Shown here: positions 1-64,000 of the stretch, one piece after another | Numbering within the stretch: position 1 is the stretch's first letter | How the letters are laid out: every line of letters starts with the position of its first letter | Source of the DNA: Panopea generosa | Lineage: Eukaryota; Mollusca; Bivalvia; Adapedonta; Hiatellidae | Reading direction: 5' to 3' | Assembly: GCA_029582155.1 (NCBI GenBank) | Contig: CM055906.1 | Location: 16,143,828-16,207,827 of the forward strand | Length of the DNA: 64,000 bases | Notes under the pieces: generated by a model | What the model saw: the letters and a program-made list of their open reading frames with translations, nothing else | Told to the model about the DNA's origin: nothing | Databases searched by the model: none | Program-made: the position numbers and the translations under genes

Positions 1-430
1 TTTGAAACAGACACCTTTATATTCATGTACATGTGTTGTAATGAAGCCTAAAACGGTATTCATTTTTAAGTACGTCGTGTTATAATATCATAAGATTTTG
101 TTGTTACAAGAGATTGATATGTGTTGCATACCACTTACACGAGAGGCTGTATTTTTTAAAAGTTAAACTCGAACTTAAAACATAACGTAAGTTAACCAAA
201 ACATGTAATTGATAAAAAAATCGCATGATTGATGAAAGCACAAATTTCTAGAAAAAATGCTAACATTTCTTTTTATAAATAAAATCCGATCTAAAATCTG
301 TTGATAAAATTTGAATTTGTTGATTTAAATCAATCCTAATCAATTGCTCATTTTAAAAAACGAACAACAAACTTGTGTTGAAATATAATTACCCAATTAC
401 CTTCTAGCAGACTGTATTATCAGAGACATA
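1..430. other. AT-rich stretch, nothing recognised
   Basis: No long open frame, RNA-like fold or repeat was recognised. The right edge runs into the 3' untranslated end of the retrotransposon fragment on the minus strand. Confidence 0.5.
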
Positions 431-1085
431 TATATTACATTTAATCTTTATTTCAGTCTCATCTATGGACATCGCAATAACAATAACATTAATATTATAC
501 AATTTATGTACATAGCCATTCAAATATATGAATAACAAGAGACTATCACACAATGCAAAATACAATTATTTATTCACATTACAAGACTATGCGTAACGCT
601 GCAAATCGATTGATTAAAAAAGTATTAAGATAAACAACATTTTAAAATTCTGACAAAAAAAAAGCACTAATGCGCAATATAAAAAATATCTTAAAGTATC
701 GATCATCCCCTCTGGTCAGATCAGAAAAGAACTGATTTGCAGCATACACATAGGAGTTGATAATAAGGTTACATATTATACATAAAAAAATGCATTATTT
801 ACAGAGGTAAAATGCACGTCTTTGTAATATGTTAAAACAGGTTTTGGCACAAACACGAATCAAAGAAAAGTGGAAAAATAAGAATACTGTCTTATCAACA
901 TTTGACAAATTATTAAAATTATCATTAATTGTAGCTGCTTTTTCATATAAAATATTTCTAAGATCATTATAAAGATGACATTCTAAAATAACATGACTTT
1001 CATCTTCCACTGTGTTACAAAAGGGACATTTTCTATCTTCTAATTTGAGATTGTCATATCTACCGATCTCAATTCTTATTGGGGC
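430..1085 (-). mobile_element. 5'-truncated non-LTR retrotransposon (LINE), 3' end
   Basis: Reading the minus strand from about 1085, an open frame gives PIRIEIGRYDNL, then CPFCNTVEDESHVILEC, then HLYNDLRN, and ends at a stop near 795. The C-x2-C...H-x4-C spacing followed by LYNDLR is the zinc-knuckle region typical of the C-terminus of LINE-type reverse transcriptase ORFs in invertebrates. The frame stops matching abruptly above 1085, so catalytic reverse transcriptase motifs are absent and the copy is 5'-truncated, as is usual for LINE insertions. Downstream on the minus strand lies an AT-rich trailer of about 360 bases with an AATAAA-type signal near 450-460. It is non-functional alone. 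The clade (for example CR1, RTE or Jockey) cannot be decided from this piece. Confidence 0.75.
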
Positions 1086-2160
1086 AACACCACAACAAAC
1101 TTACTAAAAGCAGACCTGTGCTATAAAATTAATAGTTTTACAATAATTTTCAACTTTAAAATGATATGCTTATTATGCTGTTTTAACATAAGTATGTTTT
1201 ATTTACATAATTATCAACCAATTAATATACCACCCGCAAAGTGTTATTTTCCGCATTGTTTTCATTAAACGTGTGATGGTGTTTTGGTTTTGATACAATA
1301 AAGTATCTCAATTATACATATTCTTTAATCATTTTTCTTTTCATGTCCACTGAATAATTTCATAACAAAGGTATTAAAATATAAATTTGTGCGATGTTTA
1401 CGATTACATAAGAAATATATTTAAATTTGAACGTTTTTTGAAGGTTTTTAGTTAAAAATATGAAATTAATATAAAGCTTTGCTTTACAATATTTATAGGT
1501 AAAAGACATAAAACAAAACAACACACTTTGAAACTATACACAACTTTCAATATCACCATGTGTTTACAGTAATTCGGCGCTGACCGGCAACAGCTGCATG
1601 GGGTTCAGTAATACGCTATATTGGGTACAAAATAGTACGCTGTTTTGGTTATACGGAAAATAAATCAGACTTACATTTTATCTCATTTTCAAATCAAAAT
1701 GGAAGCAAAATGCAATTAATATATATATTTTTTTATATTTAAATATCATTGTGAAGATAATTTCATTTGCAATAAACGTATACGTTGTAATAGGTTAGCA
1801 AAAATCACAACTAAGGTTTATAAGACATTAAAAGTGGCCGAAAACGTGTATTGAATATTTTTTATATTGAACATATAAGGAGCATAAATGCTGTTATAAA
1901 ATTAAAAAATGAAGCAAGAGGGCATCAACTTATTTAAATTTTTATTTATCATAATAAAGGTTATACTTTTAACTTAATGACTAGACGTTGTAATAGGTTG
2001 GCAATTAAATAATGAAAAAGTTATAACGATAAAATTAAATTTCTTCTATATGTTTCTATGTAAACGAAATATGACGGTTTAGCCAGGTAAGTGATAAAAA
2101 CGGTCCATATCAAGGGGGGTAACTTCTCGTGATAAGCCAGTGGGATGTCTAAAAAAGTCC
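1086..2160. other. unique AT-rich sequence, nothing recognised
   Basis: No open frame above about 60 codons, no tRNA-like boxes and no internal repeat were seen. Short patches recall simple AT repeats only. Confidence 0.4.
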
Positions 2161-2164
2161 CACA

Positions 2165-2893
2165 TGCTCAATCTCCATGTACATTATTTGGCTCTCAGTC
2201 GGCATCTAATTGTTTGACTCTCTGTCTCCATAAACTTTGTTTCTCTCTAAGACACCATCTACATTGTTAGACACTCAGTCTCCATCTACATTGTTTGACT
2301 CTCCATGTACGTCTACAAAAGTTTGGCCATCAGTCTTCAATGACATAGGTTGGATCTCAGTCTCCATGTACAGTGTTTGTCTCTCAGTTTCCGTCTATAT
2401 TGTTTGGCACTGAGTCTCTATCTACGTTGTTTGGTTCTCAGTCTTCATCTATATAGTTTGGCTATCAGTCTCCATGTACATTGTTTTCTCTCAGTCTCCG
2501 TCTACATTGTTTGGCTTTCAGACTCCATCTACATTGTTTGACGCTCATTCTCAATCAACATTGTTTGGCTCTCAGTCTCAATATACGTTGTTTTGATCTC
2601 AATCTCCATCATCATTGTTTGGCTCTCCGTCTACATCTGCATTGTCTAGGTCTCAATCTCTGTCTATATTGTTTGGCTCTGATTCTCCATCTACATAGTT
2701 TTGCTCTCAGTCTACATCTACTTAGTTTGGCTCTCAGTCTCCATGTTCATTGTTTGTCTCTGAGTGTCCATCTATACTGTTTGGCTCTCAGTCTCTATCT
2801 TCATTGTTTGGCTCTCCGTCTCCATCGATATTGTTTGGATCTCAATCTTCATGTACATTGTTTGCTTCTCAGTCGGCATCTATATTAACTCTC
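2165..2893 (+). repeat. 27-bp minisatellite, degenerate
   Basis: About 27 head-to-tail copies of a 27-bp unit whose core is CTCAGTCTCCATCTACATTG followed by TTTGG. Units diverge by several bases each. Because 27 is a multiple of three, long open frames run through it (for example 2481-2888) as nine-residue leucine/histidine-rich repeats. These are array by-products, with no start context or flanking exon support. A second, shorter array of the same unit lies at 4786-4935. Confidence 0.92.
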
Positions 2894-2992
2894 AGTAAAT
2901 AAAGAACGAAAGTTTATCAGAAAATACTGAAATAAGGCCAGTGTTATAATAACCAGTTACCAAAATATGGACTCAAACCGGTTTCTTCAAAC
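2894..2992 (+). repeat. flank duplicated beside the 27-bp arrays, copy 1
   Basis: The sequence immediately after the array (AATAAA, then GAAAATACTGAAAT, then GTGTTATAATAACCAGTTAC) recurs after the second 27-bp array at 4936-5042. Array and flank were therefore duplicated together, about 2 kb apart, in direct orientation. Confidence 0.8.
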
Positions 2993-3353
2993 ACAAGAAA
3001 AGGATGTTACTTTATTAGACAGAAGAAACAAAGAGATATGACAGTGAAAGGGACGCTCAATCATCTACGACCGGCGATTGTAGCAATTACAGGTCAACCT
3101 CAAATTTAACGAGGATTTGAAAACTAGGCTATCTGCTGTACTAGCAAATCGCCAAATATAAATGGATGCTATGTAAACATTTCGGGGTATTTTATACTCA
3201 CCAGCAAAACCTTTTAGTCGGTTACAACAATTTGCATAGCATAAAACGTATATCAAACGTATGAATTAATTCCAGTTCCGGTCAACTAGAATGACGCCCC
3301 TTTCATGATCTAACAACTTTAAAAGGTGTTAACTGTTGTATTATTATTAGGCT

Positions 3354-3425
3354 CCAAAGTGGCGCAGTGGCATACGCCTTTAACTGTCACTCAGAATGTC
3401 TTATGTTCAAGCCGCAGCATAGGCG
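3354..3425 (+). mobile_element. tRNA-like SINE head or tRNA pseudogene
   Basis: A TGGCGCAGTGGCATA segment resembles a polymerase III A box, and ATGTTCAAGCC about 40 bases later resembles a B box. It is followed by an A-rich tail and (AT)n. No good cloverleaf with paired acceptor stem was found, so this is read as a SINE remnant rather than a tRNA gene. Confidence 0.45.
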
Positions 3426-4480
3426 AAAAGAAAACAAAATTAAATAATATATATATTTTATGACTTTTTCGTATTGAAAATATTAACCATTTTAAAATAA
3501 CATACATTTTTTATAATAGATTACACAGACACAGGATATAAGTTACTGATATACGTGTATGACAGTAAACATTAATAATAATGATAATGTTGTGTGTTTT
3601 TTTATTTTACGTTAACGTCCAAGGTTGATTTAAGTTCAATCTACACTGAGGTCCTCATTTGTGCTTAACATCATTTTCAACAAAAGGCTGATAATGTATT
3701 GCATATCCAGTTTTATTAGTTGACGAAGGCCTCAAGATAAATTTGAGTAGAACCACTTTCCTTCCGCAAGTAAATCGTATACTTTCTCCGATGGAGATTT
3801 TTGACCGATTGAGGCCGAACCTACGGCTTTAACGGCGAGAGATAGGCCGTCACTAAGTCGACTGCTCCTTTGAACAATCTGTCGCAGGTACTTTAAACAC
3901 GTGCTTAATTTGTCTTAACACAATTCGTTTAGATGGTAACTTAAGTTCATGAGTAAATGTGTAAAAGAGAAACCTATGCTTGCCAATTTTTTTTTATCAT
4001 TATACGTCAAATAAAAAATACAACGTCATATGTTTCAATACGTCAAGTCAGTAAATTGTTCCACCGTCACAGCAGTGTAGGACTAAGCGCGTCGAGGGTG
4101 TGTATGTTGAAAATTCCTTACCCTGGTACTAAATACGCGGAAATACTTGTCTAGTATGCAAGAATCATCAAGCAGTACCCAATGTCATTAAAATTTTACA
4201 GAACTCATGAAAATGTGTCAAATGTTCTCATATGTACAAAGAAATTATGACAATTATATGCATTTTCAACAGAAATAGATCTAATGCTAAACCGATTTAC
4301 ACAGACCTAATTTCTTGGGCGCAACAATCTCCCTACCGTCATATAAGTCTTAACTACAATGTATAATGAGGAGTGCAATAGTTTACGGTAGCTCCCAGAA
4401 CTTCCAAATCCAGCGGTTAGTGTACAAACCCAAAGCGGGCGCATTATATTCTTCGTGATTGTTATTTATGGTGACTTTTA
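3426..4480. other. unique sequence, nothing recognised
   Basis: A patch near 3770-3890 is less AT-rich than its surroundings and may be an old repeat, but no family was recognised. No convincing coding sequence was seen. Confidence 0.35.
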
Positions 4481-4499
4481 TTTTTATATAAGATTTTTG

Positions 4500-4674
4500 G
4501 AGGATAGTGCAAGATTCAGAATACACTCCAGAAGCATCACTGGTTCTTTTACCCCACATGCGCGGTGTACAACACCGATGTATGCGACATGTGGGAAATA
4601 CTTATCAATGCCATAACCGAGGATCAAACCCGGGACCCTGGAATACTAACCCAATGACACTGGACTTGAGCGCC
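4500..4674 (-). mobile_element. tRNA-derived SINE-like element
   Basis: On the minus strand GGCGCTCAAGTCCAGTG, a TTAGTATTCCAGGGTC segment and a B-box-like GGGTTTGATCCTCGG occur with tRNA spacing, followed by a non-tRNA body. Its low-coordinate boundary is uncertain. Its body does not match the other SINE bodies in the window, so it is probably a separate family. Confidence 0.45.
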
Positions 4675-4785
4675 ACAATAACAATAGTCGTGCAATTCAA
4701 AACAATAGATCGGTTATCAACCTAATATAGCAATTTATTACTATTTTGCTTAACAGGCCACTGACGATTTATTTGACTGTTAATT

Positions 4786-4935
4786 AGTTCTCAGTCTCCA
4801 TCTACATGGTTTGGCTCTCAGTCTACATCCACATTGTTTGGCAATTAATCGTCATCTACATTGTTTGGCTCGCAGTCTCCATCTACATTGTTTGGCCTTT
4901 TGTCTACATCTACATTGTTTGGCTCTCAGTCAATA
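4786..4935 (+). repeat. 27-bp minisatellite, second short array
   Basis: Five to six copies of the same CTCAGTCTCCATCTACATTG-type unit seen at 2165-2893, followed by the shared flank. Confidence 0.9.
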
Positions 4936-5042
4936 AAAAAACTTTAGGATAAAGAAAACTTAATTTAGCTGGAAATACTGAAATCAGAATAGTATAATAA
5001 AAGCTAGTGTTAGAATAACCAGTTGCCAAACTTTGAACTCCA
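4936..5042 (+). repeat. flank duplicated beside the 27-bp arrays, copy 2
   Basis: Matches 2894-2992 with small insertions (GAAATACTGAAAT, GTGTTAGAATAACCAGTTGCC). It abuts the 30-bp array directly. Confidence 0.8.
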
Positions 5043-7222
5043 AAAGATGAGCATTCTCAATAACTGGCAAAGGATGAGCATTCTCACAGCTACATGACAA
5101 AGGATGAGCATTCTTAATAGATTACATGGCAAAAGATGAGCATTCTCAATAACTGGCAAAGGATGAGCATTCTCACAGCTACATGACAAAGGACGTGCAT
5201 TTTCAGTAGCTACAAGGAAAAAAAAGATGAGCATTCTCACAGCTACATGACAAAGGATGGGTATTCTCAATAGCTACATGGCCAAGGACAAGTATTCTCA
5301 ATAGTTACATGGCAAAGGATGAATATTTTCATTAGCTACATGGCAAAGGATGAGCATTATCACAGCTACTTGGCAAAGGATGAGCATTCTTAATAGCTTC
5401 ATGGCAAATGATGAGCATTCTCACAGCTACATGGCAAAGGATGAGCGTTCTCAATAGCTACATTGCAAATGATGAGCATTCTTAATAGCTTCATGGCAAA
5501 TGATGAGCATTCTCACAGCTACATAGCAAAGGATGAGCATTCTCATTAGCTACATGGCAAAGGATGATAATTATCAATAGCTACATGGCAAAAGAAGAGT
5601 ATTCTCAATAAAAGGCAAAGGATGAGCATTCTCAATAGCTGCATGGCAAAGGATGGGCATTCTCAATTGATACATGGCAAAGGATGGGCATTTCACAGCT
5701 ACATGGAAAAGGATGAGCATTCTCAATAGCTACATGGCAAAGAACGAGCATTCTCACAGCTACATGGCAAAGGATGAGCACTCTCACAGCTACATGGTAC
5801 AGCATGAGCATTCTCACAGCTACATTGCAAAGGATGAGAATTCTCAATAGCTACATGGCAAAGGGTGAGCATTCTCACAGCTACATGACAAAGGACGAGC
5901 ATTTTCAGTAGCTACAAGGCAAATGATGAGCATTCTCACAGCTACATGGCAAAGGATGAGCATTGTCAATAGCTACAAAGCAAAGTATGAACATTTTCAC
6001 AGCTACATGGCAAAGGATGAGCATTCTCAATAGCTACATGGCAAAGAACGAGCATTCTCACAGCTACATGGCAAATGATGAGCATTCTCACAGCTACATT
6101 GCAAAGGATGAGCATTCTTAATAGCTTCATGGCAAATGATGAGCATTCTTAATAGCTTCATGGCAAATGATGAGCATTCTCACAGCTACATGGCAAAGGA
6201 TGAGCATTCTCATTAGCTACATGGCAAAGGATGATAATTTTTGATAGCTACATCGCAAAAGAAGAGTATTCTTAATAAAAGGCAAATGATGAGCATTCTC
6301 ACAGCTACATGGCAAAGGATGAGCATTCTCAATAGCTACATGGCAAATGATGAGCATTCTTAATAGCTTCATGGCAAATGATGAGCATTCTCACAGCTAC
6401 ATGGCAAAGGATTAGCATTCTCATTAGCTACATGGCAAAGGATGATAATTTTTGATAGCTACATGGCAAAAGAAGAGTATTCTCAATAAAAGGCAAAGGA
6501 TGAGCATTCTCACAGCTTCATGGCAAAGGGTGGGCATTCTCAATTGATACATGGCAAAGGATGGGCATTTTCACAGCTACATGGAAAAGTATGAGCATTC
6601 TCAATAGCTACATGGCAAAGAACGAGCATTCTCACAGCTACATGTACATGGCAAAGGATGAGCATTCTCACAGCTATGGTACAGCATGAGTATTCTCACA
6701 GCTACATTGCAAAGGATGAGAATTCTCAATAGCTACATGGCAAAGGGTGAGTATTCTCACAGCTACATGACAAAGGATGGGCATTCTCAATAACTATATG
6801 GCAAAGGATTAGCTTTCTCACAACTACATAGCAAAGGACGAGCATTTTCAGTAGCTACAAGGCAAATGATGAGCATTCTCACAGCTACATGGCAAAGGAT
6901 GAGCATTGTCAATAGCTACAAAGCAAAGTATGAACATTCTCACAGCTACATGGCAAAGGATGAGCATTCTCAATAGCTACATGGCAAAGGATGAGCATTC
7001 TCACAGCTACATGGCAAAGGATGAGCATTCTCACAGCTACATGGCAAAGAACGAGCATTCTTACAGCTACATGGCAAATAATGAGCATTCTCAACACCTA
7101 CATGGCACAGGATGAGCATTTTCAAAGCTACATGGCACAGGATGAGCATTTTCAAAGCTACATGGCACAGGATGAGCATTTTCATTACCTACATGGAAAA
7201 GGATGAACATTCTCATAGCTTT
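5043..7222 (+). repeat. 30-bp minisatellite, about 70 copies
   Basis: Consensus unit ACATGGCAAAGGATGAGCAT then TCTCACAGCT, with a common variant carrying AATAGCT in place of CACAGCT. Larger blocks recur inside the array: the stretch near 5400-5620 resembles those near 6110-6300 and 6350-6500, showing multi-unit duplications. Frames are open on both strands in places because the unit is a multiple of three; none is treated as a gene. Confidence 0.95.
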
Positions 7223-7822
7223 TTATTTAAAAATAAATTGAGCTTTAATAAACATTTATGAATATCAAACTATTCCTAACATTTTACTTAACTTATATCT
7301 GATAGAAGGATTCATTGGAAGCACAGAACGCGTCAAGAAATAAAAACAGCATTCCCGCTTTATATCTGTACGTGAGCAACTCAGTAATAGAGGTTATGAA
7401 ACATACAGCGTCCATCATGAACCCTTGTAACCGCTTTAATGGTGTCTAATCTAGAGCTTCCTTGAATGAACCCATGATTTTAGGAAATCAGAAAAAAACA
7501 GTACCGAGAAAGGGGCGACTCTTTCCAGCCGTCACACATCACGTTAGAGAACTATTGTGCCATTAATTTGAACAGCATTTTATTAAATATTGTACATCAT
7601 TTTAATACATAATACATTAATCACAATAACAAGAATACATTATGAAAGGGATGCAGAAGTAAGTCAACATAACTTCTAAGTGAAAAGTGACTCGACACTC
7701 GTCGATAACATTTATTTTGACATAAGATGTAATTCGTTGTTATTATCGTGATATAAGTTTGTGAATAGCTATTTCAAAACTTATACAATACTTGTTTTAG
7801 AAATGGAAAAGAATAAAAGAAT

Positions 7823-7826
<4 letters not shown>
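7223..7826. other. unique sequence between arrays
   Basis: No recognised gene or repeat. Confidence 0.4.

Positions 7827-7878
<52 letters not shown>
7827..7878 (+). repeat. (GA)n microsatellite
   Basis: Twenty-six uninterrupted GA dinucleotides. Confidence 0.98.
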
Positions 7879-7881
<3 letters not shown>

Positions 7882-7952
7882 GAAAATAGAGAAAAATATA
7901 GAAGAGGAGGAGAATTATTCCTTTGTCACGGTTTTGACAGGGCAAACCGATA

Positions 7953-9087
7953 ACCCGGCTGGTAAATGATCCTATGCACAGACGTTCCTGGCTATTAAAT
8001 GATCCTATGCACAGACGTTCCCGGCTGGTAAATGATCCTATGCACAGACGTTCCCGGCTGGTAAATGATCTTATGCACAGACGTTCCCGGCTGGTAAATG
8101 ATCCTATGCACAATCGCTCCCGGCTTTTAAATGATCCTATGCAAAGACGTTCCCGGCAGGTAAATGATCCTTTGCACAGACGTTCCTGGCTATTAAATGA
8201 TCCTATGCACAGACGTTCCCGGCTGGTAAATGATCCTATGCCCAGACGTTCCCGGCAGGTAAATGATCCTATGCACAGACGTTCCTGGCTATTAAATGAT
8301 CCTATGCACAGACGTTCCCGGCTGGTAAATGATCCTATGCACAGACGTTCCCGGCAGGTAAATGATCCTATGCACAGACGTTCCTGGCTATTAAATGATC
8401 CTATGCACAGACGTTCCCGGCAGGTAAATGATCCTATGCACAGACGTTCCCGGCTGGTAAATGATCCTATGCACAGACGTTCCCGGCTGGTAAATGATCC
8501 TATGCAAAGACGTTCCCGGCAGGTAAATAATCCTATGTACAGACATTCCCGGCTGGTAAATGATCCTATTCACAGACGTTCCAGGCAGGTAAATGATCCT
8601 ATGTACAGACGTTCCCGGCTGGTAAATGATCCTATGCACAGACGTTCCCGGCTGGTAAATGATCCTATGCACAGACGTTCCCGGCAGGTAATGATCCTAT
8701 GTACAGACGTTCCCGGCAGGTAAATGATCCTATGCACACACGTTCCCGGCAGGTAATGATCCTATGTACAGACGTTCCCGGCAGGTAAATGATCCTATGC
8801 ACAGACGTTCCTGCAAAGACGTGCCCGGCTGGTAAATGATCCTATGCACAATCGCTCCCGGCTGGTAAATGATCCTTTGCACAGACGTTCCCGGCTCGTA
8901 AATGATCCTGTGCACAGACGTTCCCGGCTCGTAAATGATCCCATGTACTTACGTTCCCGGCTGGTAAATGATCCTGTGCACAGACGTTCCCGGCAGGTAA
9001 ATGATCCTATGCATAGACGTTCCCGGCTGGTAAATGATCCTATGCATAGACGTTCCCGGCTGGTAAATGATCCTATGCACAGACTTT
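7953..9087 (+). repeat. 33-bp minisatellite, about 34 copies
   Basis: Unit ACGTTCCCGGCTGGTAAATG then ATCCTATGCACAG. It is GC-rich relative to the window and highly uniform, with recurrent variants: CTGG/CAGG, CCCGG/CCTGG and TATTAAATG. A 249-codon frame (7974-8723) encodes the 11-residue repeat MHRRSRLVNDP, and the opposite strand is also open. The frame ends at two 1-base-short units (near 8689 and 8752) and has no flanking coding sequence, so it is read as an array frame, not a protein gene. Confidence 0.95.
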
Positions 9088-9693
9088 CAATTTCAGAATA
9101 CTGAACAAACTGTAAGCACATGCCTTGTGGGCTGATATGCCTATTATTTTTTCAAATCAAAGATTTACAAAAGTACAAAATTCAGTAGACAATTGTGCAA
9201 GCAATGCGATTTTTAAATACATTAATGAACTATACTACATTTAGTTATGTACTATAGTGTGACAAATTCATAACGAAGGATATTAGTTTACAAGTAGAAA
9301 TGGGTATGTTTGATTGATATCTATCGTTGACTAACTAAAGATTTATTTTAAATCAGTTTTAATATTTAACATATAATTATAATTTTTGCTTGAATAACAA
9401 TTAATGCAGTTCATTAAAAACTTTATTCGAAGCGTTTTCTTTTACTTATAAATTCCTGCACGATTCGGAATATAGTATTGCTTGTTTCAGTATTAAAATT
9501 TTGGTTTCCATACAAAATGATGACAAGGGTTGGATTGCATATTTGGATTAATTTGTTCATAAAAACTTGTCGTTGTAATCTATAGTTATGGCACTGGAAA
9601 AGATAGTGATTAATATCTTCAATATCACCACAACTGCAGCGAGGGTCGTTTATTTTATTTTTTCGAAAATGATTTGTTGCTGTTATTATCAGT
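9088..9693. other. unique AT-rich sequence
   Basis: Nothing recognised. Confidence 0.4.
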
Positions 9694-9695
9694 TA

Positions 9696-10784
9696 TACGA
9701 GGGGCATTCAACATATTCTGTCACTGGTCCTCGGATATTTAAGATTTTCACAGGAACTGGATTTTTTTCAGGCCAACCCTTCAAAATACTTCCCCGCATA
9801 CTTTTGAAGTCTTGTTGTCCGCGACCTAAATGCTGCCAATTAGTTCTCCCCTTGTTATACTGTTCAAACACTGAAATATTGCAGACCCAAGGGCACTTCA
9901 AATAGCATAGCGTTTAACTGCTAGCATTTTTTTTGCATAGGAAATAGGAAAAGTCACAAGGACTAAAGTCAGGGGAATAATGGGGTGTTCAACCTGAATA
10001 ACCTTTTCTTGTTCTAAGAAAGATTGTACACTTTTACTTTTGTGGGACAGAAGCATTGTCATAAATAAGCTGTATGGCTTCCAAACCTTTACTTGGGCGT
10101 TTATTTTGAAAAAAACATTTTGACAGATTTAAGTTCTTTACCTTTGCTATGACCAGAAATTTTCTTAGGGTTACAATTTTTATAATTTTTTTCAGAAGTT
10201 TTTAGCACAATCTTAACGCTTAGCCTTTTGGTCAGGTGTCAACAATGGGGAAATTCATCTAGCACACAGCTTCTTTGATTTCAAATAGATATATGATGTA
10301 CGGTGCTTCTGAAATGCATAGACTATAACCTATCTGGAAAACAGTATACCGTCCATCTTCTTCTACTATACCTTTAACAGAACTAATGTTTTCCTTTGTT
10401 TCTGTAACAACCGACATACATGGGCGGCTATCTTTTTGTAGGCTATGGATGAATTTCTTAACCCAACGAAAACATTTTCTTAATGTTACAGTAGAAATAT
10501 AATGTATACGAAACAATTCAGAATAAATATCTTTTGGCGATAACTACAAAGAAACCCGGGCTTTAATATAAGCCCTATTTTCTTCAAGTTTCATTATGAC
10601 ATTGCAACATAGCCACTGTACACGAGTGTGTATAGTTCAACAATAAATATCTCAGCCAATTATGATCGGATTAAATTGAGAACTCGCAAGTGTATTGAAT
10701 AAAACATGTCCAAACAATTGCACAAGTTTTTCATGTTTTACAAAAAAGGCCATTAGTGACAGAATTTTTTGAATGTCCCTCGTA
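9696..10784 (-). mobile_element. mariner-type transposon, inactive copy
   Basis: The ends are inverted repeats of about 30 bases: left TACGAGGGGCATTCAAC...ATTCTGTCACT, right its complement TACGAGGGACATTCAAA...ATTCTGTCACT. TA dinucleotides flank both ends (9694-9695 and 10785-10786), the Tc1/mariner target-site duplication. The transposase lies on the minus strand. At 10259-10460 it reads ENISSVKGIVEEDGRYTV, the N-terminal helix-turn-helix region of mariner transposase, and near the left end a SALGSA-like C-terminal motif survives in another frame. Frameshifts and stops break the gene between these parts, and the catalytic D,D(34)D triad could not be followed. At 1.09 kb it is shorter than the usual 1.3 kb, so internal deletion is likely. 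Confidence 0.88.
10259..10516 (-). pseudogene. mariner transposase, N-terminal DNA-binding fragment
   Basis: This open stretch of 85 codons starts out of register (MFRIHYIS...) and then enters a mariner-like sequence: WVKKF, then a DSRP motif, then ENISSVKGIVEEDGRYTV and an ISEA-like turn. The family normally has two helix-turn-helix domains here that bind the element's terminal repeats. The frame stops at 10259, after which transposase similarity continues in other frames. It is a relic inside the transposon and cannot make a full transposase. Confidence 0.72.
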
Positions 10785-10786
10785 TA

Positions 10787-12009
<1,223 letters not shown>

Positions 12010-12942
12010 TTATTATGATTATATGTCATATGCTTAAATCCAAAATAAATATAAATAATATTCTGTATTCTATTATGTGACAAAGATAAATTTACTTCCA
12101 CTGTTTCCCTAAAAGACAAAAGATGAAATAACAAAAGTACAGATCTTGACACAGTTTTTTTTATAGTATTTCTTCCATATAAACAAAAACGATGTGAGAA
12201 TCAATGATTTAACCTCTCTCTTAATCATTTCAAAATAAATAATTTGTGAACAATATATCGAAATGATTGCATTTTCTCACTGTTGGAGTTGAAGTTTCCT
12301 TAGAAATGTCAAAAGTTCTCCCACTGGGATTCCGTACTGGAATTCAATTTATAAGTTTGTAAATAGCATTATTTGTATAGACAAAGTCTGCTGCAATTAT
12401 TTAGTCATGAAAGAAAAAAAAAATCAATACACATACCCTCTATTCATTTTGCTATTTCACAAGTAAAAATATAATAAAAATATGCAAACTGAAACAGCTG
12501 ATTCATATTTTCAAATACTGAAGAGACACACAAAAAAAAATGATTCAGAAAAAAATACGTTATAAACAAAACACATTTCAGTCTAAGTGTCGTTCCAATT
12601 CCTAGGCAACATAAAACAACGTCTGTGTTAGCTATTTGGTTTTAAGATAAATCCAATGACGATGCTAAACCAAATTCTGAATAAAATATCACAATACTCA
12701 AATTCAATAACAAATTTTCAAAGAGATGATAAATTGAAACACGCATCCTGAATAAAATGAACATAAACAATTTGAGTTTCTTGTTAAATAACAGGTCACC
12801 AGACATGCACATACATAGTGTTACAGTTCAGTGATTGTTCTTTTTCATGCCGAACAGCCAAAATTTATAAGAAATACATGATAAAATAATCCATTGGCAT
12901 TAAGGAACATCACAAAAAAGAAGAAAAGAGCAGGCTCGGTTT
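12010..12942. other. unique AT-rich sequence
   Basis: Nothing recognised. Confidence 0.4.
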
Positions 12943-13676
12943 TACTGGTTAAAACTTAAGATATGGTATCTTGTCTCTATGCTTCTATAATATAAAGTAA
13001 AACTTAAGATATGGTATCTTGTCTCTATGCCTCTATAATATAAAGTAAAACTTAAGATATGGTATCTTGTCTCTATGCCTCTATAATATAAAGTAAAACT
13101 TAAGATATGGTATCTTGTCTCTATGCCTCGTTAATATAAAGTAAAACTTAAGATATGGTATCTTGTCTCTATGCCTCGTTAATATAAAGTAAAACTTAAG
13201 ATATGGTATCTTGTCTCTATGCCTCTATAATATAAAGTAAAACTTAAGATATGGTATCTTGTCTCTATGCCTCTATAATATAAAGTAAAACTTAAGATAT
13301 GGTATCTTGTCTCTATGCTTCTATAATATAAAGTAAAACTTAAGATATGGTATCTTGTCTCTATGCCTCGCTAATATAAAGTAAAACTTAAGATATGGTA
13401 TCTTGTCTCTATGCCTCGTTAATATAAAGTAAAACTTAAGATATGGTATCTTGTCTCTATGCCTCTATAATATAAAGTAAAACTTAAGATATGGTATCTT
13501 GTCTCTATGCCTCTATAATATAAAGTAAAACTTAAGATATGGTATCTTGTCTCTATGCTTCTATAATATAAAGTAAAACTTAAGATATGGTATCTTGTCT
13601 CCATGCCTCTATAATATAAAGTAAAACTTAAGATATGGTATCTTGTCTCTATGCCTCTATAATATAAAGTAAAACT
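12943..13676 (+). repeat. 48-bp minisatellite with a hairpin in every unit
   Basis: About 15 nearly identical units beginning GTAAAACTTAAGATATGGTA and ending CCTCTATAATATAAA. Each unit contains the perfect inverted repeat AAGATA-TGG-TATCTT. Units differ mainly at CCTCTATAATA versus CCTCGTTAATA or CTTCTATAATA, and these variants recur in blocks, showing recent multi-unit duplication. The minus-strand frame at 13419-13688 is an array frame with a 16-residue period. Confidence 0.95.
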
Positions 13677-13843
13677 AACTGCCATCATCCTTCAACACTA
13701 TCTACATATCTACTTTAAACAGATTCGTCTTCGTTTTAGCCTGTACCGATTTGCTCAGTCGGTAGCACGTCTGACTATCAATACAGAGATCGTGAGTTTC
13801 AATTCCCGCCTACCACAGTCTCCGTGATGAGTGATATATTCAA

Positions 13844-14300
13844 GGTCTCACTGAATAATTACCTCCCTTACATGACGGTAGCAAGATTATTACACCCGAG
13901 AAATTAGAGCTGTGTAAAGCGGTTGGGCAATATTTTTGTTAAAAATACATAAAATGTCATATTTCTTTGTGCATATGGGAACATTGGAACATTTTCATGA
14001 TTCCTGCAAAGTTTGGGGGACACTGGGAACTGTTTGATGATGCTATAACAGTTTAAAGATGCGTAGTGATACACTGCAACAAATGGGCACACTTGTCAAA
14101 AATGAAGGGGTGCCATCAAACCATCGAAATTGTGAAAAAGCAACCTGGTCAACCCCATGTTTTTTTTCTGAATATTTGGACCAACAGAGGACTATCTATG
14201 GGAATAAGGCACTTTTAGAACCATTGGTAATGTATCCAGTGTTCCAGAAGTGCATGTCTCTATATGTAAAACAGTACAAAATTAATTGGTGTGTGAGACG
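13844..14300. mobile_element. non-autonomous inverted-repeat element carrying an exon-like ORF
   Basis: Inserted into the middle of a SINE-A copy. It begins GGTCTCAC and ends GTGAGACG, inverted repeats like the termini of the elements at 16.6, 21.0, 29.7 and 50.7 kb. Target duplication is not clean (TTCAA left, TGACA right), so age or a complex event is possible. It contains the ORF described at 14059, and a related sequence without obvious ends lies at 17795-18068. Confidence 0.6.
14059..14268 (+). pseudogene. exon-like ORF, copy 1, unidentified protein
   Basis: The frame starts MRSDTLQQMGTLVKNEGV, continues SNHRNCEKA, PCFFSEYLDQQ, IYGNKALLEPLVM and YPVFQKC, and runs to 14400 only because it reads into the SINE tail. 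The homologous sequence at 17862-18038 shares about 36 of 58 residues, with many conservative changes, which is what a once-coding exon would show. The match also covers non-coding sequence upstream. There are invariant cysteines (NCEKA, PC) and a YGNK motif, but I do not recognise the family. The start methionine may be only an internal residue after a splice acceptor. It is probably a captured exon or a degenerate transposon gene rather than an active gene. Confidence 0.45.
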
Positions 14301-14475
14301 TGACATTGTGTCTCTTTGTCTTTCGTCTATCACCTCTATTTCAAGTGTTACTTGCGGTGTTGAGTTTGCTCAAGTACTGGTTACCCTTCCAGGATCTTAG
14401 GAAAGAGTGGTTAGGTTAACTGATCCTCTGTTAGCCATCGATGGTATTGAAATAAATGAAGCTAAATATATATAG

Positions 14476-15006
14476 TGATATATCAGGCAGGTTCAGGTTG
14501 TCTTATATATTGATATATCAGGCAGGTTCAGGTTGTGCTATCTATTGATATATCAGGCAGGTTCAGGCTGTCCTATCTATTGATATATCAGGCAGGTTCA
14601 GGCTGTCTTATATATTGATATATCAGGCAGGTTCAGGCTGTCCTATCTATTGATATATCAGGCAGGTTCAGGTTGTCCTTATCTATTGACATATCAGACA
14701 GGTTCAGGTTGTCCTATCTATTGATTTATCAGGCAGGTTCAGGTTGTCCTATCTATTGATATATCAAGCAGGTTCAGGTTGTCCTATCTATTGATATATC
14801 AAGCAGGTTCAGGTTGTCCTATCTATTGATATATCAGACAGGTTCAGGTTGTCCTATCTATTGATTTATCAGGCAGGTTCAGGTTGTCCTATCTATTGAT
14901 ATAACAAGCAGGTTCAGGTTGTCCTATCTATTGATATATCAGGCAGGTTCAGGTTGTCCTATCTATTGATATATCAGGCAGGTTCAGGTTGTCCTATCTT
15001 TTGATA
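14476..15006 (+). repeat. 35-bp minisatellite, about 15 copies
   Basis: Unit TTGATATATCAGGCAGGTTC then AGGTTGTCCTATCTA. It includes the palindrome TGATATATCA. It begins about 20 bases after the SINE-A tail. Confidence 0.95.
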
Positions 15007-16615
15007 CCAAATGTTTGCAGAAAATGTTACTGACCAGTAGCATATGTAATCACAGTTATATAGTCTACCATGGAGGGTGCACGTTGACCTTTGCCGAAAC
15101 AACCAAGAACTGCAACATGCGTGGCTCCAAAATGGATGTCACAAACCATGTCCATTTAAACGTTTAAGATTAACGTTCCACAGTTGTAGTTTATTATAAG
15201 TGTCTTTCGAGCATCGAACCTAGCACGGATGGCCGTAGGTTCGATCTCTTTTTATGACCATGTGTTGTATCTTCGAGCAAGATGATTTTTACTGGTACAA
15301 ACGAAATCAAGCAGAATAATTTTAAGTTGAAAAAAAGTTTCACGATGTAAAATAAATAGGTTTGATATGAGCATGGTAAATAAACGCAACCTTGACGTTG
15401 TTTAGAGACATATTCAACCAAAATTAATCACAGCCGATTAACCTTACTGAACTCTCATTAACAAGATAAATCTAAATCTGTATGTGTAGTTAAATACAAA
15501 TAGTTTGCCCTAACGAGTACTAAACACTGGTATTCCGTCCTATGGTTTATTAGCCAATATGTGTTGGTCATAAGCAACGAAAATATTCAACAAGATAGTA
15601 CAATTCTGAGGACAAAAACCGACCATAAGCACAAACAGAGATAATGACGAGCTCCGTGGGTACAACAAAATACTTAAAGAGTCAAAGTGTGTGAAAAACG
15701 AGTAATGAGCTATGGTGAGTGTTAGGAACCATTTGTTTCAGCTGTCCGAATGTTGCTTTACATATTAATACCGCTATATAAAATCATGTGACATTTGCAA
15801 TTTTAATGGTTCAAATTTTATATATATTTTACGTACCTGTTCACTGAACATCTAATGACAGCTAGATCAAATCGAAACACTTCGATGTAAATCTGTTAAA
15901 ATATAAGTTATACCAAACTGAATTAAAATCAAACAAATCAGTCAACTCTTAAAATATAATTGTAATATCGGCATCACTATCAGAAACCTTAATTCCAACT
16001 TCCCCATCTCCACAAATTTTTATACGGGCACGCATTTTCATTTTACTTTTTGCAAAGTGGGGGACTAATTTTACGAACATTGACAAATTTATGAGTATAA
16101 CAGTTTGCCTGTCAGATATTATTATGTTGCTGCAGAGATGTCGTCTGCTTATTACCAACAATTGCGTCTCACACAGTTATCACTGTCATTCGTAGTTACC
16201 ATGGAAGTGATGGATTTAAATAAGCATTGATTTCTCATAATATGTGTATTGTGTGACTATGAACCGAACTGATTTCAAAATAGCGGTTGTTGAATAAAAT
16301 ATCAAGTGTAACTTCTTGTCGGCAATCTTATCAGGCATTAGTTGGTGTATACTTCTTTTGTATGAGTACGTTCAATTCCAAATCTAATCTAAAATACGTT
16401 TGTTAAATAAAATTACATGATTGATATATATTTTTTATATAATTGGTTAGGTTAATTGCAAAATACAAATAATTCTAGTACATTTTTATCAACTTCATGT
16501 TATATAACTTTATCTTTCATTTACATGCAAATGTGAAAAAGGGTCACATTGTTCCATATTTATCGTTAGTATTGTGACGATGATAAACGTTTATGGTTCA
16601 GGAGCGGAATATACG
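15007..16615. other. mostly unique sequence, possible decayed SINE at 15205-15310
   Basis: GTAGGTTCGATCTC near 15235 looks like a B box, and the following CATGTGTTGTATC, CGAGCAAGATGA recalls the SINE-B body (TATGTGTGGTGT, TTGAGCAAGACA). No coding sequence was recognised elsewhere in the stretch. Confidence 0.35.
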
Positions 16616-17060
16616 TCTCACACCACTATTACATTTCCCATAGGGCTCCATTGTAACATTTATGACCAAAACACAGTGAAAAAACAAATTAAAATTCTTC
16701 ACTAGTTCAAGATATGCAATATATATGGGAAAAAAACATATCATTGACTAGGTTTTTTTTTTTTAATTTTATGCTTTTGTGAGAGCTATCAATTTCCAGA
16801 GTAATAATATGTCATCTATTCGCCCACGATGGAGTTCGAATCAACAATTCTGAAATGACACAGAATTGTCCAGAAAGCTGGCATCAGCATCAAATTTTCA
16901 GTGGTGATTTCAAAAATACTGACCATATCACTCATCTAGGAAAATTAAATCATAGGAGTACAAAGTCTTAAAAAAAGAAGAAAAACAATACTAAAGTTTT
17001 ATTTCTACCTACTTCACATGTAGGTCCGGAGTACTCAAGGGAGATAAAAGTAGTGTTAGA
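16616..17060 (+). mobile_element. non-autonomous DNA element, family M1, copy 1
   Basis: Starts TCTCACACCACTATTACA and ends AAAAGTAGTGTTAGACCT, an imperfect inverted repeat, flanked by ATACG on both sides (5-bp target duplication). The interior is about 80 percent identical by eye to 21020-21478 throughout (for example CATTTCCCATAG, GTCCAGAAAGCTG, CAGTGGTGATTT). There is no coding capacity. A third, truncated copy lies inverted at 36071-36370. Confidence 0.82.
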
Positions 17061-17503
17061 CCTATACGCGTTATTTCAGATTGCAGATAGTTGGTTACGA
17101 CACTATTAGTATTTGTCGAGTAAAGCCATAATTTGGACATTGAAAAGGAGATATCTTAGATTTTAAATATTTGAATTCACGACCTATGATATAGATGGAT
17201 TTCAAAGGGACCTTAAAATTCTTTGATTTCTCATAACAAAATTAGTGCAAGTCTGCTCTTGAAAGTATTAGATGGATTTCTTGTATTTGTACTTGTATTT
17301 ATTGCGTCTCGTTGTCTTATGATGTGACGACTAGAGAGAGCGAGGTCGAGTACAGTCAATAGGCAGGTTAAATCCAGTCAGTGGCAGTTTTACTATTGAC
17401 CGTTACAATGCGATGGCACCTGTTGTCACTTATGTTTGTTTATATTGTAATTATTGTGGATGAATTAGCTATGTTTGCGCAGTAGTTATCGATGTTATAT
17501 TTT
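17061..17503. other. unique sequence
   Basis: Nothing recognised. Confidence 0.4.
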
Positions 17504-17715
17504 AGTTTAAACTTATTTATTTTACTTAGATCGTGAAACAAGTTATTACAACTTATGTAAACCACGGTGAAAGTCTTTCAGAGTCAAACCAGTACTAAAC
17601 ATATGGGGAAAAGGTGTCTTGGTCAAGGACACCACACATAGCGGCAGAGCGGGAGAATCGAACCCACGACCCTCCGATCATGAATTAAGTGCTCTACCAC
17701 TGGACCATGCGCACC
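17504..17715 (-). mobile_element. tRNA-derived SINE, family B, copy 1
   Basis: On the minus strand: head GGTGCGCATGGTCCAGTGGT with AGAGCACTT (A box), GTGGGTTCGATTCTCCCG (B box), then a body with TATGTGTGGTGTCC, TTGACCAAGACA, TTAGTACTGG, ACTTTCACCGTGG, AAGTTGTAATAACTTGTTTC and an AAATAAATAAGTTTAAAC tail. Related copies are at 55791-55946 and 61046-61230. The head is derived from a tRNA but has no paired acceptor stem end, so it is not a tRNA gene. Confidence 0.82.
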
Positions 17716-17794
17716 TCATTATCCATTGAATGTACGTTTCTGTTAGGACATACCTTTTTTATTTGTATTTTGTGTGTCGGAACACTTCTGTGCT

Positions 17795-18068
17795 GTGTAA
17801 ATTGGTTGGGAATATTTTTCTTTGAATATGCTTTAAATGTGCATGTTTTTTTTCTAGATTATGCGTAGTGATTCACTGCATGAAATAGACAGAATAGTAA
17901 AAAATAAAGGGGTTTCATCAAACCATGAGTATTGTGAAAAAGCAATCGGGTCAATCCCATGTGTTTTCGCTGAATATTTGGAGCAACAGATGATAATCTA
18001 TGGAAACAAGGTGCTTTTAGACCCAATGGTTATGTGAACAGTGCAAAATTATTGTTGCGCGAGGCGTA
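17795..18068 (+). pseudogene. exon-like ORF, copy 2, unidentified protein
   Basis: A pyrimidine-rich run ending TTTTCTAG at 17858 looks like a 3' splice site. The frame from ATG at 17862 gives MRSDSLHEIDRIVKNKGV, then SNHEYCEKA, PCVFAEYLEQQ, IYGNKVLLDPMVM and a TGA stop at about 18036. It matches the ORF at 14059 at roughly 62 percent of residues. Upstream sequence (GCTGTGTAAA, GGTTGGG, AATATTTTT) and downstream sequence (CAGTGCAAAATTATTG then GCGCGAGGCG, compare CAGTACAAAATTAATTG and GTGTGAGACG) also match, so the whole mobile segment, not just an exon, is duplicated. No function is assigned. Confidence 0.42.
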
Positions 18069-18309
18069 TAAAACAGTTAACAATTGATTATTGCGAGATA
18101 TCTTATATGTTTATTAAGCCTATGCAGTTGTTCAAATTAACAAATCCGCGACGAATCTTTATGATCACAAATGTGATGATACAAAGTTATGTCTATTTTC
18201 AAATTTAACACAAATATATATTGGTGTATTTATTTTACGCTTGTATGCTGTAGATATATAATTTTCACACAAAGTGTTTATTGAAATGTGTGTTTCTTAA
18301 AGAGGATAT

Positions 18310-18640
18310 CCATATTTGTGTTTTACGGCTAAAAGGGTCATATAATTGTACACTTTACTCACCAAAGTATCCACGTGGTTGCTATGGTAATGTTCATCGA
18401 TTATTTTCTGTTTGTCTTTAAATTATGGTTTATATGATTTCTCCAGCATTGTTCTTAAATATATGCAGAAATAGTTATCGGTCTGTATTATGATATTTCC
18501 GTTTTGACGGCTAAAAGTCACGTGTGTTCAGTTCAAGTATCCGCGCATGCTGTTGCACTAGTGTCCATTGATTATTTAATTATGGTTAAAAGAATTCTCC
18601 AGCAATGTCGCCAAATATTTGCAGAAGTTATAAATCATGG
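18310..18640 (+). repeat. tandem duplication of about 170 bp
   Basis: Blocks 18310-18475 and 18490-18640 share TTTTACGGCTAAAAG, CAAAGTATCC/CAAGTATCC, TGTCCATTGATTATTT/TTCATCGATTATTTTC, TTATGGTT, TTCTCCAGCA, AATATNTGCAGAA. They are diverged copies. A smaller pair follows at about 18820-18890 and 18914-18980 (CAAGCGGATAT/CAAGCAGATAT, TTTTGGAATA, TTCTCCATA). Confidence 0.65.
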
Positions 18641-19286
18641 ACATTGTACTAACTATTTTGTTCCGACTGAACTCATAACGAAATATGGTGTAGCCACGGA
18701 ATGCGTGTTTAGTAACCACAAAGTGGTTTATCAGTGGAGCTGTAAAAATCTCAGTGGACCTGTATCGGAGTAAATTTGTATATTAGCTGACGTTTACAAA
18801 TCATAACTTGACAGAAGACAAGCGGATATTTCAAATCATTTTGGAATACGGGCTATAACCCTTTTAAATTCTCCATAAGTATTGAGTCACGTGACGTACA
18901 CATACTATTTAACGCAAGCAGATATGTGTAATAATTTTGGAATATTTCTGCTGTAATTTAACATTCTCCATATGTGGAATTGAAGTATAAACTATAGAGT
19001 GTAATTTTACTGTTCACATTGCTATTTGTATAGGAGATTTGAAGTAATAAAAAATTGGTATTAAGTACTTGACATGAACAAAATATGTTGTCGATAACAC
19101 TAGTGGAACTTTCGAAATATATTCCGGATATAGAAATATTACATTGACGGTTTTGTGATAATTTAAATACGTAATGGATAATGTATCCGGTTAGTTCACA
19201 AAGAGTCCATTTTGGTTGCTGAAGTATAATAACATGTAAACACAAAGATGTCGATATCAAAAACCATGTTTTGTGACTACAGCGAT

Positions 19287-19520
19287 GCGTATTGCAGTAA
19301 GTCATATGTTGTATGTAGATTATATGTGTGTATTGTAGTAAGTTATATATTGTATGTAGATTATATGTGCGTATTGCAGTAAGTAATATGTTGTATGTAG
19401 ATTATATGTGCGTATTGTAGTAAGTTATATGTTGTATGTAGGTTATATGTGCGTATTGTAGTAAGTTATATATTGTATGTAGATTATATGTGCGTATTGC
19501 AGTAAGTTATATATTGTATG
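19287..19520 (+). repeat. 41-bp minisatellite, 5 to 6 copies
   Basis: Unit GTATTGCAGTAAGTTATATG then TTGTATGTAGATTATATGTGC, nearly uniform. Confidence 0.92.
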
Positions 19521-20284
19521 CAGACTTTGTTGCGATACTGTGTATTAAAAACATATAATAAAAAAACTTCAGACTTAAAAATGAATTTCTCAACTTAAGA
19601 TTTTCCTTAACTCTATTTTTTGAAACGCTATAACTTCATCTACATTGATTATTTTGCATGCTTTCCTTCCAATGTATACAGATAACCAGGACGCCCATAA
19701 TGTGTTGCCATTTATTGTGCAATTAGTTCAAGCAATCATTTGTAAAAAATGATATTTGTAGTAGAGGAAACTCTCAGCCTGAAACGTTTACTGAAACCGG
19801 TCCCTGATAACAGAACGAAATATTTCTTTTGTGTAAATGTTTTATCATGCCAAATTCACAAGATCGTTCTGGAGTTGAAAGTTATTTAATCACCACAGTA
19901 TATTTGTGATATTTGTTATTACAAGCTCACAGATACCGTTCTGGTGTTTTCATTCGGAATCGGAAGAAAGATAAATGAATATTACTGAAAAACATTCCCT
20001 TTGAACTATGCATTAGGCTTATATTACCAAGAAAATTCCAACAATTACGGCAATATAAATCCAATATGATAGTGAACATTTTATTTTCATTATGACGACA
20101 GCGTTTGATAGATTTTTAGAAAGACTATATTTTACACAAGAATTCCATAAGCACATTTGAATTTGTTTAATAAATATTACCTTGGTAGGTTGTATTGGTA
20201 GGTTAAATTGATGGGTTATACAAACGTCTAATTAACTCTGTGTGATATACCTTGACACCAAAAATAGACTTAATAGTGTGATTT
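19521..20284. other. unique AT-rich sequence
   Basis: Nothing recognised. Confidence 0.4.
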
Positions 20285-20530
20285 ATACATTGATATACGT
20301 ATCAACGTTGGAAATTATATTACTGTACACGTTATATACGTATTAATATCTGAAATGTAATTGCAAATCAAGAAAAAGTAATTTGCTATATACAGCTCAC
20401 AAAAGATACGTATCAATATTGGAAATATAATCGCAATTCAAGAAAACAATAATTTATATATCACAGAACACAAAATCAACGTATTAATATTATAATGTAA
20501 TCGCAGTTCAATAAAAAGTAATTTGCCTAA
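20285..20530 (+). repeat. degenerate tandem repeat, about 3 units of 75-85 bp
   Basis: ACGTATCAATATTGGAAAT, then TAATCGCAATTCAAGAAAA, then AGTAATTTGC recur with small indels, for example at 20305, 20410 and 20480. Confidence 0.7.
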
Positions 20531-21019
20531 TGAATGAAATTTTTTTTATCCCATTCCATGGTAAATTCAAACAATTTGAAGATGTGTTCAACAGAAGACG
20601 TAACGTTAAACACACAGACAACACAATGACATAACCATAATCAATATATGCATGCAAGAGCATACAATAGTTTAGTCTTTTTGTATAATAATCCGTTTAA
20701 ATAAAAGATTAAACTATCCATACAAACATATGTTCACACAATTTAAATCTTACAGTTATGTGTAACTATAGTAACAAAAGAACCGAACTTGATATTGATT
20801 ACATATATCATTATATCTAACATATATTTCATTGTTTAGGATTCCAATCACAGTATCATTTATAACTGTAGTAACATAACCAACTAATTACGATCCAAAT
20901 TAGTGATAAACGTCCCGATGTAATATACGTTGCTCATACACGTTTTATTATAAAGAACATATAATTTTATAATCAGAACGAAATGTGTTAGCAGTTTGGT
21001 AAGATATATCAATATAACG
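20531..21019. other. unique AT-rich sequence
   Basis: Nothing recognised. Confidence 0.4.
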
Positions 21020-21478
21020 TCTCACACCACTATTACATTTCCCATAGTGCGTCATTGTAACATTTATGTCCAAAACACAGTGAAAAAACAAAATCTGCAG
21101 CATGTATCTGGGCTCAAATTCTTCACTGGTTCAAGATATGCAATTATAAAGGGGAAAAAATCATACATTGAACAGTTTTTTTTTTAAATTCAATGCTTTT
21201 GATGAGACCTATCAGTTTCCAGAGAAATAATATGTCAACTATTCGCCTACGATGCTGTTCGAACTAACAATTCTGAAATGATACAGTATTGCCCAGAAAG
21301 CTGTTATCAGCATCAAATTTCAGTGGTGATTTCTAAAATACTGACCATTAATCATGTCAGGTAACACTAAATCACTGGAGTACAAAGCCCGGAAAAAAGA
21401 AGAAAAACAGAACTAAAGTTTTATTTCTACCACCTTCATCTGTCCAGAGTACTCAATTGAGATAAGAGTGGTGTGAGT
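21020..21478 (+). mobile_element. non-autonomous DNA element, family M1, copy 2
   Basis: Starts TCTCACACCACTATTACA and ends GATAAGAGTGGTGTGAGTCCT, a clear inverted repeat. Flanks are TAACG and GAACG, a near-match 5-bp duplication. It has the same interior as 16616-17060. Confidence 0.85.
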
Positions 21479-23328
21479 CCTGAACGTATGCATGTTATAT
21501 TCTATCCTGCAACTGCTGTTAACATCGTCTCTGTTCGACAGCAAATATGAATCGCCTAAATAATGTAATTGCAACGTAGGAATGATTGTTCCGAATCGTA
21601 ATTGGTAAGAACTACCATTACCATTTACAATGTATAACATCAGAGTAAAGTTAATTGCAACTCGAGAAATACTTTTTGTTGTAATTCGTATTAATATATG
21701 TGTACATTATATAAATTGTGTGCTGCTACAACGTCAATACAAGCAATTGGAACTGTCTGATTAGGTCTGCCTCTGTCATTTGTTTGAAATTCTCATTACA
21801 GTTGTACTACCTGTGGAAAGTACTTAAATATTTTGTGTTGTCAATTATAAACAACAGAGATGTTGGGATACAAGTTCTCTCAACACAAGCTATTGACCAT
21901 GCCTTGAACGTTTACTATAACAAATCGTTGTAATGAATCATTTAGTGTCCAGTTTCTTTTTCTGACCTTGACCTCTGCCTATCTATAAGCTTTACTGGAT
22001 TTGTAGGACTCGGTTAATATGCATCAAATATATTCAAATTGTTCTCGTCTCGGGAATAATAAACTTGCTAAAATATTGTTTTCCCGATGAATGTGACCCA
22101 ATAGTACAGTAAAAAGAGATTAAGCGTTGGATTGTAGTGTCAACTCAAAGAAAGATAACGAAGAAATGGACAATCGTGTTAGTTATTAATATTGTGATTG
22201 TTGTTTTCTGTCTTATGCTATATACAAACACCTTGATATTATCGGATATTTGAAATATTTATATTTCACGCGCGTTTTATTTTATCACTTTTTGTGGATT
22301 AAACGAGAGAACCATTGTCAGAGTGTCCTTAGTGTGCATGGATTACGCAACGCCAAGTGTTTTTTTAAATTAGAATGATGGTTAATTAATATCGTTAACA
22401 AATGTAGAGTAAATTCCATTTTTCAATACTTTGTTTTATGTCAACTACTGATTTCTATGCTATATTTTGTCAAGTAAAGCGTTAGTGAGTGATACTATTA
22501 CAAACAGTCGGACCACAAATACACTATTTTAGCTCTGATTTTGAGATAAAGAACGTAAGACATGATAAATGATTTTTTTAATCCGCCATTTTTAATACAC
22601 TCAGTCAACCTTAAGTTACCTGCCTTGAATGTGAATTATTTTATTTATATTAATCATGTAAAAACCTGCCCAGGAGCCAGAGTCATGTTGCGGCTTTTAT
22701 TTCGCAGTTGGTATTTTAAGACGCTGATAACAAAATTGTTTTGTCATTTTATATCTCTCTTTGAACTCATTTTAATTATAAATTAGCAAAGTGTATTTTC
22801 CTTGTTCGTGTAAATATTTGAACACTAGATATAAGATTACGTTTCATCCAATATTTCATTGTATTACGTGATAGTAAATTTCAGCATTCCATTAGTTATC
22901 GTCCTTCTCCTGTGTTAAACACTCAAATGTCATTACATTATTAAATTATCTGAGAGTTTACATTATACCAAAACCCATTATGTCCAATTGTGCTTTTTCA
23001 ATGATTTCCACTAAAACATCTCTCTAACAAACCGATAGTATCAGAACGATATATAAAACATCTAGGATATAACATCCATCATATTACAAAAACGGTAATC
23101 CGAGGTCATGTTAGAATTATATGATGAAGTCCATCAATGATACTTGATGAACTATATATGTAGTTTAGTTTATAAGTTTCATAATAGAAAAAGATAACAC
23201 CGCTGTAAGCACAATCTTAATAAACGCCTTTGTAGAATACAAATCCATCTAAAGTTTTCGCTACACAAATGTGAGAGCAAAATGTTTATTTAAACCCCGA
23301 CATTTCTAGTAAATACAACTGATGCCTC
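21479..23328. other. unique sequence, one duplicated patch
   Basis: Around 22068-22150 it matches 11135-11225 (CCGATGAATGTGACCCAATA, TACAGTAAA, GGATTGTAGTGTCAA). The rest has no recognised gene; the open frames at 21718 and 22562 lack splice or homology support. Confidence 0.4.
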
Positions 23329-24218
23329 GGGTAAGGGTACTGCGTGCTAGTAACCAGGTAATGACCAAACATTATTATCCGGGTACTGCGTGCTAGTTAG
23401 TAACCAGGTAATGACCAGACATTATTATCCGGGTACTGCGTGCTAGTAACCAGGTAATGACCAGACATTATTATCCGGGTACTGCGTGCTAGTAACCAGG
23501 TAATGACCAGACATTATTATCCGGGTACTGCGTGCTAGTAACCAGGTAATGACCAGACATTATTATCCGGGTACTGCGTGCTAGTAACCAGGTAATGATC
23601 AGACATTATTATGCGGGTACTGCGTGCTAGTAACCAGGTAATGACCAGACATTATTATGCGGGTACTGCGTGCTAGTAACCAGGTAATGACCAGACATTA
23701 TTATCCGGGTACTGCGTGCTAGTAACCAGGTAATGACCAGACATTATTATGCGGGTACTGCGTGCTAGTAACCAGGTAATGACCAGACATTATTATCCGG
23801 CTACTGCGTGCTAGTAACCAGGTAATGATCAGACATTATTATGCGGGTACTGCGTGCTAGTAACCAGGTAATGACCAGACATTATTATGCGGGTACTGCG
23901 TGCTAGTAAAGGTAATGACCAGACATTATTGGGTACTGCGTGCTAGTAACCAGGTAATGACCAGACATTATTATCCGGGTACTGCGTGCTAGTAACCAGG
24001 TAATGACCAGACATTATTATCGGGTACTGCGTGCTAGTAACCAGGTAATGATCAGACATTATTATGCGGGTACTGCGTGCTAGTAACCAGGTAATGACCA
24101 GACATTATTATGCGGGTACTGCGTGCTAGTAACCAGGTAATGACCAGACATTATTATCCGGGTAATGCGTGCTAGTAACCAGGTAATGATCAAACATTAT
24201 TATCCGGGTACTGCGTGA
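23329..24218 (+). repeat. 46-bp minisatellite, about 19 copies
   Basis: Unit GGGTACTGCGTGCTAGTAAC then CAGGTAATGACCAGACATTATTATCC. It is very uniform. Recurrent variants ATCCGG/ATGCGG and GACC/GATC alternate in blocks, and two units carry deletions near 23905-23935. Confidence 0.96.
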
Positions 24219-25451
24219 TACATTATTATCTCAGAAAACACACTTCATTAGACCTGTTTCCGCGTTGGTTTCCAGATAAAGGCAATACCCACTGACATCT
24301 CAAAAACCCACATCCGCTCTTTGTCAAGGAATATGATTGTCTGCAATACATAACGACAAAAGTAATTATATTTGCAATATGATATTTCGACTAGAAGGTA
24401 GATTGTTTAAAACATACAACAATATATGTCAAATGATCTACAAGGAAGTACTTCTGACGAGATATTTGGAGAATAATGATATATTGTTAAAACGTTTGAA
24501 AATGTTCTGACCATTATATTCATATACTGACTACATTTCCATTCAATCATTGACATAGTACACCAGAGCCATCGAGTATCCCTACTAAAAAGAGCAACTA
24601 TATATGTTATACATTAGTGTGACCATTGCAAGTTGTTTGAACAATGCATCTAAGTACTGTGATAAAAAAACTCGTGATGTCTTCTGGGATGTGAGTTATA
24701 AATAGAATCTGAGCAGCTTTAGTTTTTTATTTTTACTACTCGTTACCTTGTTTTCAAATAAAAAAAAGTTAAAAAAATCCCAATATCTCCCTTTAATAAA
24801 ACCAAGTTCTATTAAACTTGTGCTTTAAGTTATGTCTACCGTTTCGAGAGGTTATGTAAATATCTGATTCCTGAAGCGGTGTAAGGCGATAAAGCATTCG
24901 CTGTACAAAGTTTTATCTCAGACCTTGAATCATATGATGGAATAAAAACATGTTGAATAATCCGCTGAACTATGAATTAAAAACCTGTTGTAAATAACAC
25001 ATATGACAAACCCATTTTACATCAATTTGTAAATGTGATGTAACCTGAGAAGTATAGTAATTACCAAGGATTTGAAAAGCATACAATGTTAATGTGTCTC
25101 GTATGACTATCTGTTTATTCGAAATAATTAAAATAAGTAACTGAAATAAGCTGTCTTTCCCTTGCCGGTGAGATTGATACAAGTATTGATAACAGTCTAA
25201 TGATTTACAAATGGTATAAATTCAAGTATCTACTTAATTATGATACTGAATCTGGCATAAATCAACCAGACCAAAATTCTCATAGTTTAAGACAATTCTG
25301 ATATCTAGAACCGGAATGCGTTATGCATCCTCTCATTGTGTTAAGTGCATGGACACATATAGTGTAACTGTAAGATTAAAATATAATTTCTATTTATGAA
25401 ATCGCCCTTATACTGTTAGTTTCGAATCACCCAAAATCGAAATGTAGTTTA
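24219..25451. other. unique AT-rich sequence
   Basis: Nothing recognised. Confidence 0.4.
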
Positions 25452-26170
25452 GATTCTGAGGGCTGAATACAGCATATATTTTCTATTCTGAGGGCTGACG
25501 ACAGCATATAGTTTCTATTCTGATGGCTGTAGACAGCATATAGTTTCTATTCTGAGGGCTTTAGACAGCATATAGTTTCTATTCTGAGGGCTGAAGGCAG
25601 CATATAGTTTCTATTCTGAGGGCTGTAAACAGCATATAGTTTCTATTCTGAGGGCTGAAGACAGCATATATTTTCTATTCTGAGGGCTGAAGACAGCATA
25701 TAGTTTCTATTCTGAGGGCTGACAGCATATAGTTTCTATTCTGAGGACTGAAGACAGCATATATTTTCCTATCTGAGGGCTGAATACAGCATATATTTTC
25801 TATTCTGAGGGCTGAAGACAACATATAGTTTCTATTCTGAGGGCTGAAGACAGTATATAGTTTCTATTCTGAGGGCTGAAGACAGCATATTGTTTCTGTT
25901 CTGAGGGCTGAAGACAGCATATTGTTTCTATTCTGAGGGCTGAAGACAGCATATTGTTTCTATTCTGAGGGCTGAAGACAGCATATTGTTTCTATTCTGA
26001 GGGCTGAAGACAGCATATATTCTGATTATGATGGCTGAAGACAATATATTTTCTATTCTGAAGGCTGAAGACAGCATATAGTTTCTATTCTGAGGACTGA
26101 AGACACAATATATTCTGATTATGATGGCTGAATACACCATATTTTTTTCTTCTGATGGCTGAAGACACCA
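25452..26170 (+). repeat. 32-bp minisatellite, about 22 copies
   Basis: Unit TTCTATTCTGAGGGCTGAAG then ACAGCATATAGT. It becomes more degenerate towards the right end. Confidence 0.95.
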
Positions 26171-27643
26171 TTATTTATTTTTTATTTAATCCTTGTAGGA
26201 TGCGATTCTCTAATCCATTTTAATAGGCCGTTGTATAAAGTAACAACTCATAGAACAAATTTCTAGACATATATTTGTCAATTGTCTACTGCTATATCCA
26301 AGAAAAAACACATCTCCTTTCATTCCATACAGCATGTCAGATATGCATTGAGGAATGGCCGAAATGTCATTCGGACTAAATCATGCTAAATCCGACAAAC
26401 ATAAGTAATACATGAATGATACTTATTATAAATTCAATCAATGTATGTAACATACTTTAAGACATCTTAAAAATTCAATAGGCATATTTTCCTGCCATAT
26501 TGTGATTTTTACATCTACATAATAGTTAATACCGGAAATTGGCGTGATCTCTATAATTAGCGATCCAAAACCTTCTATACCTATTATCAACTTTTATATC
26601 CCCATTTCTGGAGATTTTAAACATGTCGTACCTAGATTTGGAACACTACCAATGCTTGCGTTTCTAAATAAAGTCGTTAAGGCGTTATGTCTGAATACTT
26701 GTCTGAATAACAAAATTTGGATTTTTTTTGAAAAAACAAAAACAACAACAAATTTATTCATTTGTTTTTCATTATTGTACTGACCAAATTCTAGCTTTAT
26801 TACGGAGAATAACTGTCGTGAATATTGCCTTACAAATACATTCATAGTTTTTATTTATTTATAATACATATGTATAGTTTGTTGTTGTTTAGTTTAAACA
26901 TACGTGTATTGTTTTGCCATTAGATTTACATAATACATGTATGTACATATAACAACCATTTAACAATAAGGCAAAATGACCTGGCAACAAATGCTCTCCA
27001 GGTTAGTTACGATCATCGACACATTATATGTTATGTGGAGAAAATAATTCTCTAAATAAGTTCAAGCAACACTTGTTTGCCTTATCGAGAAGTCGGTGAT
27101 TGGAAATATTTAGCTTACAGTCTATCTTATGAATTTTCATCGATCTGTGCGTGTCATTTCAATTATAACAACAGGAAAACGCTTGTAGCACCAAGTTGTC
27201 ATTTCCGTGCAATTTCAATCACAAGCACAACTTATGTAATCTTGCCAACAGAGAAACATTTCAGTTCATTATCACTAGATGTTTTATCTCTGTACGCCAC
27301 ATCATCCTGCATTGTTCTTCTGTTTAAAGTATTTGACAGTAAATTTCCATACAATTTCCTAATCACCTTATTATGTAACAAACTTGAATGTTTGAAAGAC
27401 AGCTGATGTTCATGCATTTGTTGTGTTACAATCATTTAAAACTAGTAAAGCTGTAAGTTGTTTTCGTTGACATTTCCAGACACGTAAGTAATTTTTTCCC
27501 CTTTTGCTGTCTGCATAAGTACTTTGCTGAGTGCAGCTAGTTAACTATGTGATGATTGGTCATACTTTGTTCTACGGGCAAGAATCTTCCACCTTTGAAT
27601 ATCTGAATAGTCATTGACTTGCCGAGATAAGGCGTGTATTATA
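26171..27643. other. unique sequence, no supported gene
   Basis: A 109-codon frame (27077-27406, plus) and an overlapping 67-codon frame on the minus strand (27232-27435) are longer than average for this composition. I recognise neither and see no matching splice context. Confidence 0.35.
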
Positions 27644-27990
27644 CTAGTTAATCGCCAAGTAGGTGCACTGTCTGCCGTTATATAACTGAGCTACTGATGT
27701 AAAAGGCACAATTGTCACTTTCAACACTGATAATATTGATTTAAAGAAGATATCACTTTTAGTATTAACAGCATTTTCTGTATAGATGACATGCGCAGGA
27801 ATGGAACGTACGTAAAACTGATGGACTATTATATTCACAGAACTGCAGTAAAGGTTACCACGAACATTGAGGTTGAACAAGATGATTTATTCCTGATTTG
27901 GCATGATTTCGGCCACTTATCACTGCGGATCTCGCATGTTTGTAAACAGATGAACTGATATGCAAACATCGAGCAGGGGTTCCCAAGTTT
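27644..27990 (-). pseudogene. possible TNF-superfamily ligand domain, broken
   Basis: The minus-strand frame ends near 27644. It reads ILFNLNVRGNLYCSSVNIIV, then IPAHVIYTENAVNTKSDIFF, KSILSV and FTSVAQLYNGRQCTYLAIN. This resembles the beta-strand order of the TNF homology domain: a G-x-Y-x-x-S strand, a HVIY strand, a K-S strand, then T-S-x-x-x-L-x-x-G before a final strand. Upstream in the same frame are TAA at about 27896 and adjacent TGA and TAA stops near 27930, so no intact domain exists. C1q has a related jelly-roll fold and is an alternative. The assignment rests on pattern only. Confidence 0.3.
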
Positions 27991-28706
27991 GAACGTGTTC
28001 TAATGGATAACATTGGGTTGTTTCTTGTATGGTACATATAGAATACCATGTTGGTGTCTGATATTCTAAAATTCATTAGGTGAGGTAGAAAAAATAATTA
28101 AGCGCAATTCTTCGAGTGCTTATGTTTTTCAAGCAGAACCTGATCAATTTTAAACTATCATGCACTAAAATCGTATTCTATTTATCATGTCTTAATTTGC
28201 TTGTTTAATTTATTTTTATTAAAAAAACAAACAAGTTTTAGCCGAGCAAACAAATGCACGAGTCTTTGGTAAATTCGTATGAAAATGCAGTTTTATGGAA
28301 ACTGTTCGACGGTGTTATGATTATTAATTTATAGTATTATTGACACAACTAACAGTTAATCCGAGGTCGAAAAGAGGATTAAACAGAAAACAGAAACAAT
28401 GACATCATCAGTGTTCGTGTTGCTGCAAGATAAATTTTCCCTGTCGATAAAGCAAAGGTTTATCATACCTCCACTTTATTTATGTTGAAAAATACGTTAT
28501 GATATGATAACATGGAATATTGACAAGTCTTTGTTCTAGGGGTTATTACTGTTTTACATCGGACAATGGAAAATGTAAGAGTGAACTGCAACGATTTGTC
28601 GATTGAGATGTATACACTAATTATATTCTAGTGACCTTGATATGCGACACTTGCATGGAAAACATTTGTTTTTTCATATCATTCTTTAAATCTTGAATGG
28701 TTCTCA
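27991..28706. other. unique sequence
   Basis: Nothing recognised. Confidence 0.4.
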
Positions 28707-28932
28707 AAGGCCGTATGGCCTAAAGTGCTGTCATCTAACGACCACTTATTTCTAACATCTCTTGGTCGTGGGTTCGAGCCAGGTTTGATCCAAAAACATG
28801 ATTTGAGAAACTTTACCAGCTTCCTGTTGAAGGATTGTGGTTCTATTCTGATTCAGTCAGAGGTCCTCTTCCACCAATACAACTGACTGTGTTTATTGCC
28901 ATATATAACTTGTTACGAGAGTTTGAGCGAAA
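28707..28932 (+). mobile_element. tRNA-derived SINE-like element
   Basis: An AGGCCGTATGGCCTAAAGTG head and a GGTCGTGGGTTCGAGCC B box, followed by a body with GAGAAACTTTACCAGCTTCC and CAACTGACTGTGTTTATTGCC. The body does not match families A or B. Confidence 0.5.
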
Positions 28933-29730
28933 TTTAACTTTTTTTCTGATATGAGTTAATGCATGTTTTGAAACGACAGGAAACATTACAACAGAATGTA
29001 CAAAAATATGGTTGCTAAGGCAACGCTAATTTTCACATTTCTTGTCAACAACAAGCACTTCAAATCACTATATTTCTCTTATTAACTATCGCAAAGAGCA
29101 ATACACTGGTGTGCATAATTAATTAAGACTGTCAATTTTCCCGTATACGTTTATCGATGAAGCATGTGACATCACGCACGTGTGACGGTTCATAAGTAGT
29201 TGAACTGTCGGATGACCAAAGTAATGCAATAAAATTTGTATCGTTAAAGAAAACAAATGAAGTTGTGAATGAGATTCAGAATATATTTGGTGATCGTAAA
29301 ATATCTAAAACAAGGATTTACGCTTAGTATGACATATTTGTGACGGGTTTTCGGCAGATAGTGATTGACGGGTAGAAGACAGAAAGCGACGTTGGCGACA
29401 GATAAGAATGTTAAAAGTTCAAAAGAACTGACTGATGTTGACAGATGTTTGACAGTGAAAGTAATTTGTTCCACATTTATTTAATTAATGTTCAACTTGG
29501 TATCACGATGGCAGGAGTGTTTCAATCACAATTGGGAATAATTTAAGAAATATTGACATTCTCTGTGATGATTTCTCGCCGTAATTAGGTGACAGACATG
29601 TGATTACAGTACATAGTAAAATAAAACTTAAAAAAACCCTGCATAAGTGACGTTGCAATGCCTACTTACGGCACAGGTAACTAAATAATCTATGATAATA
29701 AAACGTATGAGATGAAAATGGCGTTTAAAG
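28933..29730. other. unique sequence
   Basis: Nothing recognised; the 76-codon minus frame at 29244-29474 has no supporting evidence. Confidence 0.35.
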
Positions 29731-30143
29731 GTCTCATGACACAGTTGAATTTTGCTCTATGTTCTATACAAAATAAGGTCTTGGATTACCATGGTAAAAT
29801 CGATATAGACAATTCATTTTTAAACGCAGGATAAATCTGCCTTACAATTGGTACTTGCTTGTTTAAAGAAAGTGCAGTGATATCCATTATTTTTAAAAAA
29901 AGTCCTAAAATGCTCTTAAATACAGTACATATTATTAAAGTACAAATAAAAGTCACTTTTTAACACTAGTGGTGTCTTTTTATTGTATATGATCTTCCAG
30001 CATTTGCTCTACACCTCTGTAACAAGAAATCACTGTCCTTATTACCATTTTGAAAATATTTGGAACCAAATTACACAGGACATTTAAGCACAAGAGGTGT
30101 TACTGTCACTCGAAAGAAAAAGGGCACAACTGTATAGTTAGAC
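29731..30143 (+). mobile_element. non-autonomous DNA element, family M2, copy 1
   Basis: Begins GTCTCATGACACAGTTGAA and ends GGGCACAACTGTATAGTTAGACG (inverted repeats). It is flanked on both sides by TAAAG, a perfect 5-bp target duplication. The interior matches 50743-51198 (opposite orientation) and 60165-60405, for example AAGTCACTTTTTAACAC, GGTGTCTTTTTATTG and CCATTTTGAAAATATTTGGAA. No coding capacity. Confidence 0.85.
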
Positions 30144-31174
30144 GTAAAGACTCCACTGATTTCCATGTTTTATGTTTATTTCATAATATCATAATCTACA
30201 TGGGGAATTAATTCAAAAGTATGGTCCATTTCTTCTATCTATGAATGAATTACATATAGAGACAAGGTAAACAAAGGGAGTCAATTTAAGGTTGACAATA
30301 AGTGAAACAGCTATATCTAGTGATTTCCCTTTTATTGGTGAAATGTAGAATCCATTGTGTGACACGCATGTAATTGAAAATGTCGTCTTAAATGATACTC
30401 AAACGCAACACTGACGAGATAAAGACGTTCACATGCATTATATAGAACCAATAGAATTGCAAATAATTACACTTTATAATTTTAATATCTCATTAATAGT
30501 AATTTTCAACAGTTCAACTGTAAAATAAAAAAAATAATACCGTGCAAACTAATTCCTTATATGTTTGCCATTATTTCTAAATTATAGCAGTATCAATGTA
30601 TATACATTACACGTTATATGTCATATTCACACATAAATTATTTTATTTTCAACTTTAATTATTTGCATCCAAACTAGTTTCCCCCCAGTTTTAATTCAGA
30701 TGTTTTTGTCTCAACGTTACATTAGTGTGTGCCAATTTACGTTTAAAAGAGCTCTCCACATCTCCGGATTGTATTGATTATTGGTTAACTAGAAAAAAAA
30801 ACAACAACTAGAAAACAACAACAACTAGAAAAAACAACAACAACTAGAAAACAAACTCTTTGTCCTAGAGAAATGCTATTGTCTGTAGTAAGCTATCACC
30901 AGTATATTGAGAAAGTCGTTAGAAAATGTTTCAAATGACGATAAGATGGCTTTCTTTTTAAGACTGGAAATATTTCTGTGTTTCTCTTTTATCAGTTTCG
31001 ACATCGTCACAATGGCAATGAAAACTATTTTATTTGCTTTAACACCTCAGGCCCATGCAACATATTTTATACAAATAAATGTTAACAATACAGCATGTGA
31101 TAAATATTATAGCATGGCATATATACATTAATGTATAGTTAAACTATTAATTGAAAGAACTTATTTTCATATTT
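30144..31174. other. AT-rich sequence with a short simple repeat
   Basis: At 30789-30855 four units of ACTAGAAAACAACAACA occur. The 74-codon frame at 30907 contains LENVSNDDKMAFFL, which recalls the segment NNLSNVDKTVFLF in the LINE tail at 0.8 kb, but nothing else supports a LINE here. Confidence 0.35.
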
Positions 31175-31243
31175 AAAGACATAATAGAGATAAGTTTAAA
31201 GACATTATAGAGATAAATTTAAAGACATAATAGAGATAAATTT
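31175..31243 (+). repeat. 23-bp tandem repeat, 3 copies
   Basis: Unit AAAGACATAATAGAGATAAA then TTT. Confidence 0.9.
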
Positions 31244-32344
31244 CAGATTTTATCCAACTCTTATTTTGTATTGCTATTAAAATTATTTTAAACATTTTTA
31301 TAGCAGCTCTCATCAAACATTTTGGTTACATACCGTTTTGGGTTATCTTTCAAACTCTTTACCTGCAGATGTTATCATATCAGTCAATGATGATAATGTT
31401 TGATTTATATCAGTAATACTGTTAAACATTTTTGGTATACCATGCATTTAGATGTTCTAGCATTAGACGTAAACATTTGATGGTTAATGTTCCTTTTTAT
31501 ATTAATATGGGTTATAACTTTATCACTGAAACAGTATTTAACTCCAAACTCTGTAAAGTATATACACTGTTTAACATTTACCTTATGTAATATTATTTTA
31601 TAAATCCGAAAACATGGTGGTAGACGAATACTATCTTCATGTAGTTTGCTGAAGGTTTAAGATTTTTTGTGAGGATACCATTTATGACATGCATTCGAAA
31701 CGCATTTTAATGTGAGCTGTAAGTTTCAAGTTACCCTAATGCTGATGTTGTATTGTACATGTATTTATCAATGACATACTCAGAAGAGTCCATATCTGTT
31801 TCGATATACTGTTTATCTTTATTTTGTTGAATCAAATTTATTTATTTAAACTCTATATTTTTGTTTTTATCCATTTTACGTCCTGTTTTACTTGAAAATT
31901 ATGTTATGTGTTGTGCTTGTTATTTTGATTTAATTAGTGTTACATATTCAGTTTATCAGTTTGCATGTAGAATTGTATTAAACTGTCTGACAAAAACTCG
32001 GACACTTTCAACGGTTGTCTTGTCACAGTCGATAAGTTGCCTTTCAACTTATAAAATTGGCCAAGTTCCCTATGCATTTTTACACCCTGCAACATAAATA
32101 GCTATATTGTTTAGATGCCAGAGTAACTACATAAACATGTACTGAAGTAAGGATGTAAATTGCTCCAAATCTACAATATAACATGTATTTACCCAATTCC
32201 AGTGTGTGTGTGTATTTATAACAAAGTTATATTTATTCATGCTGCTTCGATGGCTATATCCTTAAATTGCTACGTATTTAGTTTGTTATGTATTTTCTTC
32301 TTTTAATCATTATTACTAATTCCGTTTCTTAACAATGGACCTCA
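31244..32344. other. unique AT-rich sequence
   Basis: Nothing recognised. Confidence 0.4.
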
Positions 32345-32930
32345 GTCAGTGTGCTTGGTAGTAGAATACCACTTAAGTGTAAGGAGTATTTACGTGCCAT
32401 AATTCCTGGTAGTAGAATACCACTTACGTGTAAGGAGTATTTACGTGCCATAATTCCTGGTAGTAGAATACCACTAACGTGAAAGGAGTATTTACGTGCC
32501 ATAATTCCTGGTAGTAGAATACCACTTACGTGTAAGGAGTATTTACGTGCCATAATTCCTGGTAGTAGAATACCACTTAAGTGTACGGAGTATTTACGTG
32601 ACATAGTTCCTGGTAGTAGAATACCACTTACGTGTAAGGAGTATTTACGTGCCATAATTCCTGGTAGTAGAATACCACTTAAGTGTACGGAGTATCTACG
32701 TGACATAGTTCCTGGTAGTAGCATACCAATTTAGTGAAAGGAGTATTTACGTGCCATAATTCCTGGTAGAAGAAAACCACTTACGTGTAAGGAGTATTTA
32801 CGTGTCATAATTCCTGGTAGTAGAATACCACTTAAGTGTAAGAAGTATGTACGTGCCATAGTTCCTGGTAGAAGAATACCACTTAAGTGTAAGGATTATG
32901 TACGTGCCATAATTCCTGGTAGTAGCATCA
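32345..32930 (+). repeat. 51-bp minisatellite, about 11 copies
   Basis: Unit CCTGGTAGTAGAATACCACT, then TACGTGTAAGGAGTATTTAC, then GTGCCATAATT. It contains the inverted repeat TGGTAGTAGAATACCA. The minus-strand frame at 32329-32724 has a 17-residue repeat (SGILLPGIMARKYSLHV) and is an array frame. Confidence 0.95.
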
Positions 32931-34289
32931 GGAAGAGAAATTCCAGGTTCACTACATGTACAAAAACAACAAACTTACATATCAAAAAATCACATCAGCA
33001 AATCAATATGCAGAATAAACCTAGAACATTGATACCTGCAGAACTGCAGAGTTTCAACAAATTCTATGAACTTTTTTATATGTGCATCACGAATCATTGG
33101 CTTAATTAAAGCAACATAATACAGATGAACTCAGTTATCTTATCTCTCAAGAAGTTATTATTTATGATTTCATATTACCCACATCACGCCACAAAGACAG
33201 ATTAAATTGTAATTCATAAAGCACACTTAGTTTATATGATATATTGCAATGTTTTTTATGCAAATATGAAATATGTATATTGTAAAAACATGTTGTACAT
33301 TACTTATGAATAAAATATGTTTAAACCAATATTGGTAATGATAAAAAGACAAAACAGTTCGACGTATTGTCTGTACAAGACGAATCTCGATAATAGATCA
33401 TAGTATACTATCTAAAATATATCGATTTGCGAGTTTTATGTTTGTAAATGAAGATGATTGGAGAAATGATATCAAAGAAATGAAACTTGATTTATTTTAA
33501 ATTGTCCATTGGATTTTCGAAATATCCTGTGGAAATACGAGTAGCAAGATTGCATCGCATGCTGAGAACTTTGGTTTATTGTTCAAGTTGCTTGGTTACA
33601 GATATGCCTGCTTCAGCAATATTTTTTTTTAAGTTTTGATGCTGAAATTTTATGTGTTCAGATACTTTGTGGTTGGTTTTATCTAAGAATAAAAATATTT
33701 AAATGTGGGTAAATAAATTTACATTTAATATGCGATTAGATAAATAATTAAATCTGTTTTTACTCACGTTGAATTAGCGAAGTTTTTAATACTTCTTAAA
33801 TAAAATTAAACAATTTTATACATGTATGTCCAAATGAAGACGTGATATATACAAGACACGGACACAACAATTGCCCAAACATAACTAATACACGCGAATT
33901 AGAAACTATAACTTCATCTAACTGCAGTCATAAAGAAGTATTGTTTTTCTTTATTTTTCACAAAATATCTCCAACGTCGGTTGCTGTTTTAAAAATGTGT
34001 ATTGCTATGTGAAATATAAAGTTTTTCAATAAAACATATCAATATATTTATATTTAAAAGCCTGTCAATATAATAAGACGGTATATGTCTGAAATTAGGA
34101 AATTGTCACGGTTGACTTTCCTTGGTATTTTGTTTTCTTTTTTGCTTGTTTTTATTATGTTTTATAAAGTATGGATTTCTTTTTAAATTTAAGAAAACAA
34201 CAACAAACTTGGATGTGAACTGTATATGTTGTTGTTATTTGCTTCAACCTCTTTTGGCACCCCCATCTTGGGCCCACCCTATCCCCAAT
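32931..34289. other. unique AT-rich sequence
   Basis: Nothing recognised. Confidence 0.4.
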
Positions 34290-34293
34290 ATTC

Positions 34294-34334
<41 letters not shown>

Positions 34335-34340
34335 TTATCT
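34290..34340 (+). repeat. (ATT)n microsatellite
   Basis: About 16 TTA/ATT units with one interruption. A (TA)n tract of about 24 bases follows at 34485-34508. Confidence 0.95.
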
Positions 34341-34699
34341 TCACATTTTTTTTCTTTTTTTCTTATTAATTCTCCCCATTCTTAATAGAGATCAATATGT
34401 ATATAATAATAAAGTATTATACATTTACAAAACAGACTAATTGAAGCATGAAAGATGAATGATTGTGGTGAAATTTTTATATGCTATATATATATATATA
34501 TATATATTCATTTATTTTGAAATTGTGAGGTGAGTATGGGGATGGTCCTCCCCGACCCCCGCACATCTAGGACGGGGAGAATAAATGGGTAATCCAAAAT
34601 GGGTGACTGAAAACAAAAGAATGGATCTCTTACACAGTGAGCTAAAAGGGAATTTATCAGGATTATAAAATTGGTTAAGACATATTTTTTCAAATATAT

Positions 34700-35142
34700 C
34701 GTTACTTGGGCTACGCGCCTAGATTAGACTGAAATAGATTATCTGCTTAAAATTACAACATAGTTTGTGACGTATCAAATGAGACACGTGATTTCATTTT
34801 GATTTCAATTCGATCAGTTATGTTCACAGGGATTGAACAAGGATTTCAGTTTATTTGGGCGCAGCACAAATCTGAACAGTCACACATGTTTTTCAGTAGA
34901 AATATTGTGGATTTTAATAAAATATCGGAGTTTAGGGGTAGGGAGGCGGATTTTTTAAAGAGTAGATCTGCCGTTAATTTAGGTTTGCGCCTAGTAAAAT
35001 TGTTTCATCCTAGAAAGAGTCCTTATGACGTCAAGCAGTTTTTAAGTACTGTCTATTTTTAGAATGGGGATTTCGTTTCAAGTTTACTACTCCAATTCAA
35101 ATTTTGATTATGTCAAGTTTTGGTGGATTTGGAATACTAAAA
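34700..35142 (+). repeat. interspersed repeat R1, longest copy
   Basis: Shares TTGGGCTACGCGCCTAG, GTGACGTAT, TTTAAGTACTGTCTATTTTT, GAATGGGGATTTCGTTT and TTTTGGTGGATTTGG with copies at 50037 and 55229. This copy has about 190 extra bases (roughly 34835-35010) absent from the other two, so either it is the fuller version or it holds an insertion. An 87-codon frame crosses that part (34799-35062). I do not recognise its product. No inverted or long terminal repeats were seen. Confidence 0.8.
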
Positions 35143-35179
35143 GTAGTGTTGTGTACCGGACAGCTTCCGTGCGAGTCCC

Positions 35180-35431
35180 GGGTCGGTATTCACCAACCGT
35201 TCATTAAAACTATTCTTAGACTTGAACTCAGTATTAATTTTGAAAAATACACTTAGAGACAATTATTTTCGACCAACATTTGCAGGCATGTAGGGACACC
35301 TGATATATAGTCACATGAATCACTCACAATGATTCTATATGTCATGGCAAACTGCATTTTCTAAGATTTAAATTTGGATTTTCAAGCTCAAGCCTAAGAA
35401 TATTCTCAAGAATGGTTGGTGAATACGACCC
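35180..35431. mobile_element. 252-bp MITE-like element, family M3
   Basis: Ends are inverted repeats of about 45 bases: left GGGTCGGTATTCACCAACC then CTATTCTTAGACTTGA, right the complement of GGGTCGTATTCACCAACC then ATATTCTTAGGCTTGA. No coding capacity. Target duplication is not obvious (CCC/CCT context). Confidence 0.85.
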
Positions 35432-36070
35432 CTGAAGTGTAAATGGCAGTATTTGTATAGGGTTGCACTATTCTACAATGTTAAAACTGTCGATACTGAA
35501 TCCGTGACATTGAAATAAGAATCGACAAGCCTCCGTTACCCTGTCGTCACAAAGCTGTGACATTTTAAAAATTAGAAATTTATATAAACGAATAAATGCG
35601 TGTTCTGGCATTACCAAAACTTAGCAGTAAAGTGACTACATTTATTATTTATCATGCTGGTTGTGATTTCATGTGGTGGTTGTGTCAGTTATTAACATAT
35701 ATTAAAAAAGCTCCAATGACAGAGAAATGCAATTAAATTGCTTTCAAACTTGAAGAAATTGTCATAATCAAATGTTCAATTTGATCGCAATTTACTAATA
35801 ATACAAAAAAATTCCCGAATGTAAAAATATACTTCATATGTTTGGGTATATTTAACATATTCAAAACATCCGTGGTATTGTCCCCGCTTTCGACTAGAAA
35901 CTGTCAAAATTTACAAAACCAGTACTTCTGTCGACGTGAATCTGTGACAAACTGTCGACGCAAATCACTAGATACGTTGTGACAAAGTTCCCTGACCGTG
36001 TACTTGGCCGAGTTAACGACGTAAGTTTAGGTAGTCTTATTCCACTCCGTCCAACGTCAGCGGGTACTGG
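35432..36070. other. unique sequence
   Basis: Nothing recognised. The 35894-36076 minus frame has no recognisable domain. Confidence 0.35.
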
Positions 36071-36370
36071 ACTCACACCACTATTATCTCCTAAGAGTAC
36101 TCTGGACAGATGAAGGAGGTAGAAATAAAACTTAAGTTATATTTTTCTTCTTTTCTTCAGGGCTTTAAACTGCAATGGTTTGTTTTTAGCTAGTATTAGT
36201 TAAATGATCAGTATTTTAGAAGTCACCACTGAAAATTTGATGCTGATACCAGCTTTCTAGACAATTCTGTGTCATATCAGAATTGTTGGTTGGAACCGCA
36301 TCTAGGGCGAATAATTGACATATTATTACTCTGGAAATTGGTAGGTCTCACAAAAGCATTGTTTTATATA
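36071..36370 (-). mobile_element. family M1, copy 3, truncated
   Basis: Inverted relative to the copies at 16.6 and 21.0 kb. It begins at the terminal repeat (GGACTCACACCACTATTATC) and matches through CAGTATTTTAGAAGTCACCACTG and TCTGGAAATTGGTAGGTCTC to 36370, then stops, so the far terminus is missing. Confidence 0.82.
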
Positions 36371-36909
36371 TCTATATACCAAATTATGTCAGTAAAAATA
36401 CATTTGAGGTTATAAGGGTGCTAAATATTGAGTTCGTTATTGATTTACGTCATTAACAGACAATTGTGTATGAACCCAAAGTGAAACCCTCCCTAGCTAA
36501 AATGCCGGATCTGCCTATGAAAGTAAGGTTTAGGTTCGTGTGTTATCCGACACAAAACTGATATGACTCCGTGAAGAGCAGACCGATGTTGACTTTACGA
36601 GTCTATAACTATTATTGAAAGGGAACATGACAATGTTGATATATATGGAATCCAACCACCACAGTATGTGTATACATCTATTATTCTACATGTAGATTAT
36701 TATTGTTGTACCTATACAACAAACAACAGTTTGTAAATAGTAACCTCTATTAAATCACTTTCCATCAGTATGCTTATATAATTTTCCGGGCTACATCTGA
36801 CACAAACTTAACTATTCAATTTTTACGTGACCATTGTTTGCCCGGCTTTCAGTACTTAAGGTACTTTGATTATAGACCGTCTTATAAAATAGTTTACGAC
36901 TTCTAAATT
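36371..36909. other. unique sequence
   Basis: Nothing recognised. Confidence 0.35.
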
Positions 36910-37362
36910 AGGTGTGTATAATTGGTTGTAAATGCTGCTGAAGATTTGTGCCTAGCCACTTTTTCTAAAGTTCCGCTCGACCAATCACATTTGTTACATG
37001 AATGCCAAAATGCAATTAAGATTTTAAGTAAGGTATATTCACATGGCTATGTTCAGTGTTGTTATAGGTGTAGCCTACTTACATGTACGTGAGCAGAACA
37101 TATTATATTTGAATGTATCGTTAATGAACGATATAGGCAATGTCTATGATCATAATTGTTGAAACTGATTGATTTTATAGCTTATTATACATTAATAAGT
37201 AATGATGCGAGAGAACAAATAACAATTATATACACGGGACTAAGTGTCTTTCCAAAAATAAAGAATTTTTATATAATCAAGAATCGACAGTATATAAAGA
37301 TAAATCTACATAATATAACGAAGAAAACACATAATATAAAGGAAAATATCCGAGATATATAA
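36910..37362 (+). mobile_element. LINE reverse transcriptase C-terminal fragment, degenerate
   Basis: With small frame changes the plus strand reads CYRCSLLT, a stop, AEHIIFECIVNERYRQC, then LLKLIDFIAYYTLISNDAREQ (37156 onward). The C-x2-C...H-x5-C pattern followed by a helical tail fits the zinc-knuckle end of a LINE ORF, of a different subfamily from the 0.8-kb copy. Stops and frame breaks make it a relic. Confidence 0.45.
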
Positions 37363-37623
37363 AATATAAAGCTCAGAACACAGCTCCGATTTTCCATATT
37401 ATATGTTTGTTGTAGAAATGATAACATGGTTCAACATAAAGGTAAAACGTATGGCAAAGTAAAAATCGAAGTGAAAATATATCTAAACCCAGTTTTTGTG
37501 CCAACCATTGAAATAATTCGATTTCCTTTTTTACGTTTCTCAAACGCCTGTTGAAAATATGAGTTATTTAATTAAAGTTCAATAATTATTTAACATTCAT
37601 TTCAAAACTGCCAGGCAATGTTA
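37363..37623. other. 3' flank of the C1q-type gene
   Basis: On the minus strand this lies downstream of the stop at 37624. An ATTAAA at about 37567-37572 could serve as a polyadenylation signal. Confidence 0.35.
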
Positions 37624-38159
37624 TTATAAAGTAACACGAAAGTTAGTACGCTTGATCAAGACACCGATGAAGCTCGGAAGCCCGTAGTTATGGTTGATGT
37701 ATAGTAGGTCCCCGTATGTTCCCTCCGTGACGAACACATCGTCACCCTTCGTCAGATATACGAGGAAAGAACGAGATGTGCATTCGGAAAATGCATCATC
37801 ACCAGCCAATACGCGACCTACAGTGGCGCTGTTTTTCATAAGACCGAGGACGATTGTATGCGCCGAGTGAGAGCAAACATTTAAAGAAAAGAGATATGTG
37901 CCGTTGATTGGAGCGATGAAGTTTCCATGGTAATTGTTGTATGCGTTGCCTGTTTTCAGCTGGACGCTATCGTAGACGATCGGTTGTCTCTGTGTACCCG
38001 CAATCGAGCTCGTTCAATATGCCATGAAAGATACTGGTGCATGGGTAGTCATAACTGAAAAATTATCCAAAAAAAATATGTTTTAATATTGCGTCATTTA
38101 AATGTATGTTAAGAAATTTAATAAGAAAATGTATGTCCAGAAAGGTATGCACATTCACA

Positions 38160-38430
38160 ATTTATGATATATATATGGAGATAATTATTTGTGAATGACA
38201 AGCCATAAATGTACAGACCATGAGCGCGCCTAGCCACGATGCAAACCATAGACATAATATCAAGGCATCTGCCAAACCAATACATTAATGTTAACCATGA
38301 TTTATATACTATGGATTTACATGCAACACATCTGGACTGGACGGACAATTTACATATATGACCTGATAGCTTTATATGAGTTAAATCCAATTAAGGATTC
38401 ATGACTACTCATATGCTATATAATGGACAG
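38160..38430 (-). repeat. interspersed repeat R2, copy 1, in the C1q intron
   Basis: Contains ATATGGAGATAATTATTTGTG, CAAACCATAGACATAATATC, CATGCAACACATCTGGACTG and TGATAGCTTTATATGAG. The complement occurs at 52660-52917, and a shorter copy is at 38549-38740. The 38118-38390 frame is this repeat. Confidence 0.8.
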
Positions 38431-38548
38431 ACGTAGAAACCCGTTGGATCATGAAGATACGGTGAAATCATGTATTTTATTTTATGAAGGGAGCTAATTA
38501 AAATCACAACGGAATTTCCGAATTTTGGGATATGTTCAGATGTTCATC

Positions 38549-38740
38549 ACAATGTATGATATCTATATGGAGATAATTATTTGTGAATAACAAGACATAC
38601 TAGTATCTGTACAGACCAGACTATGGCGAGCGCGCCAAGCTACAATGCAAACCATAGACACAATATCAAGTTTGACATGCAACACATTTGAATTGGACGG
38701 ACAATTTGTATACATGTGATTTCCAATATCTCCCTTTATG
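38549..38740 (-). repeat. interspersed repeat R2, copy 2, in the C1q intron
   Basis: Same core as copy 1 (GAGATAATTATTTGTGAATA, GCAAACCATAGACACAATAT, ATGCAACACATTTGAATTGG) but lacking about 60 bases between the GATATT and CATGCAACACAT parts. Confidence 0.8.
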
Positions 38741-39121
38741 AAATAAAACACATATGATTTGACTATACATGAATCAACGGGTCCTCGGAAAACGTTACAA
38801 ATCGATAAAATATTTCTATACAATAAAAATATGTGTTTAAATAAAAGATATTGAAAAACAATAACTTGATTAGCGTTCAACTCGGCAACCTCTTCTGTTA
38901 GCGCATTTAGTTTGATTATTATCTGGCTGTATTCATCGTCAAGCAACACTCGTCTAGAACGTTCCCCTTCTAGCAGGCGACCCAGCTGAGCATTTTCATC
39001 AACCGCATGCTGAACTGCAAAGGCTGTGGTCAAGACAGAAACCGTCAAAAACACCGGTGTTATCTTCAACATTTTTCTGCTGAATGGTGTTGAAGAATAT
39101 TTAATTTTCACACTATGTGCC

Positions 39122-39153
39122 TTATCTATCGTGCGATTTAAGATAAATTATCT
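39122..39153 (-). promoter_or_regulatory. cluster of three GATA-type motifs upstream of C1q exon 1
   Basis: TTATCT (39122-39127), AGATAA (39141-39146) and TTATCT (39148-39153) lie 50-80 bases upstream of the start codon at 39072. GATA factors drive blood-cell genes in many animals, and C1q-type genes are often haemocyte-expressed. The functional link here is inference. Confidence 0.35.
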
Positions 39154-39233
39154 CTATGCAAAAGTGTTATATGGGTCACGTACGCATGGCTAAACGTCTC
39201 ATCAAGTAATTTTGAACTGCTCACTGGCCTACA

Positions 39234-40130
39234 TGTATACGTCTGTAGTATTTCCCTGTCCGTAGCCAGTAACTACAGTTGTATACGTCTGTAGTATTTC
39301 CCTGTCCGTAGCCAGTAACTACAGTTGTATACGTCTGTAGTATTTCCCTGTCCGTAGACAGTAACTACAGTTGTATACGTCTGTAGTATTTCCCTGTCCG
39401 TAGCCAGTAACTACAGTTGTATACGTCTGTAGTATTTCCGTGTCTATAGACAGTCACTACAGTTGTATACTTCTGTAGTATTTCCGTGTCTATAGACAGT
39501 CACTACAGTTGTATACTTCTGTAGTACTTCCCTGTCTGTAGACAGTACATACAGTTGTATAATTATGTAGTATGTCGCTGCCTATAGACAGTACATACAG
39601 TTGTATACTTCTGTAGTACTTCCCTGTCTGTAGACAGTACATACAGTTGTATAATTCTGTAGTATGTCGCTGCCTATAGACAGTACCTACAGTTGTATAC
39701 TTCTGTAGTACTTCCCTGTCTGTAGACAGTACATACAGTTGTATAATTTTGTAGTATGTCGCTGCCTATAGACAGTACATACAGTTGTATACTTCTGTAG
39801 TACTTCCCTGTCTGTAGACAGTACATACAGTTGTATAATTATGTAGTATGTCGCTGCCTATAGACATTACCTACAGTTGTATACTTCTCTAGTACTTCCC
39901 TGTCTGTAGACAGTACATACAGTTGTATAATTCTGTAGTATGTCGCTGCCTATAGACAGTACATACAGTTGTATACTTCTGTAGTACTTCCCTGTCTGTA
40001 GACAGTACCTATAGTTGTATACTTCCGTAGTACTTCCCTGTCTGTAGAGAGTAACCACAGTTGTATACTTGTGTAGTACTTTCCTGTCTGTAGACAGTAC
40101 CTACAGTTGTATACTTCTGTAGTTTTCCCC
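39234..40130 (-). repeat. 46-bp minisatellite, about 19 copies, with a 92-bp higher-order repeat
   Basis: Unit on the plus strand: GTATACGTCTGTAGTATTTC, then CCTGTCCGTAGCCAGTAACT, then ACAGTT. The first six units are 46-bp monomers. From about 39500 to 39990 two variants alternate regularly (GTATACTTCTGTAGTACTTC and GTATAATTCTGTAGTATGTC), a 92-bp dimer repeat. Most units contain CTGTCTGTAGACAG-like short palindromes. The array starts about 160 bases upstream of the C1q start codon. Confidence 0.95.
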
Positions 40131-40225
40131 TGTAGTCCTGCCGAAAAAAAGGAGTACCGAGTTGCATGAAAGTGGTCACGTGACCGTTTACTTAAACGCT
40201 CATGGGTAGGAACACGAAATGCCAT

Positions 40226-40345
40226 TTGGATTTCATTTATTAATGATACTGAGCTGCTTTTTATCTATTTTAATAAGTATTTTATTTTTTTTAGACATTT
40301 AAAACGTTTTTTACTGATATATTCCCTTCAAAAACATATGATATA
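40226..40345 (+). repeat. interspersed repeat R1, 3'-end fragment
   Basis: TTTGGATTTCATTTATTAATG, CTTTTTATCTATTTTAATAA and GTTTTTTACTGATATATTCCC match the 3' part of the R1 copies at 50.3 and 55.5 kb. Confidence 0.7.
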
Positions 40346-40616
40346 TTACATTTATGATCGTTTTACAGACAAACTTAAAACAACCTATCCACAAATGATT
40401 AACAAACAAATATCCCATTTAACTTTACTCAAATATGCATTATATGATGATTTCTGTTCAATATAAACCTTTCCGCGGCTTTGGTAAATAAAATATATTG
40501 ATATCTTACTGAATTATTGGTACGTGTTTTCAGAATACTGGTAACGGGTTTCCCCATCCGGCATTTATAAAATAATTATGCAAATTGTCTGTATGACATA
40601 CCAAGATATTACATTC

Positions 40617-40626
40617 GCGCATGCGC
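40617..40626. promoter_or_regulatory. NRF1-type palindrome GCGCATGCGC, possible promoter
   Basis: The exact palindrome GCGCATGCGC is rare in DNA this AT-rich. About 35 bases downstream a strong donor-like CCCGTGTAAGTATT occurs (40663-40676). A promoter plus a short first exon on the plus strand is possible, but no downstream exon was found in 40.7-42.2 kb. Confidence 0.3.
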
Positions 40627-40679
40627 AAAAGAATATATCAACACTTCCAGAAACTGTAAAGTCCCGTGTAAGTATTTTC

Positions 40680-42270
40680 TATACGCAATTTATGACTTTT
40701 AGATGCACGAAACATTTTAAAATTCAACAAGAGCTTAAAAAATATATTGTTTACTGTCTTAATTCAGAGCGAATATTGTATTTTGCACTGATGTCATACG
40801 AGAACTGAAGTAAAGGAACGGAAGTCTACTGTACGTCTTTTTTTTCTTGTTTGCATTCGAAGCGAATGCGATATCTAATTGCAAGTGCTTTTGGCATTTT
40901 TATTGTATATCCACCGAGATGTAAAGCACATCAGATGTCCAAAGAATAATTACGTAATAAAAAGAGATGTCCATCCACACATTGTTGTATTAGGCTAAAA
41001 GCCGGTAAACAGAGAGAGTTGTTGGATGTTTCGTACCACTACAATTTCATACCGGGCGGTTACTTACAGTTATTTAATAGAAACATGTAACAACTGTTCA
41101 ATCATCCGTTAAAGCTTATACATGTCATATAGAACTTTACATTGTCTACATGTAAACCACTTTTATAGCTCCAATTTTATTATATCTCTGTGTACCAACC
41201 TTTTAGTGTTTTTCAATTATATATGTACATGCTCTGATTTTCTGGTTTAAAAGTTTGTATCTAAGAAAGTAAATGTAGTATTGAAATTTGTAACATTTTA
41301 TAACTGGAATTAATATGACATCAAAATACATTCTATTTTATTTTTTAACTAGGAAATGGAACTGTCATACTGGACAGAGTGATGTCTAAACACTAGTACT
41401 GTGTGGTGATGCAGTGCTCTGACATATCTGTATGCTGTACAGAATTGACCTGTTCCCAATATATTCAGCTTGGAAAAATGATATTGACAGGAGTAAAAGG
41501 CATGTCAGTTATTGACAATGACTGACTTTGGAAACATCAGTGACTAGGTATTATGTGTGAAGAATATCATGGACAGATCCTGAGTTTGTGTGACAGATCC
41601 TGAGTCTGCAGGGAAGGAAATATACTCGTTTGTTTTTTCTTCCAGTAAAGTGCATCATCATATAATTGTCGTCCTCGCACTATAGTTCAAAACTTTGGAC
41701 ACAGATAAAAACAGGCTATATCATCGCTACTGATAGTCTATCGAGAGAGCAACCACTAAACCCAGACTTTAATACGTTGAGGAAAAGGGTATTGGCATTG
41801 CAATGTTTTATTTTCACCAGACTGAACGAAGGAAATGTAATAAATGATGACAGTTAAATGTTATTGTGGATGATTTTGAGCTCGTGGAGGTCACAGGCTC
41901 AAGAGCCTTTCTGATCACTCAGTGACCATTGTTAATTAATAAATTACATTGTGGTGGGACTGGAACATTTACAATGACAAATAAGTCAACGATGATTTGA
42001 ACCCACATCTACTTTGTGCAATGGTCTACTGATGTTGCCACAGAAGCTAACTCTGTGGCGAGACAGTAGTAAAATCAATAAAAAAGTATGTTCAATTCAA
42101 GATTTATCATATTATTCAGAAGTGTCAGTATATCGAGACAAGAAGGTAAGGGTATCATACAATGTGTCTGCAAATTGATACTTCACCTGTGTAAGGTATA
42201 TTCAAATCAGAAACCATGCATTATATTTGACCATGCCCCTTGGTATCACAGTTATGCTTTATTTGAGAAG
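40680..42270. other. unique sequence, possible SINE head near 41995-42065
   Basis: On the minus strand GTGGGTTCAAATCATCG near 41985-42005 resembles a B box, with AGTTAGCTTCTGTGGC as a possible A box. No coding sequence was recognised. Confidence 0.35.
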
Positions 42271-42562
42271 CCGGGCCCAATAAGCTTAGTTGGTAGCACA
42301 TCCGACTATCAATCCAGGGGTCGTGAGTTTGAATCCCCATTCTGCAAAAGTCTCCTTGATGATTGATGTACGACATTGCATCTCATTATCATTTGTCTCT
42401 CACAGCTGATTCAAGTGAGAAAGTTATCGGTTACTTGTGGAGATGGGGTGTGCTCAAGTACTGGTTAACCTTTCAGGATCCAAAGAAAGAGTGGTTAGAC
42501 TAACTGATCGTCTGTTAGCCTTCGATGGCATAAAATCTCACTAAATATTCAACCAATCAATT
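42271..42562 (+). mobile_element. SINE-A, near full-length copy
   Basis: GGGCCCAATAAGCTTAGTTG (A-box region), GGGTCGTGAGTTTGAATCCCC (B-box region), GATTGATGTACGACATTGC, GGTGTGCTCAAGTACTGG, GAGTGGTTAGACTAACTGATC and an ACTAAATATTCAACCAATCA end. About 290 bp. Confidence 0.88.
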
Positions 42563-42799
42563 TGAAAACTGTTTCAGGTGAGCTATAAAAGTAAAGTAAA
42601 GTAAAGTGTTTGTTTATTATCCCTTTACTCCATAGATACGCGTTTTCCCGCACTAATCACAGAAGGCCATTGAATACAGTGCCGGAAGAGTTCAGATTGT
42701 TCGTAACGAGCAATCTGAACATTTCCTGCACTGTTTTCCACTCTGTCAGTTAATATAAACATAATTCACCCAATAATTCAAAAGTTTTCTATATTAGGT

Positions 42800-43078
42800 G
42801 TTCAAATGCGTCTATATGAAGAAAAGGGTTATAGTGTCACTTCTATCGAAAGGGCCAGCCACAGTGGGCTTATGAGAAACCTTTATGTTGTACACAGTTA
42901 TTTCCCGAAAGCTATCATTGCCAGACGTCAGGCTGTTAGGCATTCGGTTACCCTCAATTTAACTAGCTGCATGGTGAGCAACCGGCCGCATCAGAAAAAA
43001 ATCCAATTGCTTCCACCGGGATTCGAACATTCGCGTCCCGCTTCTGAGGCTGACGCCTTAACCACTAGGCCACGAAAA
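42800..43078 (-). mobile_element. tRNA-derived SINE, family C
   Basis: On the minus strand CGTGGCCTAGTGGTTAAGGC (A box), GTCAGCCTC, then ATGTTCGAATCCCGGTGG (B box), then a body with GGTAACCGAATGCC, CTGACGTCTGGCAATGATAG and CCACTGTGGCTGGCC. The 109-codon plus frame here is its antisense. The head is close to a real tRNA but lacks an intact paired acceptor stem. Confidence 0.65.
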
Positions 43079-44269
43079 ACGTATAAGAATCTCTTTTTTA
43101 TGATTTTATTATTTCAGTTCATTGGTAAATATTAATAAAATGTAAAAACAGACAGCTTTTTTTGCCTTGAAATAATTGGTTAGTCTAAAAAAAATGTTAA
43201 AAGGACACATGCTAAATTTAATAATTGTGACATTTTTAAACTCGTTTCTTTCTAAAGCTAACAAGACACCAAAGTTATAGAAAACTTTATGTTAATAGTT
43301 TTGTATAATCAGAAGTACATCACTAATTTTAAACACAAAATGTTGTGAATGGTTTTGTTTTGTTAAAAATTTCCTTCTGCAACGTAAGGCCATTAACATT
43401 AACTCACAAGATAGTGTGTGAATACGCAAGCTTTTACAAAACCCAAATCACTTGCTTTTCCATATCAGTATAATTCTTTGGTTAGGGATATAAAAAAAGA
43501 AAAAAAGAAAATTAGTTATAAAATGATTATTGTGTCTTCATGAAATTGATAAAATAAAAATGATAATACTTAAAAGATCAATACGTGTTATTCAAAGCAT
43601 GGTTCAAGTTTTAGTCTTCTCCATTCCGTAATTCAAAATTTTCAATGAACCATGTGTAAATAATAATTGTTTTTTAAAGAGAATTATACCATAACTTATT
43701 CTGCCGAACAGAAACTTCTCAATTACTCTTGAAAGCTATTTGTAAGATTGCTACTGGTTACACTTGAACAGTCAAATTTATAATTAATAACTAAGCTCAC
43801 TGTCTATGAAATTGTATGCTTCATTCCTTTAAAGCAGTTCAATCATGTCCCTACCGTCCCTCTATCTTATACACACAAAGACCATGTTCCTCAAATGTTA
43901 GTTTATGACTCAAGATACCTTGTTATATTGTTTGAATACAGCCTTTGGAAGCAAGTGATTGTATTTTAGGAATTGTCCACGTCATTGGTTATCCATTGCA
44001 ATAACTGCAGTAGATTTCAAGTCATTTTCCTTGAGGCCTTTACAGTAGGATGTCCTTAGTTTTGGAATGTTACAGCACTGTTTGTTTTCAAATAACACTA
44101 ACTGGCTAGTAGTCTGACACCTTGGAATATCACCTATGGTATCTGAAAGTGCTTAGATAAAATGCGTTTTTCAACAAGTAGTCATAGAAATAAAAAAAAA
44201 TAGAATTTTTAATGGCTATGCACCTAATGTAAGTGTATTTAGGCCACACACATAATTTGTACTTGACAA
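43079..44269. other. unique AT-rich sequence
   Basis: Nothing recognised. Confidence 0.4.
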
Positions 44270-44850
44270 TATATTGAGTTAAGTTGAGCTTTTCAATTAT
44301 TATCTCAAACGCTCAACTTGTTATGTCCAGGCTTCAGCTTATTTTATCTCAATATTGACTTATATCAAGTGATTTGTTATGTTGAGCCCTTGGCGTATTA
44401 TCTCCACTTAATATCTAAATATTTTGAATTATCTCCATATCTCGACTTATTATCTCTAGACATTGACTTACTGTCTTGGGCTCTCAGCTTATAATATTAT
44501 ATCAAGCTCTCGACTTATGATCTTGAGCATTAGACCTGTAATGTCAAATTCTTTACTTATTATCTCAAGATTGTACTTATTTCAATATCTCACAATGTTA
44601 CAACTAGATACGGACTAACTATGATGAGCTCCTGACTTATTATTTCAAACTCCTTGCTTTACACGTCAAGGGTTCAACATATTATATCTTGCCATTACAA
44701 CATATGTCTATTTAATATGTACATTACCACATATTAATTATTATATACATATTATGTTGAACCCTTAAGATAATTAATTTAGATAAGAAGTTGAGCTTTC
44801 AACATCTTATACGAAGAAGTATAAATTCTTAACATACCATGGTACCTTAG
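44270..44850 (+). repeat. degenerate short tandem repeat
   Basis: A loosely repeated motif GACTTATTATCTCAAGCTCT (about 24-30 bp) recurs with heavy divergence, clearest at 44290-44680. Confidence 0.6.
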
Positions 44851-44943
44851 CATCATTTTTTTAAATTATCTTTTATAGAACAAATCATGACCGGTTCTCT
44901 TTATATATTTAGATTGTGCTTCATGACTTATAATATACTGCAA

Positions 44944-45298
44944 TAGTGGACTAGTTAAATCTGTCTCGCATGCAAAATGTCATGGGTTCAAACCCAGGCA
45001 TACGCCGCAGCCTATATACATACCAAATCAGCTACATCTGTATTCTCAACGATCAAGATACTTGCACATATTTATTACTTCATCTCAAGCGCTGCTTATA
45101 ATCCGTTTGTTTAGTAATTGATTTGTTTTCATTGCATTTGTAACACCATTGTATAGTCCTTGCAAGATATTCAGAAGAGAGACTTTGTATAAGCTAGAAA
45201 TAGCTTTCTTCTCAATTCTAGTGTTATGTATCGCTGTATATTTGAATATATGTATATGTTATATGTTGAAAACGAATAAATATTGTTTAAACTAAACC
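44944..45298 (+). mobile_element. tRNA-headed retroelement fragment
   Basis: AATAGTGGACTAGTTAAATC and ATGGGTTCAAACCCAGGC have A- and B-box character. The trailing sequence ends AATAAATATTGTTTAAACT, typical of a retroelement tail. The body matches no other copy in the window. Confidence 0.45.
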
Positions 45299-45985
45299 CA
45301 GGCCGAAAGACTAAAATAAGAGTAATAAATACTAATGGGTATCATGCTGTATGTCTGCATCATGATACTACAGTGTGGCATCACTAACAAGCAGACTTGT
45401 GTGATATCACTGATACAATATAATTTCATGGCTTAGGTGTGGGAAAAATCAAATTGTCTTTATGTCCATATCCTGGATGAAACAATAATTTAGTGTTGTT
45501 ATGAGGCCATCAGGTTTAGCCTGGGATCAAATTCGTTGACAATCTATTAAATGCATTACTGGCCGACCGAAGAAATTATTGACCAAGAAGCGAACAGCAT
45601 GTGTATGAACATATTGCAGCAGTAATAAAAAAGTATCCCAATATATATAACAAGATATGGTAGCAAGGTTTAATTCAGTCTGATAACTTTTACAGTGTGT
45701 ATGCCTGCAGTTATCATTTGGTCTTCGTGTAAGACATGATTATGAATGAAGCAAATTGTATACATGCAATTTGTAACAGAGTTATGACCCTTGAATTGTC
45801 AAAACTCTAACATTTTTCCATGTATATGAGAGTCTGCTCAATACAACATTGAACTCAATTATCTCTTTCCATTATGTGATGATGGTCATAATGTATTTGG
45901 TTCTTATATACATAGAGTCTAATATTAAAAAAGTCCTAAAACATTAATAATAAAAATAACTTTATTTTCATCATACAACCAGGAT
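45299..45985. other. unique sequence
   Basis: Nothing recognised. Confidence 0.4.
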
Positions 45986-46138
45986 CACGTCTGGTCAGCT
46001 CAGACGGTAGCCGGCTTACTATCAATCCGGGGGTCATGAGTTTGAATCTCCATGTGATGATTAATAAACAACACTACAACTAATTGTCATTCATCTCTCA
46101 CTTGCAGAGATGGGTGTGCCTGAGTACTGAGTTACTAG
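45986..46138 (+). mobile_element. SINE-A, internally deleted copy
   Basis: GGTCAGCTCAGACGGTAG, GGGGGTCATGAGTTTGAATC and GAGATGGGTGTGCCTGAGTAC are present; about 40 bases of the middle and all the 3' end are missing. It abuts the next copy head-to-tail. Confidence 0.8.
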
Positions 46139-46430
46139 CCGGGCCCGATTAGCTCAGTTGGTAACGCGTCTGACTATCAATTCAGGGGTCGTGAGTTCTA
46201 ATTCCAGCCCGGCAAGTCTCCATGATGATTGACATACAACATTGTGTCTCGTTATTATTCGTATCGCACCGCTGATTCCAGTGGGAAGTTATCGGGTACT
46301 TGCGGAAATTGGGTGTACTCGAGTACTGGTTAACCTTTCAGAATTCCAGGAAACAGTGGTTAGGTTAATTGATTGTCTGTCAGCCCTCGATAGCATAAAA
46401 ATGACACTAAATATTCAATCAATCAAAACT
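46139..46430 (+). mobile_element. SINE-A, best-preserved head and tail
   Basis: GGGCCCGATTAGCTCAGTTG, then GTAACGCGTCTGACTATCAA, then GTGAGTTCTAATTCCAGCCC; a head of about 72 bases whose two ends (GGGC..., ...GCCC) can pair, so it looks almost like a tRNA. The anticodon region does not fold cleanly, and the body and ATTCAATCAATCAAAAC end match the other SINE-A copies. Confidence 0.88.
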
Positions 46431-47290
46431 GTTTAACCTTTCAGGATAACAGGAAATAGTGATTAGGTAAACAAATGACTATTTCCTCTACCTGATAGGG
46501 AAAACGTGAAAATAAAACTAAACGGTCACATAAGCTCTAAACATCTAGTGCGTGACACATACATAGAGGCAGTTTTCTTTATATAATTCAGTTTATTCTA
46601 ATTTAAAAGTAAACTCAGAATTACTCTTGAGTCAATCTTCAGGGTAGCACCAGTACTGACCTTTTAGAGGTTATTGGTAAGCTTGGTAACAAACCTTCAG
46701 CCTCTCCAACGTTCCATTCACTGTACAACTGACCAGCTTATATTATTTAAGTAACTTTGCAATAAGATCATAAGATTCGAGAACACTGTAGCGACACATT
46801 TTCCATATACCTGTATACTAGTTGCACTATTTGATCCAAGGAACAGGACAAATTCTATAAAAAAAATAAGTTTTTTAAAATAAAGTCAGTGGAACTTTCA
46901 AAATACACTTACTGTGAAAAAATGCTGTAACATTTTGCACAATTCTGAATCCATGCCATGTACCATAACTGCATTGAGTAGAAGATTAATGCTTCTCTGT
47001 GAATAATGAAATATATAAATAAATGAAATATAACACATTTCTCTTGAAAATAGTAGATTTAATTTCATATTCACCATATTGGTAAGATGACATAAATGAT
47101 GTACATGTACTTTTAACCTAAAAAAATACTAAACATATCACATAGTTGCAGGTCTAATTATTTTCATTTTCCACATTGCATGTGAAAGTAAAATTTAATC
47201 AGCAAGATTGTGTTTTTACTAAATTAAATACGTATATTATGCATCTGAGATCTTCAAGTACCAATCATACCAGATGCAATGCATCAACTG
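46431..47290. other. unique AT-rich sequence
   Basis: Nothing recognised. Confidence 0.4.
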
Positions 47291-47540
47291 AAGCGTGTCT
47301 GATCAGGTTATTAGTCTGGGGATCGTGAGTTTGAATCCTCGCCGGGTCATAGTCTCTGCGATAATTGATATACAACATTGCATTTCATTGTTTTCAGTCT
47401 CTAACCATTAATTTAAATGGAAAAGTTATCAGTTACTTGCGGAGATGAATGTATTCGAGTAGTTATTGTTCCGGAATCCCGGGAAAGAGTAGTTAGGTTA
47501 ACTGATTGTCTCTTAGCCCTCGATAGCATAAAATGACGAT
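47291..47540 (+). mobile_element. SINE-A, 5'-decayed copy
   Basis: GGGATCGTGAGTTTGAATCC, TTGATATACAACATTGCATT, TTACTTGCGGAGATGAATG, GAGTAGTTAGGTTAACTGATT and CCCTCGATAGCATAAAATGAC match the family; the A-box half is eroded. Confidence 0.85.
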
Positions 47541-48122
47541 ATCCAAACAAAGAAAAACTAAATTCAAATGTACTGAAAAATGCATTAAAGAACTGCAATA
47601 TTTTTAAATTGAAATTATAAAAACATTTTTTTGTTAAAGGTACAAATAAAAGATTGTCTAAATGATTAGAAAACAGAGTTTAAGATTGGGTATTACCCTT
47701 TAAACCATTTTTTAAATTGTAGTTCCAAAACTAGCCACTCTGGATTCATCAATGATTTTGATACTTTCTCAGGTCTGCTGGCCCATACTAGTGTATGCAG
47801 AGAATGTGTTCACGACTATATAATTTCTAATATCTGACACCTGTACTATATGTTTCTTTAATAGGAACAATGGTGGGATAATTGTTATTAAATTTATTTC
47901 AGTAAGTAATTGTATTAATAAGATAAAATACATATAAACATAAGATGAGTTATAGTAGTTAAAAATATCCACAACCAAGGTACATTCAAACGTGATGGAC
48001 CAAGCTACAGAAGTGTACACAAAATTAATAGAAATACAAATATTTACTGCAATGCATCCCCAAAGAACATAGCAACTATCACTCAATAAATTATGACAAA
48101 CGGTTTGTAAGAAGAAGTTAAA
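47541..48122. other. unique sequence
   Basis: The 105-codon minus frame at 47769-48086 looks hydrophobic but has no recognisable domain or exon context. Confidence 0.35.
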
Positions 48123-48300
48123 GTTAGCTCAGTTGGTAACACATCTGATTATCAATCATGGGGTAGTGAGTTTGAATCCTCCATCGGCCAGTATAAGACA
48201 CAACATGTTTGAATCCCGCTCCGGCACATTCTCCAAGATTATTGATATACAACACTGTCATAAGTCTCTCACTGCTGATTCAAGTGTGAGATATGAAGTT
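48123..48300 (+). mobile_element. SINE-A, 3'-truncated copy with a duplicated B box
   Basis: GTTAGCTCAGTTGGTAACAC and GTGAGTTTGAATCCTCC are followed about 40 bases later by a second TTTGAATCCCGCTCC before the body (CTCCAAGATTATTGATATAC) resumes. It ends after CTGATTCAAGTGTGAG. Confidence 0.8.
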
Positions 48301-48980
48301 GTTTTAACACTCAACTGTAAACATATTATATTATACTTTAATCTGGAATGCTTTCAACACATTGCAGTGAAAGACGCCACCGGGAAGATTGATAAAGAAC
48401 TAAAATCTGATAGCAAACATTTTTTATTATTCTGGCTACAAATGCACATAAGGTGAAAGTAGTCAAAATTAGACGTTAAATTCCATGTGTGCGAAATAAA
48501 AGCAAGTAAAATAAAAACCGGCAAAATGAAGGTCAATGACTGCTCACTATGGCTATATATCTGTATGCTATTAAACTTAAACTCCACTGAACTCATATAA
48601 ATTTGGTAAAATAGCGATTATTGTGTCAATGGTCTTACACTTCACTTTTGTTTTGAGAAATATGTAATCTTTTTTTATAATTTTAACTTTTGGTATATCA
48701 AGAAGAGTATTTACTTTTGACGTTCCTACTGAAAAGTAGTTTCCAAAATAGATTACACTGGTTCAGTCAATGTTTCCATTGGGAAATAACACGAGTACAA
48801 AGATGGCAACTAATGTAATTTCATTCTTTTCAATATCAGTGACATAAACTCAAATATTGTCATATTATTGGATAGGTCTTCAGACCCCAACATAGTGTTT
48901 GGCATAGATGCGGAGACATAAAGATTGCGTTCCGGTTTTAATAATGCCTTGTGAAATAATTTACAAAAACACAGTCTAGA
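48301..48980. other. unique AT-rich sequence
   Basis: Nothing recognised. Confidence 0.4.
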
Positions 48981-49170
48981 TTGTCGCACTGCGCATGCTC
49001 AGTATAAACAACAACAACGCGGCTTACAGTCAGGACCCACACGGTCATTTTAGTACGCAACCCTGCTCACTTAACGACAGCGTAGCAATGGTGAAAATAG
49101 TCCACTTTCAGCATCGCAAGCTATTTCGGTCGCCATTTTTGGGGGTAAACTACGGGGGGAAATTGAAATT
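48981..49170. promoter_or_regulatory. CpG-containing patch with NRF1- and YY1-like motifs
   Basis: CTGCGCATGCTCAG (about 48988-49001) is close to an NRF1 site and GGTCGCCATTTTTG (49127-49140) to a YY1 site on the minus strand. CpG dinucleotides are frequent, unlike the surroundings. On the minus strand an ATG in strong context (AAAAATGGCGACC) opens 21 codons and stops at TAA directly before a GTGAGC donor-like site. On the plus strand a 115-codon frame spans 48995-49342. I cannot decide direction or assign a gene; a promoter is the most economical reading. Confidence 0.3.
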
Positions 49171-50036
49171 GTGGTCTCATTACCACGATTTCAGCTTGAT
49201 GTTTGATTCGGAAATATTTATTGTAATAAAAGAAATGCTGGAATACTTTAAAAATGTAGTATACTTGCTTTGTTTGGTCAAAATATCGATTTTAACCCGC
49301 ACAAAGGCAACTTTTTATGCTCCACTGTTTCGCCGTTCTTGAAAATCGCTCATTTTCGATTCATGTTTAGGCTATTATACGAATGTGTTTTTTCCTTTTT
49401 TTATGCATGTGCTATAAAATCAGAGCTTTTAGCAAGTCTGCCACATTTAGACTATTATTTATAAGACGAAAAACATGCACAATATTAGTTTTTTTAACAC
49501 CACTTGCTCGATTTTTGCGGTGGTGAAAGTGGCGAGTTCACGCAGATCGATTCTATATGGAGGTCGTCTCGAAAGTAAACGGAAGGCAACCCGTGTTATT
49601 AACATTGTTATTTGTTTCTTCTTTTTTTCTGTCAACCAAAGCTATCACCCAGAGGTAATTTATTGTATGTTTTTTTTATTAAATAAATTACATCCGTTTT
49701 CAAATATTTCATTTTTATAGGTTTTCATGACAACAGCACTTTTGACGCAAGCAGCAAAACTCCAACCACAGTCACTACATTGCCCTGACCCACACATTTA
49801 TAAAGTAAAACATTTAAAATGTATTTATGTGTTTGTTTGTACGAGATCACCAAACATGGAATATTTACTTAAATATTTATTTGTATAATTTTGAGGATCC
49901 CACATTCCATCAAAAACTAAATAACATATTTTATGTATAAATTGATTACATTCTTAATTGGATTTCTTAAATAGCATTATGTATCCAAGTTCTCAGTACA
50001 CAATAACATATATAATAAAATAACATATAGAAAAGG
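49171..50036. other. sequence with two unrecognised frames
   Basis: Frames at 48995-49342 and 49475-49720 are longer than average but unrecognised. A GAG/GTAATT donor-like site ends the second frame's more protein-like part near 49654. Confidence 0.25.
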
Positions 50037-50465
50037 GGTTTCCTAACTTGGGCTACGCGCCTAGGTAAGACCGAAATAGATTTCCCGCTTAACTTTGCAA
50101 CATATTTTGTGACGTATTAAACGAGTCGCGTGATTTAATTTTTATTTCAAATTGATCCCTCATACAGGTTCACGCGTTGTGATATTTGTTTTATCAAGAA
50201 GTACAAATGACGATGTGAAGAAGTATTAAAGTGCTGTCTATTTTTTGGAATGGGGATTCCGTTTAAATCTACCTCTTCAATTGAAACATCGATTTTGTCA
50301 CGTTTTGGTGGATTTGATATACATAACCATTTCGGATTATATTTATTTATGATAATGAGAGGCTTTTTATCTAATTTAATAATAATTCTATTTTTTAAGA
50401 CAATTATAGCGTTTTTTCCTGATATACTCCCTTTAAGATGGAGAAGCATCATTAAAAAGTCATTT
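50037..50465 (+). repeat. interspersed repeat R1, copy 2
   Basis: Begins CTAACTTGGGCTACGCGCC, contains GACGTATTAAACGAGTCGCG, AAAGTGCTGTCTATTTTTTG and CACGTTTTGGTGGATTTG, and ends near CTGATATACTCCCTTTAAG. It lacks the 190-base middle found at 34.8 kb. Confidence 0.82.
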
Positions 50466-50742
50466 ATAAATTTCTTTTCCATAATTTTTGTTATACTTAT
50501 TCTCATCTTCTTTATCTTCAAATTGTTCAAAATGTTACTTTGCAAGACATGCTTGAGCTACCTTTATCAACAGCAATTTAAATTTTGTTTGTAGTAAATA
50601 CCTCATTTTCTACATCTTTCTTTTTTTCTGTTTTCTTCTTTTGTGATAAAAAGACATTATACTATTTCCCATTGACAAATATGAAAGACCAGAATTTGAA
50701 GTTATGACATTTAGAAACATTATACAGTATGGCTCCATATGC

Positions 50743-51198
50743 GTCTCACTACACAGTAACGCCCCCTTTTTGTCACGGAAAAAACTTTTTCCCATGGAAA
50801 ACAAGGTCTATTTAATTTGGTTTTGAAATATTTTCAAAATGGTTCATAGTAGCTGGATTTCTTGCTGCGGATGAATAAAGCAAAAGTTGGTATAGCATAT
50901 ACTGCAATAAGACATCACGGGGGTTAAAAAAGTGACTCTTATAGGATTTCCAACATATTATGATATGCAGGTATTTATGAGCATCTGAGGACTTCTTTTA
51001 AAAAAATCGCAGGGTGTCACTGTACCCTCTTTTAAAAAAATCAATGTGGTCAACCTACCAGTTATTGTGCATTTTTATGTGGTTTACATTCCTGCAATGA
51101 AAAAAAAATGACAAAAAATTATATGTGGAATTATTTTTTTACCTTGAAAATCCTAGACCTTATTTCATACAGACCAACATTCAACTGTGTAGTGAGAC
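50743..51198 (-). mobile_element. non-autonomous DNA element, family M2, copy 2
   Basis: Left end GTCTCACTACACAGTAAC, right end AACTGTGTAGTGAGAC: a 15-base perfect inverted terminal repeat. ATATG occurs beside both ends (one base off the left repeat, one off the right), a 5-bp target duplication. The interior is the reverse complement of 29731-30143 and 60165-60405. Confidence 0.88.
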
Positions 51199-52000
51199 CT
51201 ATATGACTCATTCTCTTATATTAAGAAGATACAGTAAATTCATAACTGATACAGAAACAGGAATTTAACAACTAATTCACTTTCACATTTTAGTTATTAA
51301 AATGAATAAATTCAACGGAACACGTTATCTTTATCAACACACTTATATTTATAAGCATTTAGCAATATATTTAAGTACAAAATGATGCATGGGTAATACA
51401 ACCACATTTGTATATTGAAACATCGTGTACTAATTAATAAATAAATCGTTTTCCCATTGATTAAAAAAAATAAATTGAAACAGCTTCTCACAATCGGCTT
51501 GCTTCAAATCACAGGAAGCCGAATTATTCGATATTTCTTTAACATATACTGGATTAAACTGTAGGCCTTCCATAATGGACATGAAAAACTACGTACAATC
51601 ATCTATGTACCATAAACGAGTATTTTCATTTGTTTTTTTCCGCCAAAAAAGAAAGACTATTGTAGCCATTTCGATAATTCAGATCTGTCGGCAATCACTG
51701 CTCACATGGCCGCATTAAAATTAATGTTTTTATTGAATTAAACGAATTAAACATGTACTTACCATATTGTTTATAAAAATCCATCATAAGAAACTATTAC
51801 AAAAGCATTCATGAGCAACTTTTTGCAGAAACAGCGAAGCAAATTCGTATATTGGTGCTTCCGTCTTGTCAAAATATGTAAACAAAAATGGCGTGTCATC
51901 CAAGGTCAACAAACTGGAGTTCTCCGTTGTTCCATACTAGGCTGTATAAAAATTGTCGATCGAAACAATTTTTGACCAGTTTGATATAGTTTTTATTTTA
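51199..52000. other. unique AT-rich sequence
   Basis: No gene recognised. An AAAATGGCGTG motif at about 51888 resembles a YY1/start context, but the frame after it has no support. Confidence 0.35.
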
Positions 52001-52233
52001 TTAACATATTTGATTGAAATAGCCAAACTTTTGTTTACTCAAATATGTTTGTTTTGGTGATTTTTGGCATGGTGTCGAGGCTACTGTCAAATCAGCTGAC
52101 AGCATTTCGTTGTCGTTGATAACACTTGGACAGGTACCATCTTTCAAAAGGCGCAGTGAAAAATACGACGTTTGCCTGGTATCTATTTTTTTCAAAAACG
52201 GCAAATAAGGTATAAATCTATAGATTCTGAAAA
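52001..52233 (-). CDS. possible terminal exon, unidentified protein
   Basis: On the minus strand a good acceptor (TTCTTTAAATTTTCAG, ending about 52234) opens a frame reading IYRFIPYLPFLKKIDTRQTS, then YFSLRLLKDGTCPSV, NDNEMLSADLTVASTPCQ and KQTYLSKQKFGYFNQIC before TAA at 52001. The composition is protein-like, unlike most frames here, and an AATAAAATAAAA signal lies just after the stop. A donor-like GAAAATGTAAGA occurs only about 70 bases upstream of the acceptor, which would be a very short intron. I do not recognise the protein. Inverted-repeat arms around it (see the separate entry) raise the alternative that this is part of a repeat. Confidence 0.25.
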
Positions 52234-52282
52234 TTTAAAGAAAATTTGAAGATACCCATTTTTGCTGCGCCTTTTGAAGTTT
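52144..52282. repeat. inverted repeat with about 20-base arms
   Basis: TTTCAAAAGGCGCAGTGAAAA at about 52142-52162 and its complement TTTTGCTGCGCCTTTTGAAG at about 52260-52279, spacer about 100 bases. Confidence 0.75.
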
Positions 52283-52659
52283 TGCCAATCTTACATTTTC
52301 AGAAAAAGCACAAATTACGAAACGTCCGACGGCGCTACAAATATAAAACGCAACGAGCTTTTAATCAGTAATATTTTTATATTGATAATTATTCAATATA
52401 TTTTGAAACATGAATTATAATTTCGAGGACTTGAGTTATGTCATTATCTCAATATATTGAATTTAATAAGGTACTAAGATTTCAATTAAAAAGCGCGCGC
52501 TCCTTTAATGGGACTTTTTTGTGTTAAACTACTGTACAAAAATGAGCAGGTTATTCGGTGATCCACGTTTCTTTGTTCTCGTGGGTCTTGAATGTTAACT
52601 AGCCATACCGCAAGATCAAGTTAGCCGCTCGCACAGCTATTCCTGCCATAGGCTATATA

Positions 52660-52894
52660 TATATTTAACTGGATCCTACTCATATAAAGCTATCAGTTCA
52701 TGTATGTAAATTTGTCCACCCTGTCCAGATGTGTTACATGTAATTCCATAGTATATAAGTCATGGTCGACACCAAATTTATTTGGTTTGGCAGAGGCCTT
52801 GATATTGTATCTATGGTTTGCATTGTAGCTAGGCGCACTCGCCGTAGTCTGGTTTGTACATTTATCTTTTGGTTATTCACAAATAATTATCTCC

Positions 52895-52917
<23 letters not shown>
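52660..52917 (+). repeat. interspersed repeat R2, copy 3, ending in (AT)n
   Basis: The complement of the intronic copies at 38.2 and 38.6 kb: ACTCATATAAAGCTATCAG, CCAGATGTGTTACATGTAAT, GATATTGTATCTATGGTTTG and CACAAATAATTATCTCCATA, then a 24-base (AT)n. Confidence 0.82.
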
Positions 52918-52927
<10 letters not shown>

Positions 52928-54119
52928 TCTATATATACCTTTATTTAAATAAATTCATTTGTGTGATACGAATGATTATTGCATTTAGATAAAGTATTTC
53001 GCTATGAAAAATAAGATTATTTTAGTCCAGTTTGTCTACGTGAATAATTAAGCTTGCCACCTCAAAATTGTTGACCATTTTGTGGACTTCCCATTCAAGC
53101 AACCTCTATTAAACCAGCTCGTTGACCTCTCCTTTCAAATATTTTTAAAGAGGAAACTTGTTATTTTCATGACATTATATATGAATAAAAACATTTATCT
53201 CCGGATGGTATTTGTTATTTAAACACATTACGTTTTAGTGGAATTTGCCTTGTATCAATACAATATCGATTTGATATCGTTTTATTCATGTACATACGAA
53301 TTTCGTATTACGCTTTCACCAAATGCAACACGACAGATTTTAAATCCGTTCGTTAATTAACACGGGCATATCAGTGAACAAAGAAATGATGCCAGCCCAA
53401 TGAAGACGTTCATTAAACCGAGGATTTATACAGAAAATGGAAAGTAACTAATTGACCTTTCGACAAGATTGCGCATTCACACACATTTTCACAAATATCG
53501 TTATCAATATGCTTAATTAGTTTTTACCAGCTATATGCACAGATGTATCACAAAATAAATATCGTATCTGAAATGCATTTGCTTCTCGGTAAACATATAT
53601 AGAATAATGTCCGATGTTTATTCCAATTATCAATTACTGTCTAAGTCGTGTATTACACATACACTTTAAACTTCAGCAATATCAAGTGCCGTATTGTAAC
53701 AAACAGTAGTTTCTCCGCAGACCAGGATGTTCAAACAATGTGTAGGTCTTCAGTTGAAAGTTTCGTTCCAGCCAAATATCCTATCAGTATGGCATCTGTC
53801 ATATACGATTAAGGACTAGTCTGTTATTGATATTGATTATTGGATACTTAACAGCAAATGAGATAAATTGAGATCATTATTTAAGACAAGCATTCAGCGA
53901 CTTGTTTTAAAGGGTCAACATCAATCGGCATTAAACACACATAGAAAAGTAAACAACTGAAGCTTACATCTATAGATATATACAAAAATACAATCGGCTG
54001 ATAACTGAAGATTTAGTACACTGTAATATGATTTTTGAAAAATAATGTTTTTCATATGTCATGAATTATATTTATGTTGCAATACAATGCATGACTTTAT
54101 TAAAACAGGGTAACGTAGT
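52918..54119. other. unique AT-rich sequence
   Basis: Nothing recognised. Confidence 0.4.
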
Positions 54120-54933
54120 TTTGTTATATAAATAACCGTTGCCGTTTCGCATGTTGCAGGACAATTATAAAAAAAGTGTTTGTGAATTTGAGCATGCATG
54201 TGTGCAAACATTTGTCTTATCTGTATAACATCTGCTAAAGACATCATATAATACAAAATGTAAAACAAATCCGCTTGATTGTTTTTATATTGACATACTT
54301 TCAAGCCTACTCGATAAGCTATTTTAACAGGCAGAAAAGTGATAAGAAACTGATTTTGTGAAACTGCCAGGAATTGTCATAATAGATAAGTCAGAAACCT
54401 CAAAGGGGTCTGAAACTGGTTATCAGTTGCTTTTGTCTCTGATTTACAATCCTATCGCTGGCAGATATTCTAAGAGAGACTGAGTTATCAATCTAAACAT
54501 CATTACGATTTCGGTTGTCTGTGTTTCATCCGTCTGGATGTTGTACAATAGTAGGTCTGTAATTCCGAAACATAATGCCACAATCGGAAAAACGCCCTCC
54601 CGCCTTTTCCTTTTCGAACGTAGGCAGAAATAAAAGAACGTAGACATGCTGGAAAAATAATTGCCAAGCAGAAATGAAAGAGCGTTGTTCCGATTGGCAA
54701 TACTATTAGTTCAGAATAGCGAGTATTCATTTCCGCATAAGTTCGATATAGTTCGGAGACAGACGGAAATGGCCGAATGCTATTCCGACTGGAGTTCGGA
54801 AAACATGTTTGTTTTCAGCGGTGTAATCAGCATCCGTTGCAAAAAAAAATATTCAAAGTAAAAGATTTTATTAAAACTACTCAAATCGAGAATTATATTT
54901 AAATACGATAATAGTATTTCTTTTATTTAAAAC

Positions 54934-55010
54934 ATGGCGTCTATAATGCATAATTCGATGGACTTATTAACAAATATTACATCAAGGGTGCACGTAAACC
55001 TAACTGTGAC
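54934..55010 (+). other. possible first coding exon
   Basis: AAAACATGGCG is a strong start context, the frame reads MASIMHNSMDLLTNITSRVH then VNLTV, and a consensus donor GTGAC/GTAAGT follows at 55010-55011. Two N-x-T sequons suggest an extracellular N-terminus. No second exon was found, and the matching place in the other duplicate (about 61.7-61.9 kb) does not obviously preserve it, so support is weak. Confidence 0.2.
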
Positions 55011-55228
55011 GTAAGTTAACAATAAAACTTTAATGTGGTTGCATTTAACAATGTAACATTGAATTGATATAAAATTCAAAACATGGTTATGATAAAAGGC
55101 AACATTTCAAAATGTTTAAATTGGCTAAAATTATTTGTTTCCACTATAGCATCCCTATATATACTCACTGATCCCTGCATTGGCAAAGGGATATCTATTT
55201 AAACATGCCAAAATATTGTACTGAAAAG

Positions 55229-55628
55229 GGATTTCCTAACTAGAGCTACGCGCCTAGGTAAGAATAAAATAGATTTTCCGCTTAAAACATATTTTGTGAT
55301 GTATTAAATAAGTCACACGATAACACTTTGATTTCAATATGATCCGTTATACAGGTTTACACGTAATACACTTTATTTCATCTTAGAAAGTGTCCAAATG
55401 ACGATATAACAGTCATTAAGTGCTGTCTATTTTAAGAATGGGGATTTCGTTTCAAGTTTTGAACTCCAAATAATTATCGATTATGTCACGTTTTGGTGAA
55501 TTTGACATACCAAACCATTTGGATTGTATTTATTTATGATGATGAGATGCTCATTATCTATTTTTAAAACAATTTAATTTGTTTTAGACATTTATTGCTT
55601 TTTTCCTGATATAATCTCTTTAATGATC
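55229..55628 (+). repeat. interspersed repeat R1, copy 3
   Basis: CTAACTAGAGCTACGCGCC, GATGTATTAAATAAGTCACAC, AAGTGCTGTCTATTTTAAG and CACGTTTTGGTGAATTTG. It is inserted within duplicated segment copy 1 and absent from copy 2. Confidence 0.82.
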
Positions 55629-55790
55629 TTGACTGTAATAATAAAATGTATATAATTACGTGGCATACAGTGGCAATTTAACGACGACACATGGTAACAT
55701 TCACGGCGGTACTACAAGTGGCTTACATGACAGTACAAGTGTGTCATATATAAGCAGTGTATAACCGATATGTGGAATGTGAAAGAAAAA

Positions 55791-55946
55791 GTTCGATACT
55801 CCGCCACGGCTATGTGTGGTGTTCTTGAGCAAGACACTTTTCCGCATATGCTTAATATCGGTTCTAACCAGGAAGACTTCGAGTGTGGTTTTGCCTAAGT
55901 TGTAAGAACATGTTTCACAATTTAAGTAAAGTAAATACGTTTAAAC
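55791..55946 (+). mobile_element. SINE-B, copy 2, 5'-truncated
   Basis: Begins within the B box (GTTCGATACTCCGCC) and continues TATGTGTGGTGTTC, TTGAGCAAGACACTTTTCCG, ATGCTTAATATCGG and ACTTCGAGTGTGG to a GTTTAAAC end. It is only in duplicate copy 1. Confidence 0.82.
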
Positions 55947-56109
55947 TAAAGAAAAAGAAATTGAAACTGTAATATGAATAACTTTCTTGTAATATTAGCT
56001 ATAACATAAAATACATAAATTTGACATATATTGTGGGATTTGTCAGGCAAGAAAAATCATATAGCACTGCAATAGTTTTCACACTTTCGAAACATATAAC
56101 GTGACAATA

Positions 56110-56500
56110 CTCAGCTATGATACTTTACTCTATTCTAAATCAAGGAAACTTTTTTGTAACGTGTTCCGTAGCAATTGTACATTATGTGACATATTCTGTG
56201 GCAATGGTATGTAGTTTTGTATGTGTTACTTTAATAAAACGTAACTGTTCTATGGGTAAAAAAACCCATAAATGTCACGTATTTTATAGCAACGAGCTAT
56301 TGTCGCTGAACATTCTGTTGTTATATGGCATAGCGACGAGACATAATTATGGCCTAAACGATAGCAACATATTAGCAGCGAAACGTTAATGTGACGAATT
56401 CACTAAGCAATGAGATATTGCCGTGACATGTTCCGTAATAATGAGGCATAAAGCATGACGTTATTTATAACAATTATACATTATTGCGTCTTCCTTTATT
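56110..56500 (+). repeat. degenerate repeat of a TAGCAACGAGATATTGTC-type motif
   Basis: Motifs such as ATAGCAACGAGCTATTGTCG, GTGACATATTCTGTGGCAAT and GCAATGAGATATTGCCGTGA recur about every 35-45 bases. Similar motifs lie at 61900-62100 in the duplicate. The 90-codon frame at 56117 is within it. Confidence 0.5.
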
Positions 56501-57253
56501 TATTGAGTTATTACTGTTGTGTCTTTTTAGCAATGAGATAAATTTCATTGAAAATTACTTTTGGTTGGTCAATTATGTTCTATACCAATGATATATAACA
56601 TTGAATACGTCTTTTGTTACACATATTGTGTGCGACTGAAGTTACTTTTATTTGTATTTCTATTGAAGACATCAATACTAATGATTTATAATATTTGTGG
56701 GTTAACTGAAGCGGACTTTAGGAAAGAATGAGAGTAAATTTGACACAATTGGGCTTTGTCCTTAAATGCATCAATAATGCAGATTCTGAGGAAGTATGCA
56801 TATATGGCATTAAGATGCACTTAATTAGACATGTGTATAGTTGAATAATGACAAGTTATGGGAGTCAGTTGCCATGGGATATAGTAGTTAATATGATAGT
56901 GAAATACTAAAATGAAATTGTTCTTATCGCTAGTGGTAATTGAGTATGTAAGACATTGAAAGTCAGGAAATGTCATTTCAATGTCTGATTTCTATTTTGG
57001 TACATTAATGTCGTATATTTAAATGGTTAAAATGACAGAAAATCACAATAATTTATTTTGCGAATAATTTAGATTTTCAAACAAACGCACCGATGAAATG
57101 TGCAGACGTGTAAACTATTATTTTATATTTATTCGACAAAAACACATTTGAACAGTTTTTTTAATTAGGTAAACTCAAAACATCACACATGGTCGTCATC
57201 TATAGTATAATCATCAAATCATACACCAGTGTCCAGCCATCGCACCAGTATAG

Positions 57254-57493
57254 ATGATCGTAAAGCGGTGTAATATATGTTTTCTTGGGGTACAGGAACG
57301 GCACCAGAACCCCAGCCCCGATCTCACCCCACGGCCCCTTAAAGAGCGTAATGCCATACCATACGAACACGCTTATTGGTCAGTTGCTGAAGTTGAATAC
57401 ATTGACTCACGTCATAGTTTAGAAAGCACATTAGAGCGCTATGAATTGTGGCCGAGACATGGTTCCATACTTTTATATTATAGTAGAATATAA
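57254..57493 (+). other. GC-richer frame, possible old exon, unidentified
   Basis: After an acceptor-like TTTTCTTGGGGTACAG (ending about 57295) the frame reads ERHQNPSPDLTPRPLKERNA, then IPYEHAYWSVAEVEYIDS and LERYELWPRHG before a stop at 57491. Its composition differs clearly from its AT-rich flanks. No family was recognised and no partner exon found. Confidence 0.22.
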
Positions 57494-59392
57494 CAAACCT
57501 GAATTAGGAGATGTCATGAACAGGGGTAGAATTGTGTTATATATCATACGTATGTGCTTGTTTCCCTGGACTCACTTGTATGTCGACGACATAAAAGCTG
57601 TGTTTTAGCTGGTAGCACCCATTAAACAGGTTTAAGTTCTAAGTGATAGTCTTTCTCTTACATGTTTGGATGGTATTGACTTAAAACTAAAATCAAAACC
57701 AATTTATACTGTTTTGGTTCCGATGTAATTTTTAAACAAATAGCTTCCAAATAGTTATTTCATGCATACTATTTGAATAATCCAGCAAGTTGTTAATATG
57801 TTAACAATCATAAAAGGTCAATTAATCCAACTGAAATAAATTGGTATAGAAAACCTTGTAATTTAAAGCCTCATTAAACTTCCAAAATGCACACTTTTGG
57901 ATAATAACAAATATAATTGTAATTTAATGTGTTTATAGTATTGCTAAAACCATTCCTGTAGACCCTTGGTGACTGTTTTTAAAAAAGCTAGAAAATAAAT
58001 AACTCCGATCGAAATGTGTATTTCTAAGACGCGCGGGCCGAACTTTTAACTTTTGTTTGAATTTTTGTAATTCCGTAATGTTTCTTTCCGACTGTACTAC
58101 CACCAGTGATCGTAAGTACACAAATGAATACTGCAGTGGCCATGTGCGGATTAAGACCGTTAAATAAGGACTCATTAACAAAATCAGAAAAGTTATGGCT
58201 TCACAGATATTATGTATCGTTATTGGGTTTTCTTTTTAAAAAATATATTGATGTCTGCAATAAAACTGTTTCGAACTAAGTACGCACTATATTATATATA
58301 CGCACTGAAAACAGAGTACGGAAAACTAGTGTTAATCGGAAAGAAAAGAACATAAAGTTGGAAACAAAACACGGTCTTAATTATGTAATCATAATGTGCT
58401 TTATATTTATTTTTTCGTTTGCAAAATCTCTTAGTGATCCAATAAACATATATTCTATCATATGGAAGAGTAAAACTGATTTAAATTAAAACTAAAAACA
58501 ACTATTTCGGAAGTTTTATGAGCCTTTAAAAACCTAAACATAGAAATTGTCAAAGAGAAAAAAACATTTAATTCGCACATTACGTGTATGTTTGTTTGAG
58601 TAATATCACCGTCACTAGCTTTTATTTAGTAGATACATCTGTCGGTTCGTGTCATTTATGGAATACTGTTGACAATGCAATAGATACCATCAGATACAAA
58701 TAGATCACATGACATACAACAACCAACAGCTTACAAAGTGTCAAACCCATTTATGGCTTCAGTTTCAGCAAACTCTATTATTTATGATTCCATGCTGCGG
58801 CTCGAAGTTAGCAGGCTTGGCCATCTTAACAGTGCCATGCTCTACATGTTTACTATTAAATGCATCTGCTGTGCATTAGAAATACGTACTTTTATTAGTA
58901 CTTATCAGTATAAAACTTTTCCATGTTCATCAATAGCTGCTGCTAAATGTCTTTACATAGTTTTATACTTATTTTAATTACACGAATAATCACAGTTTGA
59001 ATTTTTTTTTACTTTCTTCTTATTCTTCCTGGTAAAGTGCAGGACCCACTCTGAGACATACATGCATTTTAAAAGTATAATTGAATATACATTGTCAAAC
59101 GAAAAAATAACCCAAGCATTACGAACTAAATTAACTATATCATGAAATGCGATGATAAAAATTATCAAATAATATGCTAAGAAACCTATAACAGCATTAT
59201 CTATAACATAGATAGTTCATATGATGTATCAGGAAAAGTGATTGTGTTTCTACAGCCCAATATAAAACTGTAAATGGAAACAAATATTTTGTTTGTTTAA
59301 ATGGTGGTAGACTCGCACGCTATAAATAATATTGACCTCAAGTTGGAAATTATCTAGCAAACTTTCTCCAGTAAAATGTTTAGAGAAGCTAA
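57494..59392. other. unique AT-rich sequence
   Basis: Frames at 57933-58181 (minus) and 58738-58977 (plus) were inspected and not recognised. Confidence 0.35.
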
Positions 59393-59999
59393 GCTCGTGT
59401 CCACAACTTAAGAAGTGGTAGGTCTGTGATCTCAAAGCAGAACTTAGATCAGACTCGTGTCCACAACTTTAGAAGTGGTAGGTCAGTGATCTCAAAGCAG
59501 AACTTAGATCACACTCGTGTCCACAACTTTAGAAGTGGTAGGTCAGTGATCTCAAAGCAGAACTTAGATCACACTCGTGTCCACAACTTTAGAAGTGGTA
59601 GGTCAGTGATCTCAAAGCAGAACTTAGATCACACTCGTGTCCACAACTTTAGAAGTGGTAGGTCTGTGATCTCAAAGCAGAACCTTAGATCACACTCGTG
59701 TCCACAACTTTAGAAGTGATAGGTCATTGATCTCAAAGCAGAATCTTAGATCACACTCGTGTCCACAACTTTAGAAGTGGTAGGTATGTGATCTCAAGGC
59801 AGAACTTTAGATCACACTCGTATCAACAATTTTAGAAGCGGTAGGTCTGAGATCTGAAAGTATAATCTTAGATCACACTCGTGTCCACAACTTTAAAAGT
59901 GGTAGGTCAGTGATGTCAAAGCAGAACCTGAGATCACACTCGTGTCCACAACTTTAACACTGGTAAGTCTATGATCGCAAAGCAGAAGTTAGATCACAT
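59393..59999 (+). repeat. 60-bp minisatellite, 10 copies
   Basis: Unit GTGTCCACAACTTTAGAAGT, then GGTAGGTCAGTGATCTCAAA, then GCAGAACTTAGATCACACTC. The middle copies are nearly identical and the right-hand copies degenerate, with 1-base insertions. The 95-codon frame (20-residue period, VISKQNLDHTRVHNFRSGRS) is an array frame that breaks at the first indel. Confidence 0.95.
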
Positions 60000-60164
60000 T
60001 TGTCATCAAAATGTACAACAGTTGTGCTGTGTGCCTCATCTAGCGTTACTCAGAACGTAAAATTTAATATTTTATAAGCGACCAATGTCACGTTAAAAAT
60101 CATATTAAATATGTGCTCACCATGCGCAACAATGTAATTTTCATAGCAGATATATATATAACCA

Positions 60165-60405
60165 CATAAAAATGCACAATAACTGGTAGGTTGGCTAGTT
60201 TGTTTTTTTACAACAGGTTGCAGTGACACCCTGGGATAATTACATGCATATGTTGAAATCCTATAGAAGTCACCTTTTTAACACCAGTGATGTCTTATTG
60301 CAGTATATGCTATGCCAACTTTTGCTCTAATCATCTGCAGTAAGAAAGCACAACTACTATGAACCATTTTGAAAATATTTCAAAACCAAACTACATAGGC
60401 CTTTT
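60165..60405 (+). mobile_element. family M2, copy 3, lacking recognisable ends
   Basis: ACAATAACTGGTAGGTTGG, GCAGTGACACCCTG, ATCCTATAGAAGTCACC, ACTATGAACCATTTTGAAAA and CAAAACCAAACTACATAGG match the complement of 50815-51090. Neither terminal GTCTCAC repeat was found. Confidence 0.8.
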
Positions 60406-60430
60406 TTTAAGCGTAAGAATAATCTTACCG

Positions 60431-60451
60431 TGGTGGTGGTGGTGGTGGTGT
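60431..60451 (+). repeat. (GGT)n microsatellite
   Basis: Seven GGT units. Confidence 0.95.
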
Positions 60452-61045
60452 GTTTGTGTCTGTCGAAATATTTTGTGAACGTAACCTGAATTATACTTCC
60501 GCTACTTCATTGCTACTTATTATGGCTTATTTTCGAGTGTTTATCCCAATCTTGTTTCGCATCCAGTACTTAATAAATGTTTCTAACATAATACGTCAAA
60601 GAACTATATTTTTATTTCCCAAACTGTTATTTTTTCGAAGATTAATATCGGCAAAATTAGAGAAATAGTCACTTTAATATTCAATGGTTTGAACATTGGG
60701 AATCTTTAAGTAATGTTTCTACTGGGAAAAAAATGAAGTACACTGACGGCGATAAATTTTATTCAATCCGGTATTAGTAACGTAAACCGGTAATGTAATT
60801 TTATTGTTTAATTTGCATGATGCCGGGTTATTACGTATTTTATCTCCGGATGAATGTATTTTTAACATATTTTACAGAATTACATTTTTAATGCCTGAGA
60901 CCTAACAGTAACACGTTTACGCAATTGTGATTTGTTAAAATGTCGAATGACTGTCAGTGAATGCATTATATTGAAGACAAGGGAGACAAAAAGTTACAAC
61001 TTAGACGCAGAGAGACAGTTACATAGTTTAAATCCTATGTTCGTA
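60452..61045. other. unique AT-rich sequence
   Basis: Nothing recognised. Confidence 0.4.
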
Positions 61046-61230
61046 TGGAGTGCCAGGTCCAGTGGCAGAGCATTGGACCCAGTATCATGAGGGTCGTGGG
61101 TTCGATCCTCTGCGACAACCTTTAGCAAGACAGTTTATCCGTATATGCTTAGTATTGGTTGTACACAGGAAGATTTCGAGCGTGATTTGTTTTAATAACT
61201 TGTTTTACAATCGACGTAAAATAAAAAAGA
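61046..61230 (+). mobile_element. SINE-B, copy 3
   Basis: AGTGCCAGGTCCAGTGGCAG (A box), GGGTCGTGGGTTCGATCCTC (B box), AGCAAGACAGTTTATCCG, ATGCTTAGTATTGG, GATTTCGAGCGTG and AATAACTTGTTTTACAATCG. Confidence 0.82.
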
Positions 61231-61294
61231 TCCTTTGTGACGCTTAGAAATACATAGCTGCGCGAGTGGTAGGTGGTATTTTGTTACACGAAGA

Positions 61295-62660
61295 ATCATA
61301 TCTAATATTGCAAATAAGTGTAACTGTATCGCGTGTTACAGAACAATTGTAAGAAGTTTTTGTGGATTTGTGCGTGTATGTCTGCCCTCGAGTGTTTGAT
61401 ATGTAGAGCATCTGCTAAAGGCATCACATGATATGAAATGAACAATAAAACCTGTTCGGGCGTTTTTATATTCACTCTTAGTACGGAATTATTACGAAGA
61501 AACTGGTTTTCCGAGAACGCCAGGACCGTCCATAATAGATGAGAGGGAAAGCTCAATTGTTCCTATTCTCGGTATAATTTGCTCTTGTCTGTTTTTAAGA
61601 ATCTTATTCCTGGAAGATAATTATTCCGAGTTTGAGTTTTCATTCTCAACAGCATTATGATTTCATGGATGTATGTAGTAACTCTATCAAAACGATGAAG
61701 TTAAATCGAAACATCCGTTTACTTTGGATATATAGTTGCAACGCGTTGCAAAATTGGTGAGAGTTTTGGGATTTAACTATGAAGCATAACATGATGTAGT
61801 CAATGACGTTTCAGGCTTGACCTACAACATGACAGGTGCCGAGCCAGTTCCATTAATAAATTGTACCAAGCCACGAATAGCAGCGGAATATTAACATGAC
61901 ATGTTTTATAGTTATGCAGTTATCTGTGGCATAGTAATCGTTATATACACCATTACAATGAAACTTAAATATGACTTATTTATTGAGTAACCATGACATA
62001 TTTTCTAAAACTATTGTTAAATATTCAATAGCAACGAGATAGTGTCATGACATATTCTATAACAACGAAATACTACTATAACGTATTATATAGAAATAAA
62101 AAAATCAATTTTTACCGACGAAGCAATGATAAGAACATTTCTAAAACATCAACTACAGCAGCAACAACAGCAACAACAACAACAACACATTAGTTCATGG
62201 TTTCATTGCAATGGCATCTAACTATAAAGCAAGAGAGAGGCGATAATTTAAAAAATGATTATTGGTAGTGTTTGCCGTTTGTTCTTAAATGCATTAATAA
62301 TGTAGAATCCGGGACAGTATGCATATGTGATATTAAGTTTAATTTAATTAGACATGTGTATAATTGAACAATGATATTTGTGGGTTATATGAGTCAGTTG
62401 CCATTGGATACGATAATTAATATGATATTGAAACACTAGAATATAGTAACTTTGATCACCCATGGGTATTAAATATGTAAAATATACAGCAGCCATTGGA
62501 AAGCCAGGATATGTCATTTCAATTATTTATAGAGCAGCTTTCTGTTTTGTTGACATAAAATATTTCTATTTCTGAATGGCAAATGAAACAGGAGATCATT
62601 ACATACAAATCAAAAGAAAGTTTTTTTTAAGATAAATTGGCAACACACAATCCGATTTTC
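61295..62660 (+). repeat. diverged segmental duplication, copy 2
   Basis: Direct-orientation partner of 54120-57085; landmarks are given there. Short frames at the left end of both copies, minus strand, share ISYHVMPLADALHI versus ILYYMMSLADVIQI and HAQIHKNF versus HAQIHKHF, so a small once-coding piece may lie inside. Confidence 0.82.
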
Positions 62661-62918
62661 AATTGAATTAATTCACATACACATACATGTTTAATTAACT
62701 TTCAACAGCTTCATGCAGTTGATCAATATTGCTTTCATCTATGTTATGAGTAACAAAGCTAGAAATAAACAACGTTAAGTATATGTGATGTGGCGACTGG
62801 AAAGTCAGTCAGTACTTTGTCTCAGTGTTGCTATCATACTTCTTATCTGGTCAGTAAGGATGCTAACTTATAGCTAATTGATAATGAAAACTGCTTCAGT
62901 CTTATGTTTTCATAGGCG

Positions 62919-62920
<2 letters not shown>

Positions 62921-62971
<51 letters not shown>

Positions 62972-63037
62972 TGTGTGTGTGCGTGTGTGTGTATGCGCGT
63001 TCGTGCGTGCGTGTATGTACGTGCGTGCGTGTGTATG

Positions 63038-63117
<80 letters not shown>

Positions 63118-63119
63118 TG
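62921..63119 (+). repeat. (GT)n to (GTGC)n compound microsatellite
   Basis: About 16 GT units, a mixed GTGT/GTGC/GTAT stretch, then about 20 uninterrupted GTGC units. Frames through it on both strands are artefacts. Confidence 0.97.
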
Positions 63120-63139
63120 AAAGGAGTAGGTCACATTTA

Positions 63140-63660
63140 TGATCTTAATGAAATCACGTTTAATATTTCATTTGTCCGGTAGCGCTGTTTGCATTCCAAT
63201 GGCCTGTTTATCAGCCACTTTGTCCAATTGTCTTGGCACTGCACTGCTTTTACTCCCCTTCTTTCTTCTTCTTGACGCCTAAATTCTTCTTGAACCATTG
63301 AGTATTTCGGTCTTCCAAGGATGTCTTTGGGTTGACTCGAGTCCAACGATTGCTTGTTCGTACTTATATTCCTGCTCTTCTTATTAGTGTGTCATTAGAA
63401 TCCTTTAATGTCATGACCAGTCTTGCTGACCTTGTACTCCTCAACTATGGATGTTAGTGGGAGTTGTTACATTCCCGATACTGTGTAAAGACCAGTGCTT
63501 CCTCATGCCCATGTCACAACATCTTCAAGAGCCTTCGGGATCCATCTGGCTTGGATGTCGGATCTGGTTGCGATCGTAAATTCCTCCATGAATCCTCGTC
63601 TGTTGGTAGTTTGAGATTAGCATTGGTTATCGGTCCTCTTAAACTATTTATCATTCCTTC
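63140..63660 (-). mobile_element. LINE ORF fragment, degenerate
   Basis: Across frames on the minus strand: VEEYKVSKTGLVMTLKDSND with TLIRRAGI (about 63390-63460), then VGLESTQRHPW, then KYSMVQEEFRRQEEERRGVK with AVQCQDNWTKW (63210-63330). This order recalls the region between the reverse transcriptase and C-terminal parts of a LINE ORF2 that is common in aquatic animal genomes. Frameshifts and stops show it is inactive. Confidence 0.55.
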
Positions 63661-64000
63661 ACGAAAATTTGAAATATAAATATTTATTATTTACATTTAT
63701 TGGATTACCCCTTACAAACATAAAACCATAATTATTTAGAATGGACTAAATTTTTTAGACCCAGTTGACTAATCCCTTTTCACAATGAGCTAACGAGTTC
63801 TTATAAAAACTGCTTAAAATAATATTATCAGTTGTCGATAATCATAGCCAGTACTTAACAATTTTAAAGTATCGAGAAATAAATATCGGATATCGTCCTA
63901 GTTCACCGTTAATACCAGAATTGCTAGTAGTTTCTTTTTACACTGGTAGAGTTTTGCAAAATTTTAAGTGAATACGCTCTAATTCTTTTGATTTCGTAAA
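63661..64000. other. AT-rich sequence to the window edge
   Basis: Nothing recognised. Confidence 0.4.

Follow-up and report, generated by a model that had tools for sequence, protein, structure and literature searches.

The SINE-A locus and its insertion

The window, by which we mean the whole stretch of 64,000 nucleotides of Panopea generosa DNA that was analysed, has a GC content of 34% and contains, at ~13737-14458, a tRNA-type SINE (SINE-A) that is split by one interruption, a unit of 457 bp (13844-14300) which begins GGTCTCAC and ends GTGAGACG. Uninterrupted copies of the SINE at 42.3 and 46.1 kb, compared by within-window blastn and alignment, read through the junction unbroken, bearing out the proposal of an earlier reading made from the letters of the window (the sequence-only reading) that the SINE is cut by the 457 bases 13844-14300. 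In the blastn comparison the left SINE half (13737-13838) was 80% identical to 46136-46236 and 79% identical to 42284-42370, and the right half (14302-14447) was 75% identical to 42372-42531. Measured against the uninterrupted copies the extra sequence amounts to 462 bases, i.e. the 457 bp unit together with the pentanucleotide TTCAA (13839-13843), which those copies lack and which equals the last five bases of the internal segment (INT) described below. No target duplication is visible at this insertion, where the flanks, …GATATA to the left and TGACATTG… to the right, rejoin as SINE sequence of unchanged length. The coordinates of all features are collected in Table 1.

Table 1. Features of the interrupted SINE, the insert and its relatives in the window.
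Positions	Strand	Feature	Evidence
4161-4347	-	Another diverged T relative (78% identity with 13867-14044), not within the ORF	Within-window comparison
13737-13838	+	SINE-A 5' part, recipient of the insertion	blastn to 46136-46236 and 42284-42370; alignment
13839-13843	+	TTCAA, extra to the SINE; possibly the footprint of a former neighbour or a carried-over spacer	
13844-14300	+	Insert; very probably a terminal direct repeat (T), in solo form, from a non-autonomous KolobokP-like element	Genome copies; consensus
13844-13861	+	Left arm of imperfect 18-bp terminal inverted repeat (14/18 in consensus)	
14059-14232	+	'Exon-like' frame (58 codons compared); needs the 8-T run 14160-14167; shifted in complete-element repeats	
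14283-14300	+	Right arm of imperfect terminal inverted repeat	
14301-14458	+	SINE-A 3' part; abuts the sequence ending at 13838 without visible target duplication or length change	blastn; alignment
17792-18043	+	Diverged relative of T, ~80%	Within-window comparison

Minisatellite arrays, which are numerous across the window, flank the interrupted SINE at 12950-13676 (48 bp x 15, 97% matches) and 14469-15006 (35 bp x 15, 94%), the second beginning ~10 bases past the SINE 3' end as placed in the sequence-only reading. A second tRNA-type SINE, in reverse orientation, was recognised by eye at 17501-17706, just upstream of the diverged relative of the insert at 17.8 kb, and has partial matches at 55809-55950 and 61056-61229. 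Another dispersed repeat is present in three copies that are 81-84% identical (16608-17070, 21011-21481 and 36061-36361), and a frame on the minus strand at 37624-38013 encodes a C1q domain (Pfam PF00386, E 3.4e-16), which together with the GC content of 34% would suit a bivalve host. Rfam, at gathering scores, and ARAGORN returned nothing over the whole window.

Copies of the insert in the genome and their target duplications

The genome to which the window belongs (1,474,161,289 bases in 39 contigs, the window occupying 16143828-16207827 of contig C13) was searched with the insert, hereafter T, and the best 40 of 1821 first-look candidates, the window copy included, were scored and all fetched; as these 40 match the window copy best, the ages and structures seen among them are biased towards its relatives. 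All 40 are 95-100% identical and span at least query positions 2-455 of 457, and the copies have unrelated flanks and like ends. Exact 4-bp duplications border 10 of the 21 solo T with distinct flanks (TATA four times, TAAA twice, and TTTA, GGAA, AAAA and TTAG once each), compared with a mean of 1.7 and a maximum of 7 in 20,000 trials in which the flanks were permuted. The same holds for the outer ends of 8 of the 12 complete elements described below, the exceptions being L031, L034, L045 and L046, such that 11 solo T and four complete elements are without an exact 4-bp duplication. Not one of the 18 exact duplications, 10 at solo T and 8 at complete elements, is TTAA. In this count, copies whose flanks were identical were treated as one, L041 and L042 with L027, and L041 represents the three in the alignment. 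These three solo T, on contig C4 at 42.73-42.87 Mb, have the same TATA-flanked neighbours and span ~130 kb, a pattern that resembles the outcome of a local duplication.

The sequence-only reading had taken the 457 bases for a mobile unit with GTCTCAC-type ends, and this is upheld by the at least 40 copies found, which share the same ends and of which about half of those tested carry 4-bp duplications. The ends GGTCTCAC and GTGAGACG that it had singled out are present and lengthen into an imperfect 18-bp inverted repeat. The T family is young and, with 1821 first-look candidates of which the best 40 were scored, probably large.

T is the terminal direct repeat of a longer element

Particular flanks recur beside T, one on its left that ends …TTTCTACTCTTCAA and one on its right that starts TTCAAGAACCAGATC, because T is the terminal direct repeat of a longer element, T-INT-T. 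Examined in the longer stretches of the fetched loci, the complete element reads T(456)-INT(2172)-T(456), ~3.08 kb in all, and 11 such copies and one with the structure T-INT-INT-INT-T (L045) were found among the loci of the 40 best matches. INT is 95.1-99.1% identical between different copies and both starts and finishes with TTCAA, a single TTCAA being present at each of the two INT-INT joints of L045. No long frame is present in INT, as read in one copy (no stop-free stretch exceeds 91 codons), as expected for a non-autonomous family.

The alignment of T covers 37 sequences, namely both repeats of each of the 12 complete elements (24) and 13 solo copies. Outside it stand the other eight of the 21 solo T used in the duplication count (L013, L015, L016, L018, L021, L022, L023 and L053) and the interrupted or truncated elements L032/L048, L035, L050 and L054. 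The 37-copy consensus is 456 bp long with the ends GG...CG, and its first 18 bases agree with the reverse complement of its last 18 at 14 positions, 7 of them contiguous, a score that was matched by no random internal pair in up to 100,000 trials. The window T differs from the consensus at 14 of 456 aligned bases (3.1%).

The three INTs of L045 (L045:2051-9446, displayed reversed) are 99.5-99.8% identical and have 13 private variants in common, whilst its two T differ at 7 of 419 positions (1.67%). An origin of the INT-INT-INT array at the birth of the element was rejected on this difference between the INTs and the T pair, and INT probably multiplied after insertion. A 73-74% partial relative of T lies ~1.6 kb past a complete element (L031:6190-6295) and may be part of another terminal-repeat family.

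The exon-like frame

According to the sequence-only reading the mobile unit carried protein-like sequence, with a homologue at 17795-18068 and ~62% residue identity between the two, and it was proposed that an exon had been captured or that a small transposon gene had left its relic. The homologue is real: 13909-13968 matches 17792-17852 (79%) and 14059-14241 matches 17861-18043 (80%, ungapped), giving 17792-18043 at ~80%, and the residue identity of 62% was recovered over 58 codons. Such a value is explained by neutral drift, which yields as much at that DNA divergence; the 22 residue differences observed compare with 22.2-22.5 expected in a neutral simulation without selection on the protein, and ~23% of the simulated neutral sequences would retain an open frame. 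Three observations lean mildly the other way, toward coding constraint, namely a dN/dS point estimate of 0.52 for the window frame against the 17.8-kb relative, a slight excess of mismatches at third codon positions (12, 9 and 15 by position, P ~0.15) and the absence of gaps from the 183-bp frame match as against several in the non-coding match.

In the complete elements the frame is shifted in 24 of 24 T, which read LHI(W/C)T... where the window reads ...YLDQQ. The consensus has a tract of seven T residues and the window one of eight, and beyond this tract the frame of the complete elements departs from that of the window. A stop is reached by codon 52 in 23 of these 24 repeats, the remaining one (L029_T2) being open to codon 81 via a further shift. 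Of the 21 solo repeats 13 were examined for the frame of the window; five reach it, and four of these five are open for 80-81 codons. The frame matched no Pfam family at E <= 10 and its best matches in PDB had E >= 0.5, whilst a viral_contigs scan with the peptide of the homologue gave eight pattern-matching stretches and no relatives.

Exon capture by a non-autonomous element, or the ordinary duplication of a host intron/exon block, could draw on the gapless 183 bp, on the dN/dS estimate and on a splice-acceptor-like tract ahead of the frame (17846-17857), but it is mostly refuted and we regard it as highly improbable, given that the frame is shifted throughout the complete elements, that residue differences are at the neutral expectation with no Pfam family found, and that what the copies have in common is the mobile unit in its entirety, ends included, set in flanks that are unrelated. 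The transposon gene relic is unsupported on the same frame, Pfam and residue evidence. Of the earlier claim the mobility stands and the protein-like gene is not supported. A coding role for the ORF was rejected on the Pfam and PDB searches, the neutral simulation and the frame comparison; the stretch is ordinary terminal-repeat sequence that does not look like a conserved gene, and the ORF plays no part in the explanation given below.

Homology that extends into the non-coding flanks would be accounted for by both copies being related to one terminal repeat. The sequence-only reading named one homologue and overlooked a third member, at 4161-4347 on the minus strand. The 17.8-kb and 4.2-kb relatives align to different, partly overlapping portions of T and are, on sequence similarity, best read as old sister repeats, with 17792-18043 probably an old related terminal repeat.

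Comparison with KolobokP

We consider it very probable that the insert represents a terminal direct repeat, standing alone, from a family of non-autonomous, composite-like DNA transposons that operate in the manner of KolobokP, because T copies lie in unrelated flanks, with 4-bp duplications, inverted repeats, a T-INT-T anatomy and INT multimer joints. In the published description (Kojima and Bao, 2022; PMC9587614), KolobokP elements, known from clams and oysters and abundant in bivalves, are DNA transposons of composite-like structure whose long terminal direct repeats (LTDRs) of ~450 or 660 bp have short inverted repeats of their own (11-18 bp in oyster). The published families number 228. 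Also described are 3-5 bp duplications around monomers and solo LTDRs, multimers of the form LTDR-(INT)n-LTDR in which a joint retains one copy of the shared INT tip, and non-autonomous C. gigas families of 1,738-3,261 bp. Kolobok termini are given there as 5'-RR...YY-3', KolobokP being without strong target preference, and excision is described as leaving a footprint of 1-5 bp at one side, with a circular intermediate left undecided.

Set against this description, the family reported here resembles non-autonomous KolobokP of the ~450-bp LTDR class in its LTDR-INT-LTDR architecture with a T of 456 bp, in the inverted repeats of T itself (14/18 bases, 7 contiguous), in the occurrence of solo repeats and of 4-bp duplications (8/12 complete, 10/21 solo), in the T-INT-INT-INT-T structure with one TTCAA per joint (in one copy, L045) and in a total length of ~3.08 kb that falls inside the C. 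gigas range. It departs from that description at the 3' end of T, which in the 37-copy consensus is CG and not YY, the 5' end GG fitting RR, and in the presence of TTCAA beside some solo repeats outside the INT context. Ordinary Kolobok lineages have a TTAA-specific 4-bp duplication, unlike the 0/18 found here. The CG 3' end, the lack of a TTAA duplication, the homogenisation of T within each copy and the missing duplications all count against the KolobokP-like reading, which we still regard as very likely; as to the third of these, a homogenised T pair in each copy would not be produced by simple whole-unit cut-and-paste. The family probably belongs to KolobokP, to which it is likened by published description, and the 3' CG end leaves this assignment at the level of resemblance, i.e. 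KolobokP-like. There is also a likeness to bacterial composite transposons and IS26-like translocatable units, as cited in PMC9587614, in that a passenger is enclosed by mobile repeats in direct orientation, each with inverted ends of its own, although here the host is an animal and the repeats show no conserved gene.

Variants shared by the two T of an element and alternative explanations

Among the 24 T of the 12 complete elements, 18 variants (in 9 elements) are common to both T of one element and occur in none of the others, compared with one T1-T2 variant private to a pair from different elements, and three further variants are limited to the T1s (two) or the T2s (one) of two or three elements. 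T identity averages 98.75% within an element and 97.96% in permuted pairs, the former value never being reached in 20,000 permutations. Shared variants would not be expected from whole-unit cut-and-paste, or from a circle recombining into an older solo T; copying from a one-T template would give them, as would gene conversion from one T to the other within a copy, and LTR retrotransposition likewise.

The shared variants are the main support for the main rival, in which the window insert is the solo LTR of a non-autonomous LTR retrotransposon (TRIM/LARD-like), T-INT-T being copied through RNA and solo copies arising via LTR recombination. The family has in common with TRIM/LARD elements its long terminal direct repeats, solo repeats, short (4-bp) target duplications and repeats that are alike within a copy, and TRIMs are reported in bivalves (PMC6934838). 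We judge this origin unlikely, however, since TGG (the tRNA primer site) is absent from the first 10 INT bases on either strand in 14/14 INTs, and there is no polypurine tract, the longest purine run in the last 40 INT bases being 4 (plus) or 5 (minus) in 14/14 INTs. Moreover, T ends in GG...CG and not TG...CA and has an 18-bp inverted repeat at its ends, INT opens and closes with the same TTCAA, and the INT-INT joints, seen in one copy, have a single TTCAA and are without a terminal repeat.

That T is an independent MITE, and that T-INT-T is a chance assembly of two MITEs with a passenger segment between them, would accord with the solo T that have their own 4-bp duplications and inverted-repeat ends and with INT tips (TTCAA) that resemble the target duplication of a T insertion. 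T-INT-T is, however, multicopy with a uniform INT (95.1-99.1% between copies), and private variants are common to both T of a copy, making the accidental composite quite unlikely; between the MITE reading and KolobokP the difference is one of emphasis, not of kind. A Helitron, for which CTRR is the end motif, was rejected as no CTRR end was found and target duplications are present.

How the copies may arise

In the KolobokP-like reading, an autonomous relative would provide a Kolobok-type transposase in trans, and this enzyme, acting at the short inverted repeats that bound T, would mobilise T-INT-T or T alone. TTCAA adjoins one end of five of the 21 solo T, the left in L001 (that of the window), L044 and L047 and the right in L003 and L057, and none of these five has a 4-bp duplication. 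At the window-wide TTCAA frequency of 0.26% per position the binomial P for 5/21 is ~9e-8, in a test chosen post hoc. The T of the window, with TTCAA on its left, would have lost, or never had, a target duplication. It may be what is left of a T-INT-T insertion after loss of INT and of one T with the duplication beside it, or else a T linearised from a circle bearing a TTCAA spacer, and both routes would fit the TTCAA-flanked solo T. We tentatively put forward, as a possibility to be weighed rather than a favoured outcome, that new T-INT-T copies are built on a one-T template, such as a circle with a single repeat that is copied through more than one round, without reverse transcription, and that T may exit with a 5-bp TTCAA spacer.

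Wider meaning

The mobile insertion at this locus is real, the exon capture is not, and the element is of a kind already known. What was suspected to be exon capture becomes a known but little-described composite-like transposon type, a case in which a terminal repeat, read alone, can mimic a gene-bearing mobile unit. If the one-T template is true, copies would be born with two identical ends and the TTCAA spacer from INT would mark later insertions, that of the window included, which would be evidence, at the sequence level, of the circular intermediate on which the KolobokP authors did not decide. The family can serve to test how KolobokP-like elements maintain two identical ends without reverse transcription.
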